This document shows positions 1-36,494 of a DNA stretch of 36,494 bases, one piece after another. Both the position numbers and the translations under genes were made by a program. The stretch's first letter is position 1, and the number at the start of each line of letters is the position of its first letter. The stretch lies in the IMG/VR virus record IMGVR_UViG_3300025093_000059, positions 1 through 36,494 of that record. One strand, written 5' to 3'. Origin of the DNA: a virus. A model generated the notes under the pieces. That model was not told the origin of the DNA, ran no database searches, and was given only the letters and a program-made list of their open reading frames with translations.

Positions 1-98
1 CTTGGCATCACGGCTGTCACTACATTCGCCACCGCCACAAAAAACGCAATGACTGCGACACATTTGTCCGATCCAATAAAGTCAGTTAAAAATTCCAT
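1..98 (-). CDS. Holin-like small membrane protein, cut by the left edge
   Basis: The gene runs off the left edge; 32 codons are visible. The start ATG at 96-98 follows a good ribosome site (GAGGA, 4 nt before the ATG). The visible protein begins MEFLTDFIGSDKC and then has a hydrophobic stretch rich in Val, Ala and Phe (residues 13-31), a probable transmembrane helix. It is the last visible gene of a leftward cluster that also holds the M15 endolysin, so a holin or other small lysis membrane protein is the natural guess. That rests on size, hydrophobicity and position only; the C-terminus is not seen. Confidence 0.55.
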   Translation of the reverse strand, partial: MEFLTDFIGSDKCVAVIAFFVAVANVVTAVMP

Positions 99-108
99 TC
101 GTTCCTCG

Positions 109-435
109 TTAAATTACAGGTTTGTCGCTGGCAACAGCACGGCAATTCACATTCTGTGTACCAGTAGCGTGTTGGATGTTATAGGTATCCCCTTCTTGCA
201 GAATCAACGTAAACTGGTACAAAGTCGCTGCGGTCAAGCTTCCAAGGGAAATCGTATCGTTCCCAGCAGTGTTCTTCAGAATCACATTCACCACAGTGGT
301 CGTACTCACACTGATCTGCAAGGTATGCACTTCAGGTTTAGGGCCGGGAATATTAAACACCCTGGTTACATCCGAGCTAAACCAATCCGTGTTAATCGCT
401 TTACTGGTTTCTATAACTGTTCCTGCATTGACCAT
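109..435 (-). CDS. Small beta-rich protein, probably virion-associated
   Basis: 108 residues, no Cys cluster and no membrane segment. The sequence alternates Thr/Val/Ile with polar residues (for example VNVILKNTAGNDTISL) and is predicted beta-rich. It resembles in size and character the 109-residue protein at 21207-21536 beside the fibres; both may be small virion or fibre accessory proteins, but I see no firm sequence match. It sits 10 nt from the holin-like gene and follows the gene at 437-730 in the same leftward unit. Function unknown. Confidence 0.6.
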   Translation of the reverse strand: MVNAGTVIETSKAINTDWFSSDVTRVFNIPGPKPEVHTLQISVSTTTVVNVILKNTAGNDTISLGSLTAATLYQFTLILQEGDTYNIQHATGTQNVNCRAVASDKPVI

Positions 436-436
436 G

Positions 437-730
437 TTATTTCCTTAGTTTGGTAATCTTCTTAATACAACCCAGGGGGATTTGACCTTTACCCGCTATA
501 TTCGTATCCTTCTTGTCGTTTTCATCCATCGACATACAAAAGTACAAAGTGGTCTTGGTCTTATTTACAAAGAAGCCAATGGACTTGATCAGTATTTCCT
601 TATACCCAGCTACATCCTTAATGTTGGTCCAGGAGATAGGATCATTGTCGTCATACCCCGCATCTTCCCACTCGACCATGAACGGTTCGCCCACCTTTAA
701 CTTAGGAATCCTTGCCACTAGTAAACCCAC
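437..730 (-). CDS. Hypothetical protein, 97 aa
   Basis: Starts with MGLLVARIPKLKVGEPF and overlaps the end of the endolysin gene by 13 nt, which suggests translational coupling. The middle is acidic (EWEDAGYDDNDP, around residues 20-31) and the end basic (KKITKLRK). No recognised domain, signal peptide or transmembrane segment. The position between endolysin and holin-like genes fits lysis or virion accessory roles, but nothing in the sequence proves either. Confidence 0.6.
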   Translation of the reverse strand: MGLLVARIPKLKVGEPFMVEWEDAGYDDNDPISWTNIKDVAGYKEILIKSIGFFVNKTKTTLYFCMSMDENDKKDTNIAGKGQIPLGCIKKITKLRK

Positions 731-1080
731 AAAACAGGTGAATCTTTTGTCTTGCTAACATCCACATGGATAAATTCTTTAGCAATTCCCATACGGCTGA
801 ACTGACTACGCAGCACACCGACCAGATAATCTCTTTCGCCAGAGTCACTGCAAAAGACATCTACCGCTTCTCCATCTATATGCGAAGAAGTGGCGGACCC
901 ACCGATCTTGGAATTGTGTGAAATACACCGGACCCCACTAACAACCCGGATAGGCTTGCCAAGAATGTCACGGACCTTTTGCAGCTTCTCAACCAACTCC
1001 GCACTAATATTGTTACTGCCACAACCGCATTTACACTCAAACTCGTCTTGGGCGAAGTTTTTGGTTAGCTGGACTGTCAT
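718..1080 (-). CDS. Peptidase M15 family endolysin
   Basis: A 120-residue zinc peptidase of the M15A type (D-alanyl-D-alanine carboxypeptidase / phage endolysin family). The N-terminus has the typical F-x-C-x-C pattern (FECKCGCG, residues 14-21). Zinc ligands and catalytic residues are visible as S-x-H-x-x-G-x-A-x-D (His67, Asp74) and the late HVD motif (His105, Asp107). By family knowledge it cleaves peptide cross-links in peptidoglycan for host lysis. There is no separate cell-wall binding domain and no signal peptide, so it needs a holin to reach the wall; the holin-like gene at the left edge is a candidate. It overlaps the zinc-ribbon gene upstream by 44 nt. Confidence 0.92.
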   Translation of the reverse strand: MTVQLTKNFAQDEFECKCGCGSNNISAELVEKLQKVRDILGKPIRVVSGVRCISHNSKIGGSATSSHIDGEAVDVFCSDSGERDYLVGVLRSQFSRMGIAKEFIHVDVSKTKDSPVLWVY

Positions 1081-1267
1081 TCAAAGTTTCTCTAAAATCA
1101 TTTGAGTCAAGCCACTCACCGTAGCGACCCAGGCACATACAGTTGCCACACTTACAATGGTAATAATCAAAGTCGTGTTCAAATATCCTCGTCACATAAA
1201 CGGGAGTCTTGTTCCCGCATTTCGAGCAAGTGACTGGCTTCTTCTCTTTCGACAATTCTTTCGACAT
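1037..1267 (-). CDS. Small zinc-ribbon protein
   Basis: I place the start at the internal ATG at 1265-1267 (MSKELSKEKK), giving 76 residues, because the upstream part of the open frame overlaps another gene and looks unconstrained. The core has the Cys pattern of a zinc ribbon: TCSKCGNKT near residues 14-22, then YHCKCGNCMC about 20 residues later. It overlaps the gene upstream by 89 nt and the endolysin downstream by 44 nt, so one boundary may be wrong; the Cys spacing is the main argument that it is real. Probably a nucleic-acid-binding or structural small protein; function unknown. Confidence 0.6.
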   Translation of the reverse strand: MSKELSKEKKPVTCSKCGNKTPVYVTRIFEHDFDYYHCKCGNCMCLGRYGEWLDSNDFRETLNDSPANQKLRPRRV

Positions 1268-1457
1268 CCCCTGGCACTTTGCAACTCTTCCAATTTGCCT
1301 TAATAACAGCAGCAAATATCGGCCAGCTAGATGGAACGCCAACTCCGTTAAGCGGATCAGACTTGAGATACTCATTCGCATCATGTACAATCTCTGGACC
1401 TTCCCTGGGACGATCCCGAACAACCCTCAACTTCCTAGTGTATCTTTTTGTAGACAC
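1179..1457 (-). CDS. Hypothetical protein, 92 aa, first gene of the left operon
   Basis: Starts at a GTG (1455-1457), about 45 nt downstream of the predicted start of transcription from the strong promoter at 1509-1537. The first 20 residues are very basic (STKRYTRKLRVVRDRPR), followed by a hydrophobic patch (SSWPIFAAVIKANW) and an acidic tail. The last 30 residues overlap the zinc-ribbon gene, so the true end may be functionally shorter. No family recognised. Its place as first gene of the unit suggests early or constitutive expression. Confidence 0.5.
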   Translation of the reverse strand: MSTKRYTRKLRVVRDRPREGPEIVHDANEYLKSDPLNGVGVPSSWPIFAAVIKANWKSCKVPGDVERIVEREEASHLLEMREQDSRLCDEDI

Positions 1458-1481
1458 CTCATATCCAGACTTATCTTTTAG

Positions 1482-1511
1482 TTGACACTTCTCATCCTAC
1501 TGTGTTATATT
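1482..1511 (+). promoter_or_regulatory. Sigma70 promoter, rightward, overlapping the leftward one
   Basis: -35 TTGACA (1482-1487), 18-nt spacer, -10 TATATT (1506-1511). It would start near 1518 and transcribe the zinc-ribbon gene at 1566. The -35 boxes of this and the opposing promoter lie in 12-bp perfect inverted repeat arms, 1476-1487 (TTTTAGTTGACA) and 1532-1543 (TGTCAACTAAAA). The two promoters share the -10 region, so RNA polymerase can hold only one at a time. Confidence 0.65.
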
Positions 1512-1537
1512 ATACACATAACTTAACCGTTTGTCAA
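1509..1537 (-). promoter_or_regulatory. Consensus sigma70 promoter, leftward
   Basis: On the minus strand, -35 TTGACA (1532-1537), a 17-nt spacer and -10 TATAAT (1509-1514): a perfect consensus match. Transcription should begin near 1502 and reach the GTG at 1457, serving the endolysin cluster. Its -10 box overlaps the -10 of the opposing rightward promoter. Confidence 0.85.
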
Positions 1538-1565
1538 CTAAAAAAGACACTATAATCAAGTGTTT

Positions 1566-1727
1566 ATGAAAAAGGATACAATCTGTATAGAATGCGAAGA
1601 AACTTCAGGCGAGGAAGTGGGGGTAGAAATATCAATGGGGAATGTATATAGAAAGTGGGTATGCAGGATATGTGGCGAAAGATGGTATACCCAGGACGAT
1701 ATCCCGCCAGAAAACATGAAAAACTAA
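1566..1727 (+). CDS. Small zinc-ribbon-like protein, 53 aa
   Basis: An open frame of 53 codons (ATG 1566-1568, TAA 1725-1727). The product begins MKKDTICIECEETSGEE and carries two Cys pairs, C-I-E-C (residues 7-10) and C-R-I-C (33-36), the layout of a zinc ribbon, with an aromatic ERWYTQDD segment after the second pair. There is no clear ribosome site, and a TATAAT at 1551-1556 lies only 9 nt before the ATG, so a nearly leaderless transcript is possible besides one from the promoter at 1482-1511. First gene of the rightward small-gene region. Function unknown. Confidence 0.6.
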   Translation: MKKDTICIECEETSGEEVGVEISMGNVYRKWVCRICGERWYTQDDIPPENMKN

Positions 1728-1734
1728 CGCCAAA

Positions 1735-1764
1735 ATTTCCTTTAGAATCAACGATTAAGGAAAT
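1735..1764 (+). terminator. Possible weak terminator hairpin
   Basis: Perfect 8-bp arms ATTTCCTT (1735-1742) and AAGGAAAT (1757-1764) with a 14-nt loop, 7 nt after the stop of the gene at 1566-1727. The tract after it (AGTTTATAT) is only partly T-rich, so termination would be weak. Confidence 0.35.
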
Positions 1765-1790
1765 AGTTTATATGTAGGAGTATATTTTAC

Positions 1791-1819
1791 TTGACTTTTA
1801 GGGGAATTTATGGTATAAT
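1791..1819 (+). promoter_or_regulatory. Strong sigma70 promoter for a structured leader
   Basis: -35 TTGACT (1791-1796), 17-nt spacer, -10 TATAAT (1814-1819). Transcription should begin near 1826. More than 200 nt of leader, holding three hairpins, lie between this start and the next gene at 2038, so the transcript probably has a regulatory 5' part. Confidence 0.8.
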
Positions 1820-1897
1820 ATTCTTTTAAAGAAAAGAAATATTAAGTTAGATTTAGTATATTTTAATTCTGGTTATTACGCAAGTTGTTTTGACTTT

Positions 1898-1970
1898 ATT
1901 CCCGTTAGGGAATTATATGTAGTCGAGTTTGCTTTTTAACTCGACAGGGTTCGGGTCTTTTTCCGAACCC
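1898..1970 (+). ncRNA. Leader RNA with tandem hairpins (put-like candidate)
   Basis: The 310-nt gap before 2038 holds three perfect hairpins in the leader of the promoter at 1791. The first is ATTCCC/GGGAAT (1898-1903 with 1908-1913). The second is GTCGAGTT/AACTCGAC (1922-1929 with 1938-1945). The third is GGGTTCGG/CCGAACCC (1947-1954 with 1963-1970). The last two have 8-bp stems and 8-nt loops ending in TTTTT, and one unpaired A (1946) separates them. Two stem-loops divided by one nucleotide is the published layout of HK022 put antitermination RNAs. Neither stem is followed by a T-run, so they are not ordinary terminators. A smaller hairpin lies at 1993-2006. The antitermination role is an inference. 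Confidence 0.5.
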
Positions 1971-2037
1971 CAGCCTATACGGCCACGACTCTGTCTACAG
2001 GTAGACCAAAACACCCTCAACCATTGGCGACTTCTAA

Positions 2038-2250
2038 ATGTCCTTCCATCATTCATTTGAAAACCCTGAAGAAACCTTATCAATGGAAGAAGCTATTGAT
2101 CAAGGATATGAATATTTTTTTGAAGTTAACTTTACCATTGGCGGTCATTCATATTCCTTCAACGAAATGTATAAAGAAGTAAATCCTGAAACAATTGTTA
2201 ATTTCTTTGAAAGGGTCGCCAAGGATGCTATAGACCTGGCGGAATCGTAA
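2038..2250 (+). CDS. Hypothetical acidic protein, 70 aa
   Basis: Starts at ATG 2038 (MSFHHSFENPEETLSMEEA) and ends with an acidic tail (KDAIDLAES). Rich in Glu, Phe and Tyr with a short Gly-His-Ser patch in the middle; no membrane segment or Cys cluster. Small, strongly acidic early proteins are common among phage host-takeover and anti-defence proteins, but no family is recognised. The ribosome site is poor. It lies about 70 nt after the tandem hairpins and belongs to the transcript from 1791. Confidence 0.55.
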   Translation: MSFHHSFENPEETLSMEEAIDQGYEYFFEVNFTIGGHSYSFNEMYKEVNPETIVNFFERVAKDAIDLAES

Positions 2251-2458
2251 AGTGGGAGCGGACGTGTACAACAAGATAAAGTTGATGGAATGTATGAACT
2301 TGAACATATCGAAATCTGACCGCCAAAAATCCGGGGGGTGGGGGTCAACTTTTTTCAAATCCAGAACCTTGATTAATAAGGTATTAATCGTTTTCAACGC
2401 CAGACTATTGAAGATTAATTCATTTATATTCAATGAATTAGCTACCACCCACCCTATT

Positions 2459-2478
2459 TTGTGTTGTGATTGTGTTGT
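2459..2478 (+). repeat. Tandem pair of TTGTGTTGT, third copy
   Basis: Nonamer TTGTGTTGT at 2459-2467 and again at 2470-2478, an 11-bp period. The same pair with the same period and orientation occurs at 10883-10902 and 11064-11083, on both sides of the putative attP. Here it overlaps the predicted start of the gene at 2466-2804. Likely a protein-binding site, for the integrase or a regulator. Confidence 0.7.
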
Positions 2479-2804
2479 CAACCACCGATAATCCGCCAAA
2501 CTATCAAGGCCGTGGTAATCCCTACTCGTGGAATCGTGACGAGTTCGGCAGATTCAAGCCGACCGAATCCAGTCTAACGATTAAAGAACGCCTTTCCACT
2601 AAAAAGAAAGCTTTGGTTACAGTCGGCTTCAATCCCAAGGAGAAGCAGAAAATAGTCATCCTTGCCAAATCCCTCGGCCTTTCCCACTCTGAATTATGTG
2701 CTTCAATAATCCTTGGTTACATTGACGACATCCTTCTGCAAGTCAATGATCAATTGGCGAATATTAAAAATCCTCCCAAGCTTCCCGACAATTCTAATAA
2801 ATAG
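2466..2804 (+). CDS. Putative DNA-binding (ribbon-helix-helix-like) protein
   Basis: 112 residues if the GTG at 2466 is used; GTG 2472 and TTG 2475 are alternatives and no ribosome site decides. The N-terminal 45 residues are polar and rich in Asn, Arg and Pro. From about residue 48 the pattern KKALVTVGFNPKEKQKIVILAKSL and then SHSELCASIILGYIDDIL looks like a strand followed by two helices, as in ribbon-helix-helix proteins. The start region overlaps the TTGTGTTGT pair, so expression may be controlled by whatever binds there. DNA binding is inferred from pattern alone. Confidence 0.55.
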   Translation: MIVLSTTDNPPNYQGRGNPYSWNRDEFGRFKPTESSLTIKERLSTKKKALVTVGFNPKEKQKIVILAKSLGLSHSELCASIILGYIDDILLQVNDQLANIKNPPKLPDNSNK

Positions 2805-2847
2805 AATTTCCGCTGAGATGTTTTCTTTGCTTTGAATCCAATTAACA

Positions 2848-2874
2848 TTGTCAGCGTTGTCAGCGTTGTCAGCA
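2848..2874 (+). repeat. Three tandem 9-bp repeats (TTGTCAGCG)
   Basis: TTGTCAGCG at 2848-2856 and 2857-2865, and TTGTCAGCA at 2866-2874, head to tail without spacers. They lie 57 nt upstream of the -35 box of the promoter at 2931. This looks like an iteron-type binding array for an activator or repressor; a 9-bp period does not keep sites on one helix face. Confidence 0.6.
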
Positions 2875-2930
2875 ATTTTCCCCAGGCTGAATTAATCCGT
2901 ATTTTCTTTTAAAAAATATTCATTTTCCTG

Positions 2931-2959
2931 TTGACAAAATATACTGGAAAATGTATATT
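2931..2959 (+). promoter_or_regulatory. Strong sigma70 promoter with internal palindrome
   Basis: -35 TTGACA (2931-2936), 17-nt spacer, -10 TATATT (2954-2959). The spacer and -10 contain AATATAC (2938-2944) and its complement GTATATT (2953-2959), very like the operator in the leftward promoter at 14674-14702. It drives the genes at 2997 and 3140, probably under the same repressor. Confidence 0.8.
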
Positions 2960-2996
2960 CCCCTTATTATGTACAACACTAAACAAGGGGGAATAA

Positions 2997-3140
2997 ATGC
3001 CTAAATTAAAAGATTTGATCTTTCCGAAACCAAAAAAATACACAAAAAAAGAGTATGAAGATTTTGCCAAATCAATTGAAAGGGCAATAAAAAAAGAATT
3101 GTGGATTAAAAATACTCAAAAAATCAAGGGGGAAAAATAA
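2997..3140 (+). CDS. Small basic protein, 47 aa
   Basis: ATG 2997-2999 follows a strong ribosome site (AAGGGGGAA, 2984-2992), about 37 nt downstream of the promoter at 2931. The 47-residue product (MPKLKDLIFPKPKKYTKKEY) is very Lys-rich, with an amphipathic stretch in the middle. Its stop TAA shares an A with the ATG of the next gene (TAATG), so the two are translationally coupled. No family recognised; a small nucleic-acid-binding early protein is possible. Confidence 0.65.
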   Translation: MPKLKDLIFPKPKKYTKKEYEDFAKSIERAIKKELWIKNTQKIKGEK

Positions 3141-3595
3141 TGAGTTTTAAAAAATTTCAAGAGTCTAAAAAATTTATTACTGATAAAGATGATCCTACAT
3201 TGCGTGGTTTTATTTATTTTTCTCAACCGGATCATTCGCCATATTGTTATGAAAATCTTTTCATTGAATTAAATTTCAATCCGACAAAGGGAAATAAATA
3301 TTGCCTAACAATTTTAAATGATTCCTTTGGTTCGGATGATCTGGAATTGTTAGAAAAAAAACTGTACTTTTTTGCCATGGGCGAAGGGTGGGAAGATTTT
3401 TCTAATATATCTACGAAATTAAAACAGGTCAATATAGATTCTGATCAAATTATTCACTACGAATCTTGTGCATATTGTGGATCAGCAATGGATCAAGGGC
3501 AAACGTATTATTTTAATTCTAATGATGATGATGGGGATAATTTTTATTGCCATCCATCATGCGTTGAAATCCATCATTTAATTATTAATGAATAA
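3140..3595 (+). CDS. Hypothetical protein with C-terminal zinc-binding motif
   Basis: 151 residues, start coupled to the preceding stop. The C-terminal third holds C-A-Y-C (around residues 110-113) and Y-C-H-P-S-C (136-140), a likely zinc site, separated by an acidic Asn/Asp-rich loop (NSNDDDGDN). The N-terminal part is Phe/Lys/Asp rich and shows no domain I can name. The ribosome site is AAGGGGGAA again. The zinc-binding role is inferred from Cys spacing only. Confidence 0.65.
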   Translation: MSFKKFQESKKFITDKDDPTLRGFIYFSQPDHSPYCYENLFIELNFNPTKGNKYCLTILNDSFGSDDLELLEKKLYFFAMGEGWEDFSNISTKLKQVNIDSDQIIHYESCAYCGSAMDQGQTYYFNSNDDDGDNFYCHPSCVEIHHLIINE

Positions 3596-3597
3596 AT

Positions 3598-3635
3598 AAA
3601 AAATCCCCCTTATCAATTGGCGTTGATCAAGGGGG
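3598..3635 (-). terminator. Rho-independent terminator for leftward transcription
   Basis: On the minus strand, CCCCCTT plus a bulged G plus ATCAA pairs with TTGATAAGGGGG, a 12-bp stem with a 6-nt loop (CGCCAA), followed by A and six T residues. It would stop leftward transcripts from the 5000-10867 unit before they run into the rightward genes. On the plus strand it lacks a downstream T-run. Confidence 0.65.
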
Positions 3636-3644
3636 AATAAATCC

Positions 3645-3690
3645 ACAAGGGATTTTAGCAAACTTGTGACGGCTTGCTAATTTCCCTTGT
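3645..3690 (+). promoter_or_regulatory. Long hairpin in the leader of the gene at 3714
   Basis: Arms ACAAGGGA-TT-TTAGCAA (3645-3661) and TTGCTAA-TT-TCCCTTGT (3674-3690) pair over 15 of 17 positions around a 12-nt loop. The hairpin ends 11 nt before the ribosome site at 3702-3709. It has no T-run, so control of translation or RNA stability is more likely than termination. Confidence 0.6.
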
Positions 3691-3713
3691 ATCACGTTTA
3701 CAAGGGGGAAACA

Positions 3714-4436
3714 ATGAAATTACTCAACGTTGACAGTAATGCAAAAACTGTAAAAGGTCAAAAGAAAGGGTTTTTAACAGGTATTTTATATTTAGCACCT
3801 TATACATTGGCAAATCGTCAAAACGTTTGCCAATTTGCTACAAATGGTTGTAAAAAATCATGCTTATATTTTGCTGGCAGAGGGGCGTTTAACAATGTTC
3901 AATCCGCCAGAATAAGAAAAACTCAAATGTTTTTTGATGACCGGGAAATATTTTTACATCTCTTAAAAAAGGATATTGAAGCTTTAATCAGGAAAGCAAA
4001 TAAATTAAATCTAATCCCAGTGATAAGGCTCAACGGAACATCTGATATTAATTGGGAAAAAGTTTATTTCAATGAAAACATTAAATTAAATGTTTTTGAA
4101 TTATTTAGTGATGTTCAGTTTTACGATTACACTAAAGATTCAATGAAGTTTTATAATAATGATATTCCCAATTATCATTTAACTTTTAGCCTTTCAGAGG
4201 ATACGGATAATAATTTTTTTCACGATACCCTAACACTAAAAAATAAGAATATTTCCGTTGTATTTCAAAACGATTTACCAGACAGGTTTTTAGGCTATGA
4301 GGTTATTAATGGCGATTTAAACGACCTGCGTTTTTTAGATAAGCCCGGAACGATTGTAGGATTATCCGCCAAAGGTAAGGCTAAAAAAGATCAGTCCGGG
4401 TTTGTAGTTAAGGGGGAATCTCTTGACTATGCTTAA
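3714..4436 (+). CDS. Conserved phage protein with C-x6-C-x3-C motif
   Basis: I choose ATG 3714 (240 residues) over the upstream TTG because AAGGGGGA lies 4 nt before it. The pattern matches a widespread phage family of unknown function that I know as DUF7227-like. It has an N-terminal Cys triad (VCQFATNGCKKSC, residues 29-41), AGRGAF with SARIRKT, then RLNGTSDI, YDYTK and, near the C-terminus, GLSAKGKAKKDQSGF. The Cys triad suggests a metal or iron-sulfur site and the motifs are spread like an enzyme barrel, but no activity is established. It is preceded by a long leader hairpin, a sign of dedicated control. Confidence 0.75.
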   Translation: MKLLNVDSNAKTVKGQKKGFLTGILYLAPYTLANRQNVCQFATNGCKKSCLYFAGRGAFNNVQSARIRKTQMFFDDREIFLHLLKKDIEALIRKANKLNLIPVIRLNGTSDINWEKVYFNENIKLNVFELFSDVQFYDYTKDSMKFYNNDIPNYHLTFSLSEDTDNNFFHDTLTLKNKNISVVFQNDLPDRFLGYEVINGDLNDLRFLDKPGTIVGLSAKGKAKKDQSGFVVKGESLDYA

Positions 4437-4506
4437 ATCAATCCTGGTTGACTTGCTATTTTTTTTATTATTAACCGTTTTTTTAATCGTAGGTTTATGC
4501 CTATAA
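4429..4506 (+). CDS. 25-residue membrane peptide
   Basis: ATG 4429-4431 to TAA 4504-4506, overlapping the end of the previous gene by 8 nt. The peptide is MLKSILVDLLFFLLLTVFLI followed by five more residues, almost all one hydrophobic helix. An AAGGGGGAA element lies 11 nt before the ATG, the same type used by neighbouring genes, though the spacing is long. Possibly a small inner-membrane early protein. Too short for firm support. Confidence 0.4.
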   Translation: MLKSILVDLLFFLLLTVFLIVGLCL

Positions 4507-4526
4507 AAGGATTAACCTTTTATCAT

Positions 4527-4555
4527 GGGATTTTAGGGGATTCCCCTAGAATCCC
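4527..4555 (+). repeat. Near-perfect 29-nt palindrome
   Basis: GGGATTTTAGGGG (4527-4539) mirrors CCCCTAGAATCCC (4543-4555), with one T/G wobble. No T-run follows on either strand, so it is not a standard terminator. A second short hairpin (TGGCGA/TCGCCA) lies at 4585-4600. The 300-nt gap 4507-4806 otherwise holds a promoter-operator and one direct repeat; I see no gene in it. Confidence 0.55.
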
Positions 4556-4671
4556 AGAATAAACGGTTAAAAATGCTTAACCATTGGCGATATTTCGCCA
4601 CTTAATAGGGGGATTAATATCAATACCTTTGAAAAATTATCGATCAAAATAGAGCAAATCAGGCCGTCACC

Positions 4672-4700
4672 TTGAAAATATCCTTTATTTTCAATATGTT
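4672..4700 (+). promoter_or_regulatory. Promoter with 23-bp palindromic operator
   Basis: -35 TTGAAA (4672-4677), 17-nt spacer, -10 TATGTT (4695-4700). TTGAAAATA (4672-4680) and TATTTTCAA (4686-4694) form perfect 9-bp inverted arms covering the -35 and spacer. The next gene encodes a ribbon-helix-helix protein, a family that often represses its own promoter through such palindromes. Confidence 0.55.
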
Positions 4701-4763
4701 AGCCCTATATCCTGATTTTGGATAGATTTCCATAGATTTACAAGGCTTTACAATATATCGATC

Positions 4764-4781
4764 AGGTCTAACTGGCCCTGG
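4764..4781 (+). repeat. Direct repeat flanking the RHH gene, left copy
   Basis: AGGTCTAACTGGCCCTGG, repeated with one change (T for C) at 4982-4999, where it overlaps the stop of the RHH gene. The copies bracket that gene. It may be a duplication scar or an insertion footprint. Confidence 0.55.
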
Positions 4782-4806
4782 TTATCATCAAAGAAAGGAA
4801 CAAACT

Positions 4807-4989
4807 ATGCCACTTAAATTAGAACCAGAGGAACGCAGATCATGTGCGATTCGCTTCAGAATTACCCAGGAAGAACATGACGATTTAAAATTCATGGCAA
4901 CGCACCACGGTGTTACAGTTTCAGATTTAATCCGCCACTTCATACGAGAAGGCATGGCAGTGTACCAGGAAGACATTAAAGAGGTCTAA
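4807..4989 (+). CDS. Ribbon-helix-helix DNA-binding protein
   Basis: 60 residues, with AAAGGA 9 nt before the ATG. The sequence has a short strand (SCAIRFRIT), helix A (QEEHDDLKFMATHHG) and helix B (TVSDLIRHFIREGMAVYQ), the layout of Arc/CopG/MetJ-type proteins that bind DNA as dimers. It is probably a repressor acting at the palindromic promoter 107 nt upstream. It is flanked by 18-bp direct repeats and is the last rightward gene, convergent with the leftward nuclease gene 10 nt away. Confidence 0.8.
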   Translation: MPLKLEPEERRSCAIRFRITQEEHDDLKFMATHHGVTVSDLIRHFIREGMAVYQEDIKEV

Positions 4990-4999
4990 CTGGTCCTGG
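4982..4999 (+). repeat. Direct repeat flanking the RHH gene, right copy
   Basis: AGGTCTAACTGGTCCTGG, 17 of 18 identical to 4764-4781. It includes the last codon and stop of the RHH gene. Confidence 0.55.
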
Positions 5000-5413
5000 C
5001 TAATTCATACACAGCATAAAGTCGTCATTATTATCAGGACACCATAGCCGGGGGAAGTCCAGGTATCGCAGAGTAATCTGCTTTGCCTGTTCCGCCCCCC
5101 TGGCCATTACTACCGCATTACCAGCGTGTGTCAGCTTCTCAAACCAGTCTAACTGGTTCGGACTAAGCCTTCCTTTCTTAACATCCTTCATTTCTATATA
5201 CAAAGATAAATAGCAGCCCCTGGATATAGGAAGGTGAAGGTCCGGTATCCCAGACCTGGCTCCTTCTTCCTTCAGCTTCTTCCCCCTACGCATTGCCCCA
5301 TACCCTGCTCCGCCCTGGTTGGGAATGGCGTATATCAGGTCTAACTCCGGCACTTCAGTCGCATATAAACGACACCAGTTTATAAATGCAACTTGCTCAT
5401 CATGTTCTGACAT
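5000..5413 (-). CDS. VRR-NUC domain nuclease
   Basis: 137 residues matching the VRR_NUC branch of PD-(D/E)XK nucleases. E3 with Q7 sits in the first helix, followed by IPNQGG (30-35), KLKEEGARSGIPDL (45-58, catalytic Asp in PDL), IEMK (73-76, the E-x-K pair) and LSPNQLDWFEKL with a late Tyr. Family members cut branched or structured DNA and occur often in phage replication modules as resolvase-like enzymes. Last gene of the leftward replication unit. The next gene ends right at its start, so it is probably cotranscribed and coupled. Substrate not deducible. Confidence 0.85.
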   Translation of the reverse strand: MSEHDEQVAFINWCRLYATEVPELDLIYAIPNQGGAGYGAMRRGKKLKEEGARSGIPDLHLPISRGCYLSLYIEMKDVKKGRLSPNQLDWFEKLTHAGNAVVMARGAEQAKQITLRYLDFPRLWCPDNNDDFMLCMN

Positions 5414-5965
5414 TTAATTCTCCGAAAATAGTGGGATGGTAGCTTGCAGTTCTGCCTGGGTCAGGCAATACATCATTGGACTTCTGCGGTCAGTCTTAAC
5501 CAGGTTGCGATAGTTCTTATCCTGGAATAGCTTTCGTTTGCTGGCAAATCCTCTAAAGAACCACTCACTCCCTGCCCCGGTTACCAGGCAGTAGTAATCG
5601 CAAATGTTATGAGGGAGTTTCTTTGACTTGGGTACGGCTAACTGGCCGTTGATATGGCGGGATGCTTTAACGTCAATTGTCTTTCCATTAACAGCAAAAT
5701 CTTCTCTCTTTCTTTCGCCAAATGTAATGTCACCTTTGTCTAGCTTGAACAGTTTGGCGAATACTATCTCACCGCAAGCACCTTCCAGGTCTATCTCAAA
5801 ACCTGATCGCTTGCTGTCTCGCTTCTGGCACTTTACATTCTGCTTTCTGCTTTCTGATGTCCTGGACCTTGCGATTCTTTCTGCGAGGTCTAACTCTCTG
5901 CGAGTCAGGCTTACTAATGTGTCCTTTAAAGATTTGCTTCGCTTGGAACATGGTTCTAAGGTCAT
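5414..5965 (-). CDS. PD-(D/E)XK-like nuclease fold protein
   Basis: 183 residues. The centre reads as a restriction-endonuclease-like core: an early acidic residue in LEGACGEIVFAKLF (60-73), then DFAVNGKTIDVKAS (88-101) where Asp and the D-V-K pair fit catalytic D and D/E-x-K. A C-terminal DYYCLVTG strand and a CLTQAELQ element follow. Proteins of this pattern are common in phages and mostly uncharacterised. The first 55 residues overlap the gene upstream by 170 nt and are very basic, so the true start may be internal, nearer LTRRELDLAE. Nuclease activity is inferred. Confidence 0.7.
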   Translation of the reverse strand: MTLEPCSKRSKSLKDTLVSLTRRELDLAERIARSRTSESRKQNVKCQKRDSKRSGFEIDLEGACGEIVFAKLFKLDKGDITFGERKREDFAVNGKTIDVKASRHINGQLAVPKSKKLPHNICDYYCLVTGAGSEWFFRGFASKRKLFQDKNYRNLVKTDRRSPMMYCLTQAELQATIPLFSEN

Positions 5966-6140
5966 CTTCAGGTAGTCCTTTCAATGCGTCTAACTCCCCC
6001 TGGTCGATTCGTAATAGCCCCTTGTTCGGTACTGCTACCTCACTGTTTCTGACTAGATAAAAATCCTGGCTTAATACTTTAGACCTGATCTTTAACCAGC
6101 CATGCTTTTTAAAGTGCTGCTCCTTTTCAGCTTTAGTCAT
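5796..6140 (-). CDS. Hypothetical protein, long overlap with next gene
   Basis: 114 residues, start coupled by an ATGA overlap to the 59-residue gene upstream. The N-terminal 75 residues (KKHGWLKIRSKVLSQDFYLV and onward) look like a normal folded protein; the last 45 are Arg/Lys-rich and lie over the start of the nuclease-like gene in another frame. Either the tail is a dispensable overlap or the nuclease starts later. No family recognised. Confidence 0.6.
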   Translation of the reverse strand: MTKAEKEQHFKKHGWLKIRSKVLSQDFYLVRNSEVAVPNKGLLRIDQGELDALKGLPEDDLRTMFQAKQIFKGHISKPDSQRVRPRRKNRKVQDIRKQKAECKVPEARQQAIRF

Positions 6141-6316
6141 TTCTCCTCCCAGTCATATGGCGGGACTCTCCTTCTTAAACACCCCGCTGTTACGTTTTCA
6201 GTTTCCTCGTGGATAATCAGCAAAGCAGATTTGCACTCTGCCAGTGATTTATATTTCTGGGTATAAGTTGTGCTGTCGTCTAGAAATATAATCCAGAGGA
6301 CGTAATACCACTTCAT
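6137..6316 (-). CDS. Small protein, 59 aa
   Basis: ATG 6314-6316 to TGA 6137-6139, sharing ATGA with the next gene. The product begins MKWYYVLWIIFLDDS, an aromatic strand-like start, then AECKSALLIIHEETENVTAGC and a basic end. Two Cys (28 and 46) could form a disulfide or metal pair. A GAGG lies 12 nt before the start. The coupling and its fit between two other coupled genes support it. Function unknown. Confidence 0.65.
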   Translation of the reverse strand: MKWYYVLWIIFLDDSTTYTQKYKSLAECKSALLIIHEETENVTAGCLRRRVPPYDWEEK

Positions 6317-6369
6317 CTCTTAAATATCCTCACTTTAATTTAAACAGCGGAACAATGGCTTTAAATTTT

Positions 6370-6480
6370 TTATTCCATTGTCCCTTGATGACATGAGTGG
6401 CAAACATTACCCGCACTTGGGTAGGCATTAGACTCTGTGCCACAAAAGGTACATTTTAACCACTCGTAAAACCTAATCAT
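6370..6480 (-). CDS. Minimal zinc-ribbon protein, 36 aa
   Basis: ATG 6478-6480 to TAA 6370-6372. A good ribosome site (AAAGGGAG) lies 7 nt before the start. The 36 residues contain C-T-F-C (10-13) and C-H-S-C (27-30) with a His and Gly in between, a complete four-Cys zinc ribbon and little else. It begins 26 nt after the structured block 6506-6985 in the direction of transcription, so that block is partly its leader. Function unknown. Confidence 0.65.
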   Translation of the reverse strand: MIRFYEWLKCTFCGTESNAYPSAGNVCHSCHQGTME

Positions 6481-6505
6481 GTTGTTTCTCCCTTTAGTTA
6501 AAAAT

Positions 6506-6985
6506 TAAGTTCGGGGCTGGTAGCGTCCCTACTTTCGCCAGACTGCCATGCCTGACTACTTTTCAGGGCCAGCCCCTAGCCGAGCTTGATAACTTAACTG
6601 TGAGTCACCAACGGCAACCCGCCATCAAGCTATTACGGCTTTAAATATCCTTCATGCGATGAAAAATTCATGCAAGTTTATGCGTGATTACGCATAATAA
6701 TCTCTGGGGCTTGGCATAAACCGTGGCCCCTCACGGTAGATATTTTATAGACCCCGTATGCCTTGGGTCTTGACTTATAACTAATTAAAATTGATTGACC
6801 TTATCTTCCGCTAAAGTACAATTCATATTTGGATTAGTGTATTGAACGCCACCGTCCTGGCTCGTACTGTGTTTAAAGCCGTGGTCAATACTCCAGGCTA
6901 AATAAGTTCGGGGCTGATGGCCTCTCCATCGGGATTCCGACCGATACACTTACTGGTGAGTCGTTTGTCTCGGAGTCAGCCCCTA
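6506..6985 (-). ncRNA. Highly structured non-coding block with a duplicated stem element
   Basis: There is no credible gene here, but inverted repeats are dense. Element E1 (6506-6578) and element E2 (6903-6985) share 14 nt at one end (TAAGTTCGGGGCTG) and CAGCCCCTA at the other. Both fold as an 8-bp stem, a one-sided 6-nt bulge, a 4-bp stem and an apical hairpin. The stems covary: the closing pair is G-C in E1 and A-T in E2, and the inner stem is CCCT/AGGG versus CTCC/GGAG. Between them lie AGCTTGAT/ATCAAGCT (6593-6631, extended by AGCCG/CGGCT), TTATGCGT/ACGCATAA (6678-6697), CCGTG/CACGG (6721-6736), AGACCC/GGGTCT (6749-6770) and a bulged stem 6839-6852 with 6881-6891. A G-U pair possible only on the minus strand favours a leftward RNA. 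A replication start or primase-loading site is the main alternative. Confidence 0.55.
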
Positions 6986-7029
6986 CCAGGTCATGTAGCA
7001 AGCCAGATGTGTGTGGCGTACAAGCCTGG

Positions 7030-8688
7030 TTATAATCCATCACTAAACCTTCCGTTATAGTATTCATAATTCATGGCAACCATTCCTAATCTGCCAATAT
7101 GTTTTTGCTTACATTTCTGAACGTGTATCTCCACCTTGTTTTCATTATCATCTTCACGCCTGTCTCTAAACACACTCAAGCAAACATCGCTCATGTTGTA
7201 GAAATGTGCGGACCCGGATATATCCCAAGGTCTTACTACAGGGTAATGACCATCCGTTCCTTTTTGCTGTTTAGTAGGATGAGCAATCAGCCATACATTG
7301 CATCGATGATTCCTGGCAAACCTTCTGATCTTTGACAGGCTTTCCCGCACATACTGCGTTTCTGATTCACCCATATTGGAGTGGTCTATATCATTCCAGG
7401 GGTCAAGTATGATTCCTTGCACCCCCTGCTTCTTGACTAGAAACTTGGATAACTCTAAAAGATGGTCCACCGTTCTTTCCATCTCATCAGGCACTATAAA
7501 AGTGAGATGGTCATCCAGTTTTTGTATGGCGTTCTTTAAACCTATGTCGCTCATCCTGACATGAGAAGGATGTTCTTTGCCAAACGGTCTGCCGTCAATC
7601 AACTCTGCCAACCTGGCTATGTGTGTTTCAACTGGATGATGCTCTGGAGAAAACATTCCAAACCGCATTCCTGTGTTGATCAGGTTGATCATCAACCACT
7701 CAACGAAGGAAGATTTGCCGTCACCAGGTTGACCTGTCACCGTACATAATTCCCCTGTTGGGTTGACTGTGTAAAACTGGTCAAGTGCGAATGAGCCAGT
7801 GGATATGCCTTCATCCAGACCATGCTCATATAAATGTTCTAATTGATCTTGAAAGTTGCTGACCTGGTACAGGCCATCCACAGGGAAAGGTTGTGCGTTG
7901 TTAATACATTCTCGCAATGCTTCTTCACCATGTTGAACCAACACATCATTGGCATCGTTACACCCTTCAGGCCAAATGATGCGGTAGCATTTCTCCAGGC
8001 CAAACCTTCGTGCTAGTTCCGCCTCAAGATTGCGTCCTGGTGCATCGCTATCGACCCCAATGATAAACTTTTTGACCGGATCAAGTACGTCACCGCAGTT
8101 GGCGAAACATTCATCAAGGTCGCCAAATCGTTTTGCGTTAACTGCACCCGCTCCAAAAGGGACTGACATGACCGAGTCAATTCCGACTTGTAGGTAGGAT
8201 AGAAGGTCAATCTCTCCTTCAACCACATGAACTTCTTCAGTATTAATCTGGTCAATTCCATAGAATACCTTTCGAGGATTTTTAGAGGATTTGATATTCT
8301 TATTAGCATCTCTGTACTTCAGCATCTGAACCTCTCCGCCCATGTAGTAAGGGAATACGATGTTCCCGTTCTGGGTAGAGAGTCGCATTGTCATGGTGGG
8401 GCCAACGCTAATACCACGATTCTGGAACCATGCCTCTGCTTTTTCTGACAAGCCGTCATTCTGATAAATAGGCTTGAAATATTCCTTCTGCTTCCACTGT
8501 GTAGGACGTTGAAAATCTTTCTTTAAGCCACCATGCCAGTCACACTTTGGTTTGTGGCACTTCCACACACCTTTAGTCGTGTCAACACTTAGAGAAGTGT
8601 TGTCCTGACACCTGGGGCATTGCATTTTAAATGACCCTGACCTAGTGCCAACGTCTATGCCTACATCTTTAAAGGTTTCAGTAAACAA
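7030..8688 (-). CDS. Primase-helicase (T7 gp4 / Twinkle-like)
   Basis: 552 residues with the full T7 gp4-type order. A zinc ribbon has Cys24, 27, 44 and 49. The TOPRIM domain has VVEGEIDLL (Glu157) and GVDSDAPGR (Asp213, Asp215). A RecA-like DnaB helicase domain has Walker A GQPGDGKS (319-326), a Walker B-type strand GIILDPWND and a later WLIAHPTKQ sensor. It should unwind DNA 5'-3' and make primers at the fork. Upstream it overlaps the Phg_2220_C gene by 11 nt; downstream lies the structured block. It supplies two replication functions in one chain, but no polymerase partner is encoded in this window. Confidence 0.93.
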   Translation of the reverse strand: MFTETFKDVGIDVGTRSGSFKMQCPRCQDNTSLSVDTTKGVWKCHKPKCDWHGGLKKDFQRPTQWKQKEYFKPIYQNDGLSEKAEAWFQNRGISVGPTMTMRLSTQNGNIVFPYYMGGEVQMLKYRDANKNIKSSKNPRKVFYGIDQINTEEVHVVEGEIDLLSYLQVGIDSVMSVPFGAGAVNAKRFGDLDECFANCGDVLDPVKKFIIGVDSDAPGRNLEAELARRFGLEKCYRIIWPEGCNDANDVLVQHGEEALRECINNAQPFPVDGLYQVSNFQDQLEHLYEHGLDEGISTGSFALDQFYTVNPTGELCTVTGQPGDGKSSFVEWLMINLINTGMRFGMFSPEHHPVETHIARLAELIDGRPFGKEHPSHVRMSDIGLKNAIQKLDDHLTFIVPDEMERTVDHLLELSKFLVKKQGVQGIILDPWNDIDHSNMGESETQYVRESLSKIRRFARNHRCNVWLIAHPTKQQKGTDGHYPVVRPWDISGSAHFYNMSDVCLSVFRDRREDDNENKVEIHVQKCKQKHIGRLGMVAMNYEYYNGRFSDGL

Positions 8689-9007
8689 CTTTTCTCACCT
8701 GTTTTTGAAGGATGGGTTGATTTAAATAGCTGTCAAACTTATTGCCAAACAGTGTTTCAGGTCGAAGGTATTTAGACATGGTCGAATCGTGTCGCCACTC
8801 CTGGACCTTAATGTCAATCACCTTGATAAAGTCATGCAGTCCATACCCCTCTGCCATCCTGGCCCTGATATGTCTCTGTGTTGCCCTGTTATGTGCCTTA
8901 AACCTTGTGCCAGCCTTCTTATTCAAGTGGTCAATCACTTGTTTGACGTTATACGTTGTTTCAAACTCCCGTAATTCACCGGAGCCACTACACCACGGAC
9001 ATTTCAT
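8678..9007 (-). CDS. Phage replication protein with Phg_2220_C domain
   Basis: 109 residues. From residue 20 on it matches the conserved phage C-terminal domain Phg_2220_C: VIDHLNKKAGTRF, then RARMAEGYGLHDFIKVID, then VQEWRHDSTMSKYLRPETLF and a SYLNQ end. Usual members are longer, with an N-terminal winged-helix part; here only a 20-residue lead with C-P-W-C precedes it, so this is a short form. Such genes sit beside helicase or helicase-loader genes and are thought to take part in replication initiation. Overlaps both neighbours by a few bases. Confidence 0.8.
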   Translation of the reverse strand: MKCPWCSGSGELREFETTYNVKQVIDHLNKKAGTRFKAHNRATQRHIRARMAEGYGLHDFIKVIDIKVQEWRHDSTMSKYLRPETLFGNKFDSYLNQPILQKQVRKVVY

Positions 9008-9258
9008 AATTGGAAACTCCTGAATTTAGGTTTACGAAAAGGTGTATGCCTCAAATGCCACAGTTTGTTGATGTATATAATTGCAATGATTGCATCAGTA
9101 AAAATGAGCCAGGGTACGCCATTGACCCAGAATAGCCACATCCATAAGACCTGGCCTGGTAGCCCAATGGCACACCCCAGCTTTACCCAGCCGTTAGCAA
9201 GTAAATAGATATTTGTACAAGCGAAGATATTGGCAAGTATTTGTAGGAAGGTCATCAC
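9004..9258 (-). CDS. Small membrane protein, two to three helices
   Basis: 84 residues. Hydrophobic segments at about 4-21, 26-46 and 48-64 are separated by short Gly/Pro turns, and the C-terminus is basic (HLRHTPFRKPKFR), suggesting a cytoplasmic tail. It overlaps both neighbours by 4 nt (ATGA type). Layout and size resemble small PnuC-like or unknown phage membrane proteins; I cannot assign a role. Confidence 0.7.
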   Translation of the reverse strand: MMTFLQILANIFACTNIYLLANGWVKLGCAIGLPGQVLWMWLFWVNGVPWLIFTDAIIAIIYINKLWHLRHTPFRKPKFRSFQL

Positions 9259-9437
9259 TTCGGGACATCCTCTTCTTTAATGTCACAGACATCTTGAGGG
9301 AATGAAGACTCTCTGCCCTGGCAGCAGTCTCCAAAAGGAAAGGGTTGCTTACAGTCCGGGCATAAATATTTCCCGTGTACATTTTCTACTGGCCCTACAT
9401 ATCTGCATGAAGGGCAGCGTTGTGTGTGTTCAATCAT
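9255..9437 (-). CDS. Zinc-ribbon protein, 60 aa
   Basis: C-P-S-C (residues 8-11) and C-P-D-C (26-29) form a classical four-Cys zinc ribbon, followed by a Cys pair (DCCQG) and an acidic end. The start overlaps the end of the DUF5664 gene by 4 nt, so translation is coupled. I take this frame over the competing 62-codon frame at 9194-9382 because of the Cys spacing and the coupling. Confidence 0.75.
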   Translation of the reverse strand: MIEHTQRCPSCRYVGPVENVHGKYLCPDCKQPFPFGDCCQGRESSFPQDVCDIKEEDVPK

Positions 9438-9739
9438 TGCACGGCCTCTTTAATATCAATTTTGTTGTCAACGTAGTACTGAATGAACATGGCGTTAACC
9501 GCTACCTTGGCAAGATGAGGTTCGGACCTGTCACCCGCTTCCCACTTCGCCAAATGTTCATAAAGATGATTCAGGACCGTCCCAATTGGCATTCCGGCTT
9601 TCCAATTGTCAGGGCCATGTGACAGGCATCCCTCATACATAACCACGCCCATTTCCCTGATAAAGTCTCTGACTAACAGATCATGGCGTACTTCCAATTT
9701 GTTGCGTGTTGCTCCGGTAGAATAGTTTTCTTTACTCAT
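9434..9739 (-). CDS. DUF5664 / dATP-dGTP diphosphohydrolase N-domain protein
   Basis: 101 residues matching a phage family known as DUF5664, named after the N-terminal domain of a dATP/dGTP diphosphohydrolase. Seen here are GATRNKLEVRHDLLVRDF near the start, MGVVMYEGCLSHGPDNWKAG in the centre, HLYEHLAKWEAGDRSEPHLAKV and a VNAMF helix. His and acidic residues in the last two helices could bind metal. By family it may act on nucleotides, which would suit its place beside a DNA methyltransferase, but the assignment is by pattern. Overlaps the methyltransferase C-part by 8 nt. Confidence 0.7.
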   Translation of the reverse strand: MSKENYSTGATRNKLEVRHDLLVRDFIREMGVVMYEGCLSHGPDNWKAGMPIGTVLNHLYEHLAKWEAGDRSEPHLAKVAVNAMFIQYYVDNKIDIKEAVQ

Positions 9740-9989
9740 TCATCAACCTTTCAAATAAAACTTTTAGTGCAATAGCTCCAGTAAGCGGGACGACCCCGTT
9801 TCCCAAAGCTTGTAGACGTTCTGATCTATAGGTATTGGCAAGCTCCAGCCAATTGGCATCCCCATCAGCCACTCTACAAAGGTCGGGGACAGCCTTCTCT
9901 TGAGCTGGGGCGAGGTCTGGTCGGTCATCGAGGATTCGTTGCCATCGCTCTGTTTCTCCTGGGCCAGGGGGCCAGTATTGTTGTTGCAT
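9732..9989 (-). CDS. Cytosine-5 methyltransferase, C-terminal part (frame A)
   Basis: 85 residues with the C-terminal signature of C5-methyltransferases: WPPGPGETERW, then DLAPAQ, LCRVADGD, and motif X as RSERLQALGNGVVPLTG. It lies in the same reading frame as the N-terminal part (10335-10865), but 345 nt containing several frame-A stops separate them. The ATG at 9987-9989 has a good ribosome site of its own (AAAGGA, 5 nt before it), so it can be made as a separate subunit. Frame A is open from 10037. It overlaps the frame-B protein by 226 nt. Read here as half of a split enzyme rather than a dead remnant, because its motifs are intact. Confidence 0.7.
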   Translation of the reverse strand: MQQQYWPPGPGETERWQRILDDRPDLAPAQEKAVPDLCRVADGDANWLELANTYRSERLQALGNGVVPLTGAIALKVLFERLMNE

Positions 9990-10867
9990 TGCAATCCTTT
10001 CATCACTACAGTTGTTAATGATTCTTGCGAGCCTTTCTTACCTCGGCTACGATCTTGATAGCCCTGCCTCACTTCCGTTGAGCATGGCGTAGGCCAATTA
10101 GCGTTGGCATAAATCCTTACTGCATCTGGGTCTACTTGTTCACGCAAATTACACGGACGCTTCCCAGACTTAGGTCGTCTGGCGTGTTTCACCAACGCTT
10201 CTGGACTCCTCTGCGGAAGATGATCCATTGTATTGGGTGTTGCCCAACTTGCCGACTGATCTCGTAATTTAATTTTAGGTGCTTCTGCATTCTTATACTT
10301 CTCGCTGTTTAAATCCTTCACACCACCAATTGGGTCAGAGGCACTGGGAGTACGCCAGGATGAAGACTCGTTTTCTAAGATGCGAGGCTCCCACATCTTT
10401 CGCTGAAAACACTCCCCATTCCGCATCGAACCCCATTTGGGCCAACTCTTTGAGTACGGTTGACATGGCTCTGTTAGAAAGGAGTCCTGTGACGTTTTCG
10501 ATAAAAACGTATCGTGGTCTAATTTCGCAAATAATTCGGCAGTATTCGTAGAACAACCCGGACCTGTTTCCTTGTTTGATTCCTTCCTGCTTTCCTGCGA
10601 CTGACAGGTCTTGGCAGGGGAAGCCACCAATGATTGTATCCACAACTCCAGCCCACGGTCTGCCGTTGAAGGTTGTAATGTCACTCCAGATAGGAGCTTC
10701 ATCCAGGGTCTTGTCTTCCATCCTCGCCACGAGTACGGACGAGGCGTAGGCTTCCCGCTCAACGTAACAAACAGTTCTCGACTCTGGAAAAACAAGCCCC
10801 ACTGACTTATCAAGTCCAGCGATTCCGCTGAAGAGGGACAATATGTTCTTGGGATGTATAGCCACAT
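9764..10867 (-). CDS. Frame-B overlapping protein with repeated W-x-T-P motifs
   Basis: An unbroken 367-codon frame from the ATG at 10865-10867, over the whole methyltransferase locus in another frame. It is not a simple shadow: it has motifs I know from a phage protein family annotated as hypothetical or methylase-associated. These are SPAKT (83-87), KLDHDTFLSKTSQ (115-127), WPKWGSMRNGE (142-152), WRTP (171-174), WATPNTMD (208-215), NLREQV (240-245), WPTP (258-261) and FVEWLMGMPIGW (330-341). The middle (10335-9989) has no open frame A, so there this protein is the only candidate product. The first 80 residues look unconstrained. It shares one ribosome site (AAAGG) with the GTG of frame A two bases downstream. 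Function unknown. Confidence 0.65.
   Translation of the reverse strand: MWLYIPRTYCPSSAESLDLISQWGLFFQSRELFVTLSGKPTPRPYSWRGWKTRPWMKLLSGVTLQPSTADRGLELWIQSLVASPAKTCQSQESRKESNKETGPGCSTNTAELFAKLDHDTFLSKTSQDSFLTEPCQPYSKSWPKWGSMRNGECFQRKMWEPRILENESSSWRTPSASDPIGGVKDLNSEKYKNAEAPKIKLRDQSASWATPNTMDHLPQRSPEALVKHARRPKSGKRPCNLREQVDPDAVRIYANANWPTPCSTEVRQGYQDRSRGKKGSQESLTTVVMKGLQCNNNTGPLAQEKQSDGNESSMTDQTSPQLKRRLSPTFVEWLMGMPIGWSLPIPIDQNVYKLWETGSSRLLELLH
10335..10865 (-). CDS. Cytosine-5 methyltransferase, catalytic part (frame A)
   Basis: 176 residues from a GTG start. Motif I is NILSLFSGIAGLD (AdoMet binding, 7-19). Motif IV is GGFPCQDLS with the catalytic Cys84. Motif VI is IENVTGL (Glu123) and motif VIII SHLRKRVFIL (Arg164, Arg166). 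It should bind AdoMet and attack C5 of cytosine, but it ends in a TGA right after motif VIII and lacks motifs IX-X, which lie in the same frame at 9732-9989. Together the two halves hold all the usual motifs. A two-subunit C5 methyltransferase (as in M.AquI) is a precedent. The target sequence is unknown; the usual role is protection of phage DNA from host restriction. Confidence 0.8.
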   Translation of the reverse strand: MAIHPKNILSLFSGIAGLDKSVGLVFPESRTVCYVEREAYASSVLVARMEDKTLDEAPIWSDITTFNGRPWAGVVDTIIGGFPCQDLSVAGKQEGIKQGNRSGLFYEYCRIICEIRPRYVFIENVTGLLSNRAMSTVLKELAQMGFDAEWGVFSAKDVGASHLRKRVFILAYSQCL

Positions 10868-10882
10868 TTTCGACCTTTGATT

Positions 10883-10902
10883 TTGTGTTGTGTTTGTGTT
10901 GT
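10883..10902 (+). repeat. TTGTGTTGT pair, one arm of attP
   Basis: TTGTGTTGT at 10883-10891 and 10894-10902, 11-bp period, about 92 nt from the tRNA-like core. Likely integrase arm-type sites. Confidence 0.7.
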
Positions 10903-10993
10903 TAAACTCACTGTTTCTGGACGTAACTCACACGTTAGGATTTTTAAGTCCTTGTAAACTATTGAGTTATTGGGATTAAAAACTTGGTGGGTT

Positions 10994-11019
10994 CGTCCTA
11001 ACCGCTAGACGATGGGGCC
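10994..11019 (-). other. Putative attP core: tRNA-Glu 5' segment
   Basis: On the minus strand, 26 nt read like nucleotides 1-26 of a bacterial tRNA-Glu: acceptor strand GGCCCCA (11019-11013), TC, and a full D-arm GTC-TAGCGGTTAGG-AC. The similarity then stops; no anticodon arm, T-arm or 3' end follows, so this is not a working tRNA. It lies 68 nt downstream of the integrase gene and between two pairs of TTGTGTTGT. Phage integrases commonly use tRNA genes as attB, so this is the best attP candidate. The 5' half is unusual, since most tRNA att sites use the 3' half. Confidence 0.7.
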
Positions 11020-11063
11020 ACAAGTATTTGAATTCTCAAGGTTTATCCAGTTGGTACTTTTCC

Positions 11064-11083
11064 TTGTGTTGTTTTTGTGTTGT
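11064..11083 (+). repeat. TTGTGTTGT pair, other arm of attP
   Basis: TTGTGTTGT at 11064-11072 and 11075-11083, 45 nt from the tRNA-like core and 3 nt after the end of int. Same orientation and period as the copies at 10883 and 2459. Confidence 0.7.
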
Positions 11084-11086
11084 AAA

Positions 11087-12145
11087 TTATCCATTCACTG
11101 CTTGAATTAAAGTCATCTTAGTCGGCTGGACCAGCAAATCCAAGGCTGCCTTAATCGGCTCCAATGTGGTCCGTGAATAAGTATCCGAAGTAATATCTCC
11201 GAATGAATGACCCATAATTCTTTTCCTGATTTGTAACTCAACGCCAAGATGTTCCAGCCTGGTATTAGCCGTGTGTCTCATACAATGCGGAGTTACATTT
11301 TGCAACCCTGCACGTTTGACTGCACTGCGGAAACCTTCACGGCTGTACTTGGTCATAGGTTTGCCCTGGCAAGTAAATACATGGGTAGGGTGTTTACCAC
11401 GTTGACGATCTACAATTGATTGAGCCACCGAATTCAATACAACTGCCTTATGCTGACCGTTCTTATGTTCTGATCCTGGAATGATAAACACCCCACCCAA
11501 ATCAGGAAGTTGATGATACCAACTCCATTGCAGCTTACATACCTCACCCGGTCTTGTTACAGTATGCAATTGAAATGTAGCAGCATCTTTCAGGTATTGT
11601 GGCAATTCACGCATGACCCGCACTTCTTCCTCGTAAGACAAAACATGAGACACCTTCTCATCCCCCTTTTCCTCAAGGTTGATGATAGGTCTGCGGTTCA
11701 TCCACGGCTTGCCATCCTCTTCCAGCCTGTAGCAATGGTTAAGGATCGCCCTGGCAACTTCCAATGTCCTGTTGATGCCACCTGACTTCATACCTTTGCG
11801 GTGACAAACAGTACGGAACTTATTAAATGTTGAATCGTAAATACTATCTAGTGGTGTGTTGGACTTAATGTACTTGGAGATAATTTTCAGATGACGCAAA
11901 TCTGTAGTGATATCACGCTTCTGTTTGGCTTTGTTCAGGTAATGAACACATCCATCATCCCAAGTCTTTTTCAAAGGCCGTCTGATATTTAACACTACTT
12001 CATCAAATATCTGGCGACTCTTTGCTTCGAGTACAGCTTCCGCCAACTTTAAACTGGTTTGTTTTGTACTCTCTCTGGTATAGATGCCGTGAATCGACTT
12101 ATCTATATGCCAGTATTTTCCACGCTTCTTAAGTCCGTGTGGCAT
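11087..12145 (-). CDS. int: Tyrosine-family phage integrase
   Basis: 352 residues. The catalytic residues of tyrosine recombinases are visible: Arg198 (TRPGE), Lys228 in the beta-hairpin, His287-x-x-Arg290 (HCMRH), His313 (MGHS) and nucleophile Tyr323 (DTYSR). The N-terminal part has an arm-binding-like region and a core-binding helical domain (about 60-150). It should recombine phage attP with the host attB, probably a tRNA-Glu gene, to insert the prophage. The start overlaps the excisionase-like gene by 43 nt, and the attP candidate lies just past its stop. Last gene of the leftward operon controlled from 14674. Confidence 0.93.
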   Translation of the reverse strand: MPHGLKKRGKYWHIDKSIHGIYTRESTKQTSLKLAEAVLEAKSRQIFDEVVLNIRRPLKKTWDDGCVHYLNKAKQKRDITTDLRHLKIISKYIKSNTPLDSIYDSTFNKFRTVCHRKGMKSGGINRTLEVARAILNHCYRLEEDGKPWMNRRPIINLEEKGDEKVSHVLSYEEEVRVMRELPQYLKDAATFQLHTVTRPGEVCKLQWSWYHQLPDLGGVFIIPGSEHKNGQHKAVVLNSVAQSIVDRQRGKHPTHVFTCQGKPMTKYSREGFRSAVKRAGLQNVTPHCMRHTANTRLEHLGVELQIRKRIMGHSFGDITSDTYSRTTLEPIKAALDLLVQPTKMTLIQAVNG

Positions 12146-12318
12146 GATTCCCCCTTGAGCGTTGTAATTAGCTCATCGATTTCGTTTTTATCAAACAGGA
12201 TGGTCCTTTGAGTAACCTTGATCGGCTGTAAGGAGTTCCTGAACTTGGTGTTAAATAATTGTATATCAACCCCCATATATTTGGCAGCCTGATTTAATCG
12301 CAATAATCTTTGACTCAT
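12103..12318 (-). CDS. Excisionase-like helix-turn-helix protein
   Basis: 71 residues with a MerR/AlpA-type winged-helix start: RLLRLNQAAKYMGVDIQLFN (4-23), then a basic strand (KVTQRTILFDKNEIDELI). Small proteins of this type next to an integrase usually act as recombination directionality factors. It is coupled by ATGA to the zinc protein upstream and overlaps int. Its role as Xis follows from fold and position, not from sequence identity. Confidence 0.7.
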   Translation of the reverse strand: MSQRLLRLNQAAKYMGVDIQLFNTKFRNSLQPIKVTQRTILFDKNEIDELITTLKGESCHTDLRSVENTGI

Positions 12319-12743
12319 ATTTTACGCCTGTATAAACTTGCACGATTATTTTTTTTACATTCAGGTGAACAAAACTTTGTCCCTTTTGCCGTACCCGGAT
12401 ATGTTATACCACAGCAGTCGCACTTCCTGTCAATTATTTTTTTAGTATATTTGTCATGGTATAACTTTTTAGCTCCAATTTTTTTGCACGGATCTGAACA
12501 AAATTTGGGTCGGTAGACATAAATAGGAATAGTTTTAGTAGTGCCACAAACGACACACTTAAATGTTTTAGTATGTATTCGCTTGATAGCCTCATGCTTG
12601 TTGCCCTGGATGACGATTGTGCCGTCATCCAGTTCAACCTCTTCCCTGTCAACATTCTTCCAGTGAAGTTCCTTGACCGTATCCACTGAAACAACTTTCT
12701 TCAGCCTATTTTTTCCATCATAAACCTTGACTGGGAATAGCAT
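12315..12743 (-). CDS. Zinc-finger protein with two FCS-type motifs
   Basis: 142 residues. The N-terminal half is beta-like and charged (LFPVKVYDGKNRLKKVVSV). The second half has two similar Cys modules: KCVVCG with KFCSDPCKK, and KCDCCG with KFCSPECKK, each likely to hold one zinc ion. Coupled on both sides (TAATG with the SSB gene, ATGA with xis). The Cys modules resemble those of phage proteins annotated as HNH-like or zinc-finger, but no H-N-H catalytic residues are visible. Probably DNA-binding; role unknown. Confidence 0.65.
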   Translation of the reverse strand: MLFPVKVYDGKNRLKKVVSVDTVKELHWKNVDREEVELDDGTIVIQGNKHEAIKRIHTKTFKCVVCGTTKTIPIYVYRPKFCSDPCKKIGAKKLYHDKYTKKIIDRKCDCCGITYPGTAKGTKFCSPECKKNNRASLYRRKI

Positions 12744-13432
12744 TAGAATCCTACTCCTTCCTCTTCAAACATTTCTTCAGCATCCGCCACAACTTCCTGC
12801 GTATAGCCTTCACATACTTCAAAGTCTACTGAAGCGGAACCACCGTATGGAACAAGATCAACCACCTGGACCCCCTTGAGGATCAGCTTGATTCCTATAT
12901 TGGCGGATACATAAGGAAAGATTTCAAACGCCACCTTCACCTGACTGCCATTGCCAACCTCAACGGTCATTGGCTTGTTCTGTGCATCACGGACCGTAAT
13001 CTTATTCTCAATGGTCTGAAGAACCTGACCGCTGGCTTTGTCCTTCTTATAGTAGCAACCGTAATCCCGGAACTTGAATTCCCATTCCCCTGTCGGGTCA
13101 CCCATGTCATCTAACACCTGGTAAAAAGGCAGATCGTTCTGCTCAACAGGATGGGCATCCAGAAATTTGTCTAAGGTGTCAAACTTAGCTTTCTGCTTGG
13201 GATGCTTTTCCAAGTGCTTCTTCATTCTTTCCTGGCCGACTACACGATGATGTGCAAACATCTGGTCAGTAATCAATTTTCGCAGCCCTTCTGATTCGGC
13301 ATCGCCAAATCTCAATTGAATGGAATACTCTCCTTCAGGATGGTCTGCGTTGGGAAACTTGGCATTAGCTTGTGGAGCGTGTACCTTTGCCCAATAAGCC
13401 GTGCCTGTCTCTGTGATGTGTCTTTCTCTCAT
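12743..13432 (-). CDS. Single-stranded DNA-binding protein (T7 gp2.5-like)
   Basis: 229 residues with an OB-fold-like beta-rich core (for example VKVAFEIFPYVSANIGIKLI) and a very acidic C-terminal tail ending in Phe (DAEEMFEEEGVGF). That tail is the hallmark by which SSBs such as T7 gp2.5 contact polymerase, helicase and nucleases. It starts by ATGA overlap with the exonuclease gene, so exonuclease and SSB are made together, as in recombination modules. It likely coats the ssDNA produced by the exonuclease and at the fork. Confidence 0.8.
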   Translation of the reverse strand: MRERHITETGTAYWAKVHAPQANAKFPNADHPEGEYSIQLRFGDAESEGLRKLITDQMFAHHRVVGQERMKKHLEKHPKQKAKFDTLDKFLDAHPVEQNDLPFYQVLDDMGDPTGEWEFKFRDYGCYYKKDKASGQVLQTIENKITVRDAQNKPMTVEVGNGSQVKVAFEIFPYVSANIGIKLILKGVQVVDLVPYGGSASVDFEVCEGYTQEVVADAEEMFEEEGVGF

Positions 13433-14277
13433 GCTACATTCTCCAGTTTAAAGTTGAATCGCCTTGATCCTGTTTTTGTTTCCTTGTAGGTCAACAAAGT
13501 TTCCCCTGAAGGCGATACCAGGGTTTCTGCGTCTTTAATTCGTTGGCGTATTTTGTTATCACATAACTCAAGTTGAGCTTTATATACATCCAACATTTCT
13601 TTATTCCTGGCACGGTCCTTGACATAGCCGTGCAGGGTGTCATCCGCCACTTGTACCTTTTCTGGCACAGATGACGGCCAAAGATGCTTTAATGTTGAGG
13701 TGGACAAATGGGACACATCAGGTTCGATGTCATCCTGGACTAATTGCCAAAAAGCTATTTCTCTCTGGAGCAAGTCAAATAGCTGGTCCTTGGTGAATTC
13801 CACTTCAAATATTTCATGGCGACCATGAGCCATGAAAAGAACGGAATAGTCCCATTTCATCCTGCCCGTAACCAAGGCATAATGCATGGTCTGCGGAAGA
13901 TAATAGTCCGGGACTCCGTTATCCCAGTCCTTCTCACTCCGCATGAATACGCATTTGCATTCCACACCACGATTGTAATCTCCAGCTACAATCCGGTCAG
14001 GATGTCCACCTATGAAGGAATATTGCTTCATATATATAGTACGATTTACCTTCCTACATTTACGGCCAGTTTCCTTCTCATACTTCTCCACGGCCAACGG
14101 TTCCCCGGCATGACCTAATTCCATCATCGTGTTGGGTTCAACCGTGTCAGGCTTGCGTCCTGTCTTTACCGCCCAGATGTCATACATATCAGCATATCTG
14201 TGTGTGCCAAGGATAGCTGCTGCATCTGACCCGGTAATACATTTTGTTCTGGCCGCTATTTGTTTTTCAGTTAACAT
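13429..14277 (-). CDS. YqaJ / lambda-type recombination exonuclease
   Basis: 282 residues of the YqaJ viral recombinase family. Motifs: ITGSDAAAILG (14-24), MMELGHAGEP with Glu53, GHPDRIVAG (catalytic Asp94), VECKC (E-x-K, Glu106 and Lys108) and a following YYLPQ segment. By family it degrades one strand of duplex DNA from ends, feeding recombination or single-strand annealing. No separate annealing protein is obvious; the gp2.5-like SSB next door may do the annealing. Starts 6 nt after the small membrane peptide gene. Confidence 0.88.
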   Translation of the reverse strand: MLTEKQIAARTKCITGSDAAAILGTHRYADMYDIWAVKTGRKPDTVEPNTMMELGHAGEPLAVEKYEKETGRKCRKVNRTIYMKQYSFIGGHPDRIVAGDYNRGVECKCVFMRSEKDWDNGVPDYYLPQTMHYALVTGRMKWDYSVLFMAHGRHEIFEVEFTKDQLFDLLQREIAFWQLVQDDIEPDVSHLSTSTLKHLWPSSVPEKVQVADDTLHGYVKDRARNKEMLDVYKAQLELCDNKIRQRIKDAETLVSPSGETLLTYKETKTGSRRFNFKLENVA

Positions 14278-14283
14278 ATTTGC

Positions 14284-14373
14284 CTACTCAAAAAAATCGT
14301 CTAGTAATATAAGGATCGTGGCGGTTACACCTGATCCAAGCACAATAAAAACAAAGGCTTCAAAGAGTGTCAT
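14284..14373 (-). CDS. 29-residue membrane peptide
   Basis: ATG 14371-14373 overlaps the stop of the preceding gene as ATGA, and its own stop lies 6 nt before the exonuclease ATG, so it fits exactly into the coupled operon. The peptide (MTLFEAFVFIVLGSGVTATI and nine more) is one hydrophobic helix with an acidic C-terminus (DDFFE). It could be a small membrane regulator or a coupling cistron. Confidence 0.5.
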   Translation of the reverse strand: MTLFEAFVFIVLGSGVTATILILLDDFFE

Positions 14374-14609
14374 AGCTTAGAACGGTAACGGATATCCTCA
14401 CGCTTTAGTTGGGCAACGAGGTGATTCAATATTCCAATCTGAATCTCGTGAGGATACCCGCATATCTCTTGTTCGATATTTTGGATTATGTTAGAATCCC
14501 CACCTGACTTTCCCGCACCAAGGGGAATGGGGGAAAAATCAGGCTGCGATGAAGGAGGTAAGACACCGCTGGGGAAATAACTAATTGGGTGCAATAATTT
14601 TGTTGACAT
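14370..14609 (-). CDS. First gene of the leftward early operon, 79 aa
   Basis: Starts at ATG 14607-14609, about 58 nt from the predicted start of the leftward promoter. The N-terminal half is rich in Pro, Ser and Gly (SYFPSGVLPPSSQPDF, probably flexible). The C-terminal half looks helical (NIEQEICGYPHEIQIGILNHLVAQLKREDI). No Cro-like helix-turn-helix is seen, so it is not an obvious antirepressor. No family recognised. Its stop couples to the 29-residue membrane peptide. Confidence 0.6.
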   Translation of the reverse strand: MSTKLLHPISYFPSGVLPPSSQPDFSPIPLGAGKSGGDSNIIQNIEQEICGYPHEIQIGILNHLVAQLKREDIRYRSKL

Positions 14610-14630
14610 TTCTGTTATAAGATTTATCCT
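14603..14630 (+). promoter_or_regulatory. Possible promoter for the repressor gene
   Basis: -35 TTGACA (14603-14608), 16-nt spacer, -10 TATCCT (14625-14630). It would transcribe rightward into the repressor gene and overlaps the start of the divergent gene at 14609. The -10 match is moderate. Confidence 0.45.
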
Positions 14631-14673
14631 ACATACATATTAGTTAATATTAAGCAACATTAACTTAGGGAGG

Positions 14674-14702
14674 AATATACACTGCAACGTGTATATTGTC
14701 AA
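14674..14702 (-). promoter_or_regulatory. Leftward early promoter with palindromic operator
   Basis: On the minus strand, -35 TTGACA (14697-14702), 17-nt spacer, -10 TATATT (14674-14679). Perfect 9-bp inverted arms AATATACAC (14674-14682) and GTGTATATT (14689-14697) fill the spacer and both edges. A dimeric repressor bound here would block the promoter of the 14609-11087 operon. The divergent repressor gene begins inside or just past this site. Confidence 0.8.
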
Positions 14703-15090
14703 CAATAAAATGAATCAAAAAATACAGGAAGATTACTTAAGGGGAAACCTGAACAAAATATTACGCCAAAAGAATATTGTGCAGAGGAAGTTTGCAGAGA
14801 AGATTGGCATTTCGCCAGGTAATCTCAACAGCCGTTTAGCCAGGGGGGATAATGTTCAGCTTGAACTGATCAAGCGTATCAGCAGGGGTTTACAAATCAG
14901 CCTGGATGAATTAGTATTTGGCACTACTATTGAACCTGTTGATAAGGAGATATGCATGATTCATGAGATGTTAGCGTTAATACTGAAGGAAGGAGATAAA
15001 GAAAGCGTAGAAAATATTGTTGGAAAAATTACACTTGAAGCTGAACGTATTAAACGCCTGGGAAAGCACGAAGCAATAAACGGTCCGTAA
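14689..15090 (+). CDS. Cro/CI-type repressor, helix-turn-helix
   Basis: 133 residues from GTG 14689, or 126 from ATG 14710. AGGGAGGA (14667-14674) lies 14 nt before the GTG, long but nearer than to the ATG. The HTH_3 domain spans about 20-75: LRGNLNKILRQKNIVQRKFA, GISPGNLNSRLARG, then ISRGLQISLDEL. A short C-terminal helical region follows (EMLALILKEGDKESVENIVG) with no LexA/CI-like peptidase, so induction must work by another route. It probably binds the palindrome at 14674-14697 to keep lysogeny and, if the GTG is used, its own translation start lies in that palindrome. Confidence 0.85.
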   Translation: MYIVNNKMNQKIQEDYLRGNLNKILRQKNIVQRKFAEKIGISPGNLNSRLARGDNVQLELIKRISRGLQISLDELVFGTTIEPVDKEICMIHEMLALILKEGDKESVENIVGKITLEAERIKRLGKHEAINGP

Positions 15091-15096
15091 ATAAAA

Positions 15097-15324
15097 TTAT
15101 CCAGGCTTTTGGCACTGCTCATCAATTCGGTGATCCAAACGCTTGAGCCAGTCTTCCTGCTTAATATTCCAATCTCTAAACTTGCGTAAACTTTCACGGG
15201 TATCTTGCATCTCATCAATCTCTTTGGATAAATCCATAACGGTGGTTGTGAGATACCCGCCCCACGCTGAACAGATAGCAAATAAAATCACACCAAAAGC
15301 TTTAGCAACTATTTCGTAGTTCAT
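15097..15324 (-). CDS. Small membrane-anchored coiled-coil protein, 75 aa
   Basis: One N-terminal transmembrane helix (about 7-28, KAFGVILFAICSAWGGYLTTTV) rather than a cleavable signal, then a charged helix likely to form a coiled coil (DLSKEIDEMQDTRESLRKF and onward). The start overlaps the previous stop by ATGA. The layout fits an inner-membrane spanin subunit or a holin-associated protein. It is the last gene of the structural block and ends 6 nt from the convergent repressor gene. Confidence 0.65.
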   Translation of the reverse strand: MNYEIVAKAFGVILFAICSAWGGYLTTTVMDLSKEIDEMQDTRESLRKFRDWNIKQEDWLKRLDHRIDEQCQKPG

Positions 15325-15689
15325 TTGCCACCTTCAATCCTGGCAATCTGTGTACGCAAGTCACCAACCTGTGAGTAGAGGCTGCCTATATCTTTCTTAT
15401 ATTCATCACGCTTAATCACATCAGCAGTTTGGATAACCAGCTTGTCCATTTTTTTGTCAATGGCATTGAGCCAGGGTTTGATGTCATCCTTGACATAATC
15501 ATGGCTGACAAATTCATCCTTCATCTGGTCGTGAGCCTTTAAGTCATCCAGAATATGATCTGAAAGATCGGCCTTAACCTGGTCGATATTACCAACCATT
15601 CTGTTCCACATCCAGCCAATTGCTCCAATCAATAATACCCAACCATATTTGAGAAGTTCCATTAAATTTCCAGCATTATTCTCAGGCAT
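15321..15689 (-). CDS. Membrane-anchored coiled-coil protein, 122 aa
   Basis: A transmembrane helix at about 11-28 (ELLKYGWVLLIGAIGWMW) is followed by roughly 90 charged residues of helix (KADLSDHILDDLKAHDQMK and onward, with heptad-like Leu/Ile spacing). Coupled by ATGA to the similar but shorter protein downstream, so the two may work as a pair, for example in lysis. It directly follows the 533-residue structural gene (1-nt gap). No family recognised with confidence. Confidence 0.65.
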   Translation of the reverse strand: MPENNAGNLMELLKYGWVLLIGAIGWMWNRMVGNIDQVKADLSDHILDDLKAHDQMKDEFVSHDYVKDDIKPWLNAIDKKMDKLVIQTADVIKRDEYKKDIGSLYSQVGDLRTQIARIEGGK

Positions 15690-17291
15690 CTATATCCTTT
15701 CAAGCCAAGAGGCTCCAACAGTTACATCACCGCCAGAACCAGAAACGTGTTCAGCGGTGATGACTAAACGATCTTCAGGTCGTAATGTTAGCTCCTCATT
15801 ACTTAGCTGAAGGTCTTTACCTTCTCCAGCACCAATAACAAATGCAAATTCCAGTGTACCACCAACTATACCTGTGCCAGTCCCGCTATGCTCCATCACA
15901 GAGTTGCTGTCAATGGCTGTCATAGCTACGCCACCAGTTATTTCAGTTGGGTTTAAATACACTCTGATAATAGCCGACTTGGTTGCGTCAGTAGAAAAGT
16001 TGATGTAGTCAGGGTAAACGCTGACCTTGTTGATGGCAGAGTTGTAGACCAGTTTGTTATGCAGGATCATTACAGGCAGTTCAGTAGTGGCAACAGTCTT
16101 CGTATCTGTTACGCCTCGCCTGATGCCCTTAATGCTTTCTTTACCTTCAATAAACCCTGCCATAGAAGCAGTCTTCATTGTTAAAGCACCGCCTGAATAA
16201 CCTGATTCAGTCTTGGCAATCAAGTTTAAATGGAAGGTAGGATTGACTACAGTGGGCGTAGTGTTCTGGTTGGTATAGTCAATGCGATGAACTGGCTGGA
16301 ACATACCCGTATTGTCATCTTCAATGGCAAATGTAATTGCACCATAACCAAGGTACTGCCACTCAATGCCATAGACATTACCCTTGGTAGGATCAAGCGT
16401 CATACCACTTGGGCCAGTGCCATCCATTTTATCTATGTTCCATGAAGATTGGGCAACCCATGTTTCAGTAGGAGCAACGCCAGTTACATCTGTAGAAAAA
16501 GCATTAGCTGTTACGCCAGTCGTATCTGTATCAGCAAAGCTGAATGTGCCAGTAGCATTTTCAGCTACCAGGGAGATAAATTCAACGGTAACACTGTCAG
16601 GCGTTCTTACTTCCCAGCCTCTGCCAGCGTTAAATATATCAGCAGATGCTGCGACTATTTTGGCGACCACTTCAGCAACAGTGTCATTTAATGCCACAGC
16701 CACAGTCACAGCAGTATCATCAAGAGTGATGGTGATATTGCCAGCAGATGTGCCAGCCCCTGCTGTAATTTCTAATGAACGTACTTCAAGTGTGCCACCT
16801 GATCTACGCATCACACCAAAGCTAGTGCCGTTGTAGCCAAAGTAATAGCCTTCGTCATCATCACCTGGGCCAAACACTTGCGAAGAGTTGGCAACGCCTG
16901 TAGTGAATGCACACGTCCCCATAAACTTACAGCCCTGACCTGGGCCATACCTTACAGTATCAATAGTCCTGATCTGGCTGAATGATTCGGCAGTAGATGA
17001 GCAAGTAACAATAGCGTTGCCATCTGATGAGGTAACAGAACTGCCAGCTTTGTTAGTCAGCGTCTGGCCTATGTCAGAGTTAACTCCATAGGGAAACTTC
17101 ATCTGAACTTGCGGAGTACGCTCTGCTACCAGTATGTCGCCAAATGCTGACATAGGGCCAGCTAATCTGACTTTCGGAGTATAGGTAGTGCCGTCATACG
17201 CAGCAGCAATTGGCACAGTGTTATGGCCTTGCTTATTAGCCTGGCTGCCAGCGATAATATCGCCATGTCTTAGTGTAATATCTTCGCTCAT
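15690..17291 (-). CDS. Large beta-rich virion protein, probable tail or fibre component
   Basis: 533 residues, very rich in Thr, Ser, Gly and Val, with few Lys and little helix apart from one segment near 195-235 (VALNDTVAEVVAKIVAASAD). The N-terminus (LRHGDIIAGSQANKQGHNT) resembles attachment regions of phage structural proteins. The centre has a repeated strand-turn pattern like receptor-binding or decoration proteins. It has its own promoter-like repeat at 17323-17351 and stands next to the three fibre cassettes. A fibre or tail appendage is the best inference; no enzymatic motif is seen. Confidence 0.65.
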   Translation of the reverse strand: MSEDITLRHGDIIAGSQANKQGHNTVPIAAAYDGTTYTPKVRLAGPMSAFGDILVAERTPQVQMKFPYGVNSDIGQTLTNKAGSSVTSSDGNAIVTCSSTAESFSQIRTIDTVRYGPGQGCKFMGTCAFTTGVANSSQVFGPGDDDEGYYFGYNGTSFGVMRRSGGTLEVRSLEITAGAGTSAGNITITLDDTAVTVAVALNDTVAEVVAKIVAASADIFNAGRGWEVRTPDSVTVEFISLVAENATGTFSFADTDTTGVTANAFSTDVTGVAPTETWVAQSSWNIDKMDGTGPSGMTLDPTKGNVYGIEWQYLGYGAITFAIEDDNTGMFQPVHRIDYTNQNTTPTVVNPTFHLNLIAKTESGYSGGALTMKTASMAGFIEGKESIKGIRRGVTDTKTVATTELPVMILHNKLVYNSAINKVSVYPDYINFSTDATKSAIIRVYLNPTEITGGVAMTAIDSNSVMEHSGTGTGIVGGTLEFAFVIGAGEGKDLQLSNEELTLRPEDRLVITAEHVSGSGGDVTVGASWLERI

Positions 17292-17322
17292 TAAGGTTTC
17301 TGCCCTCGCAAAGTCTGTTTAT

Positions 17323-17351
17323 CGTTATATAGTTAAAAGTTTGATGTATCA
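17323..17351 (-). promoter_or_regulatory. Promoter-like repeat, copy 1
   Basis: On the minus strand this contains TTGTGA (starting just upstream), a 17-nt spacer and TATATA, ending about 30 nt before the gene at 17291. The 29-nt block is 28/29 identical to 18343-18371. Similarity continues outward (TATTCTG in both). Confidence 0.6.
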
Positions 17352-17371
17352 CAATCTCGCTATTCTGTTAT

Positions 17372-17410
17372 ATTAACCAAGGCGGTTAATAAGATCAGCG
17401 TGTTGATCTT
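17372..17410 (-). terminator. Two adjacent hairpins after the third fibre cassette
   Basis: ATTAACC/GGTTAAT (17372-17378 with 17384-17390) and, directly next to it, AAGATCA/TGATCTT (17391-17397 with 17404-17410); both stems are perfect 7-bp. They lie between the end of the gene at 17470 and the promoter-like repeat at 17323. There is no clean T-run, so termination is probable from position rather than proven. Confidence 0.45.
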
Positions 17411-17469
17411 GTGTTTACCGAAATGTTCATACTAGCTTCATACTAGTATTTGAAAAACTAGTTTGGCTC

Positions 17470-17727
17470 TCATTGTGGTTTCGTAGCCCTCAGTGCCTTC
17501 TTAGCCGTTAGTTTATCAATCGTCTGTTGTGGAACATTGGTCAAATCCATGTTGTCCATCAAATCCTCTCCCCATCTCGGAAGGATTGCGTCACTGGCAA
17601 GCATAGCTCCCAACCAATCTTTCATAGGTTGTTCAGCGATAAACTGAGCCTCTTGTGCATCCCTAGCATCCTCTTCAGCTTGCGTGAAGGGTATATTGCC
17701 ATCTTGTGTTGCATGAAAACGTGCCAT
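17470..17727 (-). CDS. Small fibre-partner protein, paralogue C
   Basis: 85 residues, coupled to the fibre-like gene upstream by TAATG. The C-terminal half carries the motif shared by three small proteins here: W-x-x-x-M near MKDWLGAML, then SDAILPRWGED (around 44-54) and the end KALRATKP. The N-terminal half is acidic and Ala/Gln-rich. Each of the three small genes follows a fibre-like gene, as tail-fibre assembly chaperones do. Chaperone function is an inference. Confidence 0.7.
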   Translation of the reverse strand: MARFHATQDGNIPFTQAEEDARDAQEAQFIAEQPMKDWLGAMLASDAILPRWGEDLMDNMDLTNVPQQTIDKLTAKKALRATKPQ

Positions 17728-18281
17728 TATGAACCTCTTAATCTGCGATATTGATAAACATCACCTGTCAAATTTCCTGTCTGGGCATACCATTTAATAG
17801 CTACATGAGCTTCGGCCGCTCCTGTATAAACACCACGCCAAGTCATTGGAACCATCTCAGCGTTATGTCCAAATAATGCGGCGTGTCCTATCCAGCTAGT
17901 AAACTCAGAAGTTCCAGCAGGGTTAGTTAAAGTCAGTTCCGCACGATATAGCTTCTCATTAGTACCAGTACCTAATCCTTCTGTAACAGCAGGGTCGGCA
18001 AATAACATATTAGTAGTTGCTTCTGCCGACTGAGAAGTTCCAGAAACATTAGTAGAAAATGCTGTTGCCTTATAATTAGCTGTTCTATATGTAGGGCCAG
18101 ATATTCCTAGCTCTCCGTGAAATGACCGTGAATCAACTGACGGCACAATGTTTTCTAAAACATAATGGTAGTCATACCCAGATACCATATTTGTAAAGGC
18201 AATTGTGGAAGCTCCTGAAGCATTAACTACGCTTATATACTCCCACCCTCCACCCATTGCAGGGCTAACTTTAGTTGTCAT
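17727..18281 (-). CDS. Fibre-like / tip protein of cassette 3
   Basis: 184 residues, beta-rich with frequent Gly, Ser, Thr and Asn (YISVVNASGASTIAFTNMV). The C-terminal part (WRGVYTGAAEAHVAIKWYA and onward) is aromatic, like receptor-binding tips. It has no T7-type N-terminal attachment domain, so it may attach to another fibre or be a short tip. It has its own promoter-like repeat at 18343-18371 and is coupled to paralogue C. Confidence 0.65.
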   Translation of the reverse strand: MTTKVSPAMGGGWEYISVVNASGASTIAFTNMVSGYDYHYVLENIVPSVDSRSFHGELGISGPTYRTANYKATAFSTNVSGTSQSAEATTNMLFADPAVTEGLGTGTNEKLYRAELTLTNPAGTSEFTSWIGHAALFGHNAEMVPMTWRGVYTGAAEAHVAIKWYAQTGNLTGDVYQYRRLRGS

Positions 18282-18342
18282 ATCGAATAATCCTTAATGT
18301 TTCGATGTATCTCAATCATGTGTCGAAATTCTCCTGTATAAC

Positions 18343-18371
18343 CGTTATATAGTTAAAAGTTTTATGTATCA
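18343..18371 (-). promoter_or_regulatory. Promoter-like repeat, copy 2
   Basis: Nearly identical to 17323-17351 and likewise placed upstream of a fibre-region gene (start 18281). Reading leftward: TGATACAT, then AAACTTTTAAC, then TATATAACG. A GGAG follows in the leader. Probably a middle/late promoter or a recent duplication of one. Confidence 0.6.
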
Positions 18372-18388
18372 TAAAAGCGTTATTCTGA

Positions 18389-18700
18389 TTAAGCTGGTTT
18401 ACTATTTCGCAAAGCCACCTTAGCGTCATACTTCGCCTGTAAACTAGCGTTGCCAGCTACTCCACCGTGGTCTGATGTTATGTGGTCTTCAAGATAGCGA
18501 GGAATCATAGTTCTGTCACTTTCAGCCATCTGATCTTCCCAGCTAGGCACTGGAGCAACGTAAGGTGTTGGCGTATTGCCAGCGTCTAGCCATACCTGAA
18601 GTTTACGCCTATGGCGGTTTGCCATATCGTCAGGGACAGATATAGTGTCATTTATTTTATAGCTCCCATCCTCCTGTACTTCTACCGTATTGATTTCCAT
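18389..18700 (-). CDS. Small fibre-partner protein, paralogue B
   Basis: 103 residues. The N-terminal part (residues 1-50) is unrelated to its paralogues and looks like a small binding module (VQEDGSYKINDTISVPDDM). The C-terminal part shares the family motif: SWEDQMAESDRTMIPRYLED (53-72), AKYDAKVALR and a K-P end. It starts 8 nt after the stop of the 432-residue fibre. Probably an assembly chaperone or co-factor for that fibre. Confidence 0.7.
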   Translation of the reverse strand: MEINTVEVQEDGSYKINDTISVPDDMANRHRRKLQVWLDAGNTPTPYVAPVPSWEDQMAESDRTMIPRYLEDHITSDHGGVAGNASLQAKYDAKVALRNSKPA

Positions 18701-18708
18701 TTAGCCTC

Positions 18709-20007
18709 CTAAAGTCTAGCGTCTGCCATCATCCATGTTGTATCTGTGCTATCTCGAACCATGAGTACAGCCTCACCAGCATTTAGTCCAGATCCTGTTC
18801 GCTGTGTCCTTGCACATACTTGCGTTCTATTAGCGTGTTCCCATGCGATGCTCGAAGCATCCGCTGTCACTCCACCGGCATTTTGCACATCAAATGTGCC
18901 AGCAGCAGAACTGGTGATAGTTGGTACCGTCCGCATTTCAGCCCTAAAGGGAATAAAGCCAAGGGATTGTGGAGCCGAGTCCGCAGCCATCACACATATC
19001 CTATGGGCATTGGTTTGTTGCCATTCAAAGCGTTGAAGGTAATAATCAACCTCGTGCTGAACTAACCCTGTGGGCTTGCTATAAAAGTCGTGTACCGTAG
19101 CACCGGGATTAAGTTGCCATTCAGTTACATCGAGCTGGTCATTAGCAGTAATAGTCCCGTCATCAGTCCAGATAAATATAGCTATGTTCTTCGTATCTGA
19201 GTCAACAGTTACATTCTCAACTGTGAAGCGTTGCCATGATGTGGTTAGATTTAAATCGGATGGTGTATTTTCATAACTCCAGTTAGTTGCCAATGTGGGG
19301 TCGGTTCCATCACTTGCCCAAGTCCCAACAACATCAGAGGTAATAGAGTCAGCAGTACCCGTCCATTTGAGGATGCCTATCCTGATAGTATCAATAGCAC
19401 CTGAAGTTGTCTTAGCCTGTATGCCAAACGACAAAGCACCATTGGCAATATAGTCTTGGCAGTCTTTGCTCTCCAAGAAGTAAACCCACCCTGCTTGAGC
19501 ATTAGCATTATCTACGTTGATCCTTGCAAAGTTCCTATCGCCTTGTGGCCCACCTGAAGTTTGTAAACTGGTAGTTGACGAGTTTTCACCTACATACAGA
19601 AACAAGTCACCGATACTGTAAGCATCGTCTGTGGCAGAAGTATTATTTTCTTGATTGACTAGATAGCCACCATTGATAATATCGTTACGGTTAAAGTAAG
19701 AACGTGTATCACTGGTCAGCTTTGCAGGGGTGACAGTAGCATCCCCCGGTGTAGGTAGTGTTATCTCAAGTGCTAAGAAGATTACCTCGACGTTATTAGT
19801 CCCTGATGGTGGAGCAGTAGTAAACGTCAATGTCGTACCACTAGCCGTATAGGTAGAGACTGCTTGCTTCACACCATCAATGTATATTGAGATGGAGTTG
19901 GCTGAACCTACAGAGTAGCTTAAGGTGAAGCCAGTGGTGCTACCATCACCACTAAATACGTCAGCAGCAAGGTTGCCGTGATTAGGTTGTTGGCCTATGT
20001 ATCCCAT
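18709..20007 (-). CDS. Tail fibre protein of cassette 2
   Basis: 432 residues. It begins MGYIGQQPNHGNLAADVF, like its neighbour at 20340 (MGYVGNEP), and then has a common phage fibre adaptor module: SGDGSTTGFTL (19-29), IDGVKQ, YTASGTTLTFTTAPPSGTNN and EVIFLALEI. The C-terminal 300 residues form a beta-rich binding part (SYFNRNDIINGGYLVNQ, later WQRFTVENV). It likely attaches through the MGY-type N-terminus and binds a host surface glycan or protein. Confidence 0.8.
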   Translation of the reverse strand: MGYIGQQPNHGNLAADVFSGDGSTTGFTLSYSVGSANSISIYIDGVKQAVSTYTASGTTLTFTTAPPSGTNNVEVIFLALEITLPTPGDATVTPAKLTSDTRSYFNRNDIINGGYLVNQENNTSATDDAYSIGDLFLYVGENSSTTSLQTSGGPQGDRNFARINVDNANAQAGWVYFLESKDCQDYIANGALSFGIQAKTTSGAIDTIRIGILKWTGTADSITSDVVGTWASDGTDPTLATNWSYENTPSDLNLTTSWQRFTVENVTVDSDTKNIAIFIWTDDGTITANDQLDVTEWQLNPGATVHDFYSKPTGLVQHEVDYYLQRFEWQQTNAHRICVMAADSAPQSLGFIPFRAEMRTVPTITSSAAGTFDVQNAGGVTADASSIAWEHANRTQVCARTQRTGSGLNAGEAVLMVRDSTDTTWMMADARL

Positions 20008-20010
20008 TTA

Positions 20011-20340
20011 TTAAGCTCCCGGTTTAGTCGCACGAAGAGCAACCTTCGCATCATAATTGTCTTTCACCCTGCCGGGGGCTAGAGTGACATTCTCAGTTAT
20101 AAAATCTTCCATCCATCTCGGAAGGTTCCGGTCAGTTGCTTGCATATCTTCCTTCCACTGTTGCAAAGCTGTTTTACCTTCTATCCAATCTGTTCCGTTC
20201 CACTTGGGATACTCCAGTTGAGGAATATCACCATCTACTCTTTGATGACCAGTTCTTGCCAATACTGTGGCAAACTTAGTGTCAACATCATTTCCTGTGT
20301 AAACAAGAAGACCGTTATTGTCTACTATATTACTTATCAT
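20011..20340 (-). CDS. Small fibre-partner protein, paralogue A
   Basis: 109 residues, coupled by TAATG to the 285-residue fibre upstream. The N-terminal half includes YPKWNGTDWIEGKTALQQWK, and the family motif follows: EDMQATDRNLPRWMED (62-77), DNYDAKVALRATKP at the end. The N-terminal layout resembles tail-fibre assembly proteins with an aromatic strand pair. It shares its last 12 residues almost exactly with paralogue C. Confidence 0.7.
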   Translation of the reverse strand: MISNIVDNNGLLVYTGNDVDTKFATVLARTGHQRVDGDIPQLEYPKWNGTDWIEGKTALQQWKEDMQATDRNLPRWMEDFITENVTLAPGRVKDNYDAKVALRATKPGA

Positions 20341-21197
20341 TATGGGTTACTCCTTGTTAGCATAGTACATCCTAGCATGGCTATGTTTATCGTAGCTGTT
20401 CCCCCTGTTACCAACGCAGAGTATTCAATTTGGCTGGAAGAGTTAGCTAACACAAACCCGTTTGCAGCCATATTGTCAAACGTGCCAGAGGTCTGGATAA
20501 TTGAAAAACTGTCGGTGTCATTTGTATCAGTCTCGCCAGAACCCTTCGTATATATATGTAATCGACCAGCAGTGCCTGTGTCTGTTGAGTTAGTTAAGAC
20601 AAAAGTTGCGTGTATTAATGTTAAAGGTGGTGCAGTTAAAGTAGCAGTCTCCGCAGTTTGCGTGGTAATAGAATTATCAGTTACATCAATTGGGGGCGAA
20701 CCTGTCAACCTAAAGTAATCACCTGACTGCGTAAATGCTAATATATTAGAACTAGCATCTGTCCTCACCCAACCTATCAATCTCTTCTGGTCATAGTTGG
20801 TTGGCATCGTTACTGAACTACCAGCAGCAGACATATCCGTACTAAACAAAGCGTCAACAACACCAGTATCAGAGCGTCTAATCAGGTACACTCCATAACC
20901 AGTTGAAGCTGCAACTGCTCCAGTATCAAGTCCACCAGCATCGTCACCTACTGCCCACGTTGCGTCAATTTGTTTGGTAATGGCTGTGGTCAACTCCATA
21001 ACAACAGCGTTGCCATAATCAGTTGCATAGCCAACTGCTATATCAAGATCATGATCCGCATCGGTACCATTGTTTGAACACGTTAATCCACCAATGCCCC
21101 CTCGATCTTCTGCTATATGATTCTTAGCAATAATTCCATCACTTAAGTCAGTACCAGTAAGAGGCACAGCCGTAGGTTCATTTCCAACGTATCCCAT
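20340..21197 (-). CDS. Tail fibre protein of cassette 1
   Basis: 285 residues starting MGYVGNEPTAVPLTGTDL. The first 130 residues are adaptor-like. The centre has YDQKRLIGWVRTDASSNI (137-154), a strand motif frequent in phage fibres. The C-terminal 110 residues are beta-rich (LTLIHATFVLTNSTDTG), probably the binding head. Its N-terminus is related to the fibre at 18709, so both may dock at the same place in the tail. It is followed by paralogue A. Confidence 0.78.
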   Translation of the reverse strand: MGYVGNEPTAVPLTGTDLSDGIIAKNHIAEDRGGIGGLTCSNNGTDADHDLDIAVGYATDYGNAVVMELTTAITKQIDATWAVGDDAGGLDTGAVAASTGYGVYLIRRSDTGVVDALFSTDMSAAGSSVTMPTNYDQKRLIGWVRTDASSNILAFTQSGDYFRLTGSPPIDVTDNSITTQTAETATLTAPPLTLIHATFVLTNSTDTGTAGRLHIYTKGSGETDTNDTDSFSIIQTSGTFDNMAANGFVLANSSSQIEYSALVTGGTATINIAMLGCTMLTRSNP

Positions 21198-21206
21198 AGT
21201 CTCTCC

Positions 21207-21536
21207 TTATGCGCTAATTGTGTCTATGCGAGATACAATAGAATCAAGTGAGCTTGCAGTATCACTTACAACTTTCAAAGCATCACCGTTTTGCAATACA
21301 ATTTTAGCTCCACCATCTATCAGTTCTAATGAACTTCCAAACGGAATAGGAGCATTCTTAGCAATGTAATAATCAGTAGCAGTATTAGTCACATAAACAT
21401 CCACATTAATAGCTGCACTCGCATGAACATTACAAAGCCTAATTCCAATTACAGCATCATCGCTATCACTTGTAAAAACAGTGACAGGACTTGTACCTGT
21501 ATCTTTATCAATATGTCTTTCAAAATCTTGTGCCAT
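21207..21536 (-). CDS. Small beta-rich virion protein, 109 aa
   Basis: Placed between the T7-like fibre and the first cassette fibre. All-beta look with HIDKDTGTSPVTVF, IGIRLCNVHASAAINVDVYV and IPFGSSLELIDG. Similar small proteins in other phages carry such a beta-sandwich and are found with fibre genes. It may be a fibre hinge or trimer clamp. It resembles, weakly, the 108-residue protein at 109-435. Confidence 0.65.
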   Translation of the reverse strand: MAQDFERHIDKDTGTSPVTVFTSDSDDAVIGIRLCNVHASAAINVDVYVTNTATDYYIAKNAPIPFGSSLELIDGGAKIVLQNGDALKVVSDTASSLDSIVSRIDTISA

Positions 21537-21545
21537 TACTTTCTC

Positions 21546-23063
21546 CTAAAGTGCAACACTCATTGCGATTACAAATCCGTTAGTAGCTCCACCACCAGCA
21601 GCCCCCGTGTCGCCTTTGTCTCCAGTTCTGCTAAACTGTAAATTTACTTCGTCACCATCACTGAATGACCCTGCTGACACAGAATGTGCTACGCCTACCT
21701 TTGAATACGTTGATGCTGATGTGACGCTTCCTGTTACGTTATAGACTGCGTATACAGCCCGGTCAGACTTTTTGGTAACTTTGATCGTACCCTTTGTGGT
21801 GCTGGTAGAATCATCCCAAGTATCCAGGTCAGCCTGAATGTCGTTGCTGTTAGCGTCAACGTCATCGATGTATACAGTCGTAACACTTGCCAAAGTAGCG
21901 TTGTTAAACCAAACCTTCCCTGCTCCTGAATCACTGTCAGCCGTGTCTGAGTCCCATAAATAGTCATACCCAGACGATATGCCAAAGTCACCAGTCCTTG
22001 TGAAATTGACTGACACAGCATCTGTATCAGAGATAGTCCCTGCTGATGCAACGTGAGTAACCGCTATCTTGGAGTAAGTCGATGCACTGGTTACAGCCCC
22101 TGTGACGTTGAAGATGTGAAAGTTTTCCTGGGCAGTCTGCTTCCTAATAGTAACCGTGCCACGAATAGTAGAAGTTGAATCATCCCAGCTATCCACCATT
22201 GCATTGATACTGGCTGCGTTGTCGTCAACGTCATCCATGTACAGCACAGTGGCAGAACTAGCTGTTGCATTATTTATCCAGACTGTTCCCGCACCCTGGT
22301 CGGAATCTGCTGTAGCACTATCCCACAACATCTCCACGCCCTGTGAAGTACCTGTTGCACCTGTTGCCCCGTCAGTAATAATCTGGTCCCACTTGGCAAC
22401 ATCAGCATTAGAAGATATTGGCAAACTACCTGTAGAGGTATGGGCTGTATTACAGCGGTAAATAACATTAGGAGTAGGATTAGTATCCTTAACAATGTCT
22501 CCCACTACATAATCCGTAGCAGTCGCCCAGGTTCCTTGCCAGGTTCCTAAACCAGCATCAAGAGTTAAATCTCCAGATGTGTCAAACGCAACGTACTTGC
22601 TTGCACGATTAGTAGCGTTCTGTGTAAGGTTTACCGTTCCACTATCTGGTACTGGGTTTGCTGGATCGCCCAACTTAAAACATCGGTCAATCTCTTCCTG
22701 CAATTCCTGTATCTGAACAGTCGCCCGGTCCAATGCATCTTCATGCGTATCTGCGGGGAATGGATCATTCTCCACATAGTCAGTAGACTGCGTTTGTGCC
22801 GTACTCCGCTCAAAGAAAACATTCCCGGTTCCAGAAGGTGGAGCAGTTACAAATGTAATATTCCCGCCACCCGCCTCGCCTACACCCGATACCGTGTAAT
22901 GAGTGGTTAGAGTTTGCAATGTCCAAGTAGTAGGGGCAGCCACCGGAGTGCCAAGGTATACATTGATATCCCCCTCTGCGAGGATTTTAAAATCATAAGC
23001 AAAAATAGTCGTGGAAGCATTTCCATTGTATTGCTTAGTTAATGTAGTAGTTGTTATAGTCAT
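21546..23063 (-). CDS. T7 gp17-type tail fibre with duplicated domain
   Basis: 505 residues. Residues 1-130 match the T7 tail fibre N-terminal domain that docks to the tail (KQYNGNASTTIFAYDF, TAPPSGTGNVFFERSTAQTQ, PFPADTHEDALDRATVQIQE). Two tandem repeats of about 115 residues follow (246-360 and 369-482), sharing LWDS-x-TADSD-x-GAG, VTSASTYSK and FTRTGD-like ends. Short collagen-like stretches occur (GATGATG near 232, GDKGDTGAAGG near 481). It ends abruptly without a large receptor head, so the cassette fibres may supply the binding tips. Confidence 0.88.
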   Translation of the reverse strand: MTITTTTLTKQYNGNASTTIFAYDFKILAEGDINVYLGTPVAAPTTWTLQTLTTHYTVSGVGEAGGGNITFVTAPPSGTGNVFFERSTAQTQSTDYVENDPFPADTHEDALDRATVQIQELQEEIDRCFKLGDPANPVPDSGTVNLTQNATNRASKYVAFDTSGDLTLDAGLGTWQGTWATATDYVVGDIVKDTNPTPNVIYRCNTAHTSTGSLPISSNADVAKWDQIITDGATGATGTSQGVEMLWDSATADSDQGAGTVWINNATASSATVLYMDDVDDNAASINAMVDSWDDSTSTIRGTVTIRKQTAQENFHIFNVTGAVTSASTYSKIAVTHVASAGTISDTDAVSVNFTRTGDFGISSGYDYLWDSDTADSDSGAGKVWFNNATLASVTTVYIDDVDANSNDIQADLDTWDDSTSTTKGTIKVTKKSDRAVYAVYNVTGSVTSASTYSKVGVAHSVSAGSFSDGDEVNLQFSRTGDKGDTGAAGGGATNGFVIAMSVAL

Positions 23064-26000
23064 CTATCGATTCCTTGGTGTGGTGGTAACTTTGTCAATA
23101 GTCTCTTCAATGAGCCGAATACGGGCGTTAATTGACTCATCGGATAGCATCTTTGCAAGCTCTGGATATTTCAAATCTCCATTTGCATCCTTCAACTCCA
23201 CTAACGCTTGTGCTGCCTTGGCACGTTCTAAATGAACAATGCCCTGGATGTAATCGGCCTTGCCTATATCTGGCATCTCTAGAAAAAATTGTTCTTTGAC
23301 ATCTTCCTCTAAAATTTTAAACGCTGATTCACCAGCAAGAACAACATATTCGTGATACTCTTCAGGCTTCAGACGAATAGCAGTTGGCATCTTGCTTCTA
23401 TTGCCAGGGATATTAGGGATGCCTAAAGCTTCATTCGATATAACAGGTTCTGGCAAACCCACTGGTACTTTTAATTCCAAAATCCAATCGTCTACAGGAC
23501 TGTCCTTCTTCGTTTGAATAAAGAATGGAGATAATGGATCAAACCCCACTCCCTTCTCATAGGCCACTTCTTCTCCCCACATATTCACACGGGGTGGCAA
23601 ATCCTCACTATAACCAGGAAGGTTAGCTTTAATATTGTTCAACGTGCGGAATAAGACTTCCCCAGAATCAGCCAGTGAATTTCCAAACTCTTCACCAAAT
23701 TGACTGACAAACTCATTGCGTAAAAATTCCGGGTCAACAGTCTTCGTATCCCGCAAGGTTGGGTCTGTAACTTTTTCCAAATCCCGAAAGACTCCACCAA
23801 ACGGAACAACGCTACTCCCTAAGTTTTCAAAAAACTTACTTCTGCCTTCCTGAAATGCCAGCATAAAATCAGAAACACTTTTAGCAAATGTCTGACTTAA
23901 AAAATGCTGGCTCATGGTCAACACAAATCCCTGGGCAAAGGCAATACGTTCACCCTCTGAAATCTGGTCAGCAATCTCAACAAAGTCCGCCATCATCCCA
24001 GCGAAGAATGCAATTGGTTCGGCACGTTGAATACTTATATGTCTCTCTTTCCCGTCCTTGCCCATCACCACAACAGAATAAGGCTGATTCCCTTTTCTTC
24101 GCCATGCCTCTCGCATCTTAGCGTTTTGAGGACCGTTACCTGTTAATCCCCCACCTAACGCAAGCGATAGGAATGCCATAGACGCTGCTGTACCAGTGGC
24201 AATTCGTGCCTGGGCTAAATCCGCCTTAGCACCGCCAGCAGCAATGTCAGCCCGAATCTTTTTACTGAACAATGCCAGTGGTGTTCTTTCCCCGGAAAAC
24301 TTTGCCAGGTTAACCAACACATTATGGAACGGAACAACATATCGACCCAGCGGAGTAGAATGGATAAAGTCGTGCATCTTCTTACCAGCCTGACCCAACT
24401 CCTTGGTGAATGTGGCATAGTCTGCAAAATTCTCTGCGTTTGCTTTAATGGATGGCGAAGGATTTTCTAACAACTGGGCAATACGTTCATTTAATGCCTT
24501 CTTGCCTAACAAGTGTTTTCCTTCAGACATTGCGGTCCTATGAGCCTGGGCATAAATCTCTGCCGTGTACCCATTCATCTTAAAGTACTCATCCATCGTC
24601 AAAAGCAATTTGCCCTGGCTAGACATAAGATGCCCCGCCATATCAGCCCCTTGGTACATGAAACTGCCTTCCTTCAAGCCAAAGTTTTTCCCGGTAATAG
24701 CCCTAACATTTGCCTGATCAAGCTTCTGGAATTGAGAAGCTGGAATTTCTTTCAAGGAAGCAACACGCCCTAAATTTTTTGCCAACACAGCAAAGTTTTT
24801 TGGCTGGGACATAAGCATTCCATACAACATGGATTGAGCTTCCCCCGCCTGGACTCCCGCTGCCGAACCACCAAACATACGCTTTGTTCTGCGTATTTGT
24901 GCTGCTACGCCACGCTCAACAGTTTGCAAACCAATATTCATGACGTTGCCAGCAATGTTGACAACATGGGTTTTGATACCAAACAAAGAGTTGACCCACG
25001 CTTCAAAAAACATATCAGCACCACCAAGACGCTTGGCTTCCTTCATCACAGCTTCTGGGTTAGTCTCACGCCACTTCTGTGCAAATGCCAAAGGGTCAAT
25101 ATTGTCATCGACCTGGCGTTGCATTTGCTCACCAACAGACGCAACTTTCTGCCCCTTACCCAAGTCACCTTTCTTCAGGCGATTGCGTATTGCCAAATCC
25201 CGACCAGCAGCCTCACTAAATCTTGCTGATTGCTCCTCAATCACATCCATGTGAAACCGGAATTGCTGTAATGCAGCTTCCGCAGAAGCCTCGCCACCTT
25301 CCCTAGCTAAATCATCAATACGCTGGAACGATGCTTGGCGGAGCAGTGCAAATTCAATTTCATCAACACGGTTTAATTTTTTATTCGGATCAAACTCCAG
25401 TAACCGTTTTGCCTCACCTTCAGGGTCTGCAAAAAACTTCTCTCTGGCTTTGAGTTCATCCGCGGCCTGTATTGCAACTTCACGGCCTTTCTTATTTTTC
25501 TTGATAGTCGGTATCCCCTGATCATCAAGAACTGAACGCTCTTTTAAAGTCGCCTCAAGTTCATCGCTAATCTTGCGAAGAATCTTTTCATTATTAATTT
25601 TTTCAAACGGCAACTGCATCGCAGAGATGTCATGGACCTGACCGCCAAATGTTGCCTGAACACCAGGAGCGACATCGGCAACCTCATCCACTTGCTTCAC
25701 CCCAGCCTCTACCCCTTCTTCTACAGCATCAAAAGTTCTTCCTGGGCTTTGAAACCGCTTCAGCAATCTTGCTAATCCAGCCCCCAACTCTAATGGGATA
25801 GCGATCCCGATACCCTCGCCAGCACTTTTTAAAGCTTTGGCAAACGTGCTGTCATCTGATTTGGCTGCCAAAAAATCAGTAATGGGATTCCGAAACGGTG
25901 AACCCTCTGGCACAAATTCATTAAACATATTGCTTAAGTTGTTATCCAGGTCCATTGAAACCAGATCAGCCCCCACACCACTCCCAAATGTATTGGCCCC

Positions 26001-26585
26001 CATACCACGAAATGTCATCATCGATGTGGCAAAGGCGGTCAACCCTCGAAGCAACTGCACTCCGGTTCCACCCTTTCGATCCATTGTGCCAATAGGGACA
26101 TCAATGCGTCCGCTAAGTAACCCCCCCGCACCAATATCCCCAAAGAAATTTTCTGTTCCAAAAAACTGGTCCGCCTCTTCCAAATATTGCTGAACCGTTT
26201 TTCCACCAATCTCTGTGTCTCGTAATTCCTGCCCCGCAGCCGTAATATTTGTAGCACTGTTGAAAAATGCATCTGTGGGTCCGCCAAAAACAATCTCGCC
26301 CAATGCCCTGGCCGTGGAAATTCCTTCTGGCTCTGGAATGATTCCAGCCTGTGTCACAGGGGTATCCGCCTCACCCACAAATCCAAGAGCCTCTCCTTCA
26401 GGTGTACCCTCAAATGCTTCCTGCATCATTTGAGTCACAGTCTCTTCCTTGACCTTGAGCGATTGTTCTGTAAAGGTTGCCTCTAAATCAACCTGTGGAG
26501 CTTGCTTGGTCAATGTAATGGTCCCATCAACAGCCAGGGGATTTTTACTTGCTTGGGCCACTTTCACCCCCTTTTCTACGCTCAA
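23064..26585 (-). CDS. Large internal virion protein (T7 gp16 position)
   Basis: 1173 residues, mostly helical. N-terminal half: polar, with long charged helices (EKINNEKILRKISDELEATL, around 325-345). Centre: FGIKTHVVNIAGNVMNIGLQ (about 530-550), a motif I know from giant ejection proteins of podoviruses. C-terminal third includes Ala/Gly-rich helices (AASMAFLSLALGGGL) that could cross a membrane. There is no lytic transglycosylase motif as in T7 gp16. By position and size it should be ejected with gp14/gp15-like partners to form the DNA channel. It overlaps the gp15-like gene by 41 nt. Confidence 0.8.
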   Translation of the reverse strand: MSVEKGVKVAQASKNPLAVDGTITLTKQAPQVDLEATFTEQSLKVKEETVTQMMQEAFEGTPEGEALGFVGEADTPVTQAGIIPEPEGISTARALGEIVFGGPTDAFFNSATNITAAGQELRDTEIGGKTVQQYLEEADQFFGTENFFGDIGAGGLLSGRIDVPIGTMDRKGGTGVQLLRGLTAFATSMMTFRGMGANTFGSGVGADLVSMDLDNNLSNMFNEFVPEGSPFRNPITDFLAAKSDDSTFAKALKSAGEGIGIAIPLELGAGLARLLKRFQSPGRTFDAVEEGVEAGVKQVDEVADVAPGVQATFGGQVHDISAMQLPFEKINNEKILRKISDELEATLKERSVLDDQGIPTIKKNKKGREVAIQAADELKAREKFFADPEGEAKRLLEFDPNKKLNRVDEIEFALLRQASFQRIDDLAREGGEASAEAALQQFRFHMDVIEEQSARFSEAAGRDLAIRNRLKKGDLGKGQKVASVGEQMQRQVDDNIDPLAFAQKWRETNPEAVMKEAKRLGGADMFFEAWVNSLFGIKTHVVNIAGNVMNIGLQTVERGVAAQIRRTKRMFGGSAAGVQAGEAQSMLYGMLMSQPKNFAVLAKNLGRVASLKEIPASQFQKLDQANVRAITGKNFGLKEGSFMYQGADMAGHLMSSQGKLLLTMDEYFKMNGYTAEIYAQAHRTAMSEGKHLLGKKALNERIAQLLENPSPSIKANAENFADYATFTKELGQAGKKMHDFIHSTPLGRYVVPFHNVLVNLAKFSGERTPLALFSKKIRADIAAGGAKADLAQARIATGTAASMAFLSLALGGGLTGNGPQNAKMREAWRRKGNQPYSVVVMGKDGKERHISIQRAEPIAFFAGMMADFVEIADQISEGERIAFAQGFVLTMSQHFLSQTFAKSVSDFMLAFQEGRSKFFENLGSSVVPFGGVFRDLEKVTDPTLRDTKTVDPEFLRNEFVSQFGEEFGNSLADSGEVLFRTLNNIKANLPGYSEDLPPRVNMWGEEVAYEKGVGFDPLSPFFIQTKKDSPVDDWILELKVPVGLPEPVISNEALGIPNIPGNRSKMPTAIRLKPEEYHEYVVLAGESAFKILEEDVKEQFFLEMPDIGKADYIQGIVHLERAKAAQALVELKDANGDLKYPELAKMLSDESINARIRLIEETIDKVTTTPRNR

Positions 26586-28152
26586 TAATCTTTTTCAATA
26601 ACAGTATGTCGTCTTCAGTCATATCTCTTGGAGAATTTTGATATGCTTCTAGCACAGTCTTTTCGGCCTCAACAGGATCAAAAGCTCTGGAAAAACCACG
26701 TTTCATATCTACAGTTTCCAACGCCTCTTCAACCGCCAGACGCTTATCCATGCCACTTCGCACCAGCATCTCAACAATTTCTTCTGCATCACCAGCAATT
26801 GATGCCTCAACATTGGTAAACTTACTAGTCAACGGGTTACCTAAAATACGCTGGGAAACACGCTGTCTCGCATCATCTACGTTCTGCTCTTCAAATCTGG
26901 TTTTACGGTCTGTAATAGCCGTGCGAAATGCGTTAATCTCCTTCACCAATTCCTTCGATTCCTTCAACGAAATAGTTTCAGGAAATTCAAACGGCAATTC
27001 AGTCACTTGTTTTTCAAATGCATCTAATACTGCATTGGCATCTTCCGGTAAAATGTCAGGCTTTAAAGTGGCACTCTTAATGTTCTGGAAGATTGCCCCC
27101 ATCGCCTCTACGTCTTCAAAGCCTTCTGGTAAGTTTTCTGAGTTTTCCTGCTCAACCAACAACTTGACATACTTGTCAATTTTTGCATCATCACGAATAA
27201 TACCTAAGTCCGCCAAATGCCTGACAAACGCAACATCCACCACACCTTCATCCTGCACTGCTAATTCTGGATTTGGCATATTCAAGGCAATGTGTGCGAA
27301 GGCTGCATCTTCTACTTCCTTGGCAATTTTTGTATCACGAGCCTCACGCTGCTTCCTAACTACTGCCCAACTCTTCAGCATATCCGCTTTCCGCTGTGGC
27401 TTTTTCTTGGGAGACAACGGGCTTTTATCGATGTTGACTATGTGATTTTTTACGTCATCAACAGTTGTGTCCGCACTATTAATAATCACAGACTCTTCAC
27501 GATCAAGTTGGGTTAATGCCACTTCATTCTGGAAGCTTTGAATTAACTTCAGACCCTCATCCTCTTCATACACATTAGTACGAACCCCATTCTTGATATG
27601 TCCGATATAATTATTTAATGCGGTCTGCATATCAAAGTCCGGGCCAGGATTGGCAACCGCATCTAATACATTTTGTCGTAGTGACAAAGCATTAGCCTTG
27701 AAGTTGCCATCATTCACCTTCTTCATTTGCGTTAAGGCTGTAGCCCTGCCACTTAAGATTGACTTCTCGGTTGCCAACTTAAATGTATTCTGACGGCTGA
27801 CTGGAATATCCCTGAACAATTCAGCCTGTTTCTTTTTTAAACTTTGCAGTAACGTAGACTCATAATTTGCTGGAGAAACCTTTTCCCTGAACTGCGGGTC
27901 ATTGGCCATGCGATTCACTTCGCCAGCCTTGTACTGTTCAAACTCTAATAATTTATTGTTTGTGTAATTATCATTTTCAACAGCAGCTTGCTGTGCAGCA
28001 AACGTACTCATCTTGCCACCAACATTTGCTAATTCCTGCCCAGCCCTGATAGTGCTGTTAAAAGCATTCACAAACGGACCTGGGTTTACAGTCTCCTGAA
28101 ACCCCTCATTTCTCGCAACGCCTCGTGCGTGTCTCGTAATCTGTATAGCCAT
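26545..28152 (-). CDS. Internal virion protein (T7 gp15 position)
   Basis: 535 residues, almost entirely helical and charged, without Cys. Near the N-terminus it has NAFNSTIRAGQELANVGG and MSTFAAQQAAVENDNYTNNK, typical of gp15-like ejection proteins; the rest has long amphipathic helices (LSLRQNVLDAVANPGPD and others). Gene order (gp13-, gp14-, gp15-, gp16-like) is as in T7. It likely forms part of the trans-envelope tube. The stop of the gp14-like gene overlaps its start by 1 nt. Confidence 0.78.
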   Translation of the reverse strand: MAIQITRHARGVARNEGFQETVNPGPFVNAFNSTIRAGQELANVGGKMSTFAAQQAAVENDNYTNNKLLEFEQYKAGEVNRMANDPQFREKVSPANYESTLLQSLKKKQAELFRDIPVSRQNTFKLATEKSILSGRATALTQMKKVNDGNFKANALSLRQNVLDAVANPGPDFDMQTALNNYIGHIKNGVRTNVYEEDEGLKLIQSFQNEVALTQLDREESVIINSADTTVDDVKNHIVNIDKSPLSPKKKPQRKADMLKSWAVVRKQREARDTKIAKEVEDAAFAHIALNMPNPELAVQDEGVVDVAFVRHLADLGIIRDDAKIDKYVKLLVEQENSENLPEGFEDVEAMGAIFQNIKSATLKPDILPEDANAVLDAFEKQVTELPFEFPETISLKESKELVKEINAFRTAITDRKTRFEEQNVDDARQRVSQRILGNPLTSKFTNVEASIAGDAEEIVEMLVRSGMDKRLAVEEALETVDMKRGFSRAFDPVEAEKTVLEAYQNSPRDMTEDDILLLKKIIERRKGGESGPSK

Positions 28153-28706
28153 TAACCCTGTGCCTTAAATTGTGCAAAACCCAAACCAGCACTACCAGCG
28201 GTAGTCAGCAGTGTTGTGCCAGCCCCAAATTTCCCAGCACTCTCTGCTGCGGTTCCTTGTGCAGAAGTAATCGTTGCCCTGGCATTCAAGTTGTCGGAGT
28301 CAATCTGACCACCACGCTCAATCACCTGTGCCTCTAAATCTGTAACAAAGTCCTGTTCTGCCAATAAACCAAAATTATCCCCGTCAAACACCTGTACCCC
28401 TTGACTGCCAAGGCTGGAAATTGTGGACCCACGCTCATCCCTGCCACGCTTCTTTCTTAAGTCTGCATTAAACCTGGCGTTGTCCTTGGCAATTTTAGCG
28501 TTACGTCTTTCAATCTCTGCGTTACGCTGGGCAATCTTGTTTGCAGTTTTGCCCTGTTGCATTTGACCAAATGCAGAGACACCAGCACCAATAGCTGATA
28601 CAGCTAGACTGGCTAAAGCAATAGTAGTGGGTTCGTGATCTGCCTTCTTGAGCAGCCACTCCCATCTGCTCTGGTCATCTTCACAAAGAGCTAATCCGTA
28701 ACTCAT
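28152..28706 (-). CDS. Internal virion protein (T7 gp14-like)
   Basis: 184 residues. A hydrophobic segment at about 28-48 (TIALASLAVSAIGAGVSAFGQ) is followed by an Ala/Asn/Arg-rich helix (KIAQRNAEIERRNAKIAKDN) and a Gly/Ala/Thr-rich C-terminus. This order (membrane-active helix then long polar helix) is typical of gp14-like proteins, which sit in the core and later in the host outer membrane. Coupled by 4-nt overlap to the gp13-like gene. Confidence 0.8.
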   Translation of the reverse strand: MSYGLALCEDDQSRWEWLLKKADHEPTTIALASLAVSAIGAGVSAFGQMQQGKTANKIAQRNAEIERRNAKIAKDNARFNADLRKKRGRDERGSTISSLGSQGVQVFDGDNFGLLAEQDFVTDLEAQVIERGGQIDSDNLNARATITSAQGTAAESAGKFGAGTTLLTTAGSAGLGFAQFKAQG

Positions 28707-29164
28707 TCAAAAAACCTCACATACATATAATGATCTTTCCCGTCCGGGCCATATCTCTTCATCGTTGACTCGCAGTGAAAACCAAGTGCTTCAATCCAGC
28801 GAAGTGCTGGAAAAAAGTCAGCCTGGACATTTGCCTGGACCCGCCACATCCCCTTGCCAACAGCAATCTTCAGGAAAGTGTCTTGTACATTTTTATGAAT
28901 CCAGAGGCGGTGCTTTTTATAGTTCTTACCCATTACTACCCAGGCATGACCTACGCCTTCCCAAATAGGAAGTATTCCAGCACAACCTATGATTTCATTT
29001 TCCGTAAATCCTGTAAACGCAGTGCCTTTGTTGCCCTCTTTCATGGCTGCGTCTAAACCTTTATCCACCAGCTTGAAAGTATCCTCTTCCCTACTACGCA
29101 TGAGGATGGCATCCATATGCCAAGGTTCAAACTTTTGGAACCACCTAGAACAACTCTCCGACAT
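28703..29164 (-). CDS. T7 gp13-like protein with GNAT fold
   Basis: 153 residues resembling the T7 gp13 family (acetyltransferase-like). Seen here are FTGFTENEIIGCAGILPIWE (50-69), a strand HAWVVMG, the helix-strand VQANVQADFFPALRWIEALG (112-131) and FHCESTMKRYGPDG near the end. In GNAT enzymes the C-terminal G-F pair packs on CoA, but the acetyl-CoA loop is not clear, so activity is doubtful. T7 gp13 is needed for virion assembly. It overlaps the tail tubular B gene by 20 nt. Confidence 0.82.
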   Translation of the reverse strand: MSESCSRWFQKFEPWHMDAILMRSREEDTFKLVDKGLDAAMKEGNKGTAFTGFTENEIIGCAGILPIWEGVGHAWVVMGKNYKKHRLWIHKNVQDTFLKIAVGKGMWRVQANVQADFFPALRWIEALGFHCESTMKRYGPDGKDHYMYVRFFE

Positions 29165-31520
29165 TCAGGTCGCCAATAATAGCCACTATATGCATATCAA
29201 GTGGCTGTTCTTGTTTAACCTCAATATAACCATCACGATCATATCCAAGGTTCATCACTTTTTTATCTCCGGTAAACAAGTCAGGAGATTTACCCATTTC
29301 ATCAGAACTCTTTCTGAATGGTAGCTGGTCACCATTAATCTTAATCCCCAGTGTAGATACCAAACGAACCAATACCTGGTTCCACCGTTTCTTCTTACCC
29401 TGCGTTGTTCCTAGCGGACTACCAAACTCTGGCCGTGACGGCTTCACAGTGGTGACATAGCTTAATCCGACATATGCTTCAGACACTGCCTTGCTGACAG
29501 TCACTGATCCACCCGATACAGTTTTATTAGGAAAGACCGCACCATTTCCAACGATCTGTACCGATTCACCTTCCAGGTGTTCAAGGTTGGATAATGTAGT
29601 CACACCAACCCTTACTTCCCCGCTAGAGTCATAAGCTGAATAACCCGTGCCATCAATATTTGAGTCGTCCGTTTGATTGGTTAATTCAAATGTGTTGGCA
29701 GTCTTATTAGCAACCTTATAGCGATTGCCATTCAATTCAGTCATGCCCTTGACCAGCTTAATGTCAACCAAGTCACCGTCTGAAAAACCATGTGCGGTTG
29801 CAGTAACCACGACAGGATCAGCTTGAGTCGCCCCAGAAATAGTTACCGGGTTATCCAGAGTCAGTCCAGAATCAACAAATATTTCAGGGTTGAGATACTC
29901 AATAAATCTTTTGGTAATGCCATTGACCCTGCGTTTTACAGATACCCATAGCTCATCTTTCAACGCATCAGCAGAAGGAATTACAGCTACTGATTCAACG
30001 ACTGGCAATTCTCCGCCTACAGGATGCTTATGCCATGCAACCACTTCCTGGTCCCGCAAATAAGTACAAGCAATCAAATCCCCGTCTGACGTTACGGCCC
30101 ATACCAGGGTATCTTCTTCCTGCTGATACGCCATGTCCGTGATTCCAGACTCTGTAAGATTTTCAGCCAGAATAGTAATGTCAGGAGCCAGGTAACCATC
30201 TACGTCAAAGTTGAAAACCAACTCTCTTATTTTTCTTCCAGCCCGTTGGTTGAACAACAACAGGTTGCCAACATTTAATGGGTTTACCTTATTGCTGCCA
30301 AAACTTGCTTGCCGAATCGCCTTAATATTGCTTGGCGTAATATTGTCGTCCTGCCCACCGGAGATAGTAAATTCACCGCCCAATGTGCCACACAACATAT
30401 CTGTTGATTCTGCCAACCACTGGATAGCGTTAACCTCGTTTGCCACCAAGGTAAATTCCACAGACTCATCATCCAGGGCAGTACCCTGATCCATATTTTC
30501 AAATGCTGCTACCTTGCTGCCCCAGATTTTTTGTGGGTCGTCATTAGACCCGCCCCAATAGAGTCGTTGGTTGAAAAAGGTAACGGCCCCCGGATTTTGA
30601 TTACTACCGTCAGAACCAGTACCAGCACTACCAGCACAAAAAGTAGAAGGGAAAGTGGTCCCGGTGAAACTGATTGACGAGAGCGTCCACGATGTGTGCG
30701 ATGTCCTTGTGAGTTTCCTTGGGGCATATGATTTATGGGCTATATATAAAGTATCTGCTGATTGAACAAATTGCAGATCAAATAAATCTGCGGTTGTATA
30801 AGTTGTCGTAATTTCTACAGGAACTCCACCACTGGTAATCTGTGCGTTGTTCCGATACACCCTGATATATAAATTGCCAAACTCTAAAATGTACGGCTGA
30901 GTTACGCTAAACTCAAATGGAACCAGTCGGACCTTTGCGTCTTGAGTTCCCGCCTGGAATGTCACAGTATCTAATGTATGTGTGGCATTCGTAGTATGTT
31001 TAAAACCTATAAAGGTGGATGTCGTAGTTGCGGTTAATTCAATAGTGTGAGTACCTGTACCAAAACTAGTACTCGCAAATATTTGTTCTCCACCTGTTGC
31101 AGTGCCGACCTGAACATTGATTGCCCCTACGCCAATCGTAAATGCGAATACATATCTCTGCCCAGCTACTGTCGTAATACTTTGCTCTGCCCATCCATAG
31201 TTACTGGCATCAACCGAAGTGATGTCCATCAGGTTGGTATTATGGGCAATGCTGCCTGTGCCAACCGACTTGTCAGTCCATCCAGAAATATCAGATGTAA
31301 ATGTTCCGTTGGTGACCAACTCTGATGCATCCCCCAACGCCTTCACATCTGCAACAAAATTCAAACCCCCTCTACGCTTAATGCCACCATGAGGTAACAC
31401 TATTCCGTTTTCCAGAACATTGAGTGAGTCTTTGTATTTTGCAAAATCTACACGCCCTTCTAACCGTGGAGTAATAACCCCGGTAGTAAAAGCAGAATAG
31501 ATTGAATTACTTTTGGACAT
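29145..31520 (-). CDS. Tail tubular protein B (T7 gp12-like nozzle)
   Basis: 791 residues. The N-terminus matches the nozzle family: YSAFTTGVITPRLEGRVDFA (8-27), ENGIVLPHGGIKRRGGLNFV (37-56). The body is beta-rich with beta-propeller-like parts (FFNQRLYWGGS, WLAESTDMLCGTL, WAVTSDGDL, WHKHPVGG). The C-terminal third contains a beta domain (residues about 555-660) that may be an inserted carbohydrate-binding module. Usual gp12 is close to 800 residues, so this is full length. Together with gp11 it forms the tail tube end. Confidence 0.9.
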   Translation of the reverse strand: MSKSNSIYSAFTTGVITPRLEGRVDFAKYKDSLNVLENGIVLPHGGIKRRGGLNFVADVKALGDASELVTNGTFTSDISGWTDKSVGTGSIAHNTNLMDITSVDASNYGWAEQSITTVAGQRYVFAFTIGVGAINVQVGTATGGEQIFASTSFGTGTHTIELTATTTSTFIGFKHTTNATHTLDTVTFQAGTQDAKVRLVPFEFSVTQPYILEFGNLYIRVYRNNAQITSGGVPVEITTTYTTADLFDLQFVQSADTLYIAHKSYAPRKLTRTSHTSWTLSSISFTGTTFPSTFCAGSAGTGSDGSNQNPGAVTFFNQRLYWGGSNDDPQKIWGSKVAAFENMDQGTALDDESVEFTLVANEVNAIQWLAESTDMLCGTLGGEFTISGGQDDNITPSNIKAIRQASFGSNKVNPLNVGNLLLFNQRAGRKIRELVFNFDVDGYLAPDITILAENLTESGITDMAYQQEEDTLVWAVTSDGDLIACTYLRDQEVVAWHKHPVGGELPVVESVAVIPSADALKDELWVSVKRRVNGITKRFIEYLNPEIFVDSGLTLDNPVTISGATQADPVVVTATAHGFSDGDLVDIKLVKGMTELNGNRYKVANKTANTFELTNQTDDSNIDGTGYSAYDSSGEVRVGVTTLSNLEHLEGESVQIVGNGAVFPNKTVSGGSVTVSKAVSEAYVGLSYVTTVKPSRPEFGSPLGTTQGKKKRWNQVLVRLVSTLGIKINGDQLPFRKSSDEMGKSPDLFTGDKKVMNLGYDRDGYIEVKQEQPLDMHIVAIIGDLNVGELF

Positions 31521-32096
31521 CTACACAACATCTCCCAGTCGTGCGTCAACTAATTTTTGGACATCTAAATCGCCAAGGTTGCTTTCCTGACTATCAATAG
31601 TTCGTGCTTCCCGTATCTTCCTATCGTAAAGAGTCCAAAACTTTTCAGAAGCTGTATTGCTTCCGGTAATAGGGAACGCTAGTTCCGCAGCAAGCTTTGC
31701 GGTATAAGCTCCAATAAATAGCGAATCAAATTCATTAGGGTCTGTGACACGCTTTAAATAAAGTAAATTCACCGCAGAGGTGTCACATAAAATCTTTCTT
31801 CCCTCAACCACATAGTCAATCCGAACATCGCCCGAAAAAACATCAACAACTCTCAAACAATCACTGGGCTGTTGAAACTGGTATCCCCACCGGAATGCTG
31901 GGGTAGCTGCCAAGGATGCAAGAACTTGTCGCTCCATTGCAAAGTTCCAAAGAGCAGCACGGATGACTTCATCACGCACTTCTTCGTAAATTCCGTTGAC
32001 TAGCCTCGCCCGTTCCGTATCATCGGTCAGAGAAGTGATTGCATCATCACCCAGGAGCCTTAATGCATTTGATCCAATTTCAACAAATGAGGACAT
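31521..32096 (-). CDS. Tail tubular protein A (T7 gp11-like adaptor)
   Basis: 191 residues. Typical features are IGSNALRLLGDDAI (7-20), DDTERARLVNGIYEEVRDEV (25-44), RAALWNFAMERQVLA (46-60) and FQQPSDCLRVVDV (74-86), all shared by gp11-type adaptors that join portal and nozzle. Full length. It ends directly next to the tubular B start. Its ribosome-site region lies in the second copy of an 18-nt repeat (32099-32116). Confidence 0.9.
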   Translation of the reverse strand: MSSFVEIGSNALRLLGDDAITSLTDDTERARLVNGIYEEVRDEVIRAALWNFAMERQVLASLAATPAFRWGYQFQQPSDCLRVVDVFSGDVRIDYVVEGRKILCDTSAVNLLYLKRVTDPNEFDSLFIGAYTAKLAAELAFPITGSNTASEKFWTLYDRKIREARTIDSQESNLGDLDVQKLVDARLGDVV

Positions 32097-32098
32097 TG

Positions 32099-32138
32099 AT
32101 TACCACTAGTTATAAAGTGTATTACCACTAGTTATAAA
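32099..32138 (-). repeat. Tandem 18-nt repeat before tail tubular A
   Basis: ATTACCACTAGTTATAAA at 32099-32116 and 32121-32138 (plus strand), 4 nt apart. The right copy covers the end and stop of the gene upstream, the left copy the leader of the next gene. It appears to be a recent small duplication that moved a stop and start region. Confidence 0.7.
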
Positions 32139-32554
32139 AGCTTTTGTAACTGGGTACAAAGCTCATGAATAAATTCGTTTAGAACGCCTGGATATTTCTC
32201 CAAGTGTTCCTTGTATGCTTCAACCATCTGCATCTGCGTTTCCTGCAATATTGGAAACTGTAAACCAACTGCCAACACTCCCACTTCGTTACCCTGCCTC
32301 TCAATCGGCAAACTCAATTCACAACTGGGCAGCTTAAACAATTCGTCCGCATACTCCTTCTTTGGCCTGATCTTAACTTCTGGCCTGTCAAACTGAAGGC
32401 ATATCTTTTCTGGCGAAACCACATACCTTAGAAACCCCTGCGGGTATGAGGCGATTCCGCTCTTAAACTTCTTTCCCAAAATATTTCCGTATTGCCTTGG
32501 CAAATCGTGGGCGAATACGCCCTTCCAATAAAAACAAAAGTCGCTCCACCTCAT
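32132..32554 (-). CDS. Hypothetical protein, 140 aa
   Basis: The start at ATG 32554 overlaps the previous gene by 92 nt. The first 30 residues lie in this overlap, so a later start (a TTG in frame after 32480) is possible. The rest looks folded: IASYPQGFLRYVVSPEKICL, FKLPSCELSLPI and a C-terminal helix (QMVEAYKEHLEKY). It sits between capsid-decoration and tail-adaptor genes, where head completion proteins often lie. Family not recognised. Confidence 0.6.
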   Translation of the reverse strand: MRWSDFCFYWKGVFAHDLPRQYGNILGKKFKSGIASYPQGFLRYVVSPEKICLQFDRPEVKIRPKKEYADELFKLPSCELSLPIERQGNEVGVLAVGLQFPILQETQMQMVEAYKEHLEKYPGVLNEFIHELCTQLQKLL

Positions 32555-32855
32555 TCCACCCAGGCTGGTTATCGCAAAAAATATGGTAATGCTTGCGAAG
32601 CTTTACACCATCCATCCCGAAGAACCTCTTCTGGAACCAGGCCCACTTGGGTCGTTCACGGTGGAAGACGGCATCATTATGTGGCTGAATGTTTGCTATC
32701 GACTCCCAATCCGTATCGCTGGTGTCATACCAGGTCATAAAATGCTCCACAGAATTTTCATCCGACAATTCAATAGTGTGAATTACATCCTTGTCAGTGC
32801 GAAGCGTGTAATCTAAAAATCTGATTTTGTCTGGCTTTATTTTTTCTACAATCAT
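32463..32855 (-). CDS. Hypothetical protein, 130 aa, head-tail region
   Basis: A mixed protein rich in Trp, His and Asp: IRFLDYTLRTDKDVIHTIEL (11-30), FMTWYDTSDTDWESI, PKWAWFQKRFFGMDG. The C-terminus is basic (RPRFAKAIRKYFGKEV). No known domain. It follows the decoration-like gene by 39 nt, and a GGGG-rich leader may give the ribosome site. A role as head completion or virion host-interaction protein is possible only from position. Confidence 0.65.
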   Translation of the reverse strand: MIVEKIKPDKIRFLDYTLRTDKDVIHTIELSDENSVEHFMTWYDTSDTDWESIANIQPHNDAVFHRERPKWAWFQKRFFGMDGVKLRKHYHIFCDNQPGWNEVERLLFLLEGRIRPRFAKAIRKYFGKEV

Positions 32856-32894
32856 AAAAAAGAGGGGGAGCCTGTGTAAGCACTCCCCACTTAC

Positions 32895-33440
32895 TTAGTT
32901 TACTGCGTAAGTCACAACCATAGTCACATCGCCAGCAGCAGCAGTAGCTGGGTTGGCAGACATGGTCAGCCCAATGCGAAGGTCAACATGAGGGTCTTCA
33001 GAAATTCCCGCATCTTCCCACACATGGTTAGCCACAGCATTGACGTTACGAACCTCATACGCCAACTCAACACCAGCAGTGTTGGCAGCCTGTAAAGTCG
33101 TAATAGCCGTTGCATAACAGTCCTCGTCAACAACCGCATTAGCAGCAGTACGAGTGCCACTAATCGTGTAGTCTTGAGGGCCGTTATAGATTCCACAGTT
33201 AGCCGTCAAAGTAGGCGTACAGTTAGAATCCAGGTCGTCATTAAACAGTTGGATGCTCATAATCTTGGCATTAGAGGGAACCTGTGCCAACAAAAGAACA
33301 TCGTTGTCATCTATATCGCCCGTACCAGCAGCGATTGTGTCCATAGCGACACGCACCTTTCCACCCATGCTACCCGCTTCACGAAGAACCTGTGGGTTAG
33401 CATCAATGGCGGTGATTTCAATACCTTTAGCTGTTGCCAT
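32895..33440 (-). CDS. Putative capsid decoration (cement) protein
   Basis: 181 residues starting ATAKGIEITAIDANP. Beta-rich with Ala, Asn, Thr, and a regular pattern: GGKVRVAMDTIA (27-38), DNDVLLLAQVPSNAKIMSIQ (44-63), then LTANCGIYNGPQDY and VDLRIGLTMSA near the end. The position directly after the major capsid gene and the soluble beta character suit the capsid cement proteins seen in BPP-1-like phages. Assignment by context and character. Confidence 0.6.
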   Translation of the reverse strand: MATAKGIEITAIDANPQVLREAGSMGGKVRVAMDTIAAGTGDIDDNDVLLLAQVPSNAKIMSIQLFNDDLDSNCTPTLTANCGIYNGPQDYTISGTRTAANAVVDEDCYATAITTLQAANTAGVELAYEVRNVNAVANHVWEDAGISEDPHVDLRIGLTMSANPATAAAGDVTMVVTYAVN

Positions 33441-33481
33441 TGTTAATACTCCTTAAAGTAAAATTAAACATTCAATCGTGA

Positions 33482-34357
33482 TTAAGCAGACTCGTCACAG
33501 TCAATCTGGACAACTTTCTCGTCTTCGATTCGTGTCGCACCCATAGAGGCTTCCACAAATACTTGAGTAGAGTAGTTTTTATCTGCTCTTTCGCTGATGC
33601 GAATGTTGGGAGTACCGTTCATAGCAAGACCAAGACCACTCTTCGCCCAAGCAATACAAGAGCGGATGTTAGAAGCAACATCCAGGCGAGTAGTGATGAT
33701 CCACTTAAAGCCCATAAAAGTATCAATGTCACCAGACATCAACAGTCGCACAGAGTTGTAATCTGCGGATGTAATGGTGGTGTCATTCAACAAGGCTTCC
33801 AACTGATCTGGCCCGATTGCAAAGAACATTTCCTCTTCATCAGGATCAACATCGTTGTCCAAGAGAATCTTCTTGGCTTCGATAATTTTTGCCAGGGTCA
33901 AATCAGCAGAACCGTTAGCAATCTGCTGTCCAGCAGGAAGAGCAACGGTAGAAGATGCATCGGCTGAATCAATGCTGAAAGCATTACCCAAAGCAGCGTC
34001 AATGATAATGTCGTCCTTCTGACGATTTAAAGCCCATAAGAGTTGTTTCATAGTTGGGCTTTGTGGGTCCTTCGCCATCTTGACACGATCAGGATTGTCG
34101 ATCAGGTCAACGGCACGATAGGTGTTGAACGTAACTCGCCTACGAGAAAATGGAACCTCTGTGAGAGGCGTATCTTCATGGCGAGAAACCGCTTGAACCA
34201 TATTAACCGTATCCATCCGATCAAAATGGAAGTTTTTGGCATCTGAAACTTGTTCAACACGAACTCGACTTCCAAACTTACTATCCTTTTGAGAAGCAAG
34301 ATGTATAAAGTTGTCGCTGAACTGTTGCTCAAACGCCCTATTAATCTGGTTAGACAT
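33482..34357 (-). CDS. Major capsid protein (Phage_capsid_2 type)
   Basis: 291 residues, HK97-fold family Phage_capsid_2 as in BPP-1-like phages. Seen here are FEQQFSDNFIHLASQKDSKF (9-28), VEQVSDAKNFHFDRM (35-49), a P-domain-like HEDTPLTEVPFSRRRVTF, then VDLIDNPDRVKMAKDPQSP and DDIIIDAALGNAF. The C-terminus has NGTPNIRISERADKNYSTQV. It forms the head lattice. It is shorter than T7 gp10, consistent with a different capsid lineage joined to a T7-like tail. Confidence 0.9.
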   Translation of the reverse strand: MSNQINRAFEQQFSDNFIHLASQKDSKFGSRVRVEQVSDAKNFHFDRMDTVNMVQAVSRHEDTPLTEVPFSRRRVTFNTYRAVDLIDNPDRVKMAKDPQSPTMKQLLWALNRQKDDIIIDAALGNAFSIDSADASSTVALPAGQQIANGSADLTLAKIIEAKKILLDNDVDPDEEEMFFAIGPDQLEALLNDTTITSADYNSVRLLMSGDIDTFMGFKWIITTRLDVASNIRSCIAWAKSGLGLAMNGTPNIRISERADKNYSTQVFVEASMGATRIEDEKVVQIDCDESA

Positions 34358-34488
34358 TTGGTAACTCTCCTAATTAATGTTAAAAGTTCTAACTTTCGGA
34401 GAGTTGCCCAATGTGTTGGACTCTCCTGGCATTGCTTGTTGCCTGACCCAGAGCGGGTTGCCAGGACTAAGAAGGACTTGCAATTTTC

Positions 34489-34725
34489 CTATGCGGGTTG
34501 CTTATCCTTATGGATCGAAGGCAAAGACTTTAAAACTCGCTTCTTTGTCTTCTTTTTTTCCACCTTAATTTCCGGTGGTTGAATTGCCTTCTTTGGGTTC
34601 GTTGTGTAAAAGTAACAATTAAGTAACTTACTTGCGTCAACACTAGCTTTGTATTCACGGCAAGTAGATGTCTCCTTTACAAACTGAACACACTCAAGGC
34701 ACGAAACTTCTTTATGTAAAGGCAT
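34489..34725 (-). CDS. Small Cys-containing protein, 78 aa
   Basis: The ATG overlaps the stop of the scaffold gene (TAATG), so it is coupled to it. The N-terminal half has four Cys (VSCLECVQF, STCREY, LNCYFYT), a possible zinc or iron-sulfur site; the C-terminal half is a Lys-rich tail (VEKKKTKKRVLKSLP). It lies between scaffold and capsid genes with a 131-nt gap to the capsid. No family recognised. Confidence 0.65.
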   Translation of the reverse strand: MPLHKEVSCLECVQFVKETSTCREYKASVDASKLLNCYFYTTNPKKAIQPPEIKVEKKKTKKRVLKSLPSIHKDKQPA

Positions 34726-35582
34726 TATTCACTCCCGTGAATAGTGTTATTCCAACGCTCAATCATCTTCGCCACTTCTTTATGGCGTGGATGTTTTTCG
34801 TTAAAATATGCCTGATAATCTTCGCTTGAAGGGTCTGCGTAAAACGCATCCTTCGCTTTTTGTGCAGATTCGGGATCGGTAAACGCATTAACTTTTGGAT
34901 CGCCAAGATGCTTGCCTTCTCCAAAATCCTTTGCTATCCGGTCCATGAACTTTGCAATTCTTGGATCGTTGCCAAGCCCCTGGTCAAAGAATGCCTTGTC
35001 CTCTTCAGTGGCGTACTTGTCAACCAGTCGTTGCACACCCGCCAGCTTTTCATCGTACTGACGGCCCCAATCAGCCCGTAACTCAATTTCAGCTTTCTGG
35101 ATATTGTTCTGCTTTTCTACATCATTCTGAACGTAGACATCTTTTGTCTTGCTATTCCACCAGTTGTAAAACTCTGTTACCTGGTTATTGTTCAGACCCT
35201 TCTGATGTGCAAACTGCAAGAACTCTTTTTCAAATTCCGTGTCATACTGCATACCCTCTGGAAGTTCAGCCTTTTCGTACTGGTAATCTTCCGGGGTTTC
35301 AGGTCTGCCAAGCTTGGAGTAAAACTTATTCCAATCCTCTTCGGAAGCGTCATCGCCTGGAATCCTGACCGAACCTTCAAAATACTTTTCCGTTTCTACA
35401 TAGCTCTTGGCTAAACCAGAAACATCCTTGAACTTTTCAAGGGTCTTGACACCCTTTAGTTCATCTGGCAAATCATCACGCCAAGTCTTCTCTACTTCAG
35501 GTGCTGCTGTTGCTTCTGTAGTTTCACTAGATACTTCTGATTCTTCGACTGCCCCTTCGGGGGTTATAGCCTCTTCGGTCAT
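34725..35582 (-). CDS. Capsid scaffolding protein
   Basis: 285 residues, acidic and helical. The first 30 residues are a low-complexity acidic head (PEGAVEESEVSSETTEATAA). Then come WRDDLPDELKGVKTLEKFKD (33-52), a motif of podovirus scaffolds, SYVETEKYFEGSVRIPGDDA and LGRPETPEDYQYE. The C-terminal helices end in a basic/acidic segment. Its place before the capsid gene and its length match T7 gp9-like scaffolds, which shape the procapsid and then leave. Confidence 0.85.
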   Translation of the reverse strand: MTEEAITPEGAVEESEVSSETTEATAAPEVEKTWRDDLPDELKGVKTLEKFKDVSGLAKSYVETEKYFEGSVRIPGDDASEEDWNKFYSKLGRPETPEDYQYEKAELPEGMQYDTEFEKEFLQFAHQKGLNNNQVTEFYNWWNSKTKDVYVQNDVEKQNNIQKAEIELRADWGRQYDEKLAGVQRLVDKYATEEDKAFFDQGLGNDPRIAKFMDRIAKDFGEGKHLGDPKVNAFTDPESAQKAKDAFYADPSSEDYQAYFNEKHPRHKEVAKMIERWNNTIHGSE

Positions 35583-35585
35583 AAA

Positions 35586-35834
35586 CTACTTTCCTTTGTT
35601 TTCCCAGCTTTCTACGTTCTGCTTAATCTGCAAAAATACCGCACGACATCCTTCGTTATATGCGGTTGCATGAGAATCGCCTGGAACAAAGCTGGTGGTG
35701 TTGTTATATTGACTTTCCAGAAAGTCATAAACAATCACCCCGTTGCCACTTCTAAATGTTTCCCAAAACGCCCTGGCTAGTTTGTCCTTAGTTTGGACTG
35801 AACTGCTGGACGAGTTGTTGCTTTTCTTCGTCAC
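35586..35834 (-). CDS. Bbp19-like small phage protein
   Basis: 82 residues resembling Bbp19 of Bordetella phage BPP-1 and relatives: LARAFWETFRSGNGVIVYDF (19-38), SFVPGDSHATAYNEGCRAVF (48-67), then QIKQNV. The F-x-P-G-D and A-x-N-E-G-x-R motifs are conserved in that family, which sits just after the portal gene. Function unknown. The first 15 residues are Ser/Asn-rich and overlap the portal gene end by 47 nt. Confidence 0.75.
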   Translation of the reverse strand: MTKKSNNSSSSSVQTKDKLARAFWETFRSGNGVIVYDFLESQYNNTTSFVPGDSHATAYNEGCRAVFLQIKQNVESWENKGK

Positions 35835-36494
35835 TTAAATTTGCTGCACTTTCCTGTAATTGCTGCATAGCCGGGGCTGCTTTACCAGCCGACTCTGCCA
35901 TTAATGCCAACTGTTGCTGGCCTTCCATCTGTTGTTGTTTTTTCTGTACAGCTTGAATTGCCTGGTTAGTGGCCTCACTGCTTTGAACCGCAGCTTTAGG
36001 CACTCCCATAATTGGAGCCACCAGACGTGCTGCCGAAACAAGATCAGGAACCTTCGCCACATTCGGATCAATCTGCGACCACTGCATCATCAAGTTGATC
36101 CAGTTATTCAGCGACTGCACCTCAACCATCTTCTGGCTTCTTGCCAATTGACCAGTATATTCAATCTCAATAGAAGAGATTCCTTCCAGGACCGCTGGGG
36201 GTTCAGGCAAAGCCTTCGCTCTGAACATGATACCCACTACCCTTTCCAGCATCGGCCCCAGCACTTCAGATTCAAATCTCGCAATAGTCGGACCTAAAAG
36301 CCGTTCCATCTCATTTCTGCGAGTTGCAATCTCTTCAGCCGTCATCCCCTTATTATTAGGAAGACTCAACTGGTCCGTAAGATAAACATCACGAATTGCC
36401 TGACGCAGTTCATTTGCTTTCAAAGAAGACAGGTCCAGCCTTAACTCTGACGGCAATAACCTGACATCATTCGGGTTCCTACTATATATAATAG
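35788..36494 (-). CDS. Portal (head-tail connector) protein, C-terminal part, cut by right edge
   Basis: The frame stays open to the window edge, so the N-terminal part lies outside; the first visible residues read IIYSRNPNDVRLLPSE. The fragment matches the C-terminal part of T7 gp8-type connectors: NELRQAIRDVYLTDQLSLP, MTAEEIATRRNEMERLLGP, VEVQSLNNWINLM and VPDLVSAARLVAPIMGVP. The end is Gln/Ala rich (KKQQQMEGQQQLALMAES). It forms the ring through which DNA passes and binds the gp11-like adaptor. Confidence 0.88.
   Translation of the reverse strand, partial: IIYSRNPNDVRLLPSELRLDLSSLKANELRQAIRDVYLTDQLSLPNNKGMTAEEIATRRNEMERLLGPTIARFESEVLGPMLERVVGIMFRAKALPEPPAVLEGISSIEIEYTGQLARSQKMVEVQSLNNWINLMMQWSQIDPNVAKVPDLVSAARLVAPIMGVPKAAVQSSEATNQAIQAVQKKQQQMEGQQQLALMAESAGKAAPAMQQLQESAANLSDEEKQQLVQQFSPN

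Follow-up and report, generated by a model that had tools for sequence, protein, structure and literature searches.

To our knowledge, very few RNA elements act on RNA polymerase directly, with no protein involved, and put of phage HK022 is the best studied of them. The put RNA binds the zinc-binding domain of the RNA polymerase β' subunit and needs no phage protein to suppress terminators in cis, an activity blocked by mutations in that domain. Bulges and non-canonical pairs in its stems make contact with the polymerase, and its spacer base G35 pairs with A9, substitutions abolishing the anti-pausing activity (PMC9378689). The two HK022 sites start at about +2 (putL) and about +270 (putR) (PMC9378689). 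The DNA analysed here, a stretch of 36,494 nucleotides that we call the window, contains an early leader that is put-like in layout but not in descent, and that represents a conserved kind of structured leader RNA.

The phage and its rightward early operon

Judged by its genes, the window represents part of a marine podovirus genome. It encodes T7-like tail and internal virion proteins, a RecE-like exonuclease and an annealing protein, and further a primase/helicase, an integrase and an M15 endolysin. Since its capsid protein shares 46% identity with the Pelagibacter phage Baldr protein and 43% with the HTVC010P counterpart, we regard the phage as a distant relative of the HTVC010P-type pelagiphages. 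The genome is probably incomplete, because the two ends of the window do not overlap and no terminase or portal gene was identified in it. No relatives of the window primase were found in bacterial genomes.

Nearly all genes point leftward. A short rightward early operon begins near 1566, where a zinc-finger protein is encoded, and again at 2038, past the leader; small uncharacterised early proteins are present. Overlapping divergent promoters occupy 1482-1537, a perfect TTGACA-17-TATAAT leftward and TTGACA-18-TATATT rightward. The features of the leader and of the genes that follow it are these (L numbers denote loci of other phages):

1791 to 1819, plus strand: sigma70-type promoter TTGACT-N17-TATAAT predicted to drive the leader, matching 11 of 12 consensus positions, with TG before the -10 element
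1826 to 2037, plus strand: untranslated structured 5' leader RNA of about 210 nt, its start placed from the -10 element
1898 to 1913, plus strand: upstream hairpin ATTCCC-gtta-GGGAAT, from leader folding
1922 to 1945, plus strand: hairpin I, a perfect 8-bp stem with the 8-nt loop UGCUUUUU, from sequence, shuffles and folding
1946, plus strand: single-base spacer A, read from the sequence
1947 to 1970, plus strand: hairpin II, an 8-bp stem (9 bp with a G-U pair) with the loop GUCUUUUU, from sequence, shuffles and folding
1993 to 2006, plus strand: hairpin III, GUCUA-cagg-UAGAC, which aligns across the four type-A leaders
2038 to 2250, plus strand: first gene past the leader, encoding a 70-residue acidic protein with homologues past the leader in L085, L219 and L225
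2466 to 2804, plus strand: next gene, encoding a 112-residue ribbon-helix-helix-like (NikA-like) protein conserved in L085, L219 and L089

As a lone query against viral contigs the 2038 protein gave no matches, its alignment returned only the three loci already known, and no isolated phage with the gene was found.

Several repeats lie in the same region. The sequence CAAGGGGGAA recurs at 2984, 3125, 3628 and 3701, several copies standing just before start codons of the rightward operon; with up to one mismatch there are 7 copies against 3 expected, 6 of the 7 on the plus strand within 1633-4418. A stable hairpin at 3604-3636 (CCCCCTT with AAGGGGG), between the ORF 3140-3595 and the GP88 gene, would mask a ribosome-site-like repeat on the plus strand and is terminator-like on the minus strand. 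Exact copies of CCATTGGCG occur at 2021, 2135 and 4581, all three in the rightward early region only, and the related TCGCCAAT is present in the leaders of L089 and of L177's contig; CCATTGGCG is a possible operator, its total count up to one mismatch being not above chance.

A hairpin pair in an untranslated leader

Hairpin I reads GTCGAGTT-tgcttttt-AACTCGAC and hairpin II GGGTTCGG-gtcttttt-CCGAACCC, each a perfect 8-bp stem around an 8-nt loop whose 3' end is TTTTT, with a single A between the two. The sequence-only reading had described exactly this arrangement and had placed it about 100 nt past a consensus promoter start. Hairpin I begins 103 nt after the promoter at 1791-1819, which puts it about 95 nt after the predicted transcription start; the first gene follows about 68 nt downstream of the pair.

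The pair is far beyond chance. Its 49 nt fold with -26.8 kcal/mol (z = -7.1), a value reached by none of 200 shuffles, and in folding energy it ranks first among the adjacent hairpin pairs of the window's plus strand. One pair of perfect 8-bp hairpins at most 3 nt apart was observed in the whole window, against 0.007 expected from dinucleotide shuffles and 0.003 from a Poisson calculation. In 2.3 Mb of other phage loci, stems of 7 bp or more with a gap of at most 3 occur in 11 pairs; both stems measure 8 bp or more in 3 of these, and none of the 3 has a gap of 1. Given so low an expectation per genome and the absence of such a pair from the other loci, chance is not an adequate explanation.

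The leader as a whole (1826-2037) also folds better than random sequence, with z = -3.5 and none of 200 shuffles as good. Inspection revealed no conserved leader peptide in it; a possible 17-codon reading frame in L219 was rejected because it is not kept in L085. The structured promoter-proximal element proposed from the sequence is supported as part of an untranslated early leader. Rfam gave no match at gathering score anywhere in the window, and within 1780-2060 only sub-threshold matches on the minus strand.

Leaders in related phages

Most of the genome is common to the window, L085 (37,973 b) and the circular L089 contig (40,019 b), the last being circularly permuted with an end overlap of about 130 nt. 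Following the divergent M15 gene in more contigs located further leaders: L219 (contig of L181), L225/L212 (L199), L211/L223 (L204) and L215/L221 (L177). A near-identical copy of the window leader was not found, the contig of L172, with an identical capsid protein, having no significant match to 1080-3000. Promoter, hairpin leader and 2038-like gene follow one another in the same order in the window, L085, L225 and L219, and the promoter itself has aligned counterparts in L085 and L219. With the window leader, those of L089/L204 and of L085/L225/L219 share their site in the genome, a promoter and a series of hairpins, but the sequences of the single hairpins and some of the spacings are different.

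The strongest adjacent hairpin pair of L219 (1933-1950 and 1952-1980) lies inside its leader, the two hairpins exactly 1 nt apart. The first hairpin, GGTGGGG-ttta-CCCCACC, is followed by one T (spacer U) and then by the second, GGAAACC-GA-GTGTTTCTTAC-GA-GGTTTCC. This second hairpin is shared by L085, where one A-U pair has become G-C by a double change; the first hairpin of L085, one base (C) away, is weak and vanishes when a shorter stretch is folded. Local folding of the L089 leader likewise yields hairpins one base apart (L168 701-662 and 660-643). Thus the layout of two hairpins and one base, as first read from the window, recurs in strong form in the syntenic L219 and L089, and only in these two, with stem sequences unrelated among the three. 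The 1-nt spacing is not universal, since the L204 leader, homologous to that of L089, has its first two hairpins about 9 nt apart and the G014 leader appears to lack hairpin I.

Some stems show compensatory changes. From L089 to L204, CTCCTGC/GCAGGAG has become CTCTTGC/GCAAGAG and GTTCTG/CAGAAC has become GTTCTT/AAGAAC, and the consensus fold of the two contains no broken pair. The outer pair of hairpin III is G-C in the window and L219 and A-U in L085 and L225. Compensation is thus seen in hairpin III and in the L089/L204 stems; the stem sequences of the window are unlike those of its relatives and the spacing varies. For hairpins I and II themselves, the leaders are few and too highly divergent for a formal covariation test, and the correspondence of individual hairpins is uncertain because MAFFT aligns hairpin I of the window, not hairpin II, with the conserved CGAGUGUCUUUUA hairpin (hairpin II) of L085 and L219, via CGAGU..CUUUU. 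Taking together the hairpin leaders of the relatives, the compensatory changes between L089 and L204 and the G-C to A-U exchange in hairpin III, we consider it very likely that the leader is a genuine structured RNA.

Three other observations were made in these contigs. L168 (minus strand, about 760-480) and L211 (upstream of the M15 gene) contain a second type of structured leader, with at least five serial hairpins, UUUA or UUCA loops, compensatory changes and no Rfam match. Directly after its 2038-like gene, L219 (contig IMGVR_UViG_3300025141_001769, 2383-2490, plus strand) matches the Rfam tmRNA family with 65.6 bits over only 108 nt; both ends are present, the tag-coding part is absent and ARAGORN makes no call, so that this is possibly a mini-tmRNA or an integration-related remnant. 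The apex of the L085/L219 hairpin has a single match in bacterial genomes, within what looks like a lepA-like coding region in a Comamonadaceae MAG, where it forms no stable hairpin and was dismissed as chance.

Relation to put and possible functions

Like put, the window pair (and that of L219) consists of two stem-loops with one base between them; it is untranslated, it follows soon after an early phage promoter, and no protein antiterminator was found with it. Unlike put with its G35, the spacer is A1946 in the window, U in L219 and C in L085. The stems of the window are perfect 8-bp helices without the bulges, triple helix and non-canonical pairs of put, and their distance of about 95 nt from the start site is that of neither putL nor putR. 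A covariance model built from eight sequences, HK022 putL and putR plus six put-like sites from other phages found by BLAST, recovered putL (95.9 bits) and putR (46 bits), both members of the training set, and found nothing in the window, L085, L219, L168, L211, L221 or L225 at E up to 10. With no model match, a spacer other than G and stems devoid of put's internal features, membership in the put family was rejected; on these comparisons the window RNA is not put by descent. Of the put-like site claimed at the outset, the layout stands and the family does not. The RNA may still work like put. Put-like sites in the P22-like Salmonella podophages UPF_BP1 (KX776161, 1523-1600) and S9-5 (MW722521, 38190-38252) sit under protein-gene annotations and bear no antiterminator-RNA label.

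The leaders of the window phage and its relatives probably influence how host RNA polymerase reads the early genes. Our leading reading, a tentative one, is that the leader antiterminates as an RNA acting on that polymerase. Hairpins I and II would form the core of the structured 5' leader of the rightward early operon, which as nascent RNA would act in cis on the elongating enzyme. The two adjacent helices would fold while leaving the exit channel, and across a gappy and poorly translated early operon the polymerase would then resist pausing or termination (possibly of the Rho-dependent kind), in the manner of HK022 put yet not as its relative. We observe the hairpins, the promoter, the untranslated leader and the structured leaders of syntenic relatives, and we infer the contact with RNA polymerase and the antitermination.

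We favour antitermination because of the position and structure of the leader, the host promoters and the lack of any antitermination protein found. The phage, as far as its sequence tells, uses host-type promoters. No single-subunit RNA polymerase was detected in the window and five relatives, in a search that was silent in control genomes too, and no NusG domain was found in the same set. As first noted from the window, no N or Q protein is visible: none occurs among the phage-family matches listed (best 25 of 32) for this partial genome. N proteins diverge strongly. Against antitermination we count the missing put-model match, the unconserved spacer base, a 1-nt spacing that some relatives do not have, the uncertain match of individual hairpins between leaders, and the lack of a convincing terminator further on. 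On the plus strand of the operon, downstream of the leader, we found no convincing intrinsic terminator, the candidate at 2317-2347 being weak; the target of antitermination would therefore have to be Rho or pausing. A bolder form, which we regard as doubtful, is a protein-free put-like RNA of independent origin, group-wide in marine podoviruses without an RNA polymerase of their own, in which the polymerase would recognise two helices one base apart and not a sequence.

The chief rival is an attenuator, possible though somewhat unlikely, in which the U-tracts of the loops serve as terminator tails in folds that exclude hairpins I and II, so that early transcription is cut or continued according to folding, a ligand or a bound protein. 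Two such folds can be drawn:

1880 to 1937, plus strand: alternative terminator-like fold, an imperfect 12-bp stem ending at 1932 and followed by UUUUU, excluding hairpin I
1939 to 1961, plus strand: alternative terminator-like fold, the 3' arm of hairpin I paired with the 5' arm of hairpin II and followed by CUUUUU, excluding both hairpins

As in attenuators based on intrinsic terminators, these folds end in U-tracts and exclude both hairpins. The best fold of an RNA ending at U1937 is a terminator-like stem directly before five U (-15.7 kcal/mol, z = -3.8), which refolds to hairpin I once 1938-1945 have been made. A terminator scan flags 1939-1956 with the tail CTTTTT on the plus strand, and L085 has a weak CACTC-N9-GAGTG followed by UCUUUU. 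However, the second terminator is itself weak (1939-1956 plus CUUUUU, -5.6 kcal/mol) and hairpin I would fold before it; in this region terminator-like sites, 2 against 3.6 in shuffles, are not commoner than expected. Unlike in known attenuators of this kind, the alternatives are not kept in L219, where at most 3 pairs remain for the second terminator and the first loop has no U-tract, and neither a ligand nor a leader peptide is apparent.

A leader bound by a phage protein is also a close rival, if on the unlikely side. The hairpins would be binding sites through which a phage or host protein changes transcription or translation, either like a nut site or in autoregulation by an early product, the acidic 2038 protein or the 1566 zinc-finger protein. 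Leader and 2038-like gene co-occur in the window, L085, L219 and L225, small uncharacterised early proteins are encoded, and the hairpin apex is nearly identical in L085 and L219 although a stem pair changes. Like lambda-type nut sites (boxA/boxB with N), the hairpins sit in the leader RNA of the first early operon, before a gene for a small early protein; unlike in that system, no N-like protein is among the matches listed, and the first protein is acidic, which is not the character of N-type RNA-binding proteins. The hairpin sequences of the window also differ from those of its relatives.

A role of the leader chiefly in the stability of the early mRNA or in its translation, with no action on RNA polymerase, we consider unlikely. 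All relatives do carry a series of stable hairpins in the 5' untranslated region of their first early operon, but the pair is not at the 5' end itself, being about 95 nt away from it, and it stops about 68 nt short of the start codon; in L085 and L219 Shine-Dalgarno-like sequences are far from the hairpins. A DNA-level site (operator, replication or packaging) or no function at all is very improbable: perfect inverted repeats do adjoin divergent promoters, with ribbon-helix-helix proteins encoded nearby, but pairing persists between relatives whose stem sequences differ completely, and compensatory changes and G-U and G-A pairs fit RNA better.

Whatever its function, this phage RNA is structurally conserved, so far undescribed and without an Rfam entry. 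If antitermination is the correct reading, it would be a second RNA of this type, unrelated to put, and would reveal the required shape rather than a required sequence. It would then also explain read-through of the early operon in phages that rely on the RNA polymerase of their host.

Follow-up and report, generated by a model that had tools for sequence, protein, structure and literature searches.

The window, i.e. the whole stretch of 36,494 nucleotides of viral DNA that was analyzed, carries a methyltransferase locus on its minus strand which is open in two overlapping frames. The frame with the catalytic motifs is called A (pieces A-N and A-C) and the frame displaced from it by +1 is called B. 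The following features were found.

10335..10865, minus strand: A-N, the catalytic piece, 176 aa, GTG start, with the C5-methyltransferase motifs I (LSLFSGIAGLD), IV (GGFPCQDLS), VI (ENV) and VIII (RKRVFIL)
9732..9989, minus strand: A-C, an ORF of 85 aa back in frame A with its own ATG, containing YWPPGP..W..IL..RPDLAPA and motif X
9786..9806, minus strand: motif X, LGNGVVP, frame A, from translation
9764..10867, minus strand: B, 367 aa, ATG start, +1 frame of A; its N half overprints motifs I–VIII, its C half is assigned by homology to the variable/recognition region and motif IX
9893..10360, minus strand: W-x-TP repeats in B, the predicted variable (target recognition) region displaced by +1; borders approximate
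9842..9892, minus strand: motif IX, frame B, LSPTFVEWLMGMPIGWS; the identical bases encode CRVADGDAN in frame A
9990..10334, minus strand: former frame-A linker with nine internal stops, coding in frame B only
10863..10867, minus strand: ATGTG, overlapping start codons, B at ATG and A at GTG two bases on
10874..10878, minus strand: AAAGG, ribosome-binding-like sequence upstream of the double start, common to A-N and B
9995..9999, minus strand: AAGGA, ribosome-binding site of A-C, five bases before its ATG

A-N matched PF00145 (2e-37) and TIGR00675 (2.9e-31), and A-C matched the C-terminus of the methyltransferase family phrog_29583 (6.5e-10). B matched phrog_1008 (2.5e-23) and gave no match in Pfam or NCBIfam. 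The parts of a C5 methyltransferase (PF00145) are distributed in the window with motifs I, IV, VI and VIII on A-N, motif X on A-C, and the variable region and motif IX on B; motif X is present in frame A and motif IX is absent from it. Between A-N and A-C ten in-frame stops were counted in frame A, including the terminal stop of A-N, where the original prediction had given at least five, and B is clean over the same stretch. The ORFs with their coordinates, the ATGTG start and the motifs in both frames were all confirmed as it had described them. The same is true for the ribosome sites, one before ATGTG (AAAGG, weaker than the AAGGA of A-C) and a separate one for the C-terminal frame-A part. 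A sequencing error as the source of the broken frame A was ruled out by the ten stops, the clean frame B and the same state in two relatives, L009 and L100 (L numbers denote loci of the comparison). The neighboring genes (11087-12145, 12743-14277, 23064-26585) were read as integrase, ssDNA-annealing protein, RecE-like exonuclease and large internal virion protein, and judging by them the window phage is temperate and tailed. A tRNA search of the window found none.

Searching phage records with B by tblastn yielded ten phages; wherever the locus was read out, both frames were open across most of the overlap. In the Acidovorax phage Alfacinha3, A and B comprise about 385 codons each, starting from ATGTG. 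Scans of IMG/VR contributed 80 and 10 loci. B was found in the +1 frame of A in 98 of the 98 loci of the B search; because the loci of this first set had been chosen by B, a search with A only was run, and here B was in the +1 frame of A in 18 of 19 loci. Using one B protein against named phages, 116 records were obtained at 1e-5 and 307 at 1e-3; another B protein gave 539 records, mostly from actinophages. The dual-frame methyltransferase arrangement is present in hundreds of phage records, where usually one frame was missed or both were labelled “DNA methyltransferase.” The phrog_1008 family, which carries this label, is the frame-B family, and its annotation is silent on the +1 position within a methyltransferase. 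An internal gene was annotated in the Paenibacillus larvae phages Diva (gp50, “g49 internal gene”) and Rani (gp51, “g50 Internal gene”), and in the E. coli phage K1ind1 ORF28 was annotated inside ORF29. These are the B ORFs inside the methyltransferases, and the annotators give no identity for them. A literature search for an account of this phage overlap, with most subscription journals outside its reach, returned nothing relevant.

In order to separate frame B from a by-product of frame A, stops and profile scores were compared with shuffled sequences. The 115 middle codons of the window locus contained 9 stops in frame A, 10 in the third frame and 0 in frame B, and the probability of an open frame across them from base composition was 0.0012. 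After shuffling the synonymous codons of the window A-N, frame B was open in 0.5% of the shuffles (mean 3.7 stops); the third frame over A-N had 8 stops versus 7.6 expected. The B-profile score of the window, 173.7 bits, was higher than all 500 shuffles (mean 99.7, maximum 136.1). The same treatment of 81 A-intact loci gave 256 observed versus 617 expected stops in the +1 frame, a 2.4-fold depletion, while the +2 control was not depleted (1449 observed versus 1387 expected). In each of 67 loci outside the profile-building set the B score exceeded every one of 100 shuffles. Pure chance or codon bias as the source of frame B was ruled out by the shuffles and the +2 control. Shuffled A codons still reached 40–115 bits against the B profile across loci, and the window shuffles still scored about 100 bits because part of the motif conservation in B (SPAKT, MRNG) is forced by the amino acids of A. 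The conserved motifs that had been claimed for both frames are real in B beyond the shuffles, but for SPAKT and MRNG the share forced by A had not been allowed for.

Selection was measured for 30 independent pairs of A-intact loci by scoring every change for its consequences in both frames, which gives dN/dS-like rates. These are Jukes-Cantor values with no transition weighting, so that the controls matter more than the absolute values. Opposite motifs I–VIII the rate was 0.20 (0.17–0.23) for A and 0.64 (0.56–0.72) for B, compared to 0.88 (0.70–1.11) for the non-coding +1 frame upstream of short B ORFs and 1.31 for the +2 frame. In the middle B was at 0.24 (0.18–0.30) and A at 1.16 (1.01–1.31), i.e. 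neutral even where open. At the 3′ end 0.36 was found for B and 0.75 (0.63–0.92) for A. The pair L036–L044, in which frame A is split, gave 0.06 for B and 1.12 for A in the middle, and 0.35 for B and 0.33 for A at the 3′ end. A weaker contrast was observed for the more diverged pair of the window and L009 (middle B 0.45, A 0.71). The selected frame switches at the motif VIII border, with A selected upstream, B in the middle and both at the 3′ end, and the middle of A serves as a passive linker, also in those phages in which it contains no stops. The comparison of dN/dS per frame suggested with the original prediction showed purifying selection in both frames opposite motifs I–VIII and at the 3′ end, as dual coding implies, and in B alone in the middle, where frame A is neutral. 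Overprinting proper is confined to the N half of B, which is weakly constrained. That B is untranslated, its openness and motifs being a by-product of the amino acids and codon usage of A, is almost certainly wrong: the scores of the shuffles and an MRNG-like +1 motif opposite motifs VI–VIII also in single-frame relatives speak for it, but every locus stood above all its shuffles, stops were depleted in the +1 and not in the +2 frame, and B has no stops and is under selection in regions where A has many, as in the middle of L036–L044.

The nature of the C half of B became visible from relatives carrying motifs I–VIII, the PTP repeats, EWMMG (motif IX) and GNGVV (motif X) all in one frame. Such single-frame methyltransferases are Ramsey gp69, Daenerys gp70, prophiFVLQ01-1 gp6 and gp40 of the Rothia phage Spartoi. 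Spartoi gp40 matches PF00145 over positions 3–321, nearly its full length, and its TPNTMD...NLREEV parallels TPNTMD...NLREQV in the window B. The two-ORF enzymes of actinophages (Kampy gp78/gp77, Firecracker gp6/gp5, Vash gp32/gp33) consist of A-N followed by a +1 ORF with PTP repeats, the EWMMG motif and motif X. A B profile built without actinophages matched the C half of the single-frame enzymes at 5e-15 to 1e-8, and hhalign of B versus their C-termini, i.e. the motif IX segment (LNPxFVEWLMGxPxGW in the B family), gave 97.7% with an E-value of 1.4e-12. Structure comparison gave L147, a single-frame relative, a fold like that of M.HhaI (Z 21.9 over 260 residues, rmsd 4.1). The single-frame LSPRFAEWMMGLPDGW, equivalent to motif IX of B, was collinear with M.HhaI 271–307 LHPRECARVMGYPDSY and followed by motif X, in an alignment that is weak by sequence score alone. 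Furthermore, phrog_116 (“DNA methyltransferase”) combines motifs I–VIII and a B-type C half in one profile. From the in-frame homologues, the profile, hhalign, the collinearity with M.HhaI and phrog_116 we conclude that the C half of B represents, by its sequence, the variable region and motif IX of the methyltransferase itself. The label “recognition region” is a putative one, taken from the position between motifs VIII and IX and from the selection and not from a fold. AlphaFold of B alone reached a pLDDT of 60 and a pTM of 0.29, with the N half predicted mostly disordered. This predicted structure had no match in the PDB, and a PDB sequence search with the B profile found none. The single-frame model likewise gave no confident fold for the PTP region. 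A poor fold of B alone would be expected for a piece needing a partner, but it is not evidence for that. A tblastn search with the B C-terminus of L052 in phages gave no match.

The original prediction had assigned the motifs of B to another phage family and had proposed that the methyltransferase gene gave rise to a second protein and itself survived as a split enzyme. Dual coding, the conservation of both frames and the split enzyme were supported. The W-x-TP repeats and FVEWLMG, however, turned out to be the variable region and motif IX of the methyltransferase. Overprinting from the methyltransferase gene holds for the N half of B opposite motifs I–VIII, but the C half is the enzyme's own region. 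The proposed polarity fails, as frame A is the unselected reading in the middle and the C half is in-frame in Ramsey gp69, Spartoi gp40 and prophiFVLQ01-1 gp6. Homologues with an intact frame A and a frame B full of stops, named in advance as refuting evidence, do occur, but frame A carries the recognition region and motif IX there. If B were a new protein unrelated to the methyltransferase, with a separate function and merely tolerated by the enzyme, the missing Pfam, NCBIfam and PDB matches and an overprinted, mildly selected N half would fit. We regard this as very unlikely, since the C half is homologous to single-frame enzymes in their variable region and motif IX, and frame A lacks motif IX and is neutral in the middle.

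The architectures of 144 loci were recorded by regular expressions, which makes the census approximate; for the tree, some of the labels were revised manually. In 89 loci the variable region and motif IX were found in B and motif X in A; 6 loci showed the same distribution with a broken A linker. A total of 10 loci had the variable region, IX and X all in B, and 8 had everything in one frame, the rest being mixed or unscored. In this pattern census motif X was in frame A in most of the 144 loci. Single indels shifting A and B together (L059, L101, L163/L164) look like errors or fresh frameshifts. In the A-N tree at least four separate breaks of the linker were found, with the flanks kept. Single-frame forms fall within a single actinophage clade that also contains split forms, and the tree does not say whether the single-frame or the split form came first. 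A-C was conserved in frame A with an ATG start in L009, L100, L036 and L044. A separate ATG for the motif X piece, together with a Shine-Dalgarno-like site (AAGGA or GGAG), is located just 5′ of the conserved YWPPGP-type segment in the window, L009 and L100. With ten stops in frame A, the window copy might be decaying, with B as a remnant and no working enzyme. This is rather improbable, since A-N, A-C and B are all conserved across the window, L009 and L100, the start and ribosome site of A-C are retained, the 3′ end of L036–L044 is selected in both frames, and the flanks were kept at each of the linker breaks.

The start codons of A and B were at most 7 bases apart in about 65 loci. The commonest pairs were RTGAATG, with A first and B four bases later, and ATGTG, with B first and A two bases later, and they were usually preceded by one purine-rich site. 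As B is exactly +1 of A, programmed +1 frameshifting might fuse A-N to the C half of B and give one polypeptide instead of separate chains. The window A-N terminates in CTC TGA C (10332-10338), similar to the prfB +1 site, and in many split relatives frame A likewise terminates at TGA C directly behind motif VIII. The end of A-N was examined for a conserved frameshift signal and none was found: the TGA C can be explained by the conserved Asp of PTPxAxD in B, and the preceding codons vary. Moreover, in about 90 relatives frame A runs uninterrupted as far as motif X, and both the start of B beside that of A and the constraint on its N half would be needless under frameshifting. We consider frameshifting unlikely.

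The best explanation, with a probability of roughly 0.8, is that the locus encodes one cytosine-C5 DNA methyltransferase made as separate chains from two overlapping frames. From the frames, the homology, the selection pattern and the starts we infer production of all chains, their assembly and DNA methylation by the complex. Frame A would provide the large catalytic domain, i.e. motifs I–VIII plus motif X at its 3′ end, with the AdoMet site and catalysis. Frame B would provide the small domain with the variable target-recognition region and motif IX as recognition surface. The overlapping starts behind one ribosome site would allow both to be made from one message, probably at a fixed ratio, and the A and B chains would most likely join to form a single enzyme. 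The overprinted extension formed by the N half of B is likely a tether or assembly segment. In most relatives A would be one chain, in which the stretch opposite the recognition region serves as a passive linker. In the clade of the window this linker is filled with stops, so that A would be made in two pieces, the motif X piece from its own start. For this clade we tentatively propose, at somewhat less than even odds, that the three chains A-N, B and A-C form one methyltransferase and that the N half of B is a new segment joining the catalytic and recognition chains during their synthesis from the overlapping starts. Methylation by the complex would probably serve the self-protection of the phage against restriction.

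Active C5 enzymes that are split in nature, with motif IX, or IX–X, carried by a second chain, have been described (PMC3404938). M.EcoHK31I (YGGCCR) has motifs I–VIII and X on the large chain and IX on the small chain, and M.AquI (CYCGRG) is split after motif VIII with IX–X on the second chain (PMC3404938). The A-intact relatives, 89 of 144, resemble M.EcoHK31I in having I–VIII plus X on one chain and IX on the other. The small chain of M.EcoHK31I is reportedly read from a different frame that overlaps that of the large chain, an observation ascribed to Lee, Kam and Shaw in 1995. However, the predicted recognition domain of M.EcoHK31I is on its large chain, whereas here the variable region is in frame B and A is neutral there. 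In addition, B reaches back over all of I–VIII to an overlapping start, the window clade has A cut in two with I–VIII and X on separate ORFs, and the setting is a phage instead of restriction-modification. The split of M.AquI lies within the variable region, and no deep overlap is known for it. Kampy gp78/gp77, Vash and L052 share with M.AquI the motifs I–VIII on one chain and IX–X on the other, whereas the window has IX in B and X on a third ORF, A-C, thus on neither B nor A-N. Overall the locus would work like M.EcoHK31I, from which it differs by the variable region in B, the overprinting of the whole catalytic half by B, the shared starts and the three-piece state.

The arrangement would represent a widespread case of one enzyme with its two domains divided over two frames, the selected frame switching mid-gene. 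The natural series of one-frame, split, dual-frame and three-piece forms offers a system for studying the rise and persistence of overlapping genes, and natural split methyltransferases become easy to find. For annotation it is a warning: where a phage methyltransferase lacks its recognition domain, this domain may in many cases sit one frame over. In L122, L121, L125 and hundreds of actinophage records (mycobacteriophage, Gordonia and Streptomyces phages) neighboring genes are both called “DNA methylase.” These adjacent genes are probably two halves of one enzyme split over two frames.

Several loci deviated from these architectures. L137-L140 and L142-L146 have motifs IX and X in frame A and the PTP variable region in the +1 frame, another division between frames, and one that counts against the best explanation. 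In L028 (IMGVR_UViG_3300037137_000470, approximately 2960-3500) an HNH-endonuclease-like frame is present as an insertion close to the 3′ end of the A/B overlap; a portion of the C-terminus of B is repeated on either side of it, and motif X has moved to the B frame. A large internal deletion in L016 (2291-2727) removes motifs IV–VIII of A with both frames still open; the B start, one W-x-TP, FVEWLMG and motif X of A are kept, and the product may be a remnant or an interfering partial enzyme. L036 (2372-3898) and L044 (2494-4141) contain many W-x-TP units in B ORFs of 509 and 549 codons, respectively, which suggests that the recognition repeats are modular and could allow for several target sequences.
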